Assembly (NCBI GenBank): GCA_016868855.1
Contig: VGFP01000002.1
Location: 366,372-430,371, forward strand
DNA from: Bacteroidota bacterium
Lineage (GTDB): Bacteria; Bacteroidota; Bacteroidia; Chitinophagales; Chitinophagaceae
Direction of reading: 5' to 3'
DNA: 64,000 bases
The notes under the pieces are model-generated. The model had not been told where the DNA came from, ran no database searches, and was given only the letters and a program-made list of their open reading frames with translations. Each line of letters starts with the position of its first letter. Within the stretch, counting starts at the first letter, position 1. Shown here one piece after another: positions 1 to 64,000 of this stretch. Both the position numbers and the translations under genes were made by a program.

Positions 1-1026
1 CTCATCATCATGCTTGGACTCATCATCGGGACAGTCTCTTTTGCCGGCAGTATGATTGCGTGGGGTAAATTGAACGGCAGCATCAAAGATTTCGCTTTCA
101 AAGGTCAGCATATTATCAATATTGTTTTGTTGTTGATGACATTGCTGCTGGCGGGACATAATATCATCAATCGTCCGGATCAAATTGAATTTTTTTTCTA
201 CGCTGTCGTTGTTCTGGCATTGGTATACGGGATATTTTTTGTTCTTCCTATAGGCGGTGCGGACATGCCGGTCGTGATTTCATTGCTGAATTCATTTACA
301 GGAGTCGCAGCAGCCTGCGGCGGATTTCTATATGATAATAAAGTCATGCTCACCGGTGGTATTTTGGTTGGTGCAGCAGGTACTCTGCTCACCATTTTGA
401 TGTGCAAGGCCATGAATCGTTCACTTCAGAACGTACTCATCGGTTCTTTTGGTGGGGGATCAACAGCAGGCAGTGCAGCCCAAGCGGGTGGCGGCACCTA
501 TAAAGAAGTTACACTCAGCGATGCTGCTGTTGTCATGAGCTATGCCAACAAAGTAATGATTGTGCCAGGCTATGGTCTGGCTGTAGCCCAGGCCCAACAC
601 GTTTGTCACGAACTTGAAAAAGCATTGGAGGCAAAAGGTGTTGAAGTAAAATATGCCATTCATCCGGTTGCAGGTAGAATGCCTGGACACATGAACGTTT
701 TGCTGGCAGAAGCTGATGTAAGCTATGAGAAATTACTTGAGATGGAATTGGCAAACGAAGAGTTCAAAAACACTGATGTGGTTCTGATTCTCGGCGCAAA
801 CGATGTTGTCAATCCTGCCGCAAAATCCGATCCATCTTCTCCAATATATGGAATGCCCATCCTCGAAGTAGAGGAGGCCAAACATGTGATTGTTAACAAG
901 CGAAGCATGAAGCCTGGATATGCGGGCATTGAAAATCAGCTGTTCTTCCAGCCCAAGACGTCCATGCTTTTCGGTGATGCCAAAAAAGCCCTACAAGATC
1001 TGCTGGCTGAAGTCAGAAATCTCTGA
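1..1026 (+). CDS. pntB: NAD(P) transhydrogenase subunit beta, 3' part (5' end outside window)
   Basis: Frame is open to base 1; C-terminal NADP-binding domain (VPGYGLAVAQAQHVCHEL...HPVAGRMPGHMNVLLAEA...GANDVVNPAA). Confidence 0.93.
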   Translation, partial: LIIMLGLIIGTVSFAGSMIAWGKLNGSIKDFAFKGQHIINIVLLLMTLLLAGHNIINRPDQIEFFFYAVVVLALVYGIFFVLPIGGADMPVVISLLNSFTGVAAACGGFLYDNKVMLTGGILVGAAGTLLTILMCKAMNRSLQNVLIGSFGGGSTAGSAAQAGGGTYKEVTLSDAAVVMSYANKVMIVPGYGLAVAQAQHVCHELEKALEAKGVEVKYAIHPVAGRMPGHMNVLLAEADVSYEKLLEMELANEEFKNTDVVLILGANDVVNPAAKSDPSSPIYGMPILEVEEAKHVIVNKRSMKPGYAGIENQLFFQPKTSMLFGDAKKALQDLLAEVRNL

Positions 1027-1081
1027 TTTTCATCGCACATAGTTTGGAATGCTTAATTTTAAGCATTCTAAATTTTTATAC

Positions 1082-3310
1082 ATGCGATTTCTTTTTACCC
1101 TCTTGCTGTTATCATCAGTCTCAGTTGCTTTCTCACAACAAAAATTAAGCGGATTTTTCCCAGGCAATGTTTCAAAACAGTTGGAAGTTGAGAAACAATT
1201 CGATGGATACCTGAATGCGAAAGACCAGGATACCTGGCTGCAATTTCTTTCAGCGCGTCCTCATCATGTGGGTTCTGCCCAAGGAAAAGCAAATGCTGAA
1301 TACATGGCGAATCTTTTTCGTCAGTGGGGATATGAAACAGAAATCGCGACTTACAACGTACTTTTCCCAACTCCTAAATTCAGACAACTTGAATTGATGG
1401 GCCCCAATCCTTACAAAGCAAAACTCTTGGAAACTGCTTTGAAGGAAGATCGCACGTCCTCACAGTTATCAGAACAGCTCCCAACTTACAATGCCTATTC
1501 TGCTGATGGAGATGTAACAGCTGAGCTCGTTTTTGTCAATTGGGGTGTACCGACCGATTATGAAACGCTCGAAAAGATGGGCATCAGTGTAAAGGAAAAA
1601 ATTGTCATTGCAAAATACGGAGGCTCATGGCGTGGCATCAAACCAAAAGTTGCAGCAGAACATGGGGCTATCGGATGTCTCATTTATTCAGATCCGCATG
1701 AGGACGGATATTTTCAAGGAGATGTTTATCCTGTGGGGCCATTTCGTCCGGAGCAATCTGTCCAAAGAGGCTCTGTAATGGACATGCCAGTCTATCCTGG
1801 TGATCCCACTACACCTTTTATAGGATCAACTGCCGATGCCAAGCGATTGAAGCGAGAGGAAATTACCACCATCATGAAAATTCCAGTGCTTCCCATTTCT
1901 TATGAGGATGCACTTCCTTTATTGAAATCTTTGAATGGTCCGGTAGTTCCAGAATCATGGAGAGGAAGTTTGCCGATCACGTATCATGCCGGTCCGAGTG
2001 AAAATAAAGTCCACTTGAAACTTACATTCAATTGGGACTTTAAACCCATCTACAATGTTATTGCAAAGATGAAGGGAACTGAATTTCCGGATGAATGGAT
2101 CATCAGAGGCAATCACCATGATGGATGGGTGAATGGTGCATCTGATCCCCTCAGCGGCATGGTGGCAGAGATGGACGAAGCGAGAGCAATTGGTGAGTTG
2201 GCTACAAAAGGAATCCGACCAAAAAGGACGCTGGTATTTTGTGCATGGGATGGAGAGGAACCCTCTTTGCTTGGCTCTACAGAATGGGTCGAGGATCATG
2301 CAGAAGAGTTGAAAAAGAAAGCAGTGCTCTACCTGAACTCAGATGGAAACAGCAGGGGATTCATGGGGTTCGGCGGCTCACATGCGCTGGAGAAATACGT
2401 AAATGAAGTAGCGGCAGATGTAAATGATCCCCAAACGGGTGTTTCAGTTTTGGAAAGAAGATATGCCAGGACTATGGCAAGTGCTGATCTCTCCAGTAAG
2501 TCAAAACTCTATGGCAATAGATACATGAAGATTGGGGCTTTGGGCGCAGGCTCTGATTATTCTCCATTTTTTCAACATCTTGGAATCCCTTCCGGCAATG
2601 TTGGATATGGAGGCGAAGGAAGCGGGGGAGAGTATCACTCCATTTATGATTCTTATGATCATTTTATTCGTTTCAAAGATCCTGGCTTATTGTATGGTGT
2701 AACCTTGGCCAAAACAGCAGGAAGAATGTTGCTCAGAATGGCCAATGCAGATGTGCTGCCATTTGATTACTCCATACTCACCAATACAGTAAATGGTTAT
2801 TTTGGTGAAATAAAATCATTGATCGAGCAAAGCAGGTCCCAAGTGGAAATAGAAAATAAATTAATTGCCGATAAAGTATATCAACTGGCAGCCGATCCGA
2901 AAGAAAATCTCAAGCATCCTTCAGCAAAGCCCATCGTTCCGTTCATTGATTTTAGTCCAGTTGAAAATGCTCTTGCACAAGTGAAAAAAACAACTGACCA
3001 GCTCAGCTCCAGTTTGAAGAAAGCAGATCAGTTAGATGCTGCTTCCTTGAAAAAACTGAATCAATTGCTACATCAGGCAGAACAAAAATTATTGGATGAA
3101 AAAGGGCTTCCCCGCAGGCCATGGTACAGGCACCAGATTTACGCACCAGGTTACTACACGGGGTATGGGGTAAAAACATTGCCCGGACTTCGTGAGGGTA
3201 TTGAAGAGGCTAACTGGATGGAAACCAAGGAACGTGTAGAAGTATTATCAAAAGTACTTTTGAAGTTTGATGCCACATTGCAAGAAGCTGCATCCATTCT
3301 GTCAAAATGA
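1082..3310 (+). CDS. Secreted M28 family peptidase, glutamate carboxypeptidase II / transferrin receptor-like
   Basis: Signal peptide MRFLFTLLLLSSVSVAFSQ; NHHDGWVNGASDPLSG and WDGEEPSLLGSTEW metal-site motifs. The ORF track start at 1049 is also possible. Confidence 0.88.
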   Translation: MRFLFTLLLLSSVSVAFSQQKLSGFFPGNVSKQLEVEKQFDGYLNAKDQDTWLQFLSARPHHVGSAQGKANAEYMANLFRQWGYETEIATYNVLFPTPKFRQLELMGPNPYKAKLLETALKEDRTSSQLSEQLPTYNAYSADGDVTAELVFVNWGVPTDYETLEKMGISVKEKIVIAKYGGSWRGIKPKVAAEHGAIGCLIYSDPHEDGYFQGDVYPVGPFRPEQSVQRGSVMDMPVYPGDPTTPFIGSTADAKRLKREEITTIMKIPVLPISYEDALPLLKSLNGPVVPESWRGSLPITYHAGPSENKVHLKLTFNWDFKPIYNVIAKMKGTEFPDEWIIRGNHHDGWVNGASDPLSGMVAEMDEARAIGELATKGIRPKRTLVFCAWDGEEPSLLGSTEWVEDHAEELKKKAVLYLNSDGNSRGFMGFGGSHALEKYVNEVAADVNDPQTGVSVLERRYARTMASADLSSKSKLYGNRYMKIGALGAGSDYSPFFQHLGIPSGNVGYGGEGSGGEYHSIYDSYDHFIRFKDPGLLYGVTLAKTAGRMLLRMANADVLPFDYSILTNTVNGYFGEIKSLIEQSRSQVEIENKLIADKVYQLAADPKENLKHPSAKPIVPFIDFSPVENALAQVKKTTDQLSSSLKKADQLDAASLKKLNQLLHQAEQKLLDEKGLPRRPWYRHQIYAPGYYTGYGVKTLPGLREGIEEANWMETKERVEVLSKVLLKFDATLQEAASILSK

Positions 3311-4677
3311 TACTGCCCCAGCAATTCATTGATTCGTTAAAGTCATGCAAGGGCTTCGATGAAAATTCTTTTCTGGAAGCACACCGGAAAATTCCTGCTG
3401 TTTCTGTTAGAGTCAATCCATTCAAAGTCAACAGCAAAACTGCATGCTTTCAAGATCTGATTTCCCATCATATTCCCTGGTGTGAACATGGTATGTATTT
3501 GAAGGAACGTCCTAGTTTCACCCTAGATCCGCTGTTGCACGCTGGCGCCTATTATGTTCAGGAGGCTTCCAGTATGTTTCTTTACCATCTTGTTGAAAAT
3601 ATTTTACCTGCTCAAGAAAATCTGAAAGCACTTGATCTTTGTGCTTCACCTGGAGGAAAGAGTACATTGTTGGCCTCCATGAAACAATTCGATTTGATAC
3701 TTTCCAATGAAATCATTTCAACACGCCTTCCGGCTTTGAATGAGAATATCGTAAAATGGGGGTCTGTCAAATCTCTCATATCAAACAATGATCCCAAAGA
3801 TTTTCAATTGCTTGGAGAAATATTTGATGTAGTCCTGGTTGACGCACCCTGCAGCGGAAGCGGATTGTTTAGAAAAGATCCGGAAGCTTTGGATGAATGG
3901 AGCCAAAAGCATGTTGACTTCTGCGCTGTTCGACAACAACGCATATTGAATGATGCAATTGCTGTACTTAAACCAGGCGGATACCTGATATACAGCACCT
4001 GCTCTTTCTCCAGCGAAGAAAATGAGGAGAACGTAGATTTTTTATTGAATACTGATGTGCTGCATTCTGTAGAAGTGCCCATTCCGGATGATTGGGGAGT
4101 AGTAAGGACACTGTCTGATAAAAAAGCCGGACATGGGTATCGATTTTATCCCGATCGTCTGCAGGGGGAAGGTTTTTTCTGCAGTGTTTTTCAAAAAAAT
4201 CATTCAACTTCGACAAACATCCTCCATGCAATTCATCATCAGCAGCAAATGCTAAAAAACACCAGTGACTTACATGAATGGGTCAAATCCAAACAGCTTG
4301 TTGTGGTTAACGAAGAAGGAACGTTGTTGGCATTGCATGAAAACAATGCAGAGAGTAGAAAAAAGTTCAAGCAAATTCTCCGTCTCAGGAAATCAGGTAT
4401 TAAACTAGGGTCATTCATGAAAAAGGGATTTGTTCCTGATCATGAGCTTGCTCTGAGTGAGCTGTTGGCAGAGGATCTCAGAACCATCGAGCTCTCAAAG
4501 GCAGACGCAATCAGGTATTTGAGAAAAGAGGATTTTGAAACAGTGGAAATGTTGGACGGAACGTACCTTGTCACCTATCAGCAATTGTCATTGGGGTGGT
4601 CTAAGATCATACGCAATCGTTTGAAGAACAATTATCCGCTATCATGGAGAATTTTATTGCAAGGTGACAGATCATAA
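3307..4677 (+). CDS. NOL1/NOP2/Sun (RsmF/RsmB-like) rRNA cytosine-C5 methyltransferase
   Basis: LDLCASPGGKSTLLAS, VDAPCSGSGLFRKDP, YSTCSFSSEENEENV motifs. Confidence 0.9.
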   Translation: MILPQQFIDSLKSCKGFDENSFLEAHRKIPAVSVRVNPFKVNSKTACFQDLISHHIPWCEHGMYLKERPSFTLDPLLHAGAYYVQEASSMFLYHLVENILPAQENLKALDLCASPGGKSTLLASMKQFDLILSNEIISTRLPALNENIVKWGSVKSLISNNDPKDFQLLGEIFDVVLVDAPCSGSGLFRKDPEALDEWSQKHVDFCAVRQQRILNDAIAVLKPGGYLIYSTCSFSSEENEENVDFLLNTDVLHSVEVPIPDDWGVVRTLSDKKAGHGYRFYPDRLQGEGFFCSVFQKNHSTSTNILHAIHHQQQMLKNTSDLHEWVKSKQLVVVNEEGTLLALHENNAESRKKFKQILRLRKSGIKLGSFMKKGFVPDHELALSELLAEDLRTIELSKADAIRYLRKEDFETVEMLDGTYLVTYQQLSLGWSKIIRNRLKNNYPLSWRILLQGDRS

Positions 4678-4700
4678 ATAATGATACATTTGTTACTCAA

Positions 4701-5102
4701 ATGAGAAGTTTTTTATTCATACTGATGTATGTGATTGGTGGTCAATTCCATTCCTTTGCACAGGACAAAACCTCTGATGGAAATTTTTTCAAGACAGCAT
4801 ACCATCAGCAAGTAACTGAAGGCAAATCGATTTCCGCAGAATGCTCAAACCATGGGTATTTCAAAAGCAACAGTGGATGGAAAGACGGCAAATATTATTT
4901 GTTGATCAATGAAGTTTTGCCGGGCACCATTGTAAAAATTGAATTGCAGTCAACACAAAGGACCATCTACGCCAAAGTATTGGGACCCTTGACTCCTACC
5001 AAAGAAAATGAAGGCCTCATGCTTAGATTGAGTGCAGCTTCACTGGCTTCACTTGGCATCAAGGACAACAATGAGCGCATAACGTTAACATGGAATAAGT
5101 AA
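4701..5102 (+). CDS. Secreted small double-psi beta-barrel (RlpA-like) domain protein
   Basis: Signal peptide; LPGTIVKIE...TIYAKVLGPL...GLMLRLSAASLASLGI resembles a DPBB domain. Confidence 0.55.
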   Translation: MRSFLFILMYVIGGQFHSFAQDKTSDGNFFKTAYHQQVTEGKSISAECSNHGYFKSNSGWKDGKYYLLINEVLPGTIVKIELQSTQRTIYAKVLGPLTPTKENEGLMLRLSAASLASLGIKDNNERITLTWNK

Positions 5103-5105
5103 TGC

Positions 5106-5654
5106 ATGAATTGGAAAACAATCGCCTCTGAATACCTTTTCAAAGATTTGTGGTTCACCGTTCGAAAGGATCGATGTGTAAAACCAGACGGTTCTGTGGT
5201 TGACCCTTATTATGTATATGAATTTCCTGAGTGGGTGACAGCGGTTGCTCTTACCGAAGATGGAAAGTTTATTTTTGAAAAACAGTATAGGCATGCACTT
5301 GGACTCACCATGATGGAAATTCCAGGGGGATGTGTAGACAAAGAAGATAAAAGTCTTGAAGATGCCATTGCAAGGGAATTGAAAGAGGAGACCGGCTATG
5401 TATTTAACTCATTTGAATATCTAGGCAAGACTTCCGCCAATCCTTCCACCAATAGCAATCTCATGCATTTTTATCTTGCTACAGGTGGTAAAAAAGTTGC
5501 TGAACAAGCTTTGGATCAAAACGAGGATATCGAAGTGTATTTATTGGATCTTGAAGAGGTAAAGCAGTTGCTTAAGTCCAATAAAATAGTACAGAGCATG
5601 CACGCGACTGCTTTGTTTTATGCATTGAATCGACTGGGACATTTACACTATTGA
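5106..5654 (+). CDS. NUDIX hydrolase (ADP-ribose pyrophosphatase-like)
   Basis: Nudix box GGCVDKEDKSLEDAIARELKEETGY. Confidence 0.9.
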   Translation: MNWKTIASEYLFKDLWFTVRKDRCVKPDGSVVDPYYVYEFPEWVTAVALTEDGKFIFEKQYRHALGLTMMEIPGGCVDKEDKSLEDAIARELKEETGYVFNSFEYLGKTSANPSTNSNLMHFYLATGGKKVAEQALDQNEDIEVYLLDLEEVKQLLKSNKIVQSMHATALFYALNRLGHLHY

Positions 5655-6938
5655 TCAGAAGTCCAACTCACCTATTACAAACAGGCTTCCACAAATTACA
5701 ATGAGGTCATCCGAGTTGGCTTTCTCCTTCACAAAAGCGAGCGCATCATTGACATTGATATGTGTAGTGCCTTTTAGATTGAAAGTATTGGCTTCTATTC
5801 TTAGGGTTTCAGCTTCCAATGCCCTTGGAATATTTGCTTGTGTAAATGCATAATGTGCCTCCTTCGGAAGCATGGATAAAATTTCTGTATAATCTTTATC
5901 CTTGGAGAGTCCTAGTATTATATGAAGATCTTTATATGCAGTCATCAATAGTTGTCTAAGAATCTCTCTGATGCCATCCGGATTGTGTCCAACATCTATG
6001 ATTGTCCTAGGATTGTCATTTATTTTTTCCCATCTGCCCCGGAGTCCCGTGTGCTCAACGGTTTTCAAAATGCCTCTGTAAATCGAATCAAATGTGAGAT
6101 GGTATCCCATTGATTGCAAACTGTCAATGGTAGCAATTACAGTGCGGATGTTTTCAATTTGATAGTGACTGTTCAATGCACTCTCAATCTTTCTGGAAAT
6201 ATTGTTGTGCTTGATTTCAAAAGTCAGCAGGTCGTTTTTCTCCTCAATATTTTCTATTTCATATACTTGGTCTGCAAAAATAATTTTTGATGAAGACTCG
6301 GTAGCCTTCTGCTGAAATACCCCCATCGTTGAGGAATTCGTTTTTCCGATAACAACCGGCGTATTTTTTTTGATGATGCCTGCTTTTTCACCTGCTATTG
6401 CTTCCAATGTATTCCCCAGCAGACTCATATGGTCGAACCCGATATTTGTAATGACAGAAATCTCGGGATGAATGATATTGGTGCTGTCTAGTCTGCCACC
6501 CAGTCCGGTTTCAATAATGGCAATATCTACATTGTTTTCCGCGAAGTATTGAAAGGCCATTCCAACTGTCACTTCAAAAAATGAAGGTTCTTTCTCCACA
6601 ATAAAATCATGAATGCCTGCTGTGTATTGCACCACAAAATCTTTTTCAACCATTTTACCATTGATCTTGATCCGCTCCCTGAAGTCTTTTAAATGCGGGG
6701 ATGTGTACAATCCTGTTTTAAAGCCGTGCTCCTGAAAAACAGATGCCAGCATATGGCTCACTGACCCTTTACCGTTTGTGCCTGCGATATGTATGGACTT
6801 AAACTTGTTTTGAGGATCACCCAAATATTTGCAAAGCGCAATGGTATTGTCGAGGTTTGGCTTGATTGCTGCGGGTCCTGTTCTGCTGAACATAGGCAGC
6901 CGGCTGTACAGGTATTCTAAGCAAGATGAATAATCCAC
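5655..6938 (-). CDS. folC: Bifunctional folylpolyglutamate synthase / dihydrofolate synthase
   Basis: HIAGTNGKGSVSHMLASV; ETGLGGRLDSTN; DVGHNPDG. GTG start. Confidence 0.92.
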   Translation of the reverse strand: MDYSSCLEYLYSRLPMFSRTGPAAIKPNLDNTIALCKYLGDPQNKFKSIHIAGTNGKGSVSHMLASVFQEHGFKTGLYTSPHLKDFRERIKINGKMVEKDFVVQYTAGIHDFIVEKEPSFFEVTVGMAFQYFAENNVDIAIIETGLGGRLDSTNIIHPEISVITNIGFDHMSLLGNTLEAIAGEKAGIIKKNTPVVIGKTNSSTMGVFQQKATESSSKIIFADQVYEIENIEEKNDLLTFEIKHNNISRKIESALNSHYQIENIRTVIATIDSLQSMGYHLTFDSIYRGILKTVEHTGLRGRWEKINDNPRTIIDVGHNPDGIREILRQLLMTAYKDLHIILGLSKDKDYTEILSMLPKEAHYAFTQANIPRALEAETLRIEANTFNLKGTTHINVNDALAFVKEKANSDDLIVICGSLFVIGELDF

Positions 6939-7032
6939 CCTGCAAAGATAGGAAGGCTGATTGTTTAAAAAGGTGGGAAAACTTCTCTTTGAAATGCTTC
7001 ATTTAATTTTTAACCCTGCTAACTTTGCAGCC

Positions 7033-8148
7033 ATGCTTTTTTTACCTTGGATCGCATTGGGTGTTTTTGGAGTTGTGCTGCTTGTGCAATTGTATTTTTA
7101 CCTCCGTTATTTCAGACTCCTTGCATTTTATAAAAAGTCGGAGGATCTCAACCAAAGGGAACATCCTGTAAGCGTTATCATATGCGCAAGAGACGAGGCA
7201 GATCAGATAGAGGCCAACATCCCCGGAATCCTGGCACAGACTTACAAGAGTACCCATGAAGTTGTGGTTGTCAACGACAATTCACAAGATGATACAAAAT
7301 ATCTGTTGGATGGGCTCTACAAGGGCTACAAACAGTTGCATATCATTGAACTGAAGCAGGAAGCAGTTCATATTCCAGGTAAAAAATTCCCTCTATCAGT
7401 AGGTATCAAGAGTGCCAAACATGAGCTACTGTTGTTAACAGATGCTGATTGTATTCCAAGTTCCGAGCATTGGATCAGCAAAATGCAAAGCGGATTTTCA
7501 GAGGGTATCGACATCGTGTTGGGCTATGGAGGTTATAAAAAGACAAAGGGACTGCTCAATAAAATCATTCGTTTTGACACTTTTCATACTGCCTTACAGT
7601 ATTTATCCTTCGCATTGGGTGGAAGACCATATATGGGCGTTGGAAGAAATTTAGCTTATAAAAAGCAGTTATTCTTCCAACAAAAAGGTTTTGCTGCGCA
7701 TCATCATCTGCCTGGCGGAGATGATGATCTATTTATCAATGAATGTGCAAATGAAAGGAATACTGCCGTGGTGGTTGACAAAGATGCATTTACGCTTTCT
7801 ACTCCTGCAAAAAAATGGTCAGAATGGATTTCTCAAAAAGAGCGACACAATGCAACAGGCAGATATTACAAGGGTTCAGATAGGTTTACATTGGCGGTAT
7901 ATATGATGTCGCACATACTTTTTTATCCTGCTCTTGTATTTGCATTTATGTATTTGCCATGGACTTGGATTTTACCAGCTGTTTCAATTAAGTTACTCAT
8001 CCAAGGATTTATTTTTTACAGGTGTATGATAAAATTGAATGAAAAGGATTTATTCCCTTACTTCATACTGTGGGACCTGTGGATGATTTTATATTATACC
8101 TATTTCCTTTCTTCAGTTTGGAAAAAACCCAGAGCCAATTGGAATTGA
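7033..8148 (+). CDS. Glycosyltransferase family 2, membrane-associated
   Basis: VSVIICARDEADQIEANIPGIL...VVVNDNSQDDT; C-terminal TM segments. ATG 7033 preferred because TAACTTTG (7020-7027) sits just upstream; the track starts at 6961. Confidence 0.85.
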   Translation: MLFLPWIALGVFGVVLLVQLYFYLRYFRLLAFYKKSEDLNQREHPVSVIICARDEADQIEANIPGILAQTYKSTHEVVVVNDNSQDDTKYLLDGLYKGYKQLHIIELKQEAVHIPGKKFPLSVGIKSAKHELLLLTDADCIPSSEHWISKMQSGFSEGIDIVLGYGGYKKTKGLLNKIIRFDTFHTALQYLSFALGGRPYMGVGRNLAYKKQLFFQQKGFAAHHHLPGGDDDLFINECANERNTAVVVDKDAFTLSTPAKKWSEWISQKERHNATGRYYKGSDRFTLAVYMMSHILFYPALVFAFMYLPWTWILPAVSIKLLIQGFIFYRCMIKLNEKDLFPYFILWDLWMILYYTYFLSSVWKKPRANWN

Positions 8149-8768
8149 TTACAAAATATTTTTCAGACTTCTCTGAAACCCAGTTAGATCAATATCGGCA
8201 ACTGGGGGATTTGTACAGAGAATGGAATGAAAAGATCAATGTCATTTCAAGAAAAGATATTGATGCTTTGTATGAAAGGCATGTACTGCATTCTCTGAGT
8301 ATAGCGGCTGAATTTGATTTTATCGATGGACTGGATATTATAGATATCGGCACGGGTGGCGGATTCCCCGGAGTGCCCCTTGCTATTTTTTTTCCACACA
8401 TTCAATTTCACTTGGTTGACTCCATTGGTAAAAAGCTCAAGGTAATTGATGCCATTTGCAGTGAGCTGCGAATCAGAAATGTTTCAACACAGCATATACG
8501 GGCTGAGCAAATCAAAGACAGAAAATTTGATTTTGCTGTATCCAGAGCGGTTGCGCCTTTGAAAGATTTATGGACCTGGAGCAGGCCGCTTTTAAAAAAG
8601 GAACATAGAATGGAAGATCGTAAAAATGGGTTGATTTGCTTGAAAGGAGGCGATCTTGCTGAAGAGGTATCAGCATCAGGACTCAAGCCATTTGCAAAAC
8701 CTATTGATCAGATTTTCAGTGAGGAATTTTTCAGGGATAAATTCATCATTTATGTCCCGAACAAATAG
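8145..8768 (+). CDS. rsmG: 16S rRNA (guanine527-N7)-methyltransferase RsmG
   Basis: YREWNEKINVISRKD...HVLHSL...DIGTGGGFPGVPLAI. TTG 8145 overlaps the upstream TGA; ATG 8070 is the alternative. Confidence 0.9.
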   Translation: MITKYFSDFSETQLDQYRQLGDLYREWNEKINVISRKDIDALYERHVLHSLSIAAEFDFIDGLDIIDIGTGGGFPGVPLAIFFPHIQFHLVDSIGKKLKVIDAICSELRIRNVSTQHIRAEQIKDRKFDFAVSRAVAPLKDLWTWSRPLLKKEHRMEDRKNGLICLKGGDLAEEVSASGLKPFAKPIDQIFSEEFFRDKFIIYVPNK

Positions 8769-8787
8769 CACACGCTACTCTCCTGTA

Positions 8788-9243
8788 TTATGTTCGGTGG
8801 TATTTACCACTTATTTCTTCAATTTTTAATCTGAATATGATCGGCTTCACTCTGTGGCTATCATCCAAGTGCTGTTCTCTGGCTTCCCAATGTTCATAAC
8901 CATGGATTTTTGAATTCGTCATCAGCGGCATGATCTTATTGACAAGAAATTCCCTTGCTGATTCAGTCTCTTTTTGAGATAGCTCCTCAAATTTTCCATA
9001 AATGATGATGCTTTGCCAATTGGTGATATTATTGGAAAAATCAATTTGAAAACAAATATTTGGGTTTTCGCGCATGAATCTAATTTTTTTTCCTTCTGTA
9101 GTCTGACAATAAATATCTTTTCCGTCATATGCATATGCAATGGGAACGATGTATGGTTTTTGTACATCACAGCAGGCAATTCTTCCGATCATTTGGCTGG
9201 ATAACATATTTGATATCTGCTCTTTGGTGAGATTCCCAATCAT
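8788..9243 (-). CDS. Pyridoxamine 5'-phosphate oxidase family / FMN-binding protein
   Basis: Split-barrel pattern MIGRIACCDVQKPYIVPIAYAYDGKDIYCQTTEGKKIRFMRENPNICFQID. Confidence 0.8.
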   Translation of the reverse strand: MIGNLTKEQISNMLSSQMIGRIACCDVQKPYIVPIAYAYDGKDIYCQTTEGKKIRFMRENPNICFQIDFSNNITNWQSIIIYGKFEELSQKETESAREFLVNKIMPLMTNSKIHGYEHWEAREQHLDDSHRVKPIIFRLKIEEISGKYHRT

Positions 9244-9284
9244 GCAATAATTTTCCGAAAAATAGGCTTGTAAACACCTCTGAT

Positions 9285-9302
9285 TAATGATTTACATCAT
9301 TA
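9285..9302. promoter_or_regulatory. CRP/FNR-superfamily-like operator dyad
   Basis: TAATGAT-TTAC-ATCATTA, perfect 7-4-7 dyad containing TGAT-N4-ATCA. Confidence 0.5.
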
Positions 9303-10481
9303 TTCTATGGAAGATTTCTTTGAAAAATAGAACGTAAAAAGCTTGAAAACGGATCTAAAAATTATATAAGATACCCATTGGGTCAATTGATTCCAGATGC
9401 CAAAATGTTCAGCAAGATCTTCTTTTTTGATTTCAATGGTTTGGTGCTTGATAACTGCTTCGATCTCCTTGATGGTTGTTTCAGCAAAAGCATGATCTTC
9501 TATTTCTGCATTCAATTCAACGCTGGCCAGTGCGCTCAGGTCATTGATATTGTAAGATCCAATGGTAACAATTCTATCATCACAAACAGCAATCTTGCTG
9601 TGCAAAACCGTTGGAAGATATTCGTAGATCTGTATATTGTTTCTCAATGCCCATTGGTAAAAATATCTTTCTGCATTTTTTGCAATTGCAACATCTGATT
9701 TTCCTGCAAGTATCAATTTGATCACAACACCTCTTTTGATGGCAGCACTCATCTGGTTTCTAAAAAAGCTGTTGGGTATAAAGTAGCTCGACATCATGAT
9801 GATGGTTCGTTGTGCATTTCTGAACATCTCCATATACGTGCCGGAGATTTGATTTTTGTTCATTACCCAGTCATTTCTTCTGATTCTGATGGCAGTATGG
9901 GGGAAAGTATGGGCATGAGTTAGGACAGTATATTTATCGATCCATGTTTCCACGTTTCTTTTTTTATGATAAAAATGGAGACAAAGTTTATGCAGTTCAA
10001 AAGCTGATTCACCTTCAATCAGCACTGCATAGTCAAGCCAGGCAGGTTGATGCGGAAGATCGTTGTATCTGTCTGAGATATTGATTCCGCCTATCAAAGC
10101 AAAACAACCATCTGTGACCACCAACTTATGGTGCAATCTTCTTCCGAAATAATAGTTTTTGCTTTTAAAGATTGGTTCAAAAAACCTCAAGTGAATACCT
10201 GCATTTCTGATTTCCTGAATGAATGGTTTTGTTAAATTCCTTGATGCATAGCCGTCTAGTAAAATTTGTACGCGCACATTTCTTCTGGATGCAGCTATCA
10301 AGCAGTCTTTTATTTCATTCCCAGTATGATCTTCCTCCAAAATGTATACTTGCAATTGTATAAAGTGCTGAGCTTTTTCGATAAGTGTCTTGAGTTGATC
10401 GAAATACTCTTTACCTCCCCTGACAAGGGTAGCATGGTTATTGAATGTATAGGTGGTCTTTATTTTCTTCGCTGAAGACAT
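9300..10481 (-). CDS. Phospholipase D / cardiolipin synthase family protein
   Basis: Two HKD motifs: HHKLVVTDGCFALIGGINISDRY and HSKIAVCDDRIVTIGSYNINDLS. Confidence 0.88.
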   Translation of the reverse strand: MSSAKKIKTTYTFNNHATLVRGGKEYFDQLKTLIEKAQHFIQLQVYILEEDHTGNEIKDCLIAASRRNVRVQILLDGYASRNLTKPFIQEIRNAGIHLRFFEPIFKSKNYYFGRRLHHKLVVTDGCFALIGGINISDRYNDLPHQPAWLDYAVLIEGESAFELHKLCLHFYHKKRNVETWIDKYTVLTHAHTFPHTAIRIRRNDWVMNKNQISGTYMEMFRNAQRTIIMMSSYFIPNSFFRNQMSAAIKRGVVIKLILAGKSDVAIAKNAERYFYQWALRNNIQIYEYLPTVLHSKIAVCDDRIVTIGSYNINDLSALASVELNAEIEDHAFAETTIKEIEAVIKHQTIEIKKEDLAEHFGIWNQLTQWVSYIIFRSVFKLFTFYFSKKSSIE

Positions 10482-10590
10482 GGATATTACACGTAATTTT
10501 CCACAATGTATGTTGATGTTTAAACCTGATTGAATTTAAATAAATTTCCTTGCGCTTTCGTATTTTCGACGTTCATCTATACTTTGGTTA

Positions 10591-13182
10591 ATGGCTCGCA
10601 GCGCAAGTGAAACACCTCTGATGCAACAACATCGGGCAATCAAACAAAAATACCCCGATGCAATTTTATTGTTCAGGGTGGGAGATTTTTATGAAACCTT
10701 TGGTGAGGACGCAGTAAAAGCATCGTCTATCCTGGGTATTACCCTCACCAAAAGAAACAATGGAGCCGCTGCATCCCTTGAATTGGCAGGATTTCCGCAC
10801 CATAGCCTGGACACTTATTTGCACAAGCTTGTGAAAGCTGGATTCAGGGTTGCCGTTTGTGATCAATTAGAAGACCCCAAACAAGCCAAAGGAATAGTGA
10901 AAAGAGGAGTAACGGATATGGTTACTCCCGGATTGGCAACGCATGACAAACTGCTTGAGCAAAAAAGCAATAATTTTCTTGCGGGATTGCATTTCGGAGT
11001 AACCAGCATGGGCATATCCTTTTTAGACATCTCTACAGGTGAGTTTTTTGTAGCAGAGGGCAATGAAGAATATATTGATAAATTGCTACAAACATTTCAA
11101 CCTGCAGAAATAATATTTCAAAAAGGGAAACAAGAGACTTTTCAGGAAAGATTTGGAAAGAAATTTTATTTCTATTGTCTTGACAGTTGGATTTTTGATC
11201 ATCGATATGCCATAGAGGAGTTGACCCGTCATTTTGGTACACACTCGCTAAAAGGTTTTGGTGTGGATGATTTATCGAATGCAATCATTGCGGCAGGATC
11301 AATTCTGCATTATTTACATGATACAGCTCATCCAAATTGTCAGCATGTATCCAGATTACATCGAATCAATAAAGACGAATTCTTGTGGATGGATCAATTC
11401 ACCATCCGCAATCTCGAGCTGGTGTCTTCAACAGTAGATCAGGGCGCCACTTTGCTGAAAACACTTGATGCCACGACAACCCCTATGGGTGCGCGTTTGT
11501 TGAAACGGTGGATGTTGATGCCGCTCTGCGATCAGCAAAAGATCAATGAACGTTTGGATCTGGTAGAGAAGATCATGAGTGATAAGCAATGGCTTGAAAA
11601 CATAACCCATCAATTCAAATCGTTTGGTGACATTGAACGGTTGGTAAGTAAAATTTCTTCTAAGAAGTTAGGTCCCCGGGAAATGTTGCAATTGGCAAAC
11701 GGATTGCAGGAGGTAGCACATTTGAAAAGATTGCAAACATCTTGGCAGGATAAATACTTGCAGCGTCTGTTGGAAGCACTTGATCCCTGTATGGAGATAG
11801 CAGATCGAATTTCAAGAGAAATTGCTGACGACGCACCCCATCAAATTCAAAAGGGAGGGTATATCAACAAAGGGGTCAACCAAGAATTGGATCATTACAG
11901 AGACCTGTCTTCAGGTGGGAAAAAATACCTGCTTGAAATTCAACAAAAAGAAATACTGGAAACAGGTATCACTTCATTGAAAGTAGGGTTCAACAATGTT
12001 TTCGGATACTATCTGGAAGTGAGCAATGCACATAAAAACAAAGTCCCCTCGACATGGATTAGAAAGCAGACCTTGACCAATGGTGAGCGATATATTACTA
12101 CAGAGTTGAAAGAATACGAGGAGAAAATCATGGGGGCAGAAGATAAAATTGCACAGCTCGAATCTCTGATCTATGAATCTCTGTTGACTGCATTGCAAGG
12201 TTTCATACTTCCCATGCAACAAAATGCACAGGTCATTGCGATCATAGATTGCCTTTGCTCTTTTGCTTCAAAAGCTCTGCAGCAGAACTATTGCAAGCCC
12301 GTTATACATGATGGAGATGCATTGACCATTGCATCCTCCAGGCATCCGGTTATTGAAACAATGCTACCACCTGGAGAATCATATATTTCAAATGACCTGC
12401 ATCTTGATCAAACAAATACACAGGTTATTATTTTGACAGGTCCCAATATGAGCGGCAAGAGTGCACTCTTGCGTCAATCTGCCATAATTGTATTGATGGC
12501 ACACATGGGCAGCTACGTTCCTGCTGCCAAGGCTTTGATTCCACTTACAGACAAGATATTTACCCGCGTAGGCGCATCAGATAATTTGTCGGGAGGCGAG
12601 TCCACATTTATGGTGGAGATGAATGAAACAGCCAGTATCATCAATAATATTTCCACCAGAAGTTTTGTGATTTTGGATGAGATCGGAAGGGGGACATCCA
12701 CCTATGATGGTATTTCAATTGCATCTAGTATTGCGGAATACTTGCACAATGCGGCAGAAAAGCCTAAAACACTTTTTGCAACCCATTATCATGAGATGAA
12801 TGAACTAGAATCCCATCTCCCAAGGGTGAAGAATTTTCATATCACACATCGTGAGGTAGATAATAAAATTCTATTTCTGAGAAAATTAGCCCCAGGCGGC
12901 AGTACGCATAGTTTTGGCATTCATGTTGCAAGAATGGCAGGGATGCCTGCATTGTTATTGAACCGGGCCAATGAAATATTGGTTGAGCTGGAACGAAGAG
13001 AGGGGCGTGCATCAGCAGCCAGTCTAAAACAAGATGCTTCCGAAATGCAATTGACAATATTTGACGAACACAGCATGGTGTTTGATCAAATCAGAAAATT
13101 ATTGGAGAAAGTAGATATCAACGGATTGACACCGGTTGAGGCGCTGGTTATTTTAAATGATATCAAGAAAAAAATCGGTTAA
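10591..13182 (+). CDS. mutS: DNA mismatch repair protein MutS
   Basis: RVGDFYETFGEDA; GPNMSGKSALLRQ; DEIGRGTSTYDG. Confidence 0.97.
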   Translation: MARSASETPLMQQHRAIKQKYPDAILLFRVGDFYETFGEDAVKASSILGITLTKRNNGAAASLELAGFPHHSLDTYLHKLVKAGFRVAVCDQLEDPKQAKGIVKRGVTDMVTPGLATHDKLLEQKSNNFLAGLHFGVTSMGISFLDISTGEFFVAEGNEEYIDKLLQTFQPAEIIFQKGKQETFQERFGKKFYFYCLDSWIFDHRYAIEELTRHFGTHSLKGFGVDDLSNAIIAAGSILHYLHDTAHPNCQHVSRLHRINKDEFLWMDQFTIRNLELVSSTVDQGATLLKTLDATTTPMGARLLKRWMLMPLCDQQKINERLDLVEKIMSDKQWLENITHQFKSFGDIERLVSKISSKKLGPREMLQLANGLQEVAHLKRLQTSWQDKYLQRLLEALDPCMEIADRISREIADDAPHQIQKGGYINKGVNQELDHYRDLSSGGKKYLLEIQQKEILETGITSLKVGFNNVFGYYLEVSNAHKNKVPSTWIRKQTLTNGERYITTELKEYEEKIMGAEDKIAQLESLIYESLLTALQGFILPMQQNAQVIAIIDCLCSFASKALQQNYCKPVIHDGDALTIASSRHPVIETMLPPGESYISNDLHLDQTNTQVIILTGPNMSGKSALLRQSAIIVLMAHMGSYVPAAKALIPLTDKIFTRVGASDNLSGGESTFMVEMNETASIINNISTRSFVILDEIGRGTSTYDGISIASSIAEYLHNAAEKPKTLFATHYHEMNELESHLPRVKNFHITHREVDNKILFLRKLAPGGSTHSFGIHVARMAGMPALLLNRANEILVELERREGRASAASLKQDASEMQLTIFDEHSMVFDQIRKLLEKVDINGLTPVEALVILNDIKKKIG

Positions 13183-13190
13183 ATACTGCA

Positions 13191-14318
13191 TTACAACAGT
13201 TGCTTGATCTTCTCAACTGTCTGATCAATTTCTTCTTTTGTATTGTACTTGCTGAATGAAAATCTAACGGTTGATTGCTTCTCAGTGATCAATGCGTTGA
13301 TGACATGGGAGCCTTGATTAGCGCCGCTACTGCAGGCACTGCCACCTGATACACAAATATGATGAATGTCTAAATTGAAAAGAAGCATTTCTGATTTTTC
13401 ATTGTGGGGGAATCCAACGCTCAAAACAGTATACAGACTGTTTCCATCTGGATCACCATTGAAAACAATACCAGGAATACTATCAGCAAGCTTTCCTTTC
13501 ATATATTTTTTAAGTGATAAAATATATGTGCTGTCCGCAGCATGATTTTCATTGGCCAATTCCAGCGCCTTGGTGAATCCAATAATGCCATAAATATTTT
13601 CAGTACCTGCGCGCATATTTCTCTCTTGTCCGCCTCCATGAATGAACGGATTGATTTTATTGCGCTGGCTGATGTAGAGCAGACCAATCCCCTTGGGACC
13701 ATGAAATTTGTGACCCGCACCTGTGATGAAATCAACATGAGTTGTACTTAGATCAATCGTAAAATGTCCTACTGTTTGCACGGTATCTGCATGGAATATT
13801 GCACCGTACTTTTTGCAGAGTTCCCCGACGGTATGCAAGTCGGTAATGTTTCCAATTTCATTGTTGGCATGCATCAGTGTGACCAGTGTCTTTACAGGAC
13901 TCGCTTGCAGTCTCGTTTCAAGGTCTACCAAATCTATGTGCCCATCAGGCAATAATTTTACAAACTCCAATGAAGCCTCTTGGTTCTTCTCAATGAATTC
14001 AACCGTATGCAATGTTGCGTGATGTTCAATGGGCGAAGTGATGATTCTCTTGCAATTCAACGTTCTGACTGCACTGAAAATAGCTGTATTGCTGCTCTCT
14101 GTTCCTCCACTGGTGAAAAATATTTCAGCAGGTTGTGCTTTCAGAATTGATGCAACAGATTTACGGGCCTTTTCAATGGCCAGTCTGTTCTCTCTTCCAT
14201 AGGAATATATTGATGAAGGATTTCCGAAATGGGTGGAAAGATAGGGCAGCATTTCCTGCACCACCGCCGGATCGATCGGCGTTGTTGCAGCGTTGTCAAA
14301 ATAAATTCTTGGATTCAT
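13191..14318 (-). CDS. Cysteine desulfurase (IscS/NifS-like)
   Basis: YFDNAATTPIDP...TSGGTESSNTA...GAGHKFHGPKGIG...GGSACSSGANQGSHV. Confidence 0.9.
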   Translation of the reverse strand: MNPRIYFDNAATTPIDPAVVQEMLPYLSTHFGNPSSIYSYGRENRLAIEKARKSVASILKAQPAEIFFTSGGTESSNTAIFSAVRTLNCKRIITSPIEHHATLHTVEFIEKNQEASLEFVKLLPDGHIDLVDLETRLQASPVKTLVTLMHANNEIGNITDLHTVGELCKKYGAIFHADTVQTVGHFTIDLSTTHVDFITGAGHKFHGPKGIGLLYISQRNKINPFIHGGGQERNMRAGTENIYGIIGFTKALELANENHAADSTYILSLKKYMKGKLADSIPGIVFNGDPDGNSLYTVLSVGFPHNEKSEMLLFNLDIHHICVSGGSACSSGANQGSHVINALITEKQSTVRFSFSKYNTKEEIDQTVEKIKQLL

Positions 14319-14355
14319 GCGAACTAATCAGTGTGCCAAATATACTCAAAGCAGC

Positions 14356-15738
14356 TTAAATGCACTCCTGGATATCTTTGATCAACTTGCTGGCAATATT
14401 GTTGGCAGTTGTTTCAAAATTACTCTCTGCGATGATCCTGATGATGGGTTCAGTATTGCTTGCTCTCAAATGTACCCAGTCGTTGTCAAACTCAATGCGG
14501 AGCCCATCGATGGTATTCAGCGGATTCGATTTGTATTTCTGTTGAATTTTGGAGAATATGCCTGGCAGATCAATTCCATTTTCCAGCTCAATTTTGTTTT
14601 TGCTGATGAAATAATCCGGATAGCTGCTCCTCAATTGTTTGGCTGTTTTCTTTGATGTGGCAAGCTGTGATAAAATCAGTGCAATCCCAATCAGGGCGTC
14701 TCTTCCGTAATGGAAATCGGGGACAATAATTCCTCCATTTCCCTCTCCACCAATTACCGCATTCACTTCCTTCATTTTAGCAACCACATTTACTTCTCCC
14801 ACTGCTGCAGGATGATAAGTGCCGCCATGTTTCTCGGTTATATCCTTGAGAGCCTTGGATGACGAGAGATTACTTACAGTATTGCCTTTTCTTTTGCTGA
14901 GCACATAATCAGCTACAGCAACCAATGTGTATTCCTCTCCAAACATAGAACCATCTTCCGAAACAAGCACAAGCCTGTCTACGTCGGGGTCGACCGATAT
15001 GCCCAAATCTGCTTTTTGATTGACAACTTCAGCGGCAAGCTGATTGAGGTGTTGAGGCAATGGCTCTGGATTGTGTGCAAATTTTCCATTGACTTCAGCA
15101 TTCAGTACAAAGATCTGGTCGTCTGTGAGTCCCAGTTTTTTCAACAGTGCCGGAACAAAAATTGCACCACTGCTGTTAATGGCATCAACAACTATTTTGA
15201 ATTTCCTTTTTTCAATGGCTTTTTTATCAACCAATGCATAGTTGACAATGCTGTCAAGGTGATGAGCGGCATGATCGAATTTTTCAATAACGGTGCCAAG
15301 CTTATCAACTGTTGCAAAAGCAATAGCACCTTCCTCTGCATTTTTTAAAATCTCTTCCCCAGTATTAGCACTGATGAATTCACCTTTTTCGTTGAGTAAT
15401 TTCAATGCATTCCATTCTTTTGGGTTGTGACTTGCGGTGATGATGATTCCGCCAGCAGCTTTTTCATGTACCACCTCTATTTCAACCGTTGGAGTAGTGG
15501 ATAGTCCAAGATCAACTACATCAGCTCCCAAAGCAGTCAGGGTTTGTGCAACCAGTTTTGAAATCGATGGACCACTGATTCTACCGTCTCTACCAATAAC
15601 AATTTTTTTATTCCCTCCAGAAATGGCCCATTGTCCGTATGCAGCAGTAAACTTGACAATATCGATGGGTGACAATGATTCACCTGGTTTTCCTCCAATG
15701 GTTCCCCGAATTCCTGATATGCTTTTGATGAGTGCCAC
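14356..15738 (-). CDS. glmM: Phosphoglucosamine mutase / phosphohexomutase
   Basis: SGIRGTIGGKPGESL; GGIIITASHNPKEWN; DPDVDRL; GEGNGG. GTG start. Confidence 0.9.
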   Translation of the reverse strand: MALIKSISGIRGTIGGKPGESLSPIDIVKFTAAYGQWAISGGNKKIVIGRDGRISGPSISKLVAQTLTALGADVVDLGLSTTPTVEIEVVHEKAAGGIIITASHNPKEWNALKLLNEKGEFISANTGEEILKNAEEGAIAFATVDKLGTVIEKFDHAAHHLDSIVNYALVDKKAIEKRKFKIVVDAINSSGAIFVPALLKKLGLTDDQIFVLNAEVNGKFAHNPEPLPQHLNQLAAEVVNQKADLGISVDPDVDRLVLVSEDGSMFGEEYTLVAVADYVLSKRKGNTVSNLSSSKALKDITEKHGGTYHPAAVGEVNVVAKMKEVNAVIGGEGNGGIIVPDFHYGRDALIGIALILSQLATSKKTAKQLRSSYPDYFISKNKIELENGIDLPGIFSKIQQKYKSNPLNTIDGLRIEFDNDWVHLRASNTEPIIRIIAESNFETTANNIASKLIKDIQECI

Positions 15739-15882
15739 AATTCAATTTTAAGGCTGCAAAATTACAAAAAAATGATGCCTTCACCAATTTGACAAGCTAT
15801 GGATGCAATTTTTCATAACAATTTATGAATTGTTAATTTTCAAGTCGTTATATGGGTGATCAATACATTGTAGATTTGTATA

Positions 15883-16488
15883 ATGTCATCTAATATTGGC
15901 TTTGTACGTTCTTTGATCAGTGCTACAGAAGAAGTCGACCATGCCCTTTTGTTGATCATCAATCGTGAGCTGACACATCCGGCAATCGACCACATTGCCC
16001 TTTTCATGCGCGAATCTATTTTCCATATTCCTCTTTATCTGTTTCTTTTTTTCATTGCTTTTCAAGTGTATGGGAAAAAAGCTCTTTGGTGGATCATTGC
16101 GGCATTCGCTTTGATCGCATGTACCGACCTGCTGAGCAGCCAGGTCATCAAATATGCTTTCAACAGATTGAGACCTTGCCGCGATCCCAACATGGCATTT
16201 CAGATCAGGTTTCTTGCAAAATACTGCGGTTCCAATCCAAGTTTTACCTCTTCCCATGCCCTCAATCATTTTGCTTTTGCTGCCTATGTTGTCAGATCGT
16301 TCAGAGGTATTTCAAATTGGATCTATCTGTTGTTTGTTTGGGCTGCTATCATCTCCTATTCCCAGGTCTATGTTGGTGTGCATTATCCCAGTGATGTCAT
16401 TGCTGGGGGCTTACTGGGGATACTCCTGGGAGGAATTGGTTTCAGCATAACCAAACAGGCATTATCTTTACATCAACCTCAACCATGA
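15883..16488 (+). CDS. PAP2-family membrane phosphatase
   Basis: KYAFNRLRPCRDP...SFTSSHALNHFAFA...SYSQVYVGVHYPSDVIAG. Confidence 0.9.
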   Translation: MSSNIGFVRSLISATEEVDHALLLIINRELTHPAIDHIALFMRESIFHIPLYLFLFFIAFQVYGKKALWWIIAAFALIACTDLLSSQVIKYAFNRLRPCRDPNMAFQIRFLAKYCGSNPSFTSSHALNHFAFAAYVVRSFRGISNWIYLLFVWAAIISYSQVYVGVHYPSDVIAGGLLGILLGGIGFSITKQALSLHQPQP

Positions 16489-17783
16489 CGGAGCTCATCA
16501 TTCTTTTTTTTCTGATCTTTTTGAATGGATTTTTCTCCATGGCAGAAATTGCACTGGTCTCCTCCCGCAAGGCCAGGTTAGAGGGACAAGCGGGCAAGGG
16601 TGACCAAAAGGCGAAAAAAGCATTGGACCTCGCACAGCACCCAGATAAATTTTTATCAACGGTTCAAATTGGCATCACCACCATTGGTATTCTTACGGGT
16701 ATATATTCAGGTGAAAAGATGATTGATGATGTAGCAAATTATCTCAATCAAATATCCCTGTTTGCTGCATACAGCAATGGAATCGCGACAGCCATCGTTG
16801 TTCTCATCATCACCTTCTTTTCTCTTGTTTTTGGAGAACTGGTTCCTAAAAGATTGAGCATGGCAAGTCCGGAGTCCATAGCAAAAACTGTTGCCGCTCC
16901 CATGATGTTGATCTCAAGGGCAGTTCACCCATTTGTGTGGTTGCTGACAAGAACATCGGGATTCATTCTAAAAATATTCAGGATCAGATCAGATGACTCA
17001 CTCGTTACAGAAGAAGAAATCAAGGCAATCATCAGTGAGGGTACTGAACATGGGGCCATTGAAGAAACGGAACAGGAAATCATTGAACGTGTCATGCATT
17101 TGGGCGATAGAAATCTGACTTCATTGATGACACATCGGAGCGATGTGATTTGGTTTGAGTTGAACGACAACGAGAAAAGCATCAGAGAGAAAATTCTTGC
17201 AGAACCACATTCTGTTTATCCAGTATGTGATAAGTCCATCGATCATATCAAAGGCATCGTTTCCATCAAAGACATGTATGTTACTCCAGACGACGTATCC
17301 TTCAAAGAGGTTATGAAGACGCCCTTGTTCGTGCCTGAAAATATCACCCCTTATCAATTGTTAGAAAAATTCAAGCAGACAAAAATTCACACATCCTTTG
17401 TGGTGGATGAATATGGTACGCTGCTCGGACTCGTAACGCTCAATGATTTACTGGAAGCCATTGTGGGTGATTTACCACAGCAAGATGAAATTGACTATGA
17501 GGTAGTGAAAAGGGAAGACGGCAGCTTCTTGGTAGATGCCCAAATTCCTTTCTATGAATTTTTGTCCAGGTTTGAAAAGGCAGAGTGGATGAATGAAGGT
17601 GAACATGAATTTGATACACTTGCTGGCTTCATTCTCCATTCGTTGGAACATATACCTGTTACAGGGGAGCATTTCGAATGGAAAGGATTTTCTTTTGAAA
17701 TAGTTGATATGGATGGTCATCGGATCGATAAAATTTTGGTCAAGGTTTCTGATGACATCAGAAACGAAATGGAGGAGTCTTAA
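16485..17783 (+). CDS. HlyC/CorC family transporter (DUF21 + CBS pair + CorC_HlyC)
   Basis: N-terminal DUF21, LMTHRSDVIWFELND, VVDEYGTLLGLVTLNDLLEAIVGD. Confidence 0.9.
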   Translation: MTELIILFFLIFLNGFFSMAEIALVSSRKARLEGQAGKGDQKAKKALDLAQHPDKFLSTVQIGITTIGILTGIYSGEKMIDDVANYLNQISLFAAYSNGIATAIVVLIITFFSLVFGELVPKRLSMASPESIAKTVAAPMMLISRAVHPFVWLLTRTSGFILKIFRIRSDDSLVTEEEIKAIISEGTEHGAIEETEQEIIERVMHLGDRNLTSLMTHRSDVIWFELNDNEKSIREKILAEPHSVYPVCDKSIDHIKGIVSIKDMYVTPDDVSFKEVMKTPLFVPENITPYQLLEKFKQTKIHTSFVVDEYGTLLGLVTLNDLLEAIVGDLPQQDEIDYEVVKREDGSFLVDAQIPFYEFLSRFEKAEWMNEGEHEFDTLAGFILHSLEHIPVTGEHFEWKGFSFEIVDMDGHRIDKILVKVSDDIRNEMEES

Positions 17784-18569
17784 ATGAATTTGTCTTTAAT
17801 TGGAAAGACCGCGTTGGTCAGCGGAGCTTCACAGGGAATAGGGAAGGCAATAGCAATAGAACTTTCTTTGCTGGGGGCGAACTGTATTTTATTGGCAAGA
17901 AACAGTGAAGCATTGGCTGCTGCGACTAAAGACCTTGACGTTTCAGCCGGACAGTCACATCATTTCTATGCGATAGATTTTGCTGTGTCAGATGGATTGA
18001 AAAATTTGGTTGAATCAATAGTCAAAGAACATCCCATTGATATTCTTATCAACAATAGCGGTGGACCCGCAGCGGGTTTGATCTTCAGTGAGGCGCCTGA
18101 AAAATTCGAGGCAGCTTTCAAACAACATGTGGTGGCAAATCAAATCCTCAGCCAAGCAGTTGTTCCTGGAATGAAGCAGCGATCATGGGGACGCATCATC
18201 AATATCATTTCAACTTCTGTTCGAACGCCATTGGACAACCTGGGTGTATCCAATACCATCAGGGCTGCAGTCGCTTCATGGTCAAAGTCTATGTCCAACG
18301 AATTGGCTGTGCATGGCATTACAGTCAACAGCCTGCTACCTGGATTTATTTCAACCACCAGGCTTGATGCAGTTGCAAGTAGTTTTGCAGAGCGTGCACA
18401 GATATCAAAAAGCGATATGGAAGAGAGAATGAAAAGTTCTGTTCCTGCCAAACGCTTTGGAGATCCATCTGAGATTGCAGCTGTTGCGGCATTCATTGCA
18501 TCTCCAGCTGCATCCTATGTCAATGGCGTAAGCATTCCTGTTGATGGAGGAAGAACTCCAACCATTTGA
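17784..18569 (+). CDS. SDR-family oxidoreductase
   Basis: ALVSGASQGIGKAIA, NNSGGP, VNSLLPGFI, VNGVSIPVDGG. Confidence 0.88.
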   Translation: MNLSLIGKTALVSGASQGIGKAIAIELSLLGANCILLARNSEALAAATKDLDVSAGQSHHFYAIDFAVSDGLKNLVESIVKEHPIDILINNSGGPAAGLIFSEAPEKFEAAFKQHVVANQILSQAVVPGMKQRSWGRIINIISTSVRTPLDNLGVSNTIRAAVASWSKSMSNELAVHGITVNSLLPGFISTTRLDAVASSFAERAQISKSDMEERMKSSVPAKRFGDPSEIAAVAAFIASPAASYVNGVSIPVDGGRTPTI

Positions 18570-18570
18570 T

Positions 18571-19842
18571 ATGACAACATTTTCAAATACACTTGATTGT
18601 GCAACAGCTTTAGATCAACAGGATCCTTTGCGTTCCTACAGAGATGCGTTCTTGCATCCAGTTGAAAACAACCGTGAAAGAACCTATTTTTTAGGTAATT
18701 CCTTGGGTCTTCAACCCAAAAATACAATGGAGGCTATCCAGCATGTTTTGGAGCAATGGCAACTGGATGGAGTAGAATCTTTTTTCAAGGGGAACGACAA
18801 CTGGCTTGCGTATCATGATAAATTAACGGGCCCACTTGCAGTCATTACCGGCGCTCAGCCACACGAAATTACAGTCATGAACCAGCTTACCGTCAACATT
18901 CATTTGATGATGGTGAGTTTTTATCAACCGAAAGGTGAACGCAAGAAAATATTGATGGAATCAAAAGCATTTCCCAGTGATCAGTATGCCGTAGCCTCTT
19001 TTGTAAAGCACATGGGATTGGATCCTGATGAAGTCATTGTTGAAATCAATCCAGATCAAGAGGGAATACCACCCACCAATGAGCAAGTGATCGATGCCAT
19101 TCACAAACATGGTGAGGAAATAGCATTGGTTTTTTTAAGCGGCGTTAATTATTACACTGGACAATTATTTGATTTGTCTTCAATTGCACTTGCAGCAAAA
19201 AAAGTGGGTGCTTTGGTTGGATTTGATCTTGCCCATGCTGTTGGAAATATCAGTATGAACCTGCATGACTGGGATATTGATTTTGCATGCTGGTGTTCAT
19301 ACAAATATCTCAATGCGGGTCCGGGTGCCATTGCCGGCGCATTTATACATGAAAAGCATCATCAGGAAAATATAAACAGACTCGAAGGTTGGTGGGGCGT
19401 AAAATTGAATGAGCGCTTTCTCATGAAGAAAAATTTTATCTCCTCTGGTACAGCTACTGCATGGCAATTGAGCACCTCTCCCATGTTGCTCTTTGCCTGT
19501 CTGCATGCATCATTGAACATCATTGAAAAGGCTGGATGGAGTAATATGCTCAACAAGCAGCAAAAAATGATCGCATGGACTGATTTTTTATTGACCACCA
19601 TTTCAAGCAATGTTTTCAAACGAATTACGCCACATCAACGTGGATGCCAAATTTCATTGCAATTCCCCCAAAATGGGAAAGAGGTTTACAACCGCTTGTT
19701 TGAAAAGGGGTTTATGATTGATTGGCGCGAGCCCGACGTCATCCGTTTTGCCCCAGTTCCTCTTTACAATTCATTTACCGAAATATGGCAATTTTTCAAT
19801 GCATTGAGAGAAATTACCAATGAATTACCTTTGAGCAATTAG
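18571..19842 (+). CDS. kynU: Kynureninase
   Basis: YFLGNSLGLQPKNT; VGFDLAHAVGNI; WCSYKYLNAGPGAIAGAF. ATG 18571. Confidence 0.93.
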   Translation: MTTFSNTLDCATALDQQDPLRSYRDAFLHPVENNRERTYFLGNSLGLQPKNTMEAIQHVLEQWQLDGVESFFKGNDNWLAYHDKLTGPLAVITGAQPHEITVMNQLTVNIHLMMVSFYQPKGERKKILMESKAFPSDQYAVASFVKHMGLDPDEVIVEINPDQEGIPPTNEQVIDAIHKHGEEIALVFLSGVNYYTGQLFDLSSIALAAKKVGALVGFDLAHAVGNISMNLHDWDIDFACWCSYKYLNAGPGAIAGAFIHEKHHQENINRLEGWWGVKLNERFLMKKNFISSGTATAWQLSTSPMLLFACLHASLNIIEKAGWSNMLNKQQKMIAWTDFLLTTISSNVFKRITPHQRGCQISLQFPQNGKEVYNRLFEKGFMIDWREPDVIRFAPVPLYNSFTEIWQFFNALREITNELPLSN

Positions 19843-19849
19843 TAAAACC

Positions 19850-20662
19850 ATGAACAGGCAGTATCTAATTGATCAGATCAGAAATAAGCAGAGTTATCTG
19901 TGCGTGGGACTCGATACAGATCCCACCCTGATTCCCTCCCATCTGCTCAAAGAGGAAGACCCCCTATTTGCTTTCAACAAAGCCATCATTGATGTTACAC
20001 TGAACAGTTGTGTCGCCTATAAAATCAATACTGCTTTTTATGAATCTCAGGGGTTGAAAGGCTGGATGGCATTGGAAAAAACGGTGAACTATATTCCATC
20101 AACGCATTTCAAGATTGCAGATGCCAAAAGGGGAGATATCGGAAATACATCAACACAATATGCAAAGGCTTTCTTTCAGCAATTGCCTTTTGATTCCATT
20201 ACCATAGCGCCATATATGGGTGAAGACAGCGTAAAGCCCTTTCTTCAATTTGATGGCAAATGGGCGATTGTGCTGGGACTCACATCCAATCCGGGTGCAG
20301 CTGATTTTGAACTGCAAAAAATGATGGATGGTAAATCACTTTATGAAACTGTAATTTCAAAAGTATCATCCTGGGGCAGCGTTGAGAATTTGATGTTTGT
20401 TGTCGGTGCGACCAGGCCAGAGGAATTTTTGAATCTTAGAAAGATTGTTCCAGATCATTTTTTCCTTGTCCCCGGAGTAGGAGCTCAGGGCGGCAGCTTA
20501 GAAGAGATTTCAAAAAAAGCCATGAACAGCGATGTTGGCATCTTGGTAAATGTCAGCAGAGACATCATCTACGCTTCAAAGGATCAAGATTTTGCTCACA
20601 AAGCTGGCGAAAAAGCATCATCTTATGCAGTAGCCATGAGCCAGTTTTTATTGGGCCATTGA
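19850..20662 (+). CDS. pyrF: Orotidine 5'-phosphate decarboxylase (type 2)
   Basis: CVGLDTDPTLIP...KIADAKRGDIGNTSTQYAKAFF...VGATRPEE. Confidence 0.93.
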   Translation: MNRQYLIDQIRNKQSYLCVGLDTDPTLIPSHLLKEEDPLFAFNKAIIDVTLNSCVAYKINTAFYESQGLKGWMALEKTVNYIPSTHFKIADAKRGDIGNTSTQYAKAFFQQLPFDSITIAPYMGEDSVKPFLQFDGKWAIVLGLTSNPGAADFELQKMMDGKSLYETVISKVSSWGSVENLMFVVGATRPEEFLNLRKIVPDHFFLVPGVGAQGGSLEEISKKAMNSDVGILVNVSRDIIYASKDQDFAHKAGEKASSYAVAMSQFLLGH

Positions 20663-21271
20663 TCAAATCAGCTTTTTCGATAATAGCATTGATAAAATTG
20701 CATCAGACCAGATATCATATTCAGCACTGGAAGGGTGAAGCCCATCATCAGCAAGAAATTTGGCAGCATTGCACCTGATCCTTCCTCCACTGGTTATTTC
20801 GATGTAGTTGCAGGTGTACTTTGATGAAATATCCTTGTTGATTTGATTATATGCATCAATCTCTTGTCTGATCTTTTGCTGATCACGATCTTTTGCAAAA
20901 GGTGTACATCCCCAATCGGGAATGCTGATGACAAAGACATGCGACACATCCTTTCCATAGGCAATTGCTTTTTGCAATAAAAATTCGAATTCCTTTTTAT
21001 ATATATCAATGTCCATGCGTCGGTACTGGTTGTTTACTCCAATGAGAAGTGTTGCAAAATCAAATTGATCATTGATGTTTTTCAGTTTGATGTTTTCAAT
21101 CAACTCACCGGTTGTCCAACCTGTTTTTGCAATGATGGTGGGTTCAAATTTTTTACCGGAGGCCCTTTCAATTTTTTTTATCAATTGAAATGGAAAATTT
21201 TGATTCATTTCAACAGATTCACCGATTGTGTATGAGTCACCTAGAAAAATGAATGTATGCTCGTTGATCAT
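20663..21271 (-). CDS. SGNH/GDSL hydrolase
   Basis: FLGDSYTIGE, LIGVNNQYR, DGLHPSSAEY. Confidence 0.85.
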   Translation of the reverse strand: MINEHTFIFLGDSYTIGESVEMNQNFPFQLIKKIERASGKKFEPTIIAKTGWTTGELIENIKLKNINDQFDFATLLIGVNNQYRRMDIDIYKKEFEFLLQKAIAYGKDVSHVFVISIPDWGCTPFAKDRDQQKIRQEIDAYNQINKDISSKYTCNYIEITSGGRIRCNAAKFLADDGLHPSSAEYDIWSDAILSMLLSKKLI

Positions 21272-21346
21272 TGTGGTACTAAATTAAGACAGTTGTGCAT
21301 CTGTTCATGTTGATTGCATCGTATTTTATTGATGTAAATTGCAACC

Positions 21347-22291
21347 ATGTGTAAAATGGGGACTCTACTGGTTTTTGCTCTGCAATTTTGTTCAATAATA
21401 TATGCTCAGGTCAAGGATACATCTATTATCTGGGAAGGTAAACAGGTTACTTTATCACCCATCGTGATCAGAAGCGGTACCAATGTGCCGGGTTTTATCC
21501 GCAAGGTGGAGGACGATACTACCTTTTACAAGGCATTCAAGAATTTAAGGGTACTGAATTTTTCCTCTATCAATGATATTAGAATGTTGGATCGAAAGGG
21601 CAGGGTGGAGTCGAGTTTATACAGCAAGTCCAGACAATGGGCCAAAAATGGATGTCGAGTCACGACTGTTTTGGAGGAAAAAACTACCGGTGATTTTTAT
21701 GATCGGGATGGAGATTATAATTACTACACGGCAGAATTGTATGCTTCCCTGTTTTTTTCGAAGGATACGATTTGCGGACAAACCAATGTCATCAAAGACA
21801 TGAATCGTTCAATCAAAGGGAAAAAAGGTTTGGAGAAAAACAAGGAGCAGCTCAAAATGCTTTTTTTCAATCCCGGAAAGGACATTCCTGGGATTCCTTT
21901 GATGGGCGATAAAGTGAAAGTTTTTGACAAAGGACACGCAGGACTGTATGATTTCTCGGTCGATATACAAGATTACAAGGGTAAGTCGGCCTATGTATTC
22001 TCGCTCAAAATGAAAGAGGGACTTTCTTTCTTCAAAAGAGACAATGTTGTGATTGATGAAATGACGACATGGTTTGATTACGACAGTTTTGAGGTGTTGT
22101 CTCGAAACTATAAAATGAGTTACAGTGCAGGTGTTTACAAGTTCAATGTTGCCATGGACGTTGAAATTTCAAAATTTGGAAAACTGCTGTATCCCTCTGT
22201 CATCCGATACAACGGTAGCTGGGGCGTAATGGTAAAGGGGAGCGAACGCGGGGTATTTACTGCTACGGTTTATGATCTTTCCAACAATTGA
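21347..22291 (+). CDS. Secreted hypothetical protein
   Basis: Long ORF with signal peptide (GTLLVFALQFCSIIYAQ); no family recognised. Confidence 0.6.
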   Translation: MCKMGTLLVFALQFCSIIYAQVKDTSIIWEGKQVTLSPIVIRSGTNVPGFIRKVEDDTTFYKAFKNLRVLNFSSINDIRMLDRKGRVESSLYSKSRQWAKNGCRVTTVLEEKTTGDFYDRDGDYNYYTAELYASLFFSKDTICGQTNVIKDMNRSIKGKKGLEKNKEQLKMLFFNPGKDIPGIPLMGDKVKVFDKGHAGLYDFSVDIQDYKGKSAYVFSLKMKEGLSFFKRDNVVIDEMTTWFDYDSFEVLSRNYKMSYSAGVYKFNVAMDVEISKFGKLLYPSVIRYNGSWGVMVKGSERGVFTATVYDLSNN

Positions 22292-23337
22292 TTGTTTTTT
22301 GTGTACCCCCTCCATTTTTCAATGACTGATTTCATGTCGCTTGGCAGCTCACTGTCAAATTTCATTTCTTTTTCTGTGAAAGGATGTGTGAAGCCCAGTG
22401 TCTTGGCATGCAATGCTTGTCGATTGCATATGGCAAAACAGTTCTCCACAAACTGTTTGTACTTACTGAAAACTGTTCCTTTCACAATGGCGTCTCCACC
22501 GTAGGTTTCGTCATTGAAGAGTGGGTGACCGATGTGTTGCATATGGACCCTTATCTGATGTGTTCTCCCTGTTTCCAATCTGGATTCAACAAGGCTTACA
22601 TATTTTAAATCTTCTAGCACAGTGTAATGTGTAATGGCTTCTTTGCCGTGATCACCTTCTGGATATACATCCATAAGTTTTCTGAATCGTTGGTGTCGTG
22701 CTATATGTCCTGTAATTGTTCCTTCTTCAACTTCAAAATTTCCCCACACCAGTGCGATGTATTTTCTCTCAACGGTATGATCAAAAAATTGTTTTGCAAG
22801 CTTGATGGCAGCCAATTCTGATTTGGCCAAGACAATCAAGCCGCTGGTGTTTTTATCAATGCGATGAACCATTCCGAATCTGGGAAGTTTGGATTCGTCT
22901 AAGTCTGGCTGCTGTTGTTTCAAATGCCATGCTACTCCATTGATCAGGGTGCCATTGAAATTTCCTGATCCCGGATGCACCACGAGTCCCGCAGGTTTGT
23001 TGATCACCATTACATGATCATCCTCAAAAACAATGTTTAAGTCCATCTGCTCAGGAACGATTTCATACGTCACCGGATCGGTATCTGTGTAGAAGATGAT
23101 CTGATCAAAGGGCTTGACTTTGTAATTTGATTTGATGACTTGGTTGTTGACAAGTACCATGCCATTGTCTATTGCCTGTTGAATTTTATTTCTTGAAGTA
23201 TTTACGACCCTGTTCAGGATAAATTTATCTATTCTCAGGGGTTCTTGTCCCTTGTCGACTTGGATGGTCAATCTCTCATACAGCTCTTCAGCAGCATCAT
23301 CTTTGACCTCGTCTATGGAATCTATTTCTTTTTTCAA
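22270..23337 (-). CDS. rluD: RluD-family 23S rRNA pseudouridine synthase
   Basis: S4 domain plus GMVHRIDKNTSGLIVLAK, GRTHQIRVH. TTG 23337 favoured over the track start 23379. Confidence 0.9.
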   Translation of the reverse strand: MKKEIDSIDEVKDDAAEELYERLTIQVDKGQEPLRIDKFILNRVVNTSRNKIQQAIDNGMVLVNNQVIKSNYKVKPFDQIIFYTDTDPVTYEIVPEQMDLNIVFEDDHVMVINKPAGLVVHPGSGNFNGTLINGVAWHLKQQQPDLDESKLPRFGMVHRIDKNTSGLIVLAKSELAAIKLAKQFFDHTVERKYIALVWGNFEVEEGTITGHIARHQRFRKLMDVYPEGDHGKEAITHYTVLEDLKYVSLVESRLETGRTHQIRVHMQHIGHPLFNDETYGGDAIVKGTVFSKYKQFVENCFAICNRQALHAKTLGFTHPFTEKEMKFDSELPSDMKSVIEKWRGYTKNNQLLERS

Positions 23338-23392
23338 GGGAGTGAATCTGTATTTTTGCAAAGTTAACGCCTTTCCCAACGAATTAATAAGG

Positions 23393-24091
23393 ATGCATCA
23401 AAAGGTTCAGCTCAACGATTTAGGTTCAATCGAGTATGGTGAAGCTTGGAAATTTCAGGACAATTTGCTCATGCACAATGCTGACATCAAAAAGAAGATC
23501 GCCAACGGTAACATTGCTGAAGATACCACTCACCACCTGCTTTTTTGTGAGCACCCACCTGTATATACATTGGGCAAAAGTGGAAAGGAAGAACATGTGC
23601 TGATCAGCAAGGAAGAACTAGCGAAAAGAAATATTGCTTATTATGAAACCAATCGGGGTGGGGATATCACCTTCCACGGTCCGGGTCAGATTGTAGGCTA
23701 TCCAATCCTAGATCTTGAAAAATTTTACCGCGATATTGGTCGCTATCTACGATCACTCGAAGAGGTGATCATCTTGACACTTGCTGAATATGGGATCAAG
23801 GGTGAAAGAAGCAAAGGAGAGACAGGGGTGTGGATCGATTCTGACAACAAAATGAAAGCCCGCAAGATTTGCGCGATGGGTGTACGCTGCAGCAGATGGA
23901 TTACCATGCATGGCTTCGCATTAAATGTGAATACAAACCTTGATTATTTTACCATGATCGTTCCATGTGGTATTGCAGACAAGCAAGTCACATCCTTGCA
24001 AAAAGAACTTGGGAAAGAGCTAGATGTTGCTGAAGTGAAAAGAGTATTGATCAATCAGTTTCAGAAGGTATTTGATTGTCAGGTTGTTTAA
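23393..24091 (+). CDS. lipB: Lipoyl(octanoyl) transferase
   Basis: CEHPPVYTLGKSG; RGGDITFHGPGQIVGYPI; ICAMGVRCSRWITMHGFALN. ATG 23393. Confidence 0.94.
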   Translation: MHQKVQLNDLGSIEYGEAWKFQDNLLMHNADIKKKIANGNIAEDTTHHLLFCEHPPVYTLGKSGKEEHVLISKEELAKRNIAYYETNRGGDITFHGPGQIVGYPILDLEKFYRDIGRYLRSLEEVIILTLAEYGIKGERSKGETGVWIDSDNKMKARKICAMGVRCSRWITMHGFALNVNTNLDYFTMIVPCGIADKQVTSLQKELGKELDVAEVKRVLINQFQKVFDCQVV

Positions 24092-24942
24092 TCACCATTG
24101 ATAAGGAATTTCCCCTTCTCCTTGACCCTGTCAGCCTCAGATATTTCGTATTTGAACCATCCGCTGTAGATAAAATTTGATTTATCAATCAGCAATTGTG
24201 ATTCTTTGATATTTTTCATGTGGAAGATTGTTTGTCCATCTTCTTTCCATACATGTAAATGAAATTTCCTTTTGTTCGTTTCGGGTAGCACCAACATGAG
24301 ATTGTTTTCTTTGTTGACAAAAAGAAAAGGGTTGGGACTCAGATTGTTTACTAGATCGATTTTTTCTGTGATGATACTGATGTTGAACCTAGTTTGGATG
24401 GTATCCTCCATTGTGGAAAGTGCGCTTTCAATCAGTTTCTTTTTGCTGATGATTTCAACGGAATCAGGTGATTTAATTATCTCTGCTGTTTGTTTTTCAG
24501 GGACAAGCAATTCTTTTTTTACAGGGATTGAAATGCTCTCTTTTTTTGGAACGATCGTACTTGTTATCGGTGGTGCCTCAGCAGTTGCTTTTTGGGAAGG
24601 AGTAAAATAATACTTACCATTGATGCCAACGTAAAAAATTCGATAGAAAAAAAGAAGGTTTTTATTTCCCTTATCTACATATCCATTCTGCGGTGTATTG
24701 GGATCAGGCATGGAGGCGATTGATTTGAATCCGTTGACAGAATCAGCAGATCTTTGAATCACCAATAAAGTCAATACCTCTTTCGGTTTTGTCCAATTGA
24801 CAATGGTTGTGCCGTTTCTGTCAATTACCTTAAAAACTGGGAGCTCTTGAGCAAAAGAATTGACCGCAAAGCAGCTGATCAGGAAGAGTATTTGAAAAAA
24901 TATTTTCAGCAGGTGGAATTTTGATTTAAAATTATTGAAAAT
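24088..24942 (-). CDS. Secreted hypothetical protein
   Basis: Track ORF 24088-24774 extends in frame upstream to encode KIFFQILFLISCFAVNSFAQE, a signal peptide; no ATG/GTG/TTG before it, ATT at 24942 is a candidate start. Confidence 0.5.
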   Translation of the reverse strand: MFNNFKSKFHLLKIFFQILFLISCFAVNSFAQELPVFKVIDRNGTTIVNWTKPKEVLTLLVIQRSADSVNGFKSIASMPDPNTPQNGYVDKGNKNLLFFYRIFYVGINGKYYFTPSQKATAEAPPITSTIVPKKESISIPVKKELLVPEKQTAEIIKSPDSVEIISKKKLIESALSTMEDTIQTRFNISIITEKIDLVNNLSPNPFLFVNKENNLMLVLPETNKRKFHLHVWKEDGQTIFHMKNIKESQLLIDKSNFIYSGWFKYEISEADRVKEKGKFLINGD

Positions 24943-25825
24943 TCAGTTTACCAGATTGGATGCTTCTGTTGCCTTGCAGTCCACCACTGTGAATGAGCAG
25001 TATCTTGGATCCAGGTTTGAAATAACCTGTTTTGAGCAATTCATAAAATCCATTTACCAATTTACCTGTGTATACAAAATCGGTTGGAATGCCATGCTGA
25101 TCATAAAACCAGTTCATACCTTCATAAAGGGATTCGTTTGCTTTTCCATAAGCTCCATATTGAAGGTCAAATATTATTTTCACTTGATCTTTTTTTTCGA
25201 TCAACTGATTGTTCAAATTGAAAATATCCTGCTGAAGTGAGTCCTCATTTTTCAGTGAAGAAAAAAGAATTAATTGTTGGTTGCTTTTCAATTTCAGTAG
25301 AAGTCCCGCTGCCATCGTACCTGTCCCTGCCGCAGCGACTATATAGTCATACAAATGAATATCATCGATATCCAATATCTCACTTACCCCTGCAATGCCC
25401 ATCGGGTCGAATCCTCCCATAGGAACTTTTAAAATATTTTCAGGAAGATCCCGTATCAATGTTTTTTGAAATTGATCAAATTGTTGATGAGGAATAAATT
25501 CAAGCTTCATCCCATACTTGATACAATCTTTTAATGTATCATTCAATTCTTTTGGTTGATGTCCCTTGATATAACCAATCGATTGAAGTCCTTTTTCCTT
25601 GCATGCATATGCAGTTGCGTGCAAGTGATTGGAGTAATATCCGCCGAAAGTCGCGATGGTACTTTTTCCTCCTCGAATTGCTTCCTCTAGGAAATATTTC
25701 AATTTAAAATATTTGTTTCCGGAAATGATGGGATGCAGTTTGTCGATCCTTAAAATGGAAAGATGGATATATTTGTCACGGGTATATATATCCTCCAATA
25801 TTTCTATGTGTTGATTCAGTCGCAT
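24932..25825 (-). CDS. 1-aminocyclopropane-1-carboxylate deaminase / D-cysteine desulfhydrase family PLP enzyme
   Basis: LRIDKLHPIISGNKYFKLKYFLEEA; GGYYSNHLHATAYACKEKGL; AAGTGTMAAGLL; HSGGLQG. Confidence 0.87.
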   Translation of the reverse strand: MRLNQHIEILEDIYTRDKYIHLSILRIDKLHPIISGNKYFKLKYFLEEAIRGGKSTIATFGGYYSNHLHATAYACKEKGLQSIGYIKGHQPKELNDTLKDCIKYGMKLEFIPHQQFDQFQKTLIRDLPENILKVPMGGFDPMGIAGVSEILDIDDIHLYDYIVAAAGTGTMAAGLLLKLKSNQQLILFSSLKNEDSLQQDIFNLNNQLIEKKDQVKIIFDLQYGAYGKANESLYEGMNWFYDQHGIPTDFVYTGKLVNGFYELLKTGYFKPGSKILLIHSGGLQGNRSIQSGKLNFQ

Positions 25826-25886
25826 GATTTGTTAATTCCTTTTGACACTAGGAATTTTCATCATAATTTTGCACAAATTTAACCGA

Positions 25887-26789
25887 ATGAAGCCCACCTT
25901 GTTGATTCTCGCTGCCGGCATGGCCTCCCGATATGGAGGGATGAAACAGATTGAGGCTTTTGGTCCCGATGGTGAAACCATCATGGATTATTCCATTTAC
26001 GACGCCATCAGAGCGGGATTCGGTAAGATTGTCTTTATCATTCGTGAAGAATTTGCAGATCAATTCAAGGAGATTTTTGAGCCCAAGCTCAAGGGCAGGG
26101 TGGAGACGGAATATGTATACCAGGACTTGGATGCTTATTTACAGGGATTTCAGAGACCAGCAGACAGGACCAAGCCTTGGGGAACAGCACATGCTGTACT
26201 TTGTGCAAAAGAGGTGATCCATGAACCTTTTGCAGTTATCAATGCGGATGATTTTTACGGAAGAGATTCATTTGAAAAGGCAGCTGATTTTCTCAGAACC
26301 GGCTGTACTGAAAAGTATTATTCCATCATCGGATATGAGTTGAAGCAAACTTTGTCTGAGCATGGCACTGTGAATCGTGGTGTATGTGGTACTGACAGTG
26401 AGGGTCATTTACAGAGTGTTGTGGAACGACTCAACATCTCATACAAAGATGGTATTGTAAAATGCGAAGACGGCTTATCCCCTGATACACTCGATGCAGA
26501 CACGATTGTTTCCATGAATTTCTGGTGTTTTCATCCATCCATTTTCAGTTATACAGAGAAACTCTTTGAACAGTTTTTAAAAGAAAGGGGACAAGAGCCC
26601 AAATCAGAATTCTTCATTCCCATTGTTGCAGATCAATTCATGCATGATGGGGGCGGAGAAATAGAAATCATACCAACAGTTGCCATTTGGTTTGGAGTTA
26701 CATACAAAGAGGATGCACCTTCAGTGAGAAAAGCAATCAATGATTTGCTTGCGGATGGAGCCTATCCGGCAGGACTTTGGCGCAGTTAA
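25887..26789 (+). CDS. Sugar-phosphate nucleotidyltransferase
   Basis: LLILAAGMASRYGGMKQIEAFGPDGETIMDYS; NADDFYG. ATG 25887. Confidence 0.85.
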   Translation: MKPTLLILAAGMASRYGGMKQIEAFGPDGETIMDYSIYDAIRAGFGKIVFIIREEFADQFKEIFEPKLKGRVETEYVYQDLDAYLQGFQRPADRTKPWGTAHAVLCAKEVIHEPFAVINADDFYGRDSFEKAADFLRTGCTEKYYSIIGYELKQTLSEHGTVNRGVCGTDSEGHLQSVVERLNISYKDGIVKCEDGLSPDTLDADTIVSMNFWCFHPSIFSYTEKLFEQFLKERGQEPKSEFFIPIVADQFMHDGGGEIEIIPTVAIWFGVTYKEDAPSVRKAINDLLADGAYPAGLWRS

Positions 26790-26795
26790 CAAAAA

Positions 26796-27899
26796 TTACC
26801 CAAGAACAACCTTGACCATGTAAATATGGTCTTGCACTTTTTTCACTTGAGTGGATCTGTTGGATCCCTTCAGTGCTGATGTTTCTTTCATTCGGATATT
26901 CAAATCCTTCTCAGTTTCCTTGAGAGATTCTACAAGGCGATAAATATTTTTGGATTTGGTAGCAAATACAACACCTTTGGCGGATGCTTGTCTCGCATTC
27001 AAAATCCCAATTACTTCACCATTTTTGTTGAAAACGGGTCCACCGCTGTTACCTGGATTTGCAGTGATGGTAATTTGGCATGACATGGTATCTCCTTCGA
27101 GTCCTGTTTGAGCACTCAGGTAACCTTCATTGTAAACAATTTCATCCTTGGGAAATCCCAGGGTAAATACCGGCTCGGAGAGATCTGTTTTCTTTCTGCT
27201 GAATCCATAAGGGAGGGATGTGGTGGCAGAAAAATCAGCATCATTTATTTTTAGCAATGCAATATCAGATTCCAAGTCTTTGTGTACGACTTCAGCCAGA
27301 AAATCCTTTCCCTCTACATTTTGTACATAGACTTTCACAGCTCCTTTTAATACGTGCGCGCTTGTAACCAGGAAACCGTTTGGATCAACCATAAAACTCG
27401 TACCTCCAAATTTTACATCGGCACCAGGTTCAATTTTGGTTTTGATTTTATTGAACTCTGTAATTTGTTTGGTTGATTGTTTTTCCAAGTTGCTCACTTT
27501 TCTCCTCAATTCCTCCAGATCCCTGATAGGGGCATTGGGTGAGAAGAGGGAAACCATGCCGCTGATGAACAATGCAGTGATGCCTGCGATAGATGCAGCC
27601 ACTGCAACAACCCTGCGGTATTTGCTCCAAAGGTTGATGATTTTTGCTCCCGTTTTCAGTTGAAGATCTTTGATATCTGCGTTCTCTTGGAGTGTATGAT
27701 GTGTGTCGTAGAGATTTGACTTGAATCGTCTGACCTGTCCGTATCTTTCCATTTCCTCCAAGAAAAAATGGTATTCCACTACTGTTTGATCAACTTCTGG
27801 ATTGGATTTGCGCAATTCTTCGAACTGTGCCTTTTCCTCCGGATTGAGTTCGGATTTCAAGTATTTTTCTACCAATTCTGCAATGTGGAGTTGCTCCAT
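26796..27899 (-). CDS. Membrane-anchored trypsin-like (HtrA/S1C-type) serine protease with N-terminal anti-sigma-like domain
   Basis: N-terminus LVEKYLKSELNPEEKAQFEELRKSNPEVDQ, one TM (VVAVAASIAGITALFISGMVSLF), triad motifs LVTSAHVLKG / LESDIALLKI / NPGNSGGPVF; lies directly downstream of an ECF sigma gene. Confidence 0.82.
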   Translation of the reverse strand: MEQLHIAELVEKYLKSELNPEEKAQFEELRKSNPEVDQTVVEYHFFLEEMERYGQVRRFKSNLYDTHHTLQENADIKDLQLKTGAKIINLWSKYRRVVAVAASIAGITALFISGMVSLFSPNAPIRDLEELRRKVSNLEKQSTKQITEFNKIKTKIEPGADVKFGGTSFMVDPNGFLVTSAHVLKGAVKVYVQNVEGKDFLAEVVHKDLESDIALLKINDADFSATTSLPYGFSRKKTDLSEPVFTLGFPKDEIVYNEGYLSAQTGLEGDTMSCQITITANPGNSGGPVFNKNGEVIGILNARQASAKGVVFATKSKNIYRLVESLKETEKDLNIRMKETSALKGSNRSTQVKKVQDHIYMVKVVLG

Positions 27900-27919
27900 A
27901 TCAGTTATTTATAATTGTA

Positions 27920-28507
27920 TCAATTGTTTTTATACTGGGCGAAGAACAGTTTTTTGAGCCTCACCAAGCACTTGTATTTTTGATTCTTTGCGTTGTCGGC
28001 GTTTGTGTACCCAAAGAAACTGGCAATCTCATGCATGTTCTTTCGGTGGACATAAAACGCTTCAATCAGGCTTTTGCAAGGCTCTCCGATTTTACCCATT
28101 GCGGTGCGCATCGTGAGATACTGTTGCGTAAGCTTTTCATGCTGTTCCAGGTCTTCCTCTACCGCAACCACCTTGTCATAGTTCTCAACCTGTGTTTCGA
28201 TGCGTCTGGAATATTGCAATTTCTTGAGCCACAATCTTCTACACACAGAATACAGGTAGGTTCTGATTTGACAGGTCAGTTCAAATTCGGGGGACCTTGA
28301 TTTTTCATAGAGCACCATCATGGCTTCCTGAAAAACATCCCTCGCGTCGTCTTCCGTCCCGTTGTTGCTGATGATAAAATGCTGAATCAGGCTGTAATTT
28401 TCCTTGTAAACAGCCTCAATTGCACCTTTTTTGTTGTTTCCGATGGACCTGAAAACTTCTTTTTCCTGTTCAGTTATAGCCACTTTGCTGGTATTAATAC
28501 CCCTCAT
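27920..28507 (-). CDS. RNA polymerase ECF sigma factor (sigma-70 family)
   Basis: Region 2 (DARDVFQEAMMVLYEKSR), region 4-like C-terminus (MHEIASFFGYTNADNAKNQKYKCLVRLKKL). ATG 28507. Confidence 0.85.
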   Translation of the reverse strand: MRGINTSKVAITEQEKEVFRSIGNNKKGAIEAVYKENYSLIQHFIISNNGTEDDARDVFQEAMMVLYEKSRSPEFELTCQIRTYLYSVCRRLWLKKLQYSRRIETQVENYDKVVAVEEDLEQHEKLTQQYLTMRTAMGKIGEPCKSLIEAFYVHRKNMHEIASFFGYTNADNAKNQKYKCLVRLKKLFFAQYKNN

Positions 28508-28622
28508 TCGGGGTTGTAACCCACAAAAGAACAAAAAAACTTTTTTATAAGCGGGTTACTTTCTTTTACTTTGCGTATTAAATCTAAATTTTAAACTTTT
28601 TAACTTTCAAAAACCCAAAAGA

Positions 28623-28790
28623 ATGAAAAAGGTATTTGCAATCCTCGCTATCGTTGCCCTCGCATCTTGCGGCGGTTCTCAAGAGACTCCAGCTGCTGAC
28701 ACAACTGCTGTTGCTGCTGACACTGCTGCTGTTGTTGATACAACAGCTGCTGCTGTTGACACAACTGCTGCTGATACAACGAAGCACTAA
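28623..28790 (+). CDS. Small lipoprotein with AADTTA-like repeats (55 aa)
   Basis: MKKVFAILAIVALASCGGSQETPAADTTAVAADTAAVVDTTAAAVDTTAADTTKH*; lipobox ALASC; followed by a terminator. Not in the ORF track (<60 aa). Confidence 0.75.
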   Translation: MKKVFAILAIVALASCGGSQETPAADTTAVAADTAAVVDTTAAAVDTTAADTTKH

Positions 28791-28820
28791 GATTTTTTCA
28801 TATGGCAAGCAATCGTTGAA

Positions 28821-28850
28821 GTCGTCCCGTTTCCACGGGATGACTTTTTT
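28821..28850 (+). terminator. Rho-independent terminator after small lipoprotein gene
   Basis: GTCGTCCCGT-TTCC-ACGGGATGAC-TTTTTT (10-bp stem with one G-U). Confidence 0.85.
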
Positions 28851-28928
28851 ATTTTATTGATTATCAGTTCTTTATATCGCAAAGGTCCTGTTTCACTCTA
28901 TTAAGACTACCTTTGCAAAAAATTAAAC

Positions 28929-30593
28929 ATGAGTTTTGAAGCGTTAGGAATTGAAGCGTCGTTACTATCAAGCATTCAGTCACTTGGGTTCGTGAACCCA
29001 ACCCCCATACAAGAAAAAGCTATTCCAATCCTCTTAAGCGGTACAAAGGATTTTGTCGGATTGGCCTCTACCGGGACCGGCAAAACGGCTGCATTTGGAC
29101 TCCCATTGTTGCAGTTGGTAGATGAAAATGTCAGGAGCCCTCAAGCCCTGGTGGTTTGTCCCACCCGTGAACTTTGTGTTCAAATTACCAAGGATATTTC
29201 GAATTTTTCCTTAAACAAAAAATCCATCAGATCAGTCGCTGTATATGGTGGTGCTTCCATAGGACAGCAAATCAGGGAGCTAAAGCAAGGTGTTCAGATT
29301 GTGGTAGCCACACCTGGAAGATTGATTGATTTGATTGAAAGAAATGCCATTCAGCTGCAAAACATCTCCTATATCGTATTGGACGAGGCAGATGAAATGC
29401 TGAACATGGGATTCAGGGAGGATATTGAATTTATATTGGGCAATACACCGAATCGAAACAGCATTTGGTTGTTCAGTGCAACCATGCCCAATGAAGTGCG
29501 CCAGGTCAGCAAACGTTTCATGCAGCAACCTGCTGAGATCACCATTGGAAAAGTTAATGCTGCCAACGTAAATATTGATCACCAATTTTATGTAACATCA
29601 GGTGTAAACCGCTATCATACCTTGAAGAGAATCATTGACTTCAATCCTGGTATGTACGGAATTGTTTTTACCAGAACAAAGGCAGACGCACAACATATCA
29701 CAGAATCTTTGATCAGGGAGGGATATGACATAGAAGCATTGCATGGCGATCTTACACAACAGCAGCGTGACAAGGTGATGGCTCGGTTCAGAGAGAAAAG
29801 CTTGCAGCTTCTCATTGCAACGGATGTTGCAGCACGAGGTATCGATGTGCAAGGCATATCACATGTCATCAACTATGAATTACCGGATGATCCGGAAGTC
29901 TATACACACCGAAGCGGAAGAACAGGAAGAGCAGGTAACAGCGGCGTTTGTATTTCATTGGTAACCCAAAGAGAAGTTTATCGCCTTCGTCAAATTGAAA
30001 GGCTCATTAACAATAAATTTCATAAACTGGATATTCCATCCGGGAAGGATGTTTGCAGAAAACAATTTTTTCATTTCATTGATAAAATGTTCATGGCAGA
30101 TATCAGCCACGGTGAATACGAAACCTATGTCCCCCTTCTGAAGGAGAAATTTGCCCACATGGAGAAAGAAGAAATTCTTCAACGTGTTGCGGCCTTAGAA
30201 TTTGACCGCTTTTTACAGTACTATGAAAATGCAGCTGACTTGAATGTGAGAGATGATAGAAAAGCTGAACGTGGCACCCAAAAAAGAGAGCGATCCTCAG
30301 CATCCGGCCTGCGAACATCTGGTGGAAGTGGAGGCGGTTACAAAAAGCTCTTTATCAATTTGGGGACCAAGGACGGTTTTTACAAAGCAAGTTTTTTGCA
30401 ATTCATTCTGGATTTAAGTGATCTCAACAAAGACGTGTTGGGTAAAATCGACATGAAAGAAATGAACAGCTGGGTAGAGATAGAGAGCGGTGCTGCCAAT
30501 CAGATGATGCGATCCATTGATGGTAAAAAATTCAAGGGAAGAAAGATTCGCATGAATGATGCAGACAGCGGGGGCCCTAGAAAAAGATTTTAA
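28929..30593 (+). CDS. DEAD-box RNA helicase with C-terminal DbpA-type RNA-binding domain
   Basis: ASTGTGKTAAFG, VLDEADEMLNMG, FSATMP, HRSGRTGRAG; C-terminal KKLFINLGTKDGFYKASFLQFI. Confidence 0.92.
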   Translation: MSFEALGIEASLLSSIQSLGFVNPTPIQEKAIPILLSGTKDFVGLASTGTGKTAAFGLPLLQLVDENVRSPQALVVCPTRELCVQITKDISNFSLNKKSIRSVAVYGGASIGQQIRELKQGVQIVVATPGRLIDLIERNAIQLQNISYIVLDEADEMLNMGFREDIEFILGNTPNRNSIWLFSATMPNEVRQVSKRFMQQPAEITIGKVNAANVNIDHQFYVTSGVNRYHTLKRIIDFNPGMYGIVFTRTKADAQHITESLIREGYDIEALHGDLTQQQRDKVMARFREKSLQLLIATDVAARGIDVQGISHVINYELPDDPEVYTHRSGRTGRAGNSGVCISLVTQREVYRLRQIERLINNKFHKLDIPSGKDVCRKQFFHFIDKMFMADISHGEYETYVPLLKEKFAHMEKEEILQRVAALEFDRFLQYYENAADLNVRDDRKAERGTQKRERSSASGLRTSGGSGGGYKKLFINLGTKDGFYKASFLQFILDLSDLNKDVLGKIDMKEMNSWVEIESGAANQMMRSIDGKKFKGRKIRMNDADSGGPRKRF

Positions 30594-30598
30594 CTTTT

Positions 30599-30628
30599 TT
30601 GTTTAGTTTCTCAATTAACCTATATTTG
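30599..30628 (+). promoter_or_regulatory. Bacteroidota-type promoter (TTG-N19-TATATTTG) for the aromatic leader/operon
   Basis: TTG 30599-30601, 19-nt spacer, TAnnTTTG 30621-30628; matches the -33/-7 consensus described in Bacteroides. Confidence 0.65.
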
Positions 30629-30632
30629 TTAG

Positions 30633-30707
30633 ATGTCAACAAGAAGCAACTGGTACTCTTTTTATTTTTATTTCTACTTTACAAGTAGACCGGGAGCTCT
30701 TTGTTGA
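30633..30707 (+). CDS. Aromatic amino acid operon leader peptide MSTRSNWYSFYFYFYFTSRPGALC
   Basis: 24 codons: W Y S F Y F Y F Y F run (9 aromatic of 10); overlaps antiterminator arm; precedes terminator and pheA. Confidence 0.85.
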   Translation: MSTRSNWYSFYFYFYFTSRPGALC

Positions 30708-30739
30708 AACCAAAAAAGAAACATTATCTCAACATAAAG

Positions 30740-30768
30740 ATCCCGGTCAACAGCCGGGATATTTTTTT
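30740..30768 (+). terminator. Attenuator terminator upstream of pheA
   Basis: ATCCCGG (30740-30746) TCAACAG CCGGGAT (30754-30760) A TTTTTTT. Confidence 0.85.
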
Positions 30769-30779
30769 AATGAAAGTGA

Positions 30780-31655
30780 ATGAAAAGGATCAATTCAAAG
30801 GGGCTAGTAACAAGCAGCAAGGCAAGAGGAGAAAAGCCTGTCGCAATACAGGGATATGAGGGAAGCTTTCACCAGGTGGCCGCAAGAATATTTTTTGGAA
30901 AGAATGTAGATATCCTGCCATGTGCCACTTTTATCGATTTGATAAAAGCAGTATCCAATAAAAAAAATACCCGAGGAGGTGTGATGGCTATTGAAAATTC
31001 AATTGCTGGAAGCATCATGCCGAATTATAATCTGCTTCAAAAATCAACATTGTTTGTTGCAGGAGAAGTTTATCTGCAGATCAATCAAAACCTGCTTGTA
31101 AATCCCGGGGTTCAATTGCAAGACATCAAGGAAGTGCACTCGCATCCCATGGCATTGCAACAATGCCTTGGTTATTTGACAAAATTTCCGTGGAAACTGA
31201 TAGAATCAGATGATACTGCTCTCAGCGCAAAACATATTCATCAGCGCAAAAGCAAACACATTGCTGCGATTGCGAGTGATTTATCAGCTGAATTATTTGA
31301 CCTGCACATGATTGCTCCCAACATTCACGATGTAAAAGATAATTATACCAGATTTCTGATACTGCAGCAAAACGAAGAGGTGGTAACAGATGCCAACAAG
31401 GCATCGATCAATTTTCACACCGATCATGCACAGGGGAGTTTGGCAAGGGTGTTAACGGTCATCGCAAAAGAAGGAGTCAACCTGAGCAAGTTGCAATCAT
31501 TTCCCATTGCCGGGAGCAGATTCAATTACGGCTTTCATGCTGACCTGGAATTTGATCATGTTGATCAATTCAGGGCGGTCATGGGGAAAATGAAATCACT
31601 TACAAAATTCATCAGGGTATTGGGTATCTATAAAAAAGGAAAGTTTAATATTTAG
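30780..31655 (+). CDS. pheA: Prephenate dehydratase with ACT domain
   Basis: IQGYEGSFHQVAA, AIENSIAGSI, SHPMALQQC, NYTRFLIL; C-terminal ACT domain. Confidence 0.92.
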   Translation: MKRINSKGLVTSSKARGEKPVAIQGYEGSFHQVAARIFFGKNVDILPCATFIDLIKAVSNKKNTRGGVMAIENSIAGSIMPNYNLLQKSTLFVAGEVYLQINQNLLVNPGVQLQDIKEVHSHPMALQQCLGYLTKFPWKLIESDDTALSAKHIHQRKSKHIAAIASDLSAELFDLHMIAPNIHDVKDNYTRFLILQQNEEVVTDANKASINFHTDHAQGSLARVLTVIAKEGVNLSKLQSFPIAGSRFNYGFHADLEFDHVDQFRAVMGKMKSLTKFIRVLGIYKKGKFNI

Positions 31656-31658
31656 ATC

Positions 31659-32834
31659 ATGATTGAAGTTGCTGGTCGCTTGCATGGAATAGGTGAATAT
31701 TATTTCGCAACAAAACTGCGGGAGATTGATGTATTGAACAAAGCTGGACACAGCGTCATCAACCTGGGAATTGGGAGTCCGGATCTCCCTCCTCATCCCA
31801 CTGTCATTGAGACCTTGCATCAGGAGGCGGCGAAACAACATAACCATGCCTACCAATCTTACAAGGGATCTCCAGTGCTTCGTCATGCCATCTCAGAATG
31901 GTATAAAAACAACTATGATGTTGCTGTGGATCCTGAAACCGAGGTGCTTCCTTTGATTGGCAGCAAAGAAGGTATCATGCATATATGCATGACTTATCTC
32001 GACAAGGGTGATGCAGCACTTGTTCCCAATCCTGGTTATCCAACCTACAGCGCTGCTGTCAAGCTATCAGGAGGTGAAGTGTTATCATATGAATTGAGGG
32101 CAGAGAACCATTGGCATCCGGTTGTGGAGGAACTGAAGACATTGCTTGATGCTCATCAGTCAAATGGCAGCAGGATCAAGCTGCTCTTCCTCAATTATCC
32201 TCATATGCCAACCGGTCAGGCGCCTGATGCGACCCGCTTACAATCTCTGATTGAATTTGCCAAGGAACATGATATTGTAATCATTCATGACAATCCTTAT
32301 AGTTTTATTTTGAATGATCATCCATTCAGTTTGTTATCACTTGATCAGGAAAAAAACACAGTGATTGAACTAAACTCTTTGAGCAAATCACACAACATGG
32401 CCGGATGGCGTGTGGGAATGATTGTGGCTTCTCAAAAGCATGTCAACAATATCATGCGTTTCAAAAGCAACATGGATTCAGGAATGTTTTTACCAGTCCA
32501 GCTTGCCGCTGCCAAAGCATTGACACTAGATGCATCCTGGTATGCGGAGGTCAATAAAATATATGCAGAACGAAAACTGCTTGCCTGTAAGTTGCTGGAT
32601 GCTGTGGAATGTATATATGATAAAAGTCAGGTGGGTATGTTTATTTGGGCCAAGATTCCTTCTTCATATGCAAACGGATATGCTCTGAGTGATGCACTGC
32701 TGAACCAATCCAAGGTCTTCATTACACCGGGCGGAATATTCGGCACCGCCGGAGATGCGTATGTGAGGGTAAGTCTCTGCAGCAAAAAGGAATTGCTTCA
32801 GGAAGCAATAGGAAGAATTCAAAAAATGCATTAA
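31659..32834 (+). CDS. Class I/II PLP aminotransferase
   Basis: INLGIGSPDLPPHP, NPGYPTYSAAV, ELNSLSKSHNMAGWRVGM. Confidence 0.9.
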   Translation: MIEVAGRLHGIGEYYFATKLREIDVLNKAGHSVINLGIGSPDLPPHPTVIETLHQEAAKQHNHAYQSYKGSPVLRHAISEWYKNNYDVAVDPETEVLPLIGSKEGIMHICMTYLDKGDAALVPNPGYPTYSAAVKLSGGEVLSYELRAENHWHPVVEELKTLLDAHQSNGSRIKLLFLNYPHMPTGQAPDATRLQSLIEFAKEHDIVIIHDNPYSFILNDHPFSLLSLDQEKNTVIELNSLSKSHNMAGWRVGMIVASQKHVNNIMRFKSNMDSGMFLPVQLAAAKALTLDASWYAEVNKIYAERKLLACKLLDAVECIYDKSQVGMFIWAKIPSSYANGYALSDALLNQSKVFITPGGIFGTAGDAYVRVSLCSKKELLQEAIGRIQKMH

Positions 32835-32842
32835 TCAACAAT

Positions 32843-33691
32843 TTGATGATCAAAAAAATAACAATAGTAGGTATTGGATTGATGGGAGGTTCACTTGCAA
32901 TGCAGTGCCGAAGTAAAGGTATTGCTGCACATATCATTGGTGTAGATGAAAATCCTGAACACGCATCAGATGCATTGTCTATGCATTTGGTTGATGAAGT
33001 GTTGCCTTTGGATGATGCCATCGCAACATCAGATGTAATTGTGCTGACAGTCCCCATGAATGCATTGGTTGGACTCCTGCCCAGTGTTCTTGATAAAGTG
33101 AAACAGCAAGTTGTACTCGACATGGGTTCAACAAAAAATATACTTGCCAAGTCAGTCGATGCACATGCCAACAGGGGAAGATTTGTTGCTACCCATCCGA
33201 TGTGGGGTACGGAGTACAGCGGACCCCGTGCAGCTGTTGAAGGTGCTTTTGAAAACAAAGCTGTTATACTCTGTGATACCGAAAAAACAGATGCAGATGC
33301 GCTGGATTTTGTGAAGGATTTGTACCGGAAGTTAAATATGCATATCATAGAGATGAATGCGGTTGACCATGATTTGCATGCTGCATATGTAAGTCATATT
33401 TCTCACATCACATCATTTGCACTTGCCAATACAGTCCTTGAAAAAGAACGAGAGGATAAAGCCATATTTGAGATGGCCAGCGCAGGTTTTGAAAGTACAG
33501 TTCGTTTGGCCAAGAGCAATCCAGATATGTGGACACCTATTTTGATGCAGAACAAGGACAATGTGCTGGATGTGTTGAATGAGCATATCAGCCAATTGCG
33601 CAAGTTCAAATCCTGCTTGGAAAAAGAAAATTGGGACTACCTGAAGGAATTGATGTTACACGCGAACCAAATCAAAAGAATCATACAATAA
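32843..33691 (+). CDS. tyrA: Prephenate dehydrogenase
   Basis: ITIVGIGLMGGSLAMQCR; VATHPMWGTEYSGPRAA; AAYVSHISHITSFAL; operon context. Confidence 0.9.
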   Translation: MMIKKITIVGIGLMGGSLAMQCRSKGIAAHIIGVDENPEHASDALSMHLVDEVLPLDDAIATSDVIVLTVPMNALVGLLPSVLDKVKQQVVLDMGSTKNILAKSVDAHANRGRFVATHPMWGTEYSGPRAAVEGAFENKAVILCDTEKTDADALDFVKDLYRKLNMHIIEMNAVDHDLHAAYVSHISHITSFALANTVLEKEREDKAIFEMASAGFESTVRLAKSNPDMWTPILMQNKDNVLDVLNEHISQLRKFKSCLEKENWDYLKELMLHANQIKRIIQ

Positions 33692-33723
33692 CCAAACACT
33701 TTATTAAGCATTAATTTTATACA

Positions 33724-34812
33724 ATGGAAACTTCTCAGCAAACACAACAATCAGCAGTTCTAGCTGCTTGGAACAAACGACCACTTATTATTTCTGGCCC
33801 ATGCAGTGCAGAAACCGAAGATCAGGTATTGGCAACTGCACAGCGGCTCACCAAAACAGGTAAGGTAGATATGTTGCGTGCGGGTATTTGGAAGCCACGT
33901 ACAAAACCCGGTATGTTTGAAGGTATTGGTGCAAAGGGATTGCCGTGGTTACAGCAGGCAAAAAAAATAACCGGACTCCCAACGACTGTTGAAGTGGCAA
34001 CCGGAAAGCAAGTAGAGGATGCGCTGACATTTGATGTGGATGTCTTGTGGGTTGGCGCAAGAACCACTGTCAATCCATTCAGTGTTCAAGAGGTTGCAGA
34101 TGCCCTTCGAGGGGTGAATGTTCCAGTGCTGATCAAAAATCCAATCAACCCAGACCTAGAATTGTGGCAGGGTGCGGTTGAGCGAATTTCAAGAGCAGGC
34201 ATCAAACAAGTTGGTTTGATTCACCGCGGTTTCTCTGCATATGGAAATACGGAATTCCGCAATGCGCCCATGTGGCATCTTGCCATCGAAATGAAAAGAC
34301 GCATGCCTGAATTGCCTATCATCAACGATCCTTCCCATATATGCGGAAGAAGAGATATTTTACAAACAACAGCACAAAAGGCTATAGATCTTGAGTTCGA
34401 CGGACTGATGATTGAAAGCCATATTGATCCGGACAATGCCTGGAGCGATGCAAAACAACAGATTACTCCAGAAGTCCTCGCCGAAATCCTTGACAATATC
34501 ATATGGAGGAAAGAAGATGTTCCTTCTCCCACCTTTCATGCAGCACTTGATAAACTGCGTGAACAAATCAACCACATCGATGATGAACTGATGCAGTTGA
34601 TTGGTCAGCGTATGAATATTGCAGAAAAAATTGGTGAATACAAAAAGAACAACAATGTTACGATCCTTCAAACCTCCCGTTGGAACGAGATCCTGGAAAA
34701 GGCAACCAACAAGGGTTCTAAACTGGGTTTGAGTGCTGAGTTTGTTCAGAAATACATGGACGCAGTACACATGGAAAGCATCAACAGGCAGAATAAAATC
34801 ATGAATGACTGA
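33724..34812 (+). CDS. Bifunctional DAHP synthase (KDO8PS-like type) / chorismate mutase
   Basis: N-term LIISGPCSAETEDQV...RAGIWKPRTKPGMFEGIG; C-term LDKLREQINHIDDELMQLIGQRMNIAEKIGEYKK (AroQ CM). Confidence 0.92.
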   Translation: METSQQTQQSAVLAAWNKRPLIISGPCSAETEDQVLATAQRLTKTGKVDMLRAGIWKPRTKPGMFEGIGAKGLPWLQQAKKITGLPTTVEVATGKQVEDALTFDVDVLWVGARTTVNPFSVQEVADALRGVNVPVLIKNPINPDLELWQGAVERISRAGIKQVGLIHRGFSAYGNTEFRNAPMWHLAIEMKRRMPELPIINDPSHICGRRDILQTTAQKAIDLEFDGLMIESHIDPDNAWSDAKQQITPEVLAEILDNIIWRKEDVPSPTFHAALDKLREQINHIDDELMQLIGQRMNIAEKIGEYKKNNNVTILQTSRWNEILEKATNKGSKLGLSAEFVQKYMDAVHMESINRQNKIMND

Positions 34813-34816
34813 TTGA

Positions 34817-35851
34817 ATGAAAAAGCAAAAACAAGTTTTATCGAGCGGGACAGTCGAGATGTATTTTGACGCTGCATTCAATCAGTTGACCAAGTTGGTT
34901 GATAAGAAGAATGCAGTGATTGTGACAGATGAAAATATTTTTTCAAAGCACAGGTCAAAGTTTAAAAACTGGAATGTCATCACGCTCAAACCTGGTGAGC
35001 AATACAAAATTCAACTTACAGCAGATGCAATCATCGATCAGCTGATTGAATTTCAAGCCGATCGATCTACTACTTTGATCGGAGTAGGTGGGGGTGTGAT
35101 CACAGATCTGACTGGATATGTTGCTTCTATTTTCATGCGTGGAATTCGATTTGGATTTGTTCCAACTACATTGCTCGCCATGGTAGATGCATCCATCGGA
35201 GGTAAAAACGGGGTAGATGTGGGTGCGTACAAAAATCTTGTTGGATCCATTCGTCAGCCTGCATTTCTGCTTTATGACTATGGTTTTTTAAATACTCTAC
35301 CTGACATGGAGTGGTCCAACGGTTTTGCAGAAATCATCAAACACGCCTGCATATTTGATGCCCGCATGTTCGATGAGCTGAAGAAGCATTCTTTGGGTAG
35401 GATCAAGAAAGAAAAAAAACTTCTTGCATACATTGTCGAGAAAAATGTTGCCCTAAAGCTGGCGGTAGTTAAAAAGGATGAGTTTGAAAAGGGTGACCGA
35501 AGGCTGCTTAATTTCGGACATACACTCGGACATGCATTGGAAACACAGTATGATTTGACACATGGACAGGCAGTTGCTCTAGGAATGGTATTTGCCGCAT
35601 GGCTATCTGAAAAAATTCTTGGACTTAAAAAATCATCTGAAATCATTCAGGTATTGGGACAGTATAAATTGCCAACATTTGCATCATTTGACACTGATAG
35701 GGTGTTTACTATTTTGGTGATGGACAAAAAACGCGTAAGCAATACCATGCATTTCATTCTGCTTGACAGAATTGGCAAGGGAGTGGTACATCCTATGAAG
35801 ATCAATCAACTTCAAAAATATGTTTCAACCTATACACAGCTAAATAAATAG
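34817..35851 (+). CDS. aroB: 3-dehydroquinate synthase
   Basis: IGVGGGVITDLTGYVASIFMRGIRFGFVPTTLLAMVDASIGGKNGVD. Confidence 0.95.
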   Translation: MKKQKQVLSSGTVEMYFDAAFNQLTKLVDKKNAVIVTDENIFSKHRSKFKNWNVITLKPGEQYKIQLTADAIIDQLIEFQADRSTTLIGVGGGVITDLTGYVASIFMRGIRFGFVPTTLLAMVDASIGGKNGVDVGAYKNLVGSIRQPAFLLYDYGFLNTLPDMEWSNGFAEIIKHACIFDARMFDELKKHSLGRIKKEKKLLAYIVEKNVALKLAVVKKDEFEKGDRRLLNFGHTLGHALETQYDLTHGQAVALGMVFAAWLSEKILGLKKSSEIIQVLGQYKLPTFASFDTDRVFTILVMDKKRVSNTMHFILLDRIGKGVVHPMKINQLQKYVSTYTQLNK

Positions 35852-35856
35852 TCAAC

Positions 35857-37134
35857 ATGATCGCATACGTTCATCCATCTACCATCAGCGGCAGCATATT
35901 GGCTCCTCGTTCAAAGAGTGATATGCAGCGGGCATGTGCAGCGGCGTTGTTGCACAATGGACGAACAACCATCCATCATCCAGGCAGAAGCAATGATGAC
36001 CTGGCTGCAATTGATGTCATCTCCAAACTGGGTGCGCAGGTCAAAGATTTACATGATAAGATTATAATTGAGAGCAAAGGCGTCAATCCCGCTGAACATG
36101 AAATCAATTGTGGGGAAAGTGGATTGGGAATACGGATGTTTACTCCAATTGCTGCATTATGTGAAAAACAGCTTCTTGTTTCAGGAGTGGGATCGCTGGT
36201 AAGTCGACCTATGCATTTTTTTGATGAAATATTTCCTCAGTTGGGTATTGAAATCAAGTCAAACAATGGAAAACTTCCCCTGCATATAAAAGGTCCCCTG
36301 CAACCATCCAACATTACTGTTGATGGTAGTTTGAGTTCTCAATTCCTGACCGGACTCCTCATGGCCTATGCCGCTTGTAATCCGGTCGATGTAGAAATCA
36401 AAGTTATTGACTTGAAGAGCAAGCCCTATATCGATATGACCCTTCGTGTAATCCGGGCTTTTGGTATGAAGGAACCGCAAGTCAAAGATTATGCTTCATT
36501 TTATTTTGATGAAACAATTCATGAAAATACTCTAGGAGATATTGACTACTCGGTAGAGGGTGATTGGAGTGGAGCTGCGTTTTTATTTGTTGCAGGTGCC
36601 ATTTCCAATCGAATTGAAATAAAAGGAATGCAAGCCGATTCTGTACAAGCAGATAAAAAAATTTTAGAGGCGATCACAGATGCGGGTGCCCAGGTTCAAT
36701 ACCATGAGGGGGTATACAATGTTTGTCCTGCTTCCTTAACGTCATTTGAATTCGACGCAACTGAATGCCCGGATTTATTTCCTCCGCTGGTTGCATTGGC
36801 TGCACATTGTAAAGGCATCACCCGTATCAAAGGAATAAATAGGCTGACCCATAAGGAAAGTAACAGGGCACTGACTCTACAAGAAGTATTTGGTACATTG
36901 GGGATTAAAATTGATCTGGTGGATAATGATATGTTGATCCATGGAGGCATTCATATCAAATCTGCCAAGGTGCATTCACACCATGATCACCGTATTGCGA
37001 TGGCAGCTGCTGTCGCTGGACTCAAAGCGGATGGTATTGTGCAGATCGAAGATGCAGAGGCAATCAATAAATCATATCCTGCTTTTTACAATGATTTAAT
37101 TGCATTGGGAGCAGTATTACAATTTGAACAATAA
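35857..37134 (+). CDS. aroA: 3-phosphoshikimate 1-carboxyvinyltransferase (EPSP synthase)
   Basis: GSILAPRSKSDMQRACAAALL; GESGLGIRMF; SSQFLTGLLMA; DHRIAMAAAVAGL. Confidence 0.93.
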   Translation: MIAYVHPSTISGSILAPRSKSDMQRACAAALLHNGRTTIHHPGRSNDDLAAIDVISKLGAQVKDLHDKIIIESKGVNPAEHEINCGESGLGIRMFTPIAALCEKQLLVSGVGSLVSRPMHFFDEIFPQLGIEIKSNNGKLPLHIKGPLQPSNITVDGSLSSQFLTGLLMAYAACNPVDVEIKVIDLKSKPYIDMTLRVIRAFGMKEPQVKDYASFYFDETIHENTLGDIDYSVEGDWSGAAFLFVAGAISNRIEIKGMQADSVQADKKILEAITDAGAQVQYHEGVYNVCPASLTSFEFDATECPDLFPPLVALAAHCKGITRIKGINRLTHKESNRALTLQEVFGTLGIKIDLVDNDMLIHGGIHIKSAKVHSHHDHRIAMAAAVAGLKADGIVQIEDAEAINKSYPAFYNDLIALGAVLQFEQ

Positions 37135-37143
37135 TTATCGACT

Positions 37144-38136
37144 ATGAATCATTTTGGAAAACTATTTACAGTCACCATATTTGGCGAATCACATGGTGAA
37201 AGTGTTGGTGTAGTAATCGATGGGTGTCCTGCTGGCATGCCCCTTTCCGTGGAAGATTTTGTAAAAGATACCGAAAGGCGAAAGGGTGGTATGCAAAAAG
37301 GGACTACACCCAGACAAGAAGAAGATTTGCCGCTTTTTAAAAGTGGATTGTTCAATGGTAAGACTACGGGAGCACCACTGATGCTGTTGTTTGAAAATAC
37401 GAATACCCGCTCGGGGGATTATGAAAAACAGCGGGCAGTTCCCCGACCCGGACATGCAGATTTTGTGGCCAATAAAAAGTATGGAGGTTTTGAGGATTAC
37501 AGGGGTGGTGGGCATTTCAGCGGACGATTGACACTTTGTTTGGTGGCTGCAGGTGTTGTTGCAAAAAAAATACTGAAAAATATCGAAGTTGTCGCAAAAG
37601 TAATTTCAATTACCGGCGAGACTGACCTGGATAAAGGACTTCAGAAAGGAATTGATGCGAAAGATTCTGTTGGCGGGATCGTTTCCTGTAAAGTAAAAGG
37701 ACTTCCACTGGGACTCGGAGAGCCATTTTTTGATTCTGTTGAGTCTTTGATATCACACGCTGTTTTCTCTATTCCTGCTGTTCGCGGCATAGAATTTGGC
37801 ACTGGTTTTGAGGCTGCCAATATGTTTGGCTCTTCACACAATGATGCAATCATAGATGCTGCAGGGAAGACTGCAACCAATCATGCAGGGGGTGTTGTAG
37901 GTGGTATCACCAATGGAAATGAATTGCAATTCAAGATCGCCATCAAACCTACATCATCAACACCGCAAGAGCAACAAACATTGAATTGGGAATCGAACCA
38001 GGTGGAGTCTTTCGCAGTGAGAGGAAGACATGATTTGTGCATTGCATTGCGCGTTCCACCAGTATTGGAAGGAGTTACAGCCATGGTATTGGTTGATCTG
38101 ATGATGAGAGAGCAATTGATCAGAAGACTCTATTAA
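37144..38136 (+). CDS. aroC: Chorismate synthase
   Basis: FGESHGESVGVVIDGCPAGMPL; RPGHADFVANKKYGGFEDYRGGGHFSGR; GRHDLCIALRVPPVLEGV. Confidence 0.96.
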   Translation: MNHFGKLFTVTIFGESHGESVGVVIDGCPAGMPLSVEDFVKDTERRKGGMQKGTTPRQEEDLPLFKSGLFNGKTTGAPLMLLFENTNTRSGDYEKQRAVPRPGHADFVANKKYGGFEDYRGGGHFSGRLTLCLVAAGVVAKKILKNIEVVAKVISITGETDLDKGLQKGIDAKDSVGGIVSCKVKGLPLGLGEPFFDSVESLISHAVFSIPAVRGIEFGTGFEAANMFGSSHNDAIIDAAGKTATNHAGGVVGGITNGNELQFKIAIKPTSSTPQEQQTLNWESNQVESFAVRGRHDLCIALRVPPVLEGVTAMVLVDLMMREQLIRRLY

Positions 38137-38978
38137 ATTTCGTTGGAAGAGAATCTTCCGCCAAGTTCCAATACGCAGTATCCTTGTGAGGACTGTTGTG
38201 CTTCAGCAATAAATTCATTTACATCTGCAGTATTGAAAGCAAATAAATCATAATGGCAAGGGATGACAACAGGTATATTGCATTTTTTTCCAAGTGCGAC
38301 TGCTTCTGCAGCATTTAAATTTCCCGCTACTTTTCGTGAAGGGTCATTGCCATTGATGGGGAGCAGCGCAATGGAGGGATTGAATGGTTTGATCCAATGC
38401 TCCATGCCATCATAATACAATGTATCACCAGAGTGGTAAATGGAAAAAGATCCCATACGGATGATGTAGCCCAGATATACATATTTTCCATCTTCATTTT
38501 TATCCAGTTCATTGTGAGCGGCAGGTATGGCATGAAAGCTGATATCATCCTCGGTATATGATTCTCCTGCATTCAGCCCAATGTGGTAGCTGGAATCTAT
38601 ATTCAATCGGTCGGTAACAAATCTTCTGTTTGCTTCTGGAATAATCAGTTTGCAATTGGGTGAGTTTTTTAAAACTGGATGGATGCTGGCTGCATCCAAG
38701 TGATCGGTATGATTATGGCTGGATGTAATGAAATCAATGGTTGGAAGCAAAGATGGATCAATCACATTCTCACTGATTCTTACATGTGGTTTATCAGTAC
38801 CGTGGTACTTTACTGTAAGGGAATCGGATAGATATGGATCTACAAGTATCTTTTTGTTTTTGTACTGAATCAGATAACCGGATTGCCCAAGCCACCACAA
38901 TGTAACATCATTGGTATTCGGACTGGTTGTTTGGATGTCCTTCAATAAATCCTCATCTTTTTTAAATGCCCTGATCAT
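38133..38978 (-). CDS. MBL-fold metal-dependent hydrolase (UlaG-like)
   Basis: WLGQSGYLIQYKNKKILVDPYLSD; TSSHNHTDHLD; YHSGDTLYYDGM. Confidence 0.85.
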   Translation of the reverse strand: MIRAFKKDEDLLKDIQTTSPNTNDVTLWWLGQSGYLIQYKNKKILVDPYLSDSLTVKYHGTDKPHVRISENVIDPSLLPTIDFITSSHNHTDHLDAASIHPVLKNSPNCKLIIPEANRRFVTDRLNIDSSYHIGLNAGESYTEDDISFHAIPAAHNELDKNEDGKYVYLGYIIRMGSFSIYHSGDTLYYDGMEHWIKPFNPSIALLPINGNDPSRKVAGNLNAAEAVALGKKCNIPVVIPCHYDLFAFNTADVNEFIAEAQQSSQGYCVLELGGRFSSNEI

Positions 38979-38981
38979 CTA

Positions 38982-40001
38982 TTATCGCATTTGTCTCGCT
39001 CCCTCAACCATATTGATGAGCTTTTGTTTGGAAGCCCACCTTGCTGTCTGGCTCAGGCCGCAGTCAGGTGCAACAGAAAGTTTGTCTTTGGGTACATAGG
39101 CAAGACATTTTTTTATTCTCTGTTTTACATCATCAACAGATTCGATATAATAATTCTTGACATCAATGATTCCGACAGAAACATCCATTTTTTCTGCAAA
39201 TGCGGCAAGCAATTCAACTTCTGCAAATTCTCTGTTTGCCATTTCAATATGGACCTCATCAACTTTCATATCCAGAAAATCCGGCAACATAGGTTGTAGA
39301 CTTCTGAATCCGACTGGTCTGCCCTTAAAATTTCCAAAACACAGATGTGTAGAGAGCCTGCATTTACCGCTCAGTCCCGCTACTGTTTCATTGAAGATTT
39401 TTACAAACATTTTGGTATCCTCTTTGTATGCATAGCAACTCATTGAAGGCTCATCCAGCGTGATTTCAGTGCATCCTGCTTCCACAAGTGCTTTCAATTC
39501 GTTTTGAATGATGGGCATCAACGCGTAAGTGATTTCCCATCTATCTTTATATGTTTTATTGGGAAGCAAACGGCCGCTGAGTGTATATGGACCTGGCAGG
39601 CTGCATTTGAGGGTCGGTCCGGTTGGAGCTAGCTTTTTCAATCGTTCAAATTCCTTCACCGCTCCGAGTCCATTCGGTGCAGTCAGTGTTTCTGTGATGC
39701 TGTGTTTACCTCTTTGGTCGTGTGCAGGTGGACCGAATTTCCTTGTTTCTGTATGGTTGGGTTCTATTCCTTTGATGAATCCGTAAAATGACAAGTTGAA
39801 ATCAAATCTGGTTTGTTCGCCATCTGTGATCACATCCAATCCTGCTTGCATCTGATCATGGATTGCTGCAATCACAGCGTCATTCGCCATTTCCTCAATA
39901 TCTGCTGCACCAAAGGATGTTAAGTGATTGGTGGAAAATTCCAACCAGCCTGGGAAGGGATAACTTCCAACAACTGTAGTTCTGATGGGTATCGGTTGCA
40001 T
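38982..40001 (-). CDS. Cobalamin-independent methionine synthase C-terminal-like protein (MetE_C only)
   Basis: TTVVGSYPFP; LPGPYTLSG; TLDEPSMS; STHLCFGNF Zn motif; APDCGLSQTAR. Confidence 0.82.
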   Translation of the reverse strand: MQPIPIRTTVVGSYPFPGWLEFSTNHLTSFGAADIEEMANDAVIAAIHDQMQAGLDVITDGEQTRFDFNLSFYGFIKGIEPNHTETRKFGPPAHDQRGKHSITETLTAPNGLGAVKEFERLKKLAPTGPTLKCSLPGPYTLSGRLLPNKTYKDRWEITYALMPIIQNELKALVEAGCTEITLDEPSMSCYAYKEDTKMFVKIFNETVAGLSGKCRLSTHLCFGNFKGRPVGFRSLQPMLPDFLDMKVDEVHIEMANREFAEVELLAAFAEKMDVSVGIIDVKNYYIESVDDVKQRIKKCLAYVPKDKLSVAPDCGLSQTARWASKQKLINMVEGARQMR

Positions 40002-40011
40002 AATGTATTAT

Positions 40012-40782
40012 TTAAAATTCATATAGTTTGGATAGTCTTCTGGCATGTTCGTCGTATGCCTTTTCAAAAAGATCGATTGCTTTTTGTTCACCTACTTTAT
40101 TCGCTGCAGATAAAACAGTTGGTGGCTGTCCTGCTTTTGTGAGTTTGGATGCAACTGCAGCTTTGATGGAATTGATGATTACAACACCTCCAACAGTTGA
40201 GCCGGGAGAAACAGGGGTTTCAAGATTTTCAATTTGAATCATTGCGTCACCCACCGGCGCACCTGTATCTAAAATGATATCTGAAAAATCGGATAGTTTT
40301 TTTCCGTCTTTTCTTTTGCTTTTGCTTGCATCGGAATGTGCTTTTGTAATGATACTTACAACTTTGATTCCATTTTTTTGAAACAATTCTGCCATTTCAA
40401 CCGGTACGATATTGGTTCCGCTTGATGATATAACCAATGCACTGTCTTTGTCAGACAATTGATAATTTCTCAAAATCCTCTCTGCAAGTCCACTGACATT
40501 TTCCAAGAACATAGCCTGTCGTTGACCATTGGCTCCAACAACCAAATTGTGGAAGGTGAGTGACAGCTCTACGATTGGATTGAATCCTGGAAAAGATCCA
40601 TATCTGGGCCACATCTCTTCAACCATGATTCTACTGTGTCCAGAGCCGAATACATGCACCATTCTTCCAGACAGAATTGTTGCTGCAAATAGAGTTGCTG
40701 CTTCTTCCATTGCTGTTTCTTGTTCAGCGACAGCACTTAAAATCTTCTTACTTTTCTCAATGTATTGATGAATCTCGTTCAT
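40012..40782 (-). CDS. SIS-domain sugar isomerase family protein (UPF0309-like)
   Basis: VHVFGSGHSRIMVEEMWPRYG...SSSGTNIVPVEMAE. ATG 40782. Confidence 0.8.
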   Translation of the reverse strand: MNEIHQYIEKSKKILSAVAEQETAMEEAATLFAATILSGRMVHVFGSGHSRIMVEEMWPRYGSFPGFNPIVELSLTFHNLVVGANGQRQAMFLENVSGLAERILRNYQLSDKDSALVISSSGTNIVPVEMAELFQKNGIKVVSIITKAHSDASKSKRKDGKKLSDFSDIILDTGAPVGDAMIQIENLETPVSPGSTVGGVVIINSIKAAVASKLTKAGQPPTVLSAANKVGEQKAIDLFEKAYDEHARRLSKLYEF

Positions 40783-40783
40783 T

Positions 40784-41662
40784 TTAATTGGTTTTATTGA
40801 GGGCAAATGCAGCTGCACCAATGGCGCCTGCTTTATCACTGAATGTTGCCAATTCTATTGTTAACTTTTTGCCACCTGGTCTCCATTCAAAAGAGTCCAT
40901 GAATGTACGCAAAGGCTCCATCAATAGATCACCAGCTTTTGTTATTCCCCCAGCCAGGATAACTTTTTCAGGTGATAAAATATTGCTGATGGAGGAAATG
41001 CTGACGGCAAGTGCTTTGATGGATTTCTGCCAAATGGCTTTAGCGCTTGGGTCATTTTCACGCATGGCTTCTATGACAGCCAGTGTATCATTGAATTTTC
41101 CATTGCTTCTTTTTGCAATCGAGTAATTACCGATTGCTTCCTCCAAACTGCCTGGCATTCCGCATATATCAGGATCCCCTTCCATATCAACCGACATATG
41201 TCCGATATGTCCGGCTTTCTGAAATGCACCCTGATATATTTTTTTATCAATCAGTATAGCTCCACCGACGCCAGTGCCAATCGTAATCAATACGGCGTTT
41301 TCACAATTGCTCGCAGATCCAAAGGATGCTTCAGCAGATAGTGCTGCAATGGCATCATTCATCACGTAAGTATCAGCACCGAGCACGTCCTTCCAAACGA
41401 ATCCCTCAATTCCCTCCAGTCTGTTGGGAAGAAATTCAATGGCAGTATTTTGTTGATTGGGAATTCCAGGAGCGCTCAATCCAACAACATATTCTTCAGT
41501 GGCCGACCCGGCAAGGGTTTTAAAAAGCTCTTGCACATCCTGTTTCCAGATTTCATCTGATAACAATGTTTCCGTTACAAGTTCCTGAAGGATGCTTCCA
41601 TTGCTGTTGATCAAAACTCCTTTGATTCTTGTCCCACCCAGATCAATTCCTATTGCTTGCAT
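40784..41662 (-). CDS. ROK-family sugar kinase
   Basis: IGIDLGGTRIKGVLI; NDAIAALSAEA; ITIGTGVGGAILIDKK; GHIGHMSVD...C.CG-like Zn region. Confidence 0.86.
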   Translation of the reverse strand: MQAIGIDLGGTRIKGVLINSNGSILQELVTETLLSDEIWKQDVQELFKTLAGSATEEYVVGLSAPGIPNQQNTAIEFLPNRLEGIEGFVWKDVLGADTYVMNDAIAALSAEASFGSASNCENAVLITIGTGVGGAILIDKKIYQGAFQKAGHIGHMSVDMEGDPDICGMPGSLEEAIGNYSIAKRSNGKFNDTLAVIEAMRENDPSAKAIWQKSIKALAVSISSISNILSPEKVILAGGITKAGDLLMEPLRTFMDSFEWRPGGKKLTIELATFSDKAGAIGAAAFALNKTN

Positions 41663-41668
41663 CGATTA

Positions 41669-42448
41669 TTATTTAAATTGGCCGTCGCTGATGGACCAGC
41701 CGCCGTCAATGGTTATTTCTTGTCCGGTGATGAAGGATGATTGATCAGAAAGCAGCAATGCTGCCATTCCCACCAAATCATCAGGCTGGCTGATTCTGCC
41801 TCCACCCAAAGGTTGTTTTGTTTTGATAAATTCCATGATAGATTCATTTCCCTTTGCTCTTGCTGCCATGGGTGTATCTACCAGGCCGGGGGATAGGACG
41901 TTGATGCGAATATTTTTTTCAGCATAGAATGCAGCTGCGCTTTTTGACAAACCAATAATGGCTGCTTTGGAAGCTGCATAGGCATGGGTTGAAAAAAAAT
42001 GAGGGGATGGATGTGATGCCAGCACGGATGTAATATTCACGATCGATCCGGGTAGTTTTTGATGCAACATGACGTTGATGACTGCTCTGTTGGTAAACAT
42101 CACAGTAGTTGCATTGAGCTGGATGGTTTTTTCCCAGCCTTCTTCGGTCAGCTCATGCAATGGGCCGTCACCAAATGTTCTTCCGCTTCCACCTGCAACA
42201 TGCAACAATCCGTCCACCTTTTTGTAATGATCAATGCAGATCTTGATTGCCTGTTGAATAGTATCTTCTTTTCTCAGATCTCCAAATACCCACTGCAGTT
42301 GATCATGCGCATGTGGTAGATCTCCTTCGTTGTTTTTCCCGATTGCAATTACATTGGCGCCTTGTGCAATGATAAATTTTACAGCAGCCAATCCGATTCC
42401 ACTGGAGCCGCCTGCAACGATGATATTTTTATGCAGTAACATCATCAC
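41669..42448 (-). CDS. SDR-family oxidoreductase
   Basis: IIVAGGSSGIGLAAVK; VAGGSG; YAASKAAIIGLSKS; GQEITIDGG. Confidence 0.87.
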   Translation of the reverse strand: MMMLLHKNIIVAGGSSGIGLAAVKFIIAQGANVIAIGKNNEGDLPHAHDQLQWVFGDLRKEDTIQQAIKICIDHYKKVDGLLHVAGGSGRTFGDGPLHELTEEGWEKTIQLNATTVMFTNRAVINVMLHQKLPGSIVNITSVLASHPSPHFFSTHAYAASKAAIIGLSKSAAAFYAEKNIRINVLSPGLVDTPMAARAKGNESIMEFIKTKQPLGGGRISQPDDLVGMAALLLSDQSSFITGQEITIDGGWSISDGQFK

Positions 42449-43072
42449 TTATTTATTGAGTCTTTTGAATGAAATATTCATGATAGGGTAATTTCGATCA
42501 TTGGGCCACGCATAATGCCACCATTCTGTTTCAAGTGACTTGAAACCGTGTTTTTCCATGGTATTTTTCAGCAGTTGTCGATTCATGATTTTCTTTTCAG
42601 CCAACAACATAAAATCATGGTGGGCTGTATCACTAAAATTATCAAATCCCGTGGGCATTTCAAGCAATTCACCCGTGCTTATTTCATAAAGAGTAAGATC
42701 TACTGCAATGCCCCGATTGTGACCGCTGCCTTTTGCAGGATTCGCAACATATCTTTCATCGTGTATCATTTTCCAGAATTTGACTGTTGCCCTGTATGGC
42801 CTGTAGGCATCCCAAATCAGCAGTCCAAGGTTTTTAGCCTCCAATTCTTTCGCGATATTTTTGAGTGATTGAGCTGCTTCCTTGACGAGATATGAAGATT
42901 GGGTATTTTTTGGGTAGACCCTTTTGCCGGTAAAATTTTGATTGGAAGCATATTTCAAATCGTATCTCAGATAGGGGATTATTTCTTTCAGTTCGATCAA
43001 TTGATCTTCTTGTGACCAGGACGCATTGCAGGACAACAGAAAAAGAACAAGTATCGAAATGTATTTTTTCAC
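42449..43072 (-). CDS. D-alanyl-D-alanine dipeptidase (VanX-like, M15D)
   Basis: SGHNRGIAVDLTLYE; TEWWHYAW; DAYRPYRATVKFW; signal peptide/lipobox-like N-terminus. Confidence 0.87.
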   Translation of the reverse strand: MKKYISILVLFLLSCNASWSQEDQLIELKEIIPYLRYDLKYASNQNFTGKRVYPKNTQSSYLVKEAAQSLKNIAKELEAKNLGLLIWDAYRPYRATVKFWKMIHDERYVANPAKGSGHNRGIAVDLTLYEISTGELLEMPTGFDNFSDTAHHDFMLLAEKKIMNRQLLKNTMEKHGFKSLETEWWHYAWPNDRNYPIMNISFKRLNK

Positions 43073-43174
43073 TTATTTGAAACCTTGTTTAAAGCATTGA
43101 TAAATAGGAATTTGTTTTTTTTACACGGCACTTAGTGCTAATCAGCTAGCTTTGTATGAAGTTAAACATTTATT

Positions 43175-43600
43175 ATGCCAGTAAAACAATTTCATGCAAC
43201 ATTGACTGGCGTCATTTTGATATCTTTTTTGCAAACGCATGCCCAGCAAAAAGTAAACTACAGACAAGTTCCAGTTGTTGATTCAGCTGTTGGCGTTGCC
43301 AGCTATTATGCTGATAAATTTGTTGGAAGAAAAACAGCAAGTGGTGAAGTGTTTAGTCAGCATAAAATGACATGTGCCCACAATACACTTCCCTTAGGTA
43401 CCAAGGTGAAGGTTACCAACCTAAGAAATGGAAAGTCGATTGTTGTAAGAGTCAATGACCGCTTGCATCACCGCAATCCCCGCATCATTGATTTGCCAAC
43501 AGGTGCTGCCAAAAAACTTGGATATACTGGCAGCGGTATCATCAAGGTCAGTGTGGTAGTGGTAAAACCGCCAGAAATAAAAGCTGCTTCGTTCAATTAG
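43175..43600 (+). CDS. rlpA: Septal ring lytic transglycosylase RlpA family protein
   Basis: GVASYYADKFVGRKTASGEVFSQHKMTCAHNTLPLGTKVKVTNLRNGKSIVVRVNDR. Confidence 0.9.
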   Translation: MPVKQFHATLTGVILISFLQTHAQQKVNYRQVPVVDSAVGVASYYADKFVGRKTASGEVFSQHKMTCAHNTLPLGTKVKVTNLRNGKSIVVRVNDRLHHRNPRIIDLPTGAAKKLGYTGSGIIKVSVVVVKPPEIKAASFN

Positions 43601-46002
43601 TTTTTACCGTTTGTTTTTTTGGGGACTGCTTTTTTATTCTTAGATGTATCCACAGGATTGTTCTGCTTTTGTTGTTCAACAGGGATAGGCGGAACCGATT
43701 TTGGAGTCCCGCTGCCGGTTGAAGGATCTTCGAATTTTTGTGATTCAGTCACCACTTTTTCTTTACCAGAGCTGATCGGAATTTCAACCAATTCGCCTTG
43801 CTTGTAACCTTCTTCACCTTCAATCGGCAATATTTCTTCTGTGTTTTTCAAAGAATCGATGTTGAACAGCATTTCATTTTGCATATTGGCCGGCGGACTG
43901 AATCTAGCATTGGGGTCAATATTGAGTGACCTATCATTGAAAACCTGTTGGTAATAATACGCCCAGGCAGGCATCGCCATTTGAGATCCACCTGCTGTAT
44001 ACAGCATTCTTAAAAATGGATCATCGCATCCAACCCAGACGCCAGATAGCAGTTGCGGACTGAATCCGATAAACCATCCGTCAGCATTGTCATTGGTGGT
44101 ACCAGTCTTTCCTGCAACTTCATTGTTCACTCCATATGCCCATCTCAATGAACTGCCGGTTCCAAAATCAACCACACCCTGCAGCATCTTGGTCATGATA
44201 TATGCTTCTGATTCACTGATCACCTCTTTGGTTTGGGTTCTGAATGAAGCAAGCACGTTGCCATTCCTGTCCTCGATTCTGCTGATATAATATGGTTTTA
44301 CATTGAATCCTCTTCCAGGAAACATACTGAAAGCCTGCACCATTTCAATAAGCGATAAATCTGCAGATCCCAATGCGATCGATGGATAGGGAGGGATGTT
44401 GTTCACGATGCCACACTCTTTTGCAAATTCAATGGTTTTCTTCACGCCAAGCGTGTTGATGAGATAAACTGCACCAGGGTTCTTCGAAAAGGCGAGGCAC
44501 ACTGCCATGGGTCCGCCTGTTCCATCTATCATTTTCCCGCCCATGTCAATGGGTCCGTTTGGTAATTCTGTTTCCGGTTTAAAACCGCTTTTTATACCCA
44601 ATGTATACAAGAGAGGTTTAAAGGTGGAGCCGACCTGTCGTTTTGTTTTGATGTTTACATGGTCAAATTTGAACCGCTTGAAGTTGCTTCCCCCTACCCA
44701 TGCCTTGACTTCTCCTGTCAGAGGATCAACGGATAGCAAACCAATTTGCATGATTTGTTTATGGTAGCGAATAGAGTCGATAGGAGACATCATGGTGTCT
44801 TTCTCTCTCTTCTCATTCCATGAAAATACTTTCATGTTGACAGGCTCTGTAAATATTTTTCTGATTTCTTCTTCCTCAATTCCCTCTTCTTTTAAGTTTT
44901 TCCATCTGTCGGTTTGTTTGATGGCTGCATCCAATACTGCCTTTCCTTCTTTTGACTTCCAAACAGATCCGTCTTTTATATTGTACTGATTGCTGAATAC
45001 TTTCTGAAGATTTTGCATGTGCCTGTACACGGCTATTTCAGCATATTCTTGCATTTTTGGATTGATGGTAGTAAAAATTTTGAGTCCATCACGGTACAGA
45101 TCATACGGCTCACCTGTTTTTGGATTCTCATTTTGCTTGCACCATTCTTTGAGATCATCTCTGAGCATTTCGCGGAAGTAGGGTGCAATGCCTGAATTTT
45201 CATCCATCTTCAAATACTTCAACTGGATGGGTGCCATTTTCAGCGATTTGGCTTCGTCCTTTGTCAGGAAATCATTTCTGACCATTTGATCCAGCACAGT
45301 ATTGCGACGGGACATGGCTGCTTTGGGATTTCTGCGTGGATTGTACCTGGTTGATCCCTTGAGGACTCCAACCAGTACAGCCGCTTCTTCAACCGCTAAT
45401 TGTCCGGGTTCTTTTTGAAAATAGGTCTTAGCTGCATTGCGAATTCCATATGTCTCTTCACCATAATTGACCATGTTCAGATAAAGCGTAATGATTTCCT
45501 CTTTGGTGAAATTCTTTTCCAAACGGATGGCTACTATCCACTCTTTCAATTTTTCAATTACACGGGTAACGCTCTTGCGACTTTGTTGACCGAGCAGGGC
45601 TTTTGCAGTTTGTTGTGTAATGGTGCTCGCACCTCCCTCTCTTCCAAGAAATACAATGGCCCTCACCAGACTTTTGATGTCGATGCCGGAATGATCATAG
45701 AAACGTTCGTCTTCAGTTGCTATCAGTGCACGAATGACAAAAGGGGAGATGTCCTGGTATTTGACATTGATTCTGTCTTTCAGGTAAAATTTACCCATCA
45801 GGGTTCCGTCATCCGCATAAATTTCGGAAGATGACATGAGTGATGGATTTTCAAGTTCCTCAATGGAAGGAAGCTTTCCGAAAAGTCCTACATAAATCAG
45901 AAAAATAAATAAGAAAATTGAACCCCATGCATACAAAAATATTTTCCAGAAAATGCTGACAGCCCTAGAAGGTTCAGTTGATTTTTTCTCATTCAGCGCC
46001 AT
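43597..46002 (-). CDS. Class A penicillin-binding protein (PBP1A-like)
   Basis: ATEDERFYDHSGID; GASTITQQTAK; QVGSTFKPLLY; GKTGTTNDNADGWFIGF. Confidence 0.93.
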   Translation of the reverse strand: MALNEKKSTEPSRAVSIFWKIFLYAWGSIFLFIFLIYVGLFGKLPSIEELENPSLMSSSEIYADDGTLMGKFYLKDRINVKYQDISPFVIRALIATEDERFYDHSGIDIKSLVRAIVFLGREGGASTITQQTAKALLGQQSRKSVTRVIEKLKEWIVAIRLEKNFTKEEIITLYLNMVNYGEETYGIRNAAKTYFQKEPGQLAVEEAAVLVGVLKGSTRYNPRRNPKAAMSRRNTVLDQMVRNDFLTKDEAKSLKMAPIQLKYLKMDENSGIAPYFREMLRDDLKEWCKQNENPKTGEPYDLYRDGLKIFTTINPKMQEYAEIAVYRHMQNLQKVFSNQYNIKDGSVWKSKEGKAVLDAAIKQTDRWKNLKEEGIEEEEIRKIFTEPVNMKVFSWNEKREKDTMMSPIDSIRYHKQIMQIGLLSVDPLTGEVKAWVGGSNFKRFKFDHVNIKTKRQVGSTFKPLLYTLGIKSGFKPETELPNGPIDMGGKMIDGTGGPMAVCLAFSKNPGAVYLINTLGVKKTIEFAKECGIVNNIPPYPSIALGSADLSLIEMVQAFSMFPGRGFNVKPYYISRIEDRNGNVLASFRTQTKEVISESEAYIMTKMLQGVVDFGTGSSLRWAYGVNNEVAGKTGTTNDNADGWFIGFSPQLLSGVWVGCDDPFLRMLYTAGGSQMAMPAWAYYYQQVFNDRSLNIDPNARFSPPANMQNEMLFNIDSLKNTEEILPIEGEEGYKQGELVEIPISSGKEKVVTESQKFEDPSTGSGTPKSVPPIPVEQQKQNNPVDTSKNKKAVPKKTNGKN

Positions 46003-46048
46003 GCAGTAAAGCTAATCAAAAGATGAGGGATTTTTTTAAAACAATTGC

Positions 46049-48988
46049 CTAAAATTTTCCCGGTAACTGTGCTTTCAAGAACTCAATATATTTCATGGTT
46101 TCTTTGTCCTCCAGCATCTTCTTCAGGTTTCCTGGTGATACAATATAGAAGCTGTATTTGTCGGCAGGCAACCAAGGAAAAACTTCTTTGGTTGAAACGG
46201 ATTTCATTTTCTTCACATAACTGATTGCTTCTGCAGCATCCGCGAAGAGGCTGATCAGGATATAAGGTGTTTCACCGATTTTGTCATTTCGGATTGAAAA
46301 TGATTTTGAAAAATATTTCTCAGTATGATACCTGGCCAATGCTCTCTTTGATTCATTTACATACACAATGTCAACCCCGTTCATCAGCATGATCACTCCA
46401 TATGGTTCTTTGGGGTCAAATTGGTAGGCAGATGGAATAATGGGTTTTTGTTCTGCAGCTTTTACCAGTTTTGAAGAATCTACTTTGAGCAAATTGTTGT
46501 CATCGCGGATCATCCTTTTCGGAGCAATGGCAGGTCTGGTGTCAACAACTTCCAATTCATCATCTTTCACTCTGGTTACCTTCATCGTCTTCAGTTGCGC
46601 TTCTATGGAATCTCTGTTTTTAAGCACTTCTCTCAACACAACTGATTTGGAGGCAAGGGGTGAGTTTGGAGCGATTTTTTCAATATTGGAAAGTATTGCA
46701 ATTGCGATGCTGTCCTTTCGCTCTTTGATATAATACACCGCCTCAATATACAATAGCTGAGGAGTCCAATAGCTCTCGCCATATAGAGAGTCAGCCTGTT
46801 TTTTATTTGTCAATGCTTTGCTAAACTCACCACTGATGAATTGATTGTAGATCTCATTGTATGCTTTCTCAACTGCTATTGTTTTTGTTTTATCCTGCTT
46901 TTCAGTTTTGGTTGGATTCAGCAGCATCTTGGTCAACGGGCCATCTGGTGAAAATTTTTTCAGCAACGAAGAATAAAAATTTGCCTGTTCCGTACTATCA
47001 AGTTGTTTATAACAGAATGCCAGATCAAAATAGGCTTGTATCAAACTTGCTGAATCTGTTTCGATGTTCAACAGCTGTTTATTCCAGAGGATGGATTCTT
47101 TGTAGTCTCCTAGTTTGTCTTTGTAAAGGGCACTCAATATTTTTATGCCACCTGCTTTTTTTGCATTGGATTCAATCAGTTTATCTGGGGTAGTTGGCAA
47201 ATTATTTACCAGGAATTCAATATTGATTTCTTGGGTATTGGTTTTATCATCTTGGTCATCTTTGGAAGGATTGTCCGGACTGGTTTGTTTTTTTATTCCC
47301 GTCAATGCTTTTCCGGCATTGCTTCTCCTCCAATTGTCTTCATTGCTTCTGTTGCCCCATTTGTTTTTGAATGCTATGCTTCCCTGGGATTTGAGTGTAG
47401 GGTTGTTGAAATACCATTCACCAGACTTATCCTGTGTTTGAAAAAGATCTGCTCCCTGATCTTCAAGCAAATTGTTTTTTCTTGATGTCATTCCTGCATT
47501 GCTGTTATCAATCTTCAATCCTTCTTCCTTGCGCAGTTTTTTCAGCAAATCTTTGATGTATATATCGCGTTGTTTTTCAGGCATTGCGGCAACCATCTGC
47601 AAGCTATCTTCTTTTTCTATGATCGAAAGTGCGTTTGCGAGATCTGTAACAATTGATTTTTTCAGCTCTATTTCTTTTGTAAATCCCGGTTGTGTATTTG
47701 AAGTACTGTCAAAATATTTTTTTGACAGCTCATATTTTTTATTCGCAAATGCAAGGATAGCAATGGTCAGGTTGTTTTTTAGTTTCAGGTCCTGATCATT
47801 TGTATTGTATTTATTGCTTGATTCAAGTAGCTGAATGGCCTTGTTTACACTGTCCCTCGAAAGCTCCATTTCCGAGGCTGCAGCAAAAATGATGGGTCTG
47901 TAAGATATGTATTTCTCCCTGCTAGCCAATTTCACAAGGGCTTTGACATCTTCTTCGATTTTTTCATTCTTGTCTTTTTTGTCAGACGCCAGGCTGATCT
48001 GATAAATTTTAGCGTAGGCAGCCATCACTGGATCAGTTGTCAGTGCAACTGATTTTTCAAATGATTCATTGGCGGCTTCCCGGTTACTGGCTTTCGCATA
48101 CAATTGGGCAATCAAAAAATACATCCGGGCTTTCTCCTGTTTATTGACACAAACAGGTAAAGCCATTTCCATGAATCTGGCTGATGAATCATACTGCTGT
48201 ATTTTGTAGAACCAGTATGATTTTAATTCAAAAAGAAAAGGTTGGAGCCTTTTGGGGAAATCAATATCTCTGACCAGCGTTTCAATCATTCCCCTTGCAT
48301 CATCATCATTGTCCTGTTCCATCAACGTTCTGATGATCCACAGCAAAGTTTCATTTCTGATGGGCTTGTGTCCACCCATGCTAGACTCCTTTGATGAGAT
48401 GGTATAGACATTGCCGCTGTTGTTGATATTGGAGCCAATGGTTTTTTCAAATCCCCTCTCTGATTTATCCTTGGGTTGAAAATTATAATTGATATATTGA
48501 AAGACATCGTAGGCAGAATCGAACTTTTTTTGAAAGAAGTATGATTGTCCCATTAAAAAATACAAATCATCGACCCAGTCGTTTCGCAAATCATGCAACA
48601 AGACACCATTGTTTACCTTGATAACAACAGAATCCAGTTCTTGCTGTTGCTGAGCTGTTGTATTGAGGTCATAATTGAAAAACGACAAAAGAGTATTGAA
48701 GGTATCCTTGTGAGCCTGTTTTGCCGTAGCAATGATCTTTTGAATTTTTTGATTTGAATTAAAATAAAAATTATAGTGTGAAAAAGTATTCTCCTTGAGT
48801 CTTTTGATGGGCCCAATTTTTTTATCGGGTGTAAGCTCAGAGGGAAGCTTTCTGTTTTCGTAATTCTTGGGTTTTTTTAAATCAAAAGTGATGTTTACCT
48901 GTGCTTGCAATACATTGACTGACACCATGCCAAAAAGGAGCAGGAGTGCGCAAGGCCATAGGTTCCATCTTTTTTTGAAATTCAGCAT
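46049..48988 (-). CDS. TPR-repeat secreted protein resembling SprE/PorW (type IX secretion)
   Basis: Signal peptide; HYNFYFNSNQKIQKIIATAKQAHKDTFNTLLSFFNYD; multiple TPR-like units; pattern recalled from SprE/PorW proteins. Confidence 0.55.
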   Translation of the reverse strand: MLNFKKRWNLWPCALLLLFGMVSVNVLQAQVNITFDLKKPKNYENRKLPSELTPDKKIGPIKRLKENTFSHYNFYFNSNQKIQKIIATAKQAHKDTFNTLLSFFNYDLNTTAQQQQELDSVVIKVNNGVLLHDLRNDWVDDLYFLMGQSYFFQKKFDSAYDVFQYINYNFQPKDKSERGFEKTIGSNINNSGNVYTISSKESSMGGHKPIRNETLLWIIRTLMEQDNDDDARGMIETLVRDIDFPKRLQPFLFELKSYWFYKIQQYDSSARFMEMALPVCVNKQEKARMYFLIAQLYAKASNREAANESFEKSVALTTDPVMAAYAKIYQISLASDKKDKNEKIEEDVKALVKLASREKYISYRPIIFAAASEMELSRDSVNKAIQLLESSNKYNTNDQDLKLKNNLTIAILAFANKKYELSKKYFDSTSNTQPGFTKEIELKKSIVTDLANALSIIEKEDSLQMVAAMPEKQRDIYIKDLLKKLRKEEGLKIDNSNAGMTSRKNNLLEDQGADLFQTQDKSGEWYFNNPTLKSQGSIAFKNKWGNRSNEDNWRRSNAGKALTGIKKQTSPDNPSKDDQDDKTNTQEINIEFLVNNLPTTPDKLIESNAKKAGGIKILSALYKDKLGDYKESILWNKQLLNIETDSASLIQAYFDLAFCYKQLDSTEQANFYSSLLKKFSPDGPLTKMLLNPTKTEKQDKTKTIAVEKAYNEIYNQFISGEFSKALTNKKQADSLYGESYWTPQLLYIEAVYYIKERKDSIAIAILSNIEKIAPNSPLASKSVVLREVLKNRDSIEAQLKTMKVTRVKDDELEVVDTRPAIAPKRMIRDDNNLLKVDSSKLVKAAEQKPIIPSAYQFDPKEPYGVIMLMNGVDIVYVNESKRALARYHTEKYFSKSFSIRNDKIGETPYILISLFADAAEAISYVKKMKSVSTKEVFPWLPADKYSFYIVSPGNLKKMLEDKETMKYIEFLKAQLPGKF

Positions 48989-49084
48989 CGGATGGGTAAA
49001 ACTAAGATTTATGCATTGAATAGAAAAGTATGCTATTGGGGAATTAGCAGTAACTTTAGGCCTGGTTTAAGTTAAAATTGTTGA

Positions 49085-49483
49085 ATGGCAGAAAATGAAA
49101 TAAAACAGAGTACATTCAAACGTTTGACCAACCGTTACAGGTTGATCATCATGAATGATCATACCTATGAGGAGGTCGTGACTTTCAAGCTGACACGTTT
49201 GAGTGTGTACGTGCTTTCTTGTTTTGTTTTTGTTTTGCTCGTTGGACTCACAACGGCGCTGATCAGCTTTACACCATTGAAATTTTATATACCTGGCTAT
49301 GGTAGCCAAGCTGAGCGCAAGGAACTTACAAACCTTAAAATAAAGACAGATTCTCTCGAAACATATATTAAGAACCGTGAGCTGTATTGGGAAAATGTTC
49401 GAAACATCATTTCAGGGAAAGCTGAGATGAATTTAGATACAGCTGTTATTTCCATTCCCAATCTTGAGCAAACACCTGATTAA
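49085..49483 (+). CDS. Single-TM hypothetical protein resembling the N-terminal part of M23 peptidases
   Basis: Cytosolic N-term, TM LSVYVLSCFVFVLLVGLTTALI, short coiled coil; no LytM domain. Confidence 0.5.
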   Translation: MAENEIKQSTFKRLTNRYRLIIMNDHTYEEVVTFKLTRLSVYVLSCFVFVLLVGLTTALISFTPLKFYIPGYGSQAERKELTNLKIKTDSLETYIKNRELYWENVRNIISGKAEMNLDTAVISIPNLEQTPD

Positions 49484-49493
49484 ATTTATTTTC

Positions 49494-49703
49494 TTGGAAA
49501 AAGAGCCACACAAAGATCAATCATGGGTGAAGTACCTGTCTTTAGGAGGACAAATATTCGCATCCATTGCAATCATGTTGGCATTGGGGTGGAAACTGGA
49601 TCAATGGTTTGGTTTCACAACATCTGTATTGATCTGGGTGCTGCCTTTGTTGATGATTGTTTCTATTCTTGTAAAACTAATAATTGACACAAACCGAAAG
49701 TAG
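49494..49703 (+). CDS. AtpZ/AtpI-family membrane protein
   Basis: WVKYLSLGGQIFASIAIMLALGWKLDQWFG...VSILVKLI two-TM pattern. TTG start 49494 or 49464. Confidence 0.7.
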   Translation: MEKEPHKDQSWVKYLSLGGQIFASIAIMLALGWKLDQWFGFTTSVLIWVLPLLMIVSILVKLIIDTNRK

Positions 49704-50087
49704 ATGATACCCCAACCCTTGCGTCCAATCACATGGTTATTTTTACTCGTGAATATTTTTACTGTGATTTTTTATCGCCCATTTATCTCCATTGAAACCG
49801 ACCCCAATATTTTACTGATCGGCAATGCCTATATATACATTCTTACACTGGTGTCTTATTGGTTTATGTCAACAGGTGCAAAGTCCAAATCAACTGTACA
49901 GTTTACTTCTTCGGTGTATGGATCTTTTCTTATTAAAATGGTATTGTCTGTTCTCATTGTGGTTGTGTATTCCAAATGGGCTGGTAAGCAGATGAATTCA
50001 AATGGAATCATAGGTTGTCTTTTCATCTATTTGGTTTACATGTTTTTGGAGGTAAGGGGACTTATGACATTGTTTCGAAAGGACTGA
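49704..50087 (+). CDS. Four-TM hypothetical membrane protein (ATP synthase subunit I-like)
   Basis: Hydrophobicity and position after AtpZ-like gene. Confidence 0.5.
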   Translation: MIPQPLRPITWLFLLVNIFTVIFYRPFISIETDPNILLIGNAYIYILTLVSYWFMSTGAKSKSTVQFTSSVYGSFLIKMVLSVLIVVVYSKWAGKQMNSNGIIGCLFIYLVYMFLEVRGLMTLFRKD

Positions 50088-50088
50088 T

Positions 50089-50709
50089 ATGTCAAAAAAA
50101 GAAGTTGAAATATCTGCATTGTCCGATTTTCTGCCATCTGGCACTTTTCAAATGGTTGAGCCTTTTTTATTGCACTACAAAGTGCATCTCACCATTACAG
50201 GATCACGCACCACTGTGTTGGGTGACTATCGAAATGCAATACCTGGTAAAACCCACCGCATATCAGTCAATGGCAATCTCAATCCATATGCATTTTTGAT
50301 CACCCTCTTGCATGAATTGGCACATCTGATAACATTTGAAAAATATGGACATCGTGTACAATCGCATGGAAAAGAGTGGAAGATTCAATTTGCTGAGTTG
50401 TTGAAGCATTTTCTTCAGTGTGATGTTTTCCCATCAGATATCAAGCTACAACTCTCTGCTTCACTGAAAAGTCCAGCTGCAAGCTCCTGTGCAGATGATG
50501 CACTGATGCGTGTGCTAAGAAATTATGACAAGGTCAAAGAAGGCCATCTGTTGGTGGAGCAAATTCAAAGAGGAGAAATATTCCAAACAATAAATGGTCG
50601 TCAATTCAGGCGTGAAGAACAAATCAGAAAACGCATCAAAGCGGTTGAAATAGATACAGGGAGGGTTTATCTGTTCAGTCCGATCTATGAAGTTATCAAA
50701 GTGACTTGA
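50089..50709 (+). CDS. SprT-like zinc metallopeptidase domain protein
   Basis: LITLLHELAHLITFEKYGHRVQSHGKEWK (HExxH and GHRVQSHGKEW). Confidence 0.85.
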   Translation: MSKKEVEISALSDFLPSGTFQMVEPFLLHYKVHLTITGSRTTVLGDYRNAIPGKTHRISVNGNLNPYAFLITLLHELAHLITFEKYGHRVQSHGKEWKIQFAELLKHFLQCDVFPSDIKLQLSASLKSPAASSCADDALMRVLRNYDKVKEGHLLVEQIQRGEIFQTINGRQFRREEQIRKRIKAVEIDTGRVYLFSPIYEVIKVT

Positions 50710-51189
50710 TCAAATATTTTTAGTCATCCATACATCACATCCATGGTGACCTGTGTCGCCGATCGGTTCATGGATGTATTCAAATCCAAATTTTTCATAC
50801 ACACTGATGGCTCTTTTGAGTTCAGGCATGGATTCGAGATAGATTCTCTTGAAACCCTGCTCCCGGGCAAATTCAATTGATTTATTGATGATGGAAGCGC
50901 CCAATCCGGTGCCTCTTGCTTCCGGCAATAAATACATTTTGACCAATTCACAGGTGTCTGATGGAAGTCCCTTGCTGGGAAAAATCCCACCTCCACCTAC
51001 AATTTTTCCATTTACCTCAGCTATAAAGTAAATCGATTGGGGAGTTTGAAACAATTCATACAAGTGATCGGTGGATTCGTCGAAGTATACAGTACCACAT
51101 TTGTTGGCATTGAATTCTTCCAAACAACTTCTGATGATGTAGGCTATTTGCGCATTGTCTTCTTTTTTTATGACTCTGATATTGGCCAT
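50710..51189 (-). CDS. GNAT-family N-acetyltransferase
   Basis: LVKMYLLPEARGTGLGASIINKSIEFAREQGFKRIYLES. Confidence 0.88.
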   Translation of the reverse strand: MANIRVIKKEDNAQIAYIIRSCLEEFNANKCGTVYFDESTDHLYELFQTPQSIYFIAEVNGKIVGGGGIFPSKGLPSDTCELVKMYLLPEARGTGLGASIINKSIEFAREQGFKRIYLESMPELKRAISVYEKFGFEYIHEPIGDTGHHGCDVWMTKNI

Positions 51190-51190
51190 A

Positions 51191-52492
51191 TTATTTTACG
51201 ATTTGAAGGATAAGCGCTTTGATAAGAGCAAAATTAGGTGCAACAAGCATAGCGTTTTTATCTTTTTTTATCACATTTTCTACTTGACCAGGTATGGGAA
51301 CCTCTTGTTGTATTATCCTCTCAACCACAGAAGGGAACTTCACAGGGTGCGCTGTTCCTAATAGAATTCCCTTGTTTCCTGGATGTTGATCAATATACTT
51401 TTCCAAAGCCAGATACGAAACTGCGGCATGAGGATCAAGTATGTAATGACATGTATCGAAAATCTTTTTGATGGCTCCCTCTGTAGCAGCGTCACTGAAA
51501 GAATCACTGCTGACATGTTTTTTTACTTCATCTATTTTATGATTATATAATTCTGTGATTCTGACAAAATTACTAGGATTGCCTACGTCCATTGCATTGG
51601 ATACAGTTGCTTGAGTGGAAGTTGGATTATAATTGCCTGTTGCCAAATATCTTGTAAAGACATCGTTCACATTACAAGCAGCTATAAAATGTTTGATTTC
51701 GAGTCCTGATTTTTGCGCTACCAATCCAGCACATATATTTCCAAAATTTCCACTTGGTACAGAGACAACAGGGGCCTCATCATAGGTCCATTGTGACTGT
51801 CCTATGGCGTAGTAAATCTGTTGAGAAAGCCACCTGGAAATATTGATGGAATTGGCAGAGGTGATAAACAGTTTCTCTTTCAGTTCAGGGTCGGCAAATG
51901 CAGTTTTGACGATCTGTTGGCAAGCATCAAAGTCACCCTCTACCTCAAGTGCATGAATATTGTCTCCCATTGTTGTAAGCTGCTTCTCTTGAACGTTGCT
52001 TACTTTTCCAGAAGGGTAGAGGATGATCACTTCTGTACCTTCTACTTTGTAAAAGGCATCAGCAACTGCACCTCCGGTATCTCCACTTGTTGCAACCAGT
52101 ACTGTGATTTTACTGCCTATCGATTTTGCGAAATAGCCTAGGCATCTACTTAGAAATCGTGCACCTAAATCTTTGAATGCCAGTGTGGGTCCATGGAAGA
52201 GCTCGAGGATAAAGATGTTTTGGGTGATTTGTTTCAGTGGAAAGTCGAATGAAATTGTTTCTTCCATGATTTTCCAAAGTTGATCTTCGGGTATTGACCC
52301 ACCAACATAGGGTTTCATGATTTCAAATCCAATTTGAAGCTTGCTCAGGTCTTTCAATTCCTTCAGAAATGATTTATTCCATTTGGGAATTTCAGTAGGG
52401 AAATACAACCCCTTGTCTGCTGCTTGCCCCTCAATCGTCGCATGTTTAAAATCAACCAAGGCTGACCTGTTGTTGATACTATAATATTTCAT
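51191..52492 (-). CDS. thrC: Threonine synthase
   Basis: MKYYSINN...LELFHGPTLAFKDLGARF; ATSGDTGGAVADAF; VPSGNFGNICAG. Confidence 0.95.
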   Translation of the reverse strand: MKYYSINNRSALVDFKHATIEGQAADKGLYFPTEIPKWNKSFLKELKDLSKLQIGFEIMKPYVGGSIPEDQLWKIMEETISFDFPLKQITQNIFILELFHGPTLAFKDLGARFLSRCLGYFAKSIGSKITVLVATSGDTGGAVADAFYKVEGTEVIILYPSGKVSNVQEKQLTTMGDNIHALEVEGDFDACQQIVKTAFADPELKEKLFITSANSINISRWLSQQIYYAIGQSQWTYDEAPVVSVPSGNFGNICAGLVAQKSGLEIKHFIAACNVNDVFTRYLATGNYNPTSTQATVSNAMDVGNPSNFVRITELYNHKIDEVKKHVSSDSFSDAATEGAIKKIFDTCHYILDPHAAVSYLALEKYIDQHPGNKGILLGTAHPVKFPSVVERIIQQEVPIPGQVENVIKKDKNAMLVAPNFALIKALILQIVK

Positions 52493-52495
52493 GAA

Positions 52496-53419
52496 TTATT
52501 CAATGATTTTTATTCCCTGTCTGTTCAATTTGGTTACATATGTCTTAAAGTCAATTCCAATTTTGATATAAACATCTTTCATTACATGTTCAACTGCTCT
52601 TGCAGTAGCATCATCTTTGCTGAGCATGAAAACAGATGGCCCACTGCCTGAAATGCCTCCTCCCAATGCACCAGCCTCTTTAGAGCGTGATTTTACTTGA
52701 TCAAATCCCGGTATCAGGATGCTTCGAACGGGTTCAATGATCCCGTCTTCCAGAGAGCGACCAATTAATGCATAATCGCCTTTCATAAATCCCGCAACAA
52801 GTCCCGCGATATTACCCCATTGTCTTATCGCTTGTTTCAACTGAACCTCTTTTTTTAAAATATGTCTTGCATCAGATGTCTTGACTTCAATTTGCGGATG
52901 AACAATTGTTATGTGCAAATCCGGACTATTCAATGGTATGATATCCAGTGGCATAATCGATCTGATCAATGTTATGCCGCCCATCAGGCAGGGAGTAATA
53001 TTGTCTGCATGTTTAACACCGCTTGCAACTTTTTCACCAAACATGGCATAGCGGATAAGATCCTCTTGGGTGAATTGCTGCTGAATAATTTTGCTTGCAG
53101 CAAATACGGCCCCTGCAGCACTCGCTGCACTGGACCCTAATCCACTTCCAGGTTTTATTTTTTTATCAATTGTTAATTTTATTCCTGGAGCATCTTTCAC
53201 GTCCTCCAACATGGCCAACAATGCTCCTCCAGCAACATTTTCTTCGGGTACGGTTGAAAGCTGGTAATCATCAAGATGTATGATTTCGAGACCAGGTCGC
53301 TCGCTCGGTTCAATTGTCATGAGGTCAAATGGCTCTTCAACTGCGAGTCCAAGTATATCAAAACCACATACCAAATTGGCAATGGTTGCAGGTGATTTTA
53401 TTCGAATTGTATTGCTCAT
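52496..53419 (-). CDS. thrB: Homoserine kinase
   Basis: IKPGSGLGSSAASAAGAVFA; GGGISGSGPSVF; between thrA and thrC. Confidence 0.94.
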   Translation of the reverse strand: MSNTIRIKSPATIANLVCGFDILGLAVEEPFDLMTIEPSERPGLEIIHLDDYQLSTVPEENVAGGALLAMLEDVKDAPGIKLTIDKKIKPGSGLGSSAASAAGAVFAASKIIQQQFTQEDLIRYAMFGEKVASGVKHADNITPCLMGGITLIRSIMPLDIIPLNSPDLHITIVHPQIEVKTSDARHILKKEVQLKQAIRQWGNIAGLVAGFMKGDYALIGRSLEDGIIEPVRSILIPGFDQVKSRSKEAGALGGGISGSGPSVFMLSKDDATARAVEHVMKDVYIKIGIDFKTYVTKLNRQGIKIIE

Positions 53420-53423
53420 GGTA

Positions 53424-55766
53424 TCAGTTGATGGTTCTTAAAATATCTGCAAATACCCCACTGGCAGTCACTTCAGCACCTGCACCCGCTCCTTTGATGA
53501 CAAGCGGCTGATCCTTGTATCGTTCCGTAAAAAATAAAACAATGTTGTCTTTCCCATACAGATGATACATTTCATTATCGGATTTGATATTCGCTAGTCC
53601 TACCGATGCTTTCCCGTTTTCAAGTGTTGCAACAAATTTCAATTTGCCGTTTTCTGCTTGTGCATTCTTGAGCAGTGATTGAAAATGATCTTCATACTGC
53701 TTCATTTTATCAAAGAAATCATCAACGCTTCCCTGCATACAAGGTTCAGGGAGGAAAGAATGGCATTTGATATCACGCATCTCCAATGGAAAGCCAGCCT
53801 CTCTTGCCAGGATCATGATTTTTCGCATGACATCTTTGCCACTCAAGTCAAGTCGAGGATCGGGTTCAGTGTAGCCCTCTTGTTGTGCATCTCTCACCAC
53901 CTCTGCAAATGGTTTTTGACCGTCATAGTTGTTGAATACATAGTTGAGGGTCCCACTAAGTACTGCTTGAATTTTATGTATCAAGTCTCCGCTCTTAATA
54001 ATATCATTCAATGTTCCTATTACCGGTAAGGCAGCACCCACATTGGTTTCAAACAGAAACTTACAATTGTATTCCAATGCCAACTGCTTCAAATGGGAGT
54101 ACCTATTAAAAGAATCAGATGCTGCTACTTTATTGCAGGCAACAATTGACATTGACTTTTTCAGGACATCTGTATAAACATCTGGCACATGTTCATTGGC
54201 AGTCATATCTATCAATACAGAGTTTCTGAGATTCAATGCAATCATTCTTTTTGAGAATTCGTTTACATATGCTTTTTCCCCCGAATTCAACGATGCTTCC
54301 CAAGATGCAAGATTGATTCCCTCTGGTTGGATAATCATATTTCTGCTGTTGCATAATCCAGCTATATTTAAATTGATGTTCTGGGCGGTTGAAATATGCG
54401 TGTACTGCTGTTGAATCTGATTGATCAGTTTTTTACCAACATTGCCTGTTCCAATAACAAAAGCATTGATCTCTTTCTTGGTATATTCAAAAAATACTTC
54501 ATGTAAAACATTCAATGCCTTGTGTTTATCTGAAGTTTTGATGACTGCAGATATGTTCTTTTCATTCGCGCCTTGTGCGATGGCCATTACATTGATTCCA
54601 TTCTTACCCAATGCATTGAACATTTTACCACTGATCCCTGAATGCCTCTTCATGTTTCCTCCAACCAGGGCAATGATGGAAGTTTGATCGACCAATTGAA
54701 CAGGATTTATATGATTTTTTGCAATTTCATCTGCAAAATTTTCTTCTAATTTATTCCTGGCATTTGCAGCGGAATTGGATTTTACTCCAATGCATATCGA
54801 GTGTTCTGAGGCGCCTTGTGAGATCAAAATAATATTGATGCCTGCATCAAATAAGGTTGTAAAAACTCTTTTTGCAAATCCAGGCACTCCCATCATTCCA
54901 CTTCCTTCAATATTGATCAATGATATTTCATCAATGGAAGAAATTCCAGAAACAATCTCATTATTTGAAGTTGATTTTCCTTTGATCAGTGTCGTTGAGT
55001 TGGTTTTTTCAGTGTGAACGACTTCCACTTCTAATTCGTGATGGATCAGCATTTCAAGTGCAATGGGATCAATCAATTGTTGATCATAGTTTAGCAGTTC
55101 AATGGCCTCTTCATAACTTAAATGATGAATAGGCTTTGCATTTTTCACTATCAACGGGTCTGCGGTGTAATAGATTTCCTTGTTTTTCCAGAAACTAATA
55201 GAAGTATATGCATGATGGATGGCATAATAGGCAGATGCCATGTCACTATTTGATCTGCTTTTGAACTGGGAATGTTTATTTGTTGGTAAAATGGCAGGTA
55301 GAATATGTATTGGCTGCTTGTTCCCAATTCCCTCGAAAGAGACATCATCACGCTTATTACTTAAGGCTGCATAGAAAATATAGGAAAGTATTACTGCGGG
55401 AAGTTTACTCACCTCTTCAAGCGTTTTGGAAGGTGCTTCACTCAAGAGCTGTATGCCTTTACAGAGATCTTCCAAATCATTGAAACGTTGTTTCACAAAA
55501 CTGAGGACAGCACTTTGTGATGCAATGGGAAGCAGTTCCCTTACAAGATTCAATGTATTTTTTTCAACAATGCTTGTCTCGTCTGAAAATTGAAATGAAA
55601 CATCGATTGATTTTTTAGCGAGGTCATTGAATGCAAGTTCAAGTTTTACGTCACCTGAAATCATGATGGTTATTGTTGTCGAATCAATTGTAGCAATGGA
55701 TTGAATGAGTTGATTAATTTTCTCAGGAGATGAAAGGATATATCCTTCAATTTTGATAAGTTTCAT
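53424..55766 (-). CDS. thrA: ThrA-type bifunctional aspartokinase(-like)/homoserine dehydrogenase; aspartokinase domain degenerate
   Basis: ATG 55766 (MKLIKIEGYILSS). ACT repeats; HSD motifs AFVIGTGNVGKKL and ETNVGAALPVIGTLNDIIKSGDLIHKIQAVLSGTLNYVFN. Confidence 0.9.
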   Translation of the reverse strand: MKLIKIEGYILSSPEKINQLIQSIATIDSTTITIMISGDVKLELAFNDLAKKSIDVSFQFSDETSIVEKNTLNLVRELLPIASQSAVLSFVKQRFNDLEDLCKGIQLLSEAPSKTLEEVSKLPAVILSYIFYAALSNKRDDVSFEGIGNKQPIHILPAILPTNKHSQFKSRSNSDMASAYYAIHHAYTSISFWKNKEIYYTADPLIVKNAKPIHHLSYEEAIELLNYDQQLIDPIALEMLIHHELEVEVVHTEKTNSTTLIKGKSTSNNEIVSGISSIDEISLINIEGSGMMGVPGFAKRVFTTLFDAGINIILISQGASEHSICIGVKSNSAANARNKLEENFADEIAKNHINPVQLVDQTSIIALVGGNMKRHSGISGKMFNALGKNGINVMAIAQGANEKNISAVIKTSDKHKALNVLHEVFFEYTKKEINAFVIGTGNVGKKLINQIQQQYTHISTAQNINLNIAGLCNSRNMIIQPEGINLASWEASLNSGEKAYVNEFSKRMIALNLRNSVLIDMTANEHVPDVYTDVLKKSMSIVACNKVAASDSFNRYSHLKQLALEYNCKFLFETNVGAALPVIGTLNDIIKSGDLIHKIQAVLSGTLNYVFNNYDGQKPFAEVVRDAQQEGYTEPDPRLDLSGKDVMRKIMILAREAGFPLEMRDIKCHSFLPEPCMQGSVDDFFDKMKQYEDHFQSLLKNAQAENGKLKFVATLENGKASVGLANIKSDNEMYHLYGKDNIVLFFTERYKDQPLVIKGAGAGAEVTASGVFADILRTIN

Positions 55767-55856
55767 ATTTGAATCAATAGTAGATCGTAAAAGTTGTAAT
55801 AGGATTCTGTTCCAGAAACAGCAAATAGCCCAATGGTAATATGAAATATTCAACCC

Positions 55857-55946
55857 CTAAAGGGTTGTTGTGGTTGTTGTGAAAACAGTCGTGTTTGCAG
55901 TGGACTGCAGACCGTAGAGGTGTAATATATGCGGCACTGTTTTCAT
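55857..55946 (-). CDS. Threonine operon leader peptide MKTVPHILHLYGLQSTANTTVFTTTTTTL
   Basis: 29 codons with 10 Thr, including TTVFTTTTTT just before the TAG; precedes thrABC. Analogous to E. coli thrL. Confidence 0.8.
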   Translation of the reverse strand: MKTVPHILHLYGLQSTANTTVFTTTTTTL

Positions 55947-55956
55947 GAATGAGTTA

Positions 55957-55964
55957 CAAATTTA
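55957..55964 (-). promoter_or_regulatory. -7 element TAAATTTG upstream of thr leader
   Basis: Matches TAnnTTTG, about 10 nt before the leader ATG. Confidence 0.5.
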
Positions 55965-56040
55965 ACTAAAAATCCTGAATTGTTGATTTTTATTTAAATT
56001 TAGTGATTGATTGTTTTCATTTTCCCAATAAAATTGACTC

Positions 56041-58614
56041 ATGAGCGGACTTTCATCTAATGAATTGTCAAAGTTTACCAAAGAAGTAGGACTCCGTTAT
56101 CAGCTCTACAATAGCTTGTTTACCTCTTTGCCTTTTCACCGCATTGAGAAAACCGGAATTTTACTTTCGCTCTTGCAATCAAATTGTGAGGATGGATTCA
56201 AAAAACGGATGAATCCAACCCAAATTCTGGAAGATTTCTTTTCACGACATACAACATACAATACAGAACAGCAACAATTGGATTTACTGTTTCGAATTGT
56301 GCAATATGTTGAAAGGCAGGTTGTGTTGTTTGATGCACTGGAAGATGCGGCTTTCTCCAAAATAAATGATATGCAAGGGCTGGGTACCCTAAAGCACCTG
56401 GAAACAGAAGTTGCACAGACAAAACGCCAGATGCAGCTTCAAAAAAAATTAAAAGATTTTTCAGTGCGACTGGTACTGACTGCCCATCCAACACAATTTT
56501 ATCCTGATTCGGTTTTGGGTATCATCAATGATCTATCCAAAGCCATTGCAGAAAACAATCTGAATCAAATCAACATGTATCTGCAGCAGTTGGGTAAAAC
56601 TGCTTTTTTCAAAAAACAGAAACCCACGCCTTATGGTGAAGCTGTCAGCCTGATATGGTACTTGGAAAATGTTTTTTACCCTGCCAGCGGTAGAATTGCC
56701 AATACATTGGCGGGGCATTACCCTGACTTGTATGATCCAGAAAATAAAGTTGTTCGCATGGGATTCTGGCCGGGTGGTGATCGTGATGGAAATCCTTTTG
56801 TTACGAGTGATATAACAGAAAAAGTGGCCAAGGCATTGAGAGGAAGTATCATCAAGTGTTATTACATGGATGTTCGCAAGCTGAAACGAAGACTCACCTT
56901 TGAGGGCGTTGATGCAAAACTGACAGCATTGGAAGGTAAGTTGTACAGTAATATATTCATACCTGGGCACGTAGCTGATTTAACCAAGGAGGAAATTCTT
57001 GAAACGCTGCACTCCATTCGTGAAATCATATTATTCAACCACAATGGACTGTTTTTGAATCTTGTCGATGGATTGATCAACCGCGTTCATTTGTTTGGAT
57101 TGTATTTTGCTTCACTGGATATCCGCCAGGACAGTTCTGTGCATGCAAAAGTGATATCAGAGATATGTACATTGGTGAAGGCAGGCGATTATGATTCAAT
57201 GACCGATGATGCCAAAATTCAGTGGCTTTCATCCATCGATACTCCAATTGATTTGCCTGAAAATGCAAGTCCCATCGTCAAAGACACCCTCGCTTCTGTC
57301 CGAACCATTCAGCAGATTCAAGTAGAAAACGGGAGACCTGGTGCTGAGCGCTATATCATCAGTCAGTGCAACAGCTCAGTGGATTTGCTGGAAGTCTTTG
57401 CCCTTTTTGTATTGGGAGGCTGGAAAAGAGATTCAATTTCAGTTGATATCATTCCGCTATTTGAAACAATAGGCGATCTCAACAATGCTGCACAGGTTAT
57501 GCAAGCGCTCTATTCTTTTCCATTGTACAAAGAGCATTTAAAGCGAAGAGGAAAGAAACAGACCGTGATGCTTGGCTTTAGTGATGGTACCAAGGATGGA
57601 GGGTATCTCATGGCCAACTACAGTATTTTTAAAGCAAAGAGGGAGTTGACTGCTATTTCTGCAAAGTATGGGGTGGATATTGTATTTTTTGATGGAAGAG
57701 GAGGCCCCCCTGCCAGAGGCGGTGGCAAGACACATAAATTTTATGCTTCCATGGGAAGCGATATTGCCAATAAAGAAATTGAATTGACGGTACAGGGACA
57801 AACAGTGAGTTCAAATTTTGGAACAGTAGAAGCTGCACAATACAATATTGAACAATTGATTCATGCCGGAGTCGGAAATGAAATATTTTCTGATGGCTTG
57901 AGTACTTTTAGTCAACAAGAGCAAGAGTTGCTTCAACTGCTGGCAGAGGAATCTTTTACATCTTATGCCTCGTTGAAATCACATCCCTATTTTCTTGACT
58001 ATCTCTACCATGCTAGTCCGCTTCGATTTTATGCGGAGACCAATATCGGAAGTCGTCCGGCCAAAAGGGGAGCTTCTGGTAAATTGACTTTGCAGGATTT
58101 AAGAGCCATTCCATTTGTTGGTGCATGGAGCCAAATGAAACAAAATGTTACAGGTTATTATGGTGTGGGAACGGCACTGAAAATCATGGAGCAGAAAGGA
58201 ATGTTTCAGGATCTGAAAAACTTGTACGTACGATCTGCATTTTTTAAGACCTTGATTGATAATTGTGAGATGGCCATGCGAAAATGTTTTTTCCCGCTCA
58301 CTTCATTTTTATCAGACCATCCTAAGTATGGTGAACTCTGGAGAATTATTGAAGAAGAATTTGAACTCACGAAAAAGTATATTTTACTGCTTACCGGAAA
58401 ATCTGATTTAATGGCTGACTATCCAATTGAACAGATTTCTATACAAACAAGAGAACGCATCGTACTGCCCATTGCAACCATCCAACAATACGTCATCACA
58501 AAAGTGAGGGAGATGGAAGAAAAAAATATTTCTTCTGCATTGCACGGCAGTTACGAAAAGCTGGTCATGCGTTGTTCATTTGGCATCATCAATGCGGGAA
58601 GGAATTCAGCTTAA
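56041..58614 (+). CDS. ppc: Phosphoenolpyruvate carboxylase
   Basis: VLTAHPTQFYPDS; GFWPGGDRDGNPFVT; DIRQDSSVH; MLGFSDGTKDGGYL; FFDGRGGPPARGGGKTH. Confidence 0.95.
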   Translation: MSGLSSNELSKFTKEVGLRYQLYNSLFTSLPFHRIEKTGILLSLLQSNCEDGFKKRMNPTQILEDFFSRHTTYNTEQQQLDLLFRIVQYVERQVVLFDALEDAAFSKINDMQGLGTLKHLETEVAQTKRQMQLQKKLKDFSVRLVLTAHPTQFYPDSVLGIINDLSKAIAENNLNQINMYLQQLGKTAFFKKQKPTPYGEAVSLIWYLENVFYPASGRIANTLAGHYPDLYDPENKVVRMGFWPGGDRDGNPFVTSDITEKVAKALRGSIIKCYYMDVRKLKRRLTFEGVDAKLTALEGKLYSNIFIPGHVADLTKEEILETLHSIREIILFNHNGLFLNLVDGLINRVHLFGLYFASLDIRQDSSVHAKVISEICTLVKAGDYDSMTDDAKIQWLSSIDTPIDLPENASPIVKDTLASVRTIQQIQVENGRPGAERYIISQCNSSVDLLEVFALFVLGGWKRDSISVDIIPLFETIGDLNNAAQVMQALYSFPLYKEHLKRRGKKQTVMLGFSDGTKDGGYLMANYSIFKAKRELTAISAKYGVDIVFFDGRGGPPARGGGKTHKFYASMGSDIANKEIELTVQGQTVSSNFGTVEAAQYNIEQLIHAGVGNEIFSDGLSTFSQQEQELLQLLAEESFTSYASLKSHPYFLDYLYHASPLRFYAETNIGSRPAKRGASGKLTLQDLRAIPFVGAWSQMKQNVTGYYGVGTALKIMEQKGMFQDLKNLYVRSAFFKTLIDNCEMAMRKCFFPLTSFLSDHPKYGELWRIIEEEFELTKKYILLLTGKSDLMADYPIEQISIQTRERIVLPIATIQQYVITKVREMEEKNISSALHGSYEKLVMRCSFGIINAGRNSA

Positions 58615-59384
58615 TGCTGCAAGGCAGCCTTTTTCATTTCAGCGGCTTTGCTTTTGCCCAAATATTCCTCAGTCAAATGATGAATGAGGTAAATAATGGG
58701 GGTGCAGAGAATCGCAACGGAAAACTTATACACGTATCCAGTCAATGCAATGGCTGTTACCCTTGGAAATGAAAATCCCAGTGAAAAATAAAGGTATATA
58801 TATGATACGCAAATCGTGTCAATCAATTGAGAAACAAGCGTTGATACGGTTGCCCTCATCCAGATTCCCTTTTCTCCTGTTATTTGTTTGATTTTCTTGA
58901 AGACTGTTGCATCTGCCAATTGTCCCACGAGAAATGCAGTCAGTGAGGCAAAAATGATATTCATCCCTTGTCCCAATACCTGCGCAAATGCTGCCTGCAT
59001 ATCTGGTACCCCATTTTCTTTTTGTGAGCCGATCCAATAATTATCTGGCGCAAGATGTATTGCACCATAAAATACCAGAAAGGCAAACATGATGATGATG
59101 CTTGTAAGGATTGACAGGAACCTTACTCCCTTTACTCCATAATATTCATTGATCAAATCTGTCATGATGAAAACTACGGGCCATATCAGTACACCTACAG
59201 TGAGCGTAAATCCCAGTCCGCTTTCACCCAGCAATGTCATATTTGCAGGATCGAGGTGAAGTGTTTTTTCAAGGGAAAAAAGTTTAACGCCAATCACCTC
59301 TGCCATCAGGGTATTGGCCACGAAAAATCCACCTAGTATTAAGAAAAGCCTGGTGCCCTTGTCTTTAATGATGTTGTGTATCAT
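58611..59384 (-). CDS. Queuosine precursor transporter (VUT/YhhQ family)
   Basis: NTLMAEVIGVKLFSL; WPVVFIMTDLINEYYG; QLIDTICVSYIYL. Confidence 0.88.
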   Translation of the reverse strand: MIHNIIKDKGTRLFLILGGFFVANTLMAEVIGVKLFSLEKTLHLDPANMTLLGESGLGFTLTVGVLIWPVVFIMTDLINEYYGVKGVRFLSILTSIIIMFAFLVFYGAIHLAPDNYWIGSQKENGVPDMQAAFAQVLGQGMNIIFASLTAFLVGQLADATVFKKIKQITGEKGIWMRATVSTLVSQLIDTICVSYIYLYFSLGFSFPRVTAIALTGYVYKFSVAILCTPIIYLIHHLTEEYLGKSKAAEMKKAALQH

Positions 59385-59487
59385 GGGATGCTTGTTCTTC
59401 TAAGTTAGGTATTTATTGTTTGGCATTTTACAATTGTATTACAATTCGGCGTTTCAAATCTTAGTACCTTTGAGGAAATAATCCGTT

Positions 59488-59805
59488 ATGAAAATTTTCG
59501 TTGCTGGTTTGCCCTATGATTTGGATGACGCAGAGTTGGAAGAGATATTCGAAAAATTTGGAAAAGTTGATTCTGCGAAAGTCGCGATGGATAAAATGAC
59601 CGGCAAGAGCAGGGGATTCGGATTTGTTGAGATGCCAATAGAAGAAGAAGCCAAAGATGCCATTGAAAACCTCAATGATATTTCACTGGGAAAAAAGCCA
59701 TTGGTGGTCAAGGCTGCTGAAGAAAGGCAGCCAGGCACGGGCAGCTCGAATTTCAATAGACGTCCGGGTGGCTTTCAGCAGGACCGCGGACCAAGACGCT
59801 TCTAA
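59488..59805 (+). CDS. RRM-domain RNA-binding protein
   Basis: KIFVAGLPYDLDDAELEEIFEKFG...KSRGFGFVEM (RNP1), basic C-tail. Confidence 0.92.
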   Translation: MKIFVAGLPYDLDDAELEEIFEKFGKVDSAKVAMDKMTGKSRGFGFVEMPIEEEAKDAIENLNDISLGKKPLVVKAAEERQPGTGSSNFNRRPGGFQQDRGPRRF

Positions 59806-61523
59806 AGATTTCCTTTTTTCAATTCCTCAACCGCATGGTTTGCTGCTCTGGCAGTAAGTGCCATGAATGTAAGCGATGGATTTTGTGTGCTGGTTGAAAC
59901 CATGCTCGCACCATCTGTAACAAATACATTTTTGCAATGATGCATGGCATTCCATTTATCTAGCAAAGACGTTTTTGGATCATGCCCCATTCTCACTCCT
60001 CCCATTTCATGTATATCCAGTCCGGGTGCTTGCTTGCTGTCTCGTTGTTTGATATCTGTGCAACCTGCCACTTCAAGCATTTCTGATGCAACCTGCAAGA
60101 AATCATCTTTCAGTTTGATATCATTGTCGTCGTAATCAATGGAAGTGATCAACAGCGGCATGCCCCACTTGTCTTTTTGGTCTTTGCTCAGTCTTGCATG
60201 GTTGCTCTCTTTCGGAATGGTTTCTCCCTGCATCATCATGCTCACGCGCCATTCTCCTGCTTCTGAATAACTGTTTTTCAGTTCTTCTCCAATGTTTTCG
60301 CTGGTTCCCCTTCCTCTGCTGGATCCATAAAATACCATATAGCCCCTCAGGAAGTCCATTTCCTGTTTGTGTACATTTCTGAAATTAGGCATCATTGGTT
60401 GGGTTGGCCTTCTTCCGTAGTAATATTTATCATCCGGACCATCATAGGCGGCACTGACGGTGCCTCTGTAGTTATGAAAAGCAATGTATTTGCCAAGCAA
60501 TCCACTGTCATTTCCAAGTCCATTTGAAAATCTATTGGATGTTGAATTCAATAAAATCAAATTGGTATTGAGACAAGCCGCATTTACAAAAATGATTTTT
60601 GCATAATATTCTTCTTCCTTGCCTGTATGCGCATCAATGATTTTGACACCTTTTGCTTTTCCCAGTTTTTCATCATAGATGATGGAATGTACAACAGCAT
60701 CTGTCCGCATACTGAGGTTGCCGGTTTTTGCAGCCCATGGGATGGTTGAAGAATTTGAGCTATAATATCCACCAAATGGACAACCTCTTTCACATAGAGT
60801 TCTTGCCTGACATTGCGTTCTCCCTTGCTCTATATGAATGGGATTGGGTTTTGTGAGATGCGCACATCTGCCCTGCACAACTTTTCTGTCTTTATAATGT
60901 TTGTTAATTTTTTGCTGGATTTCAGATTCAACACAGGTCATTTCCCATGCTGGCAAAAATTCACCATCAGGCAATGTATCCAGTCCGTCATAATTTCCAC
61001 TGATGCCTGCAAATCTCTCTACATGTGCATACCATGGGGCTAAATCATCATAACGGATAGGCCAGTCAATCGCAAATCCATCTCTTGCGGGTCCCTCAAA
61101 ATCATATTTACTCCAACGCTGGGTTTGTCTTGCCCATAAAAGTGATTTGCCACCCACCTGGTAACCGCGAATCCAATCATATGGCTTCTCCTGTATGTAG
61201 GGGTGCTCTGTATCTTTTACAAAAAAATGTTCTGTGGCCTCGCTGAATGCATAGCATCTGGATACAACGGGATTTTCATCCAGTACTTTCCGGGGCATTT
61301 TCAGGTGATGCGGAAATTCCCACGGATGCTTGGTAGCAGTGGGGTAGTCTTTTAGGTGAACCACATCCTTCCCTCTTTCGATCACCAATGTTTTCAGTCC
61401 TTTTTCACACAACTCTTTGGCAGCCCATCCACCACTCATTCCTGAGCCAATCACAATGGCATCAAATGAGTTGGTTTTGATCGACTTGATATTCAAGTTG
61501 GGTGCACCTGATTCGTTGTTCAT
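59802..61523 (-). CDS. GMC-family oxidoreductase (FAD)
   Basis: DAIVIGSGMSGGWAAKELCEKGLKTLVIERG; C-terminal HEMGGVRMGHDPKTS...VTDGASMVSTSTQNPSLTFMALTARAA. Confidence 0.9.
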   Translation of the reverse strand: MNNESGAPNLNIKSIKTNSFDAIVIGSGMSGGWAAKELCEKGLKTLVIERGKDVVHLKDYPTATKHPWEFPHHLKMPRKVLDENPVVSRCYAFSEATEHFFVKDTEHPYIQEKPYDWIRGYQVGGKSLLWARQTQRWSKYDFEGPARDGFAIDWPIRYDDLAPWYAHVERFAGISGNYDGLDTLPDGEFLPAWEMTCVESEIQQKINKHYKDRKVVQGRCAHLTKPNPIHIEQGRTQCQARTLCERGCPFGGYYSSNSSTIPWAAKTGNLSMRTDAVVHSIIYDEKLGKAKGVKIIDAHTGKEEEYYAKIIFVNAACLNTNLILLNSTSNRFSNGLGNDSGLLGKYIAFHNYRGTVSAAYDGPDDKYYYGRRPTQPMMPNFRNVHKQEMDFLRGYMVFYGSSRGRGTSENIGEELKNSYSEAGEWRVSMMMQGETIPKESNHARLSKDQKDKWGMPLLITSIDYDDNDIKLKDDFLQVASEMLEVAGCTDIKQRDSKQAPGLDIHEMGGVRMGHDPKTSLLDKWNAMHHCKNVFVTDGASMVSTSTQNPSLTFMALTARAANHAVEELKKGNL

Positions 61524-61611
61524 GTTGGAAATTTTGTTAGATGAATGTACGGATAATAATCATTGGGTGGACTTGCCTCCAATCGATAGATTGCCTACAT
61601 TTGCCTCCCCA

Positions 61612-61684
<73 letters not shown>

Positions 61685-61728
61685 CAATAAGTCTTTTTAA
61701 AAGAGATTTATCAAAGCCAAATGGACCT

Positions 61729-62043
61729 CTACATGAATCCCAGTTCTAACTTGGCCTCTTCACTCATCATATCTTTGGTCCAGGCAGGTGTCCAGGTAAT
61801 TTCAACAAATACATCGTTGATGCCTACAATCTCTCTGATTTTTTGATCCACATCATGCGGAAGTGTTTGTGCAGCAGGACAACTTGGAGCAGTCAACGTC
61901 ATGATGATCTGAACATTGTTGATTGGAACAATATTTACTTCGTAGATCAAGCCGAGCTCCCATATATTCACAGGAAGTTCGGGATCAAAAACTGTCTTGA
62001 TCTTTTCAATTACTTCTTGTTTCAGTTGTTCTTCTGTCTTCAT
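61729..62043 (-). CDS. DUF59/MIP18-family iron-sulfur assembly protein (SufT-like)
   Basis: VFDPELPVNIWELGLIYEV...MTLTAPSCPAAQTLPHDV. Confidence 0.88.
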   Translation of the reverse strand: MKTEEQLKQEVIEKIKTVFDPELPVNIWELGLIYEVNIVPINNVQIIMTLTAPSCPAAQTLPHDVDQKIREIVGINDVFVEITWTPAWTKDMMSEEAKLELGFM

Positions 62044-62051
62044 ATAAATCT

Positions 62052-62108
62052 GTTAACAGTTGACGGTTAACAGTTGTCAGTTGACCGTTAACATTCAACC
62101 GTCAACTG
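62052..62108. repeat. Heptameric tandem repeat (GTTRACN-like) with internal inverted repeat
   Basis: GTTAACA GTTGACG GTTAACA GTTGTCA GTTGACC GTTAACA TTCAACC GTCAACT; perfect 13-bp inverted repeat ACAGTTGACGGTT (62056-62068)/AACCGTCAACTGT (62097-62109). Confidence 0.75.
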
Positions 62109-62150
62109 TATTTCCTTCTCTCTTGCTACTTGTCTCTTCCCCCAATTTAT

Positions 62151-62582
62151 TTAACCCTTGAGCTTGAATGCAGTTGCATCCAACTTCATCTGCTTGATCA
62201 TCGCACGCAAGCCATTTGATCTTGTTTGTGCGAGATGTGAACTCAATCCAACTTCATCAATGAATCCAAGTGGCGCATCAATGATTTCTTGAGGGGTGTG
62301 TCCACTGAGTACATGGATCATCAGGCTGACAAGTCCTTTAACAATCACCGCATCACTGTCGCCCTCAAAAAAGACACGGCCATCTTTTTCAAAAGAATGG
62401 ATCCATACACTCGATTGACAACCTTTGATTTTATAGTCATCTGTTTTAAAAGTTTCATTGAGGGGTGCGAGTTTTTTCCCCAAATCAATGATGTATTCGT
62501 ACTTCTCTTCCCATGTTTCGAACATGGAAAAATCACCTATGATTTCTTTTTCAATTGCTGATATGGAGGGAGATGTTTCCAT
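62151..62582 (-). CDS. sufE: SufE sulfur acceptor
   Basis: YIIDLGKKLAPL...KIKGCQSSVWIHSF; next to sufS. Confidence 0.92.
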   Translation of the reverse strand: METSPSISAIEKEIIGDFSMFETWEEKYEYIIDLGKKLAPLNETFKTDDYKIKGCQSSVWIHSFEKDGRVFFEGDSDAVIVKGLVSLMIHVLSGHTPQEIIDAPLGFIDEVGLSSHLAQTRSNGLRAMIKQMKLDATAFKLKG

Positions 62583-63815
62583 TTATTTCAACATCTTGAG
62601 TGATTTGTTCAACGCTTCAATCAATATATCAATTTCTTCGATCGTATTGTATGCTGCGAAGGATGCTCTTGTGGTTCCGACGACCCCCAGGCAGTTCATC
62701 AAAGGTTGTGCACAATGGTGACCTGTTCTGACTGCAATACCCTGGTTGTCGAGTAAAATAGCGAGGTCTTGCGGGTGAACACCCTCAATTGTAAATGATA
62801 CGACACTTACTTTCTCTTCAACATCTCCCCTGATTTTCAGTCCCTCTACCAATCTCAGTTTTGAGCTGGCATATGCAAGCAATTCAGCCTCATGTTGACG
62901 AATAGCAGCCTTCCCGATCCTACTGATGAAATCAATCCCGAATTGAAGTGCAATGACATCAGCAATATTGGGGGTACCTGCTTCAAACTTGAAAGGGAGC
63001 TCGTTGTAAGTTGACTTCTCAAAACTTACCTCTTTGATCATTTCGCCACCTCCCTGATAGGGTTGCATGGATTCAAGTATATGCCGCTTGCCATACAATA
63101 TTCCAACACCAGTCGGACCATATGTTTTATGTCCAGAAAAAACAAAAAAATCACAATCCAACGACTGCACATCGATATCGAGGTGGACTGCCGATTGCGC
63201 CCCATCAACCAATGCGAGTGCACCATGCTGATGAGCGAGTTGAATGATCTGTTCAATTGGATTGATAACACCCAACGCGTTGGATGCATGTACAACTGAT
63301 ACCATTTTGGTCTTGGATGAAAGCATTTTTTTGTATGCTTCCATATCAAGCCTTCCATCTGCATCAATCGGGATTACCCGAATGACTGCACCCTTTCTTT
63401 CAGCGATCATTTGCCAGGGAACAATGTTTGCATGATGTTCCAAGCTGCTGATGATGATTTCATCTCCTGCTTCGAGAAATACATTTCCCCAGGCATTTGA
63501 AACAAGGTTGATGCTTTCAGTCGTTCCTTTTGTGAAAATAATTTCTTCGTGCTGTTTTGCTCCTATGAATGCTTGCACTGCAGCGCGTGAGGCTTCAAAT
63601 GCAGCAGTGGCCTCGTCTGCAAGCGTATGGAGTCCACGGTGAATATTTGCATTGTAATGCGAATAGTAGTGGGTGATGGCATCAATTACTTGTTTTGGCT
63701 TTTGCGCGGTAGCGGCGTTGTCAAAATACACGAGTGACTTTCCCTTGACCTTCCTTTGAAGGATGGGGAACTCACTTCTTATTGATTGCACATCATATGG
63801 TAGGGTAGAAGCCAT
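62583..63815 (-). CDS. sufS: Cysteine desulfurase SufS
   Basis: YFDNAATAQKPKQVIDA; FSGHKTYGPTGVG; VRTGHHCAQPLM. Confidence 0.94.
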   Translation of the reverse strand: MASTLPYDVQSIRSEFPILQRKVKGKSLVYFDNAATAQKPKQVIDAITHYYSHYNANIHRGLHTLADEATAAFEASRAAVQAFIGAKQHEEIIFTKGTTESINLVSNAWGNVFLEAGDEIIISSLEHHANIVPWQMIAERKGAVIRVIPIDADGRLDMEAYKKMLSSKTKMVSVVHASNALGVINPIEQIIQLAHQHGALALVDGAQSAVHLDIDVQSLDCDFFVFSGHKTYGPTGVGILYGKRHILESMQPYQGGGEMIKEVSFEKSTYNELPFKFEAGTPNIADVIALQFGIDFISRIGKAAIRQHEAELLAYASSKLRLVEGLKIRGDVEEKVSVVSFTIEGVHPQDLAILLDNQGIAVRTGHHCAQPLMNCLGVVGTTRASFAAYNTIEEIDILIEALNKSLKMLK

Positions 63816-63820
63816 TTTTT

Positions 63821-64000
63821 CTATGCTTCAAATGATAGTCGTTGAGAAATAATTGTCTCTACATGATGCTTGATCACTTCGTTCTCAATTTGTACGAGGA
63901 TATCACTCGCAAATGCATGCAGCAACAAAGCCTTGGCTTTTTTTTCAGATATACCTCTTGCTCTCAGGTAGAACAGCGCATCCTCGTCTAATTTACCGAT
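63821..64000 (-). CDS. sufD: SufD C-terminus (truncated by window end)
   Basis: Reverse strand reads IGKLDEDALFYLRARGISEKKAKALLLHAFASDILVQIENEVIKHHVETIISQRLSFEA*; typical SufB/D C-terminus upstream of sufS. Confidence 0.85.
   Translation of the reverse strand: MGKLDEDALFYLRARGISEKKAKALLLHAFASDILVQIENEVIKHHVETIISQRLSFEA

Follow-up and report, generated by a model that had tools for sequence, protein, structure and literature searches.

A putative leader-peptide attenuator with Phe and Tyr control codons ahead of the pheA to aroC operon in Chitinophagaceae

A 24-codon open reading frame located just before an aromatic amino acid operon of a Chitinophagaceae genome is very probably a shortage sensor that switches the downstream genes on through ribosome stalling. 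With high confidence, the evidence points to a ribosome-mediated transcription attenuator that would sense both Phe and Tyr on behalf of the whole chorismate-to-Phe/Tyr operon. The frame (MSTRSNWYSFYFYFYFTSRPGALC, 24 codons followed by TGA) occupies positions 30633 to 30707 of the plus strand in the window, i.e. the complete 64-kb stretch of DNA analysed here. A first-pass annotation had given its sequence, coordinates (ATG at 30633, TGA ending at 30707) and translation exactly. Its observation of nine aromatic residues in ten consecutive codons was also borne out: the control codons W Y S F Y F Y F Y F (codons 7 to 16, 30651 to 30680, plus strand), whose aromatic identity is kept family-wide, form the single place of this kind in the 64 kb on both strands and in all frames, the runner-up reaching seven out of ten. 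A DEAD-box helicase gene stops about 40 nt ahead of the leader, and 72 nt separate the leader from pheA.

Seven genes follow, all on the plus strand and with gaps not exceeding about 30 nt, and Pfam matches agreed with the names previously given to them. They encode prephenate dehydratase (pheA, 30780 to 31655; PDT, E 3.8e-54), a class I/II aminotransferase (31659 to 32834; Aminotran_1_2), prephenate dehydrogenase (tyrA, 32843 to 33691; PDH_N and PDH_C), a DAHP synthase fused to a type II chorismate mutase (33724 to 34812; DAHP_synth_1 and CM_2), 3-dehydroquinate synthase (aroB, 34817 to 35851; DHQ_synthase), EPSP synthase (aroA, 35857 to 37134; EPSP_synthase) and chorismate synthase (aroC, 37144 to 38136; Chorismate_synt), the last of the run, the next gene being on the other strand. 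The pheA to aroC order was present in all 18 family genomes examined (about 10 kb each), and the helicase gene often lies after tyrA, ahead of the DAHP synthase gene. The genomes L249 and L250, which belong to other families of the class, retain respectively only the first four genes together and a different subset. The DEAD-box RNA helicase, which carries a DbpA RNA-binding domain (28929 to 30593 in the window; also L231 to L245), is tied to the operon: its gene lies directly upstream of pheA at 25 of 110 loci and in the gap between tyrA and the DAHP synthase gene at others. The leader accompanies pheA with or without this upstream gene. The source assembly (1.43 Mb, 14 contigs, 87% completeness) is small for the family, most sampled relatives having 2.5 to 8 Mb.

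Conservation was analysed among 149 Chitinophagaceae genomes, pheA being found in 104 of them; six further named loci brought the set to 110 loci. A leader was scored where seven or more out of ten residues encoded upstream of pheA were aromatic. An aromatic short ORF was scored at 104 of the 110 loci; the remainder includes a contig that stops short of the region and a few loci whose leader is weak or missing. The runs of 97 non-identical leaders totalled 533 Phe, 334 Tyr and 20 Trp codons; every TTN codon encoded Phe (373 TTT and 160 TTC, with neither TTA nor TTG) and every TAN codon Tyr (175 TAC and 159 TAT), although this count is a biased test of conservation because the runs were selected by their aromatic content. 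Such free synonymous use without Leu indicates that the encoded amino acids are conserved and not merely T-rich DNA. The comparison of relatives proposed in the first-pass annotation supported its reading: the aromatic run was conserved, with synonymous drift across genera only and none visible in the nearest relatives. The F/Y run was identical in DNA at L001, L031, L033 and L035, and in the near relatives L031, L033 and L035 the spacer before the terminator had changed while the run remained identical.

The composition of the runs identifies the control codons as Phe and Tyr. At least three F and at least two Y were present in 95 of the 97 distinct leaders, and W occurred in the run of only 19. 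The combined Phe and Tyr sensor that had been suggested is supported by this conservation; its possible extension to Trp is unlikely, because W is rare in the runs and because trpE loci of the family carry WWW leaders of their own. Trp was rejected as a third signal on a family-wide basis, although the nearest relatives retain W7. Among 30 sampled trpE loci of the family (L261 to L290), 27 displayed three to four consecutive W (WWWHTN type) and one more displayed two; these leaders often begin 4 to 8 nt past a TAnnTTTG or CATATTTG box. The source genome itself has a candidate trpE leader with a single W (MKSINNNNGWHTISQKG; L200, contig C1 near 385 kb, minus strand), perhaps a decayed one. It also has a His leader before hisG (MSPILNMHHHHHFFPKG; L199, contig C1 near 273 kb, minus strand), whose ATG lies 4 nt past TACCTTTG and which is followed by a terminator-like hairpin; no Rfam family matched it at threshold. 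A His-rich leader close to a box was found at most of 30 sampled hisG loci of the family. Taken together, the joint occurrence of F and Y in 95 of 97 leaders and the separate trpE and hisG leaders designate Phe and Tyr as the natural signals for the pheA operon.

An attenuator sensing Phe alone (or Tyr alone), in which the other codon would merely be tolerated since a single base separates F from Y codons, is the reading that competes best with this dual sensor. Phe codons do outnumber Tyr codons (533 vs 334), and the E. coli pheL leader senses Phe only. However, Leu and Cys are also one base away from Phe and are almost absent from the runs (0 Leu, 6 Cys), nearly every leader combines the two residues at the level given above, and the operon holds both pheA and tyrA. 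A single-amino-acid sensor is consequently considered unlikely, while retaining some credibility.

The terminator announced upstream of pheA in the first-pass annotation was indeed present. It is a strong intrinsic terminator reading ATCCCGGT-CAACA-GCCGGGAT-ATTTTTTT (TTTTTTT) at 30740 to 30768, past the leader stop and ahead of pheA, which starts at 30780. The terminator scan detected such a structure after the leader at 101 of 104 family loci, the three others being without one. No terminator fits within the scanned region at L012 and L040, owing to the proximity of the leader to the pheA match. At L040, AAAGAGTCCCGG occurs just before the cut of the scanned region, which suggests that the true pheA start may be downstream of the match start.

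Four segments can be delineated on the plus strand of the window. Segment 1 (30635 to 30653, leader codons 1 to 7) is the protector strand and pairs with segment 2 (30687 to 30708), which corresponds to the tail of the leader ORF and comprises the antiterminator strand (30687 to 30703, with its core GACCGGGA at 30688 to 30695) and the protector partner (30689 to 30708). Segment 3 (30736 to 30749) consists of the terminator 5' arm (30740 to 30747) with the flanks that pair with segment 2, and segment 4 (30753 to 30768) of the 3' arm (30753 to 30760) and the T tract (30762 to 30768). The antiterminator of the window pairs AGACCGGGAGCTCTTTG (30687 to 30703) with AAAGATCCCGGTCA (30736 to 30749) with a dG of -19.4, and none of 200 shuffles was as good. 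In the ribosome-free fold of the window leader, codons 1 to 7 pair with the tail; this protector (GTCAACAAGAAGCAACTGG with ACCGGGAGCTCTTTGTTGAA, dG -18.6) was better than 200 of 200 shuffles. Across the family, the median distance is 6 nt from the end of the F/Y run to the antiterminator strand and 24 nt from the stop codon to the terminator.

Both pairings co-vary among relatives. The ORF tail paired with the terminator 5' arm better than shuffled tails at 100 of 101 loci with p<0.05 (97 with p<=0.01), and each leader was fitted better by its own terminator arm than by those of other species (mean -18.3 vs -15.1, Wilcoxon p 5e-14), these and the following p-values being guides and not exact probabilities since shuffles keep base content only and the loci share descent, so that independence is overstated. 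Where the common CCCGG was replaced (e.g. L058, L071, L096, L101, L103 and L106), all three strands changed together, as in L096 (GATCGGGT/ACCCGATC/GATCGGGT), L101 (GGCGGGA/TCCCGCC/GGCGGGA) and L106 (CTGAGG/CCTCAG). The protector hairpin reached p<0.05 in 52 of 97 family leaders (about 5 expected), with p 6e-13 for own versus foreign pairs, whereas limiting the test to 9 nt of the antiterminator core yielded no information. The protector match was kept with different letters in one subgroup combining an N-terminal TKAY (ACAAAAGCATA) with a tail MLLL (ATGCTTTTGT), and in a second one combining IANT (GCAAATACA) with RVVF (TGTATTTGC). The co-variation of antiterminator and protector corresponds to the classical four-segment anatomy (1:2, 2:3 and 3:4).

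These pairings also bear on other functions that could be attributed to the leader. The short ORF could encode a functional small hydrophobic peptide, the terminator merely ending upstream transcription, and trans-acting leader peptides do exist, as shown by peTrpL from S. meliloti (PMC7298713). In that case, the flanks of the run would hardly be expected to vary by genus in step with RNA pairing, as they do between the two subgroups above, nor the tail to co-vary with the terminator arm, and a functional peptide appears very improbable. Slightly less probable still is the control of the operon by a T-box, a riboswitch or a protein-binding leader in which the ORF would be incidental. Such systems also possess a terminator and an antiterminator, but the RNA ahead of the antiterminator is here a coding run conserved by codon meaning, and no Rfam family reached threshold on the leader. 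T-boxes and known riboswitches were likewise without Rfam match in the leader. A search at gathering and relaxed thresholds yielded only a weak Phe_leader match at this place and, at threshold, a tRNA at 61612 as the sole hit in the whole window; this lack of a family at threshold explains why the pheA leader was missed in annotation. Finally, a chance low-complexity tract before an ordinary terminator has next to no credibility: the tract is T-rich and F/Y-run patterns do occur elsewhere in the source genome (10 matches vs 6 in a reversed control), yet conservation at about 100 loci in a fixed place between promoter and terminator, with no TTA or TTG among the TTN codons, already refutes it. 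Six distinct other F/Y-run places of the source genome were considered, and none combined a leader-like short ORF with a promoter box and a terminator.

The leader-peptide attenuation proposed in the first-pass annotation is supported, at the level of sequence comparison, by the ORF, the terminator, the co-varying alternative pairings, the codons conserved in relatives, the distance between promoter and ATG and the gene order; from these we infer where transcription starts, that the leader is translated, that ribosomes stall on it and that the operon responds to Phe and Tyr. RNA polymerase would start at the leader AUG or a few bases from it, and a ribosome would load on this 5'-terminal AUG and trail the polymerase. 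A shortage of charged tRNA-Phe or tRNA-Tyr would make the ribosome stall within the F/Y run and separate segment 1 from segment 2; the freed segment 2 (its core and tail) would pair with segment 3, preventing the terminator and allowing transcription of pheA to aroC. With ample Phe and Tyr, the ribosome would proceed to the stop codon and cover or crowd segment 2, the terminator would form and transcription would end before pheA. An untranslated leader would lead to the same result, segments 1 and 2 being paired and the terminator formed.

Folding with assumed values for the ribosome footprint gave the antiterminator as the minimum-energy structure when the stall was placed at codon 13, which leaves the RNA free from about 30682. 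It gave the terminator when the ribosome was placed on the last F codon, a stall there being predicted to cause no antitermination, and likewise when it had reached the stop codon. When the first F codon is the stall site, the antiterminator forms before the 3' arm has been synthesised, and the full-length RNA at equilibrium also allows the terminator (-23.5); in this model, antitermination would depend on the antiterminator forming ahead of 3' arm synthesis. Mid-run stalling on F/Y codons is accordingly the inducing event predicted by folding at the various stall positions. Where the leader tail is longer, the CCGGG core may stay partly exposed once the ribosome has reached the stop codon.

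The promoter-like element mentioned in the first-pass annotation is real, and the leader does sit between it and the terminator, but its type needs to be refined: it matches a Bacteroidota sigma-A type promoter (30598 to 30628, plus strand) and not a sigma-70 one. It is made of a -33 TTTG (30598 to 30601), a 19-nt spacer and a -7 box TATATTTG (30621 to 30628) that fits the Bacteroidota sigma-A consensus TAnnTTTG. A sigma-70 promoter was rejected, the scan giving no relevant site on the plus strand. The TTTTTTGTTTA stretch and the -7 box are kept in the near relatives L031, L033 and L035. The leader start codon (30633 to 30635) lies 4 nt past the box and is predicted to be at or next to +1. In F. 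psychrophilum, the sigma-A -7 box spans positions -12 to -5 according to PMC9723704, and with a 4-nt gap the first base of the leader ATG would then be position +1. A -7 box lay 3 to 9 nt before the ATG in 75 of the 97 family leaders with distinct DNA (vs 0.8% in shuffled upstream sequences), with 7 nt as the commonest gap, followed by 4 nt. This spacing predicts an mRNA that is leaderless or has a 5' UTR of a few bases, and the pheA leader mRNA of Chitinophagaceae is probably of this type, an unexpected position for the start codon. Leaderless mRNAs are a minority in Bacteroidota, as judged by figures of about 5.5% of mapped mRNAs in F. psychrophilum (PMC9723704) and about 3.7% of 5' UTRs shorter than 10 nt in B. 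thetaiotaomicron (PMC7366714). Judging from the boxes, promoter and ATG seem as a rule to be closely spaced in the Phe/Tyr, His and Trp leaders of Chitinophagaceae.

The E. coli pheL-pheA region comprises a Phe-rich leader ORF, alternative 1:2, 2:3 and 3:4 hairpins and a terminator before pheA. The E. coli ilvGMEDA leader is a case of multivalent attenuation, one peptide reading several amino acids of a shared pathway. As in the trpL/pheL class, codons for amino acids of the pathway are clustered here in a short ORF just before the first gene, an intrinsic terminator lies between this ORF and pheA, the antiterminator is incompatible with the terminator and takes in the part of the ORF that follows the control codons, and a 1:2 protector hairpin is found, which is strong in the window. 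The likeness to pheL-pheA (RF01859) extends to its Phe-rich leader ORF, alternative hairpins and terminator; in contrast, the Chitinophagaceae leader mixes Phe and Tyr codons, precedes an operon running from pheA to aroC and has a predicted leaderless start. Like ilvGMEDA, it would serve more than one amino acid, the latter being a branched-chain system from a different organism. Membership of Rfam RF01859 (Phe_leader) was rejected: the window leader scored 27.4 bits for a cut-off of 55, a non-specific value since an unrelated strand of L200 reached 26.7 bits, and no match was obtained in the leaders of 20 relatives. The trpL attenuator RNA of S. meliloti (rnTrpL) begins at the leader ATG and is leaderless (PMC7298713); this feature is predicted for the Chitinophagaceae leader as well, but the S. 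meliloti leader senses Trp and belongs to a proteobacterium, and homology is not expected.

The statement that no equivalent is known from Bacteroidota was too strong. PMC9723704 reports clues for leader-peptide attenuation before amino acid operons in Flavobacterium psychrophilum, and also describes, for Flavobacteriaceae, a structured and conserved 5' element ahead of pheA that has no Rfam match. This 5' element concerns the same gene in the same phylum and is likely related to the Chitinophagaceae leader. The Bacteroid-trp motif (RF01692), a proposed cis-regulatory motif of Bacteroidetes listed in PMC2864571, is from the same phylum but had no match in the window at threshold. A literature search covering mostly freely readable papers found none on a pheA leader in Chitinophagaceae. 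The kind of attenuator (pheL, trpL), the Flavobacteriaceae pheA element with its attenuation clues and the leaderless attenuator ORF are already known; our sequence data add the logic of the Phe and Tyr codons, a four-segment structure that co-varies, an operon of seven genes and the predicted near-leaderless start across the family.

In class Bacteroidia outside Chitinophagaceae, an F/Y-rich short ORF preceded most sampled pheA genes (e.g. MSNNRFYFSNSFYFFFSRS). Where a -7 box was found, it was located 17 to 37 nt from the ATG, compared with mostly 3 to 9 nt in Chitinophagaceae, and the near-leaderless form appears particular to the latter family. Of 57 loci with a leader outside the family, 39 had a terminator in the same scan, which misses many Flavobacterium-like loci; these may use weaker hairpins. 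In genomes labelled as belonging to the phylum but not to the class, most pheA genes were without leader, with L117, L179, L180, L181 and L182 as candidate exceptions. The pheA of L117 (genome G405) is 58% identical to that of the window, suggesting that gene and leader were transferred together or that the genome is misplaced.

If correct, the proposed attenuator turns an unannotated mini-gene into a concrete and testable regulatory model for aromatic amino acid synthesis in a large environmental family of Bacteroidota, a phylum in which few attenuators have been worked out and to which a two-amino-acid (Phe and Tyr) sensor would be added. Leaderless attenuator starts in organisms that do not use Shine-Dalgarno sequences also raise the question of how a ribosome is loaded fast enough for the polymerase. 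As a tentative and rather doubtful suggestion, the Phe/Tyr, His and Trp attenuators of Chitinophagaceae could all be leaderless mRNAs, the 5'-terminal AUG being loaded upon emerging, without Shine-Dalgarno sequence, and the 5' end being later buried by the 1:2 hairpin. Only one pioneer ribosome could then be engaged per transcript, making attenuation a single measurement, and ribosome and polymerase would be synchronised from the first base.
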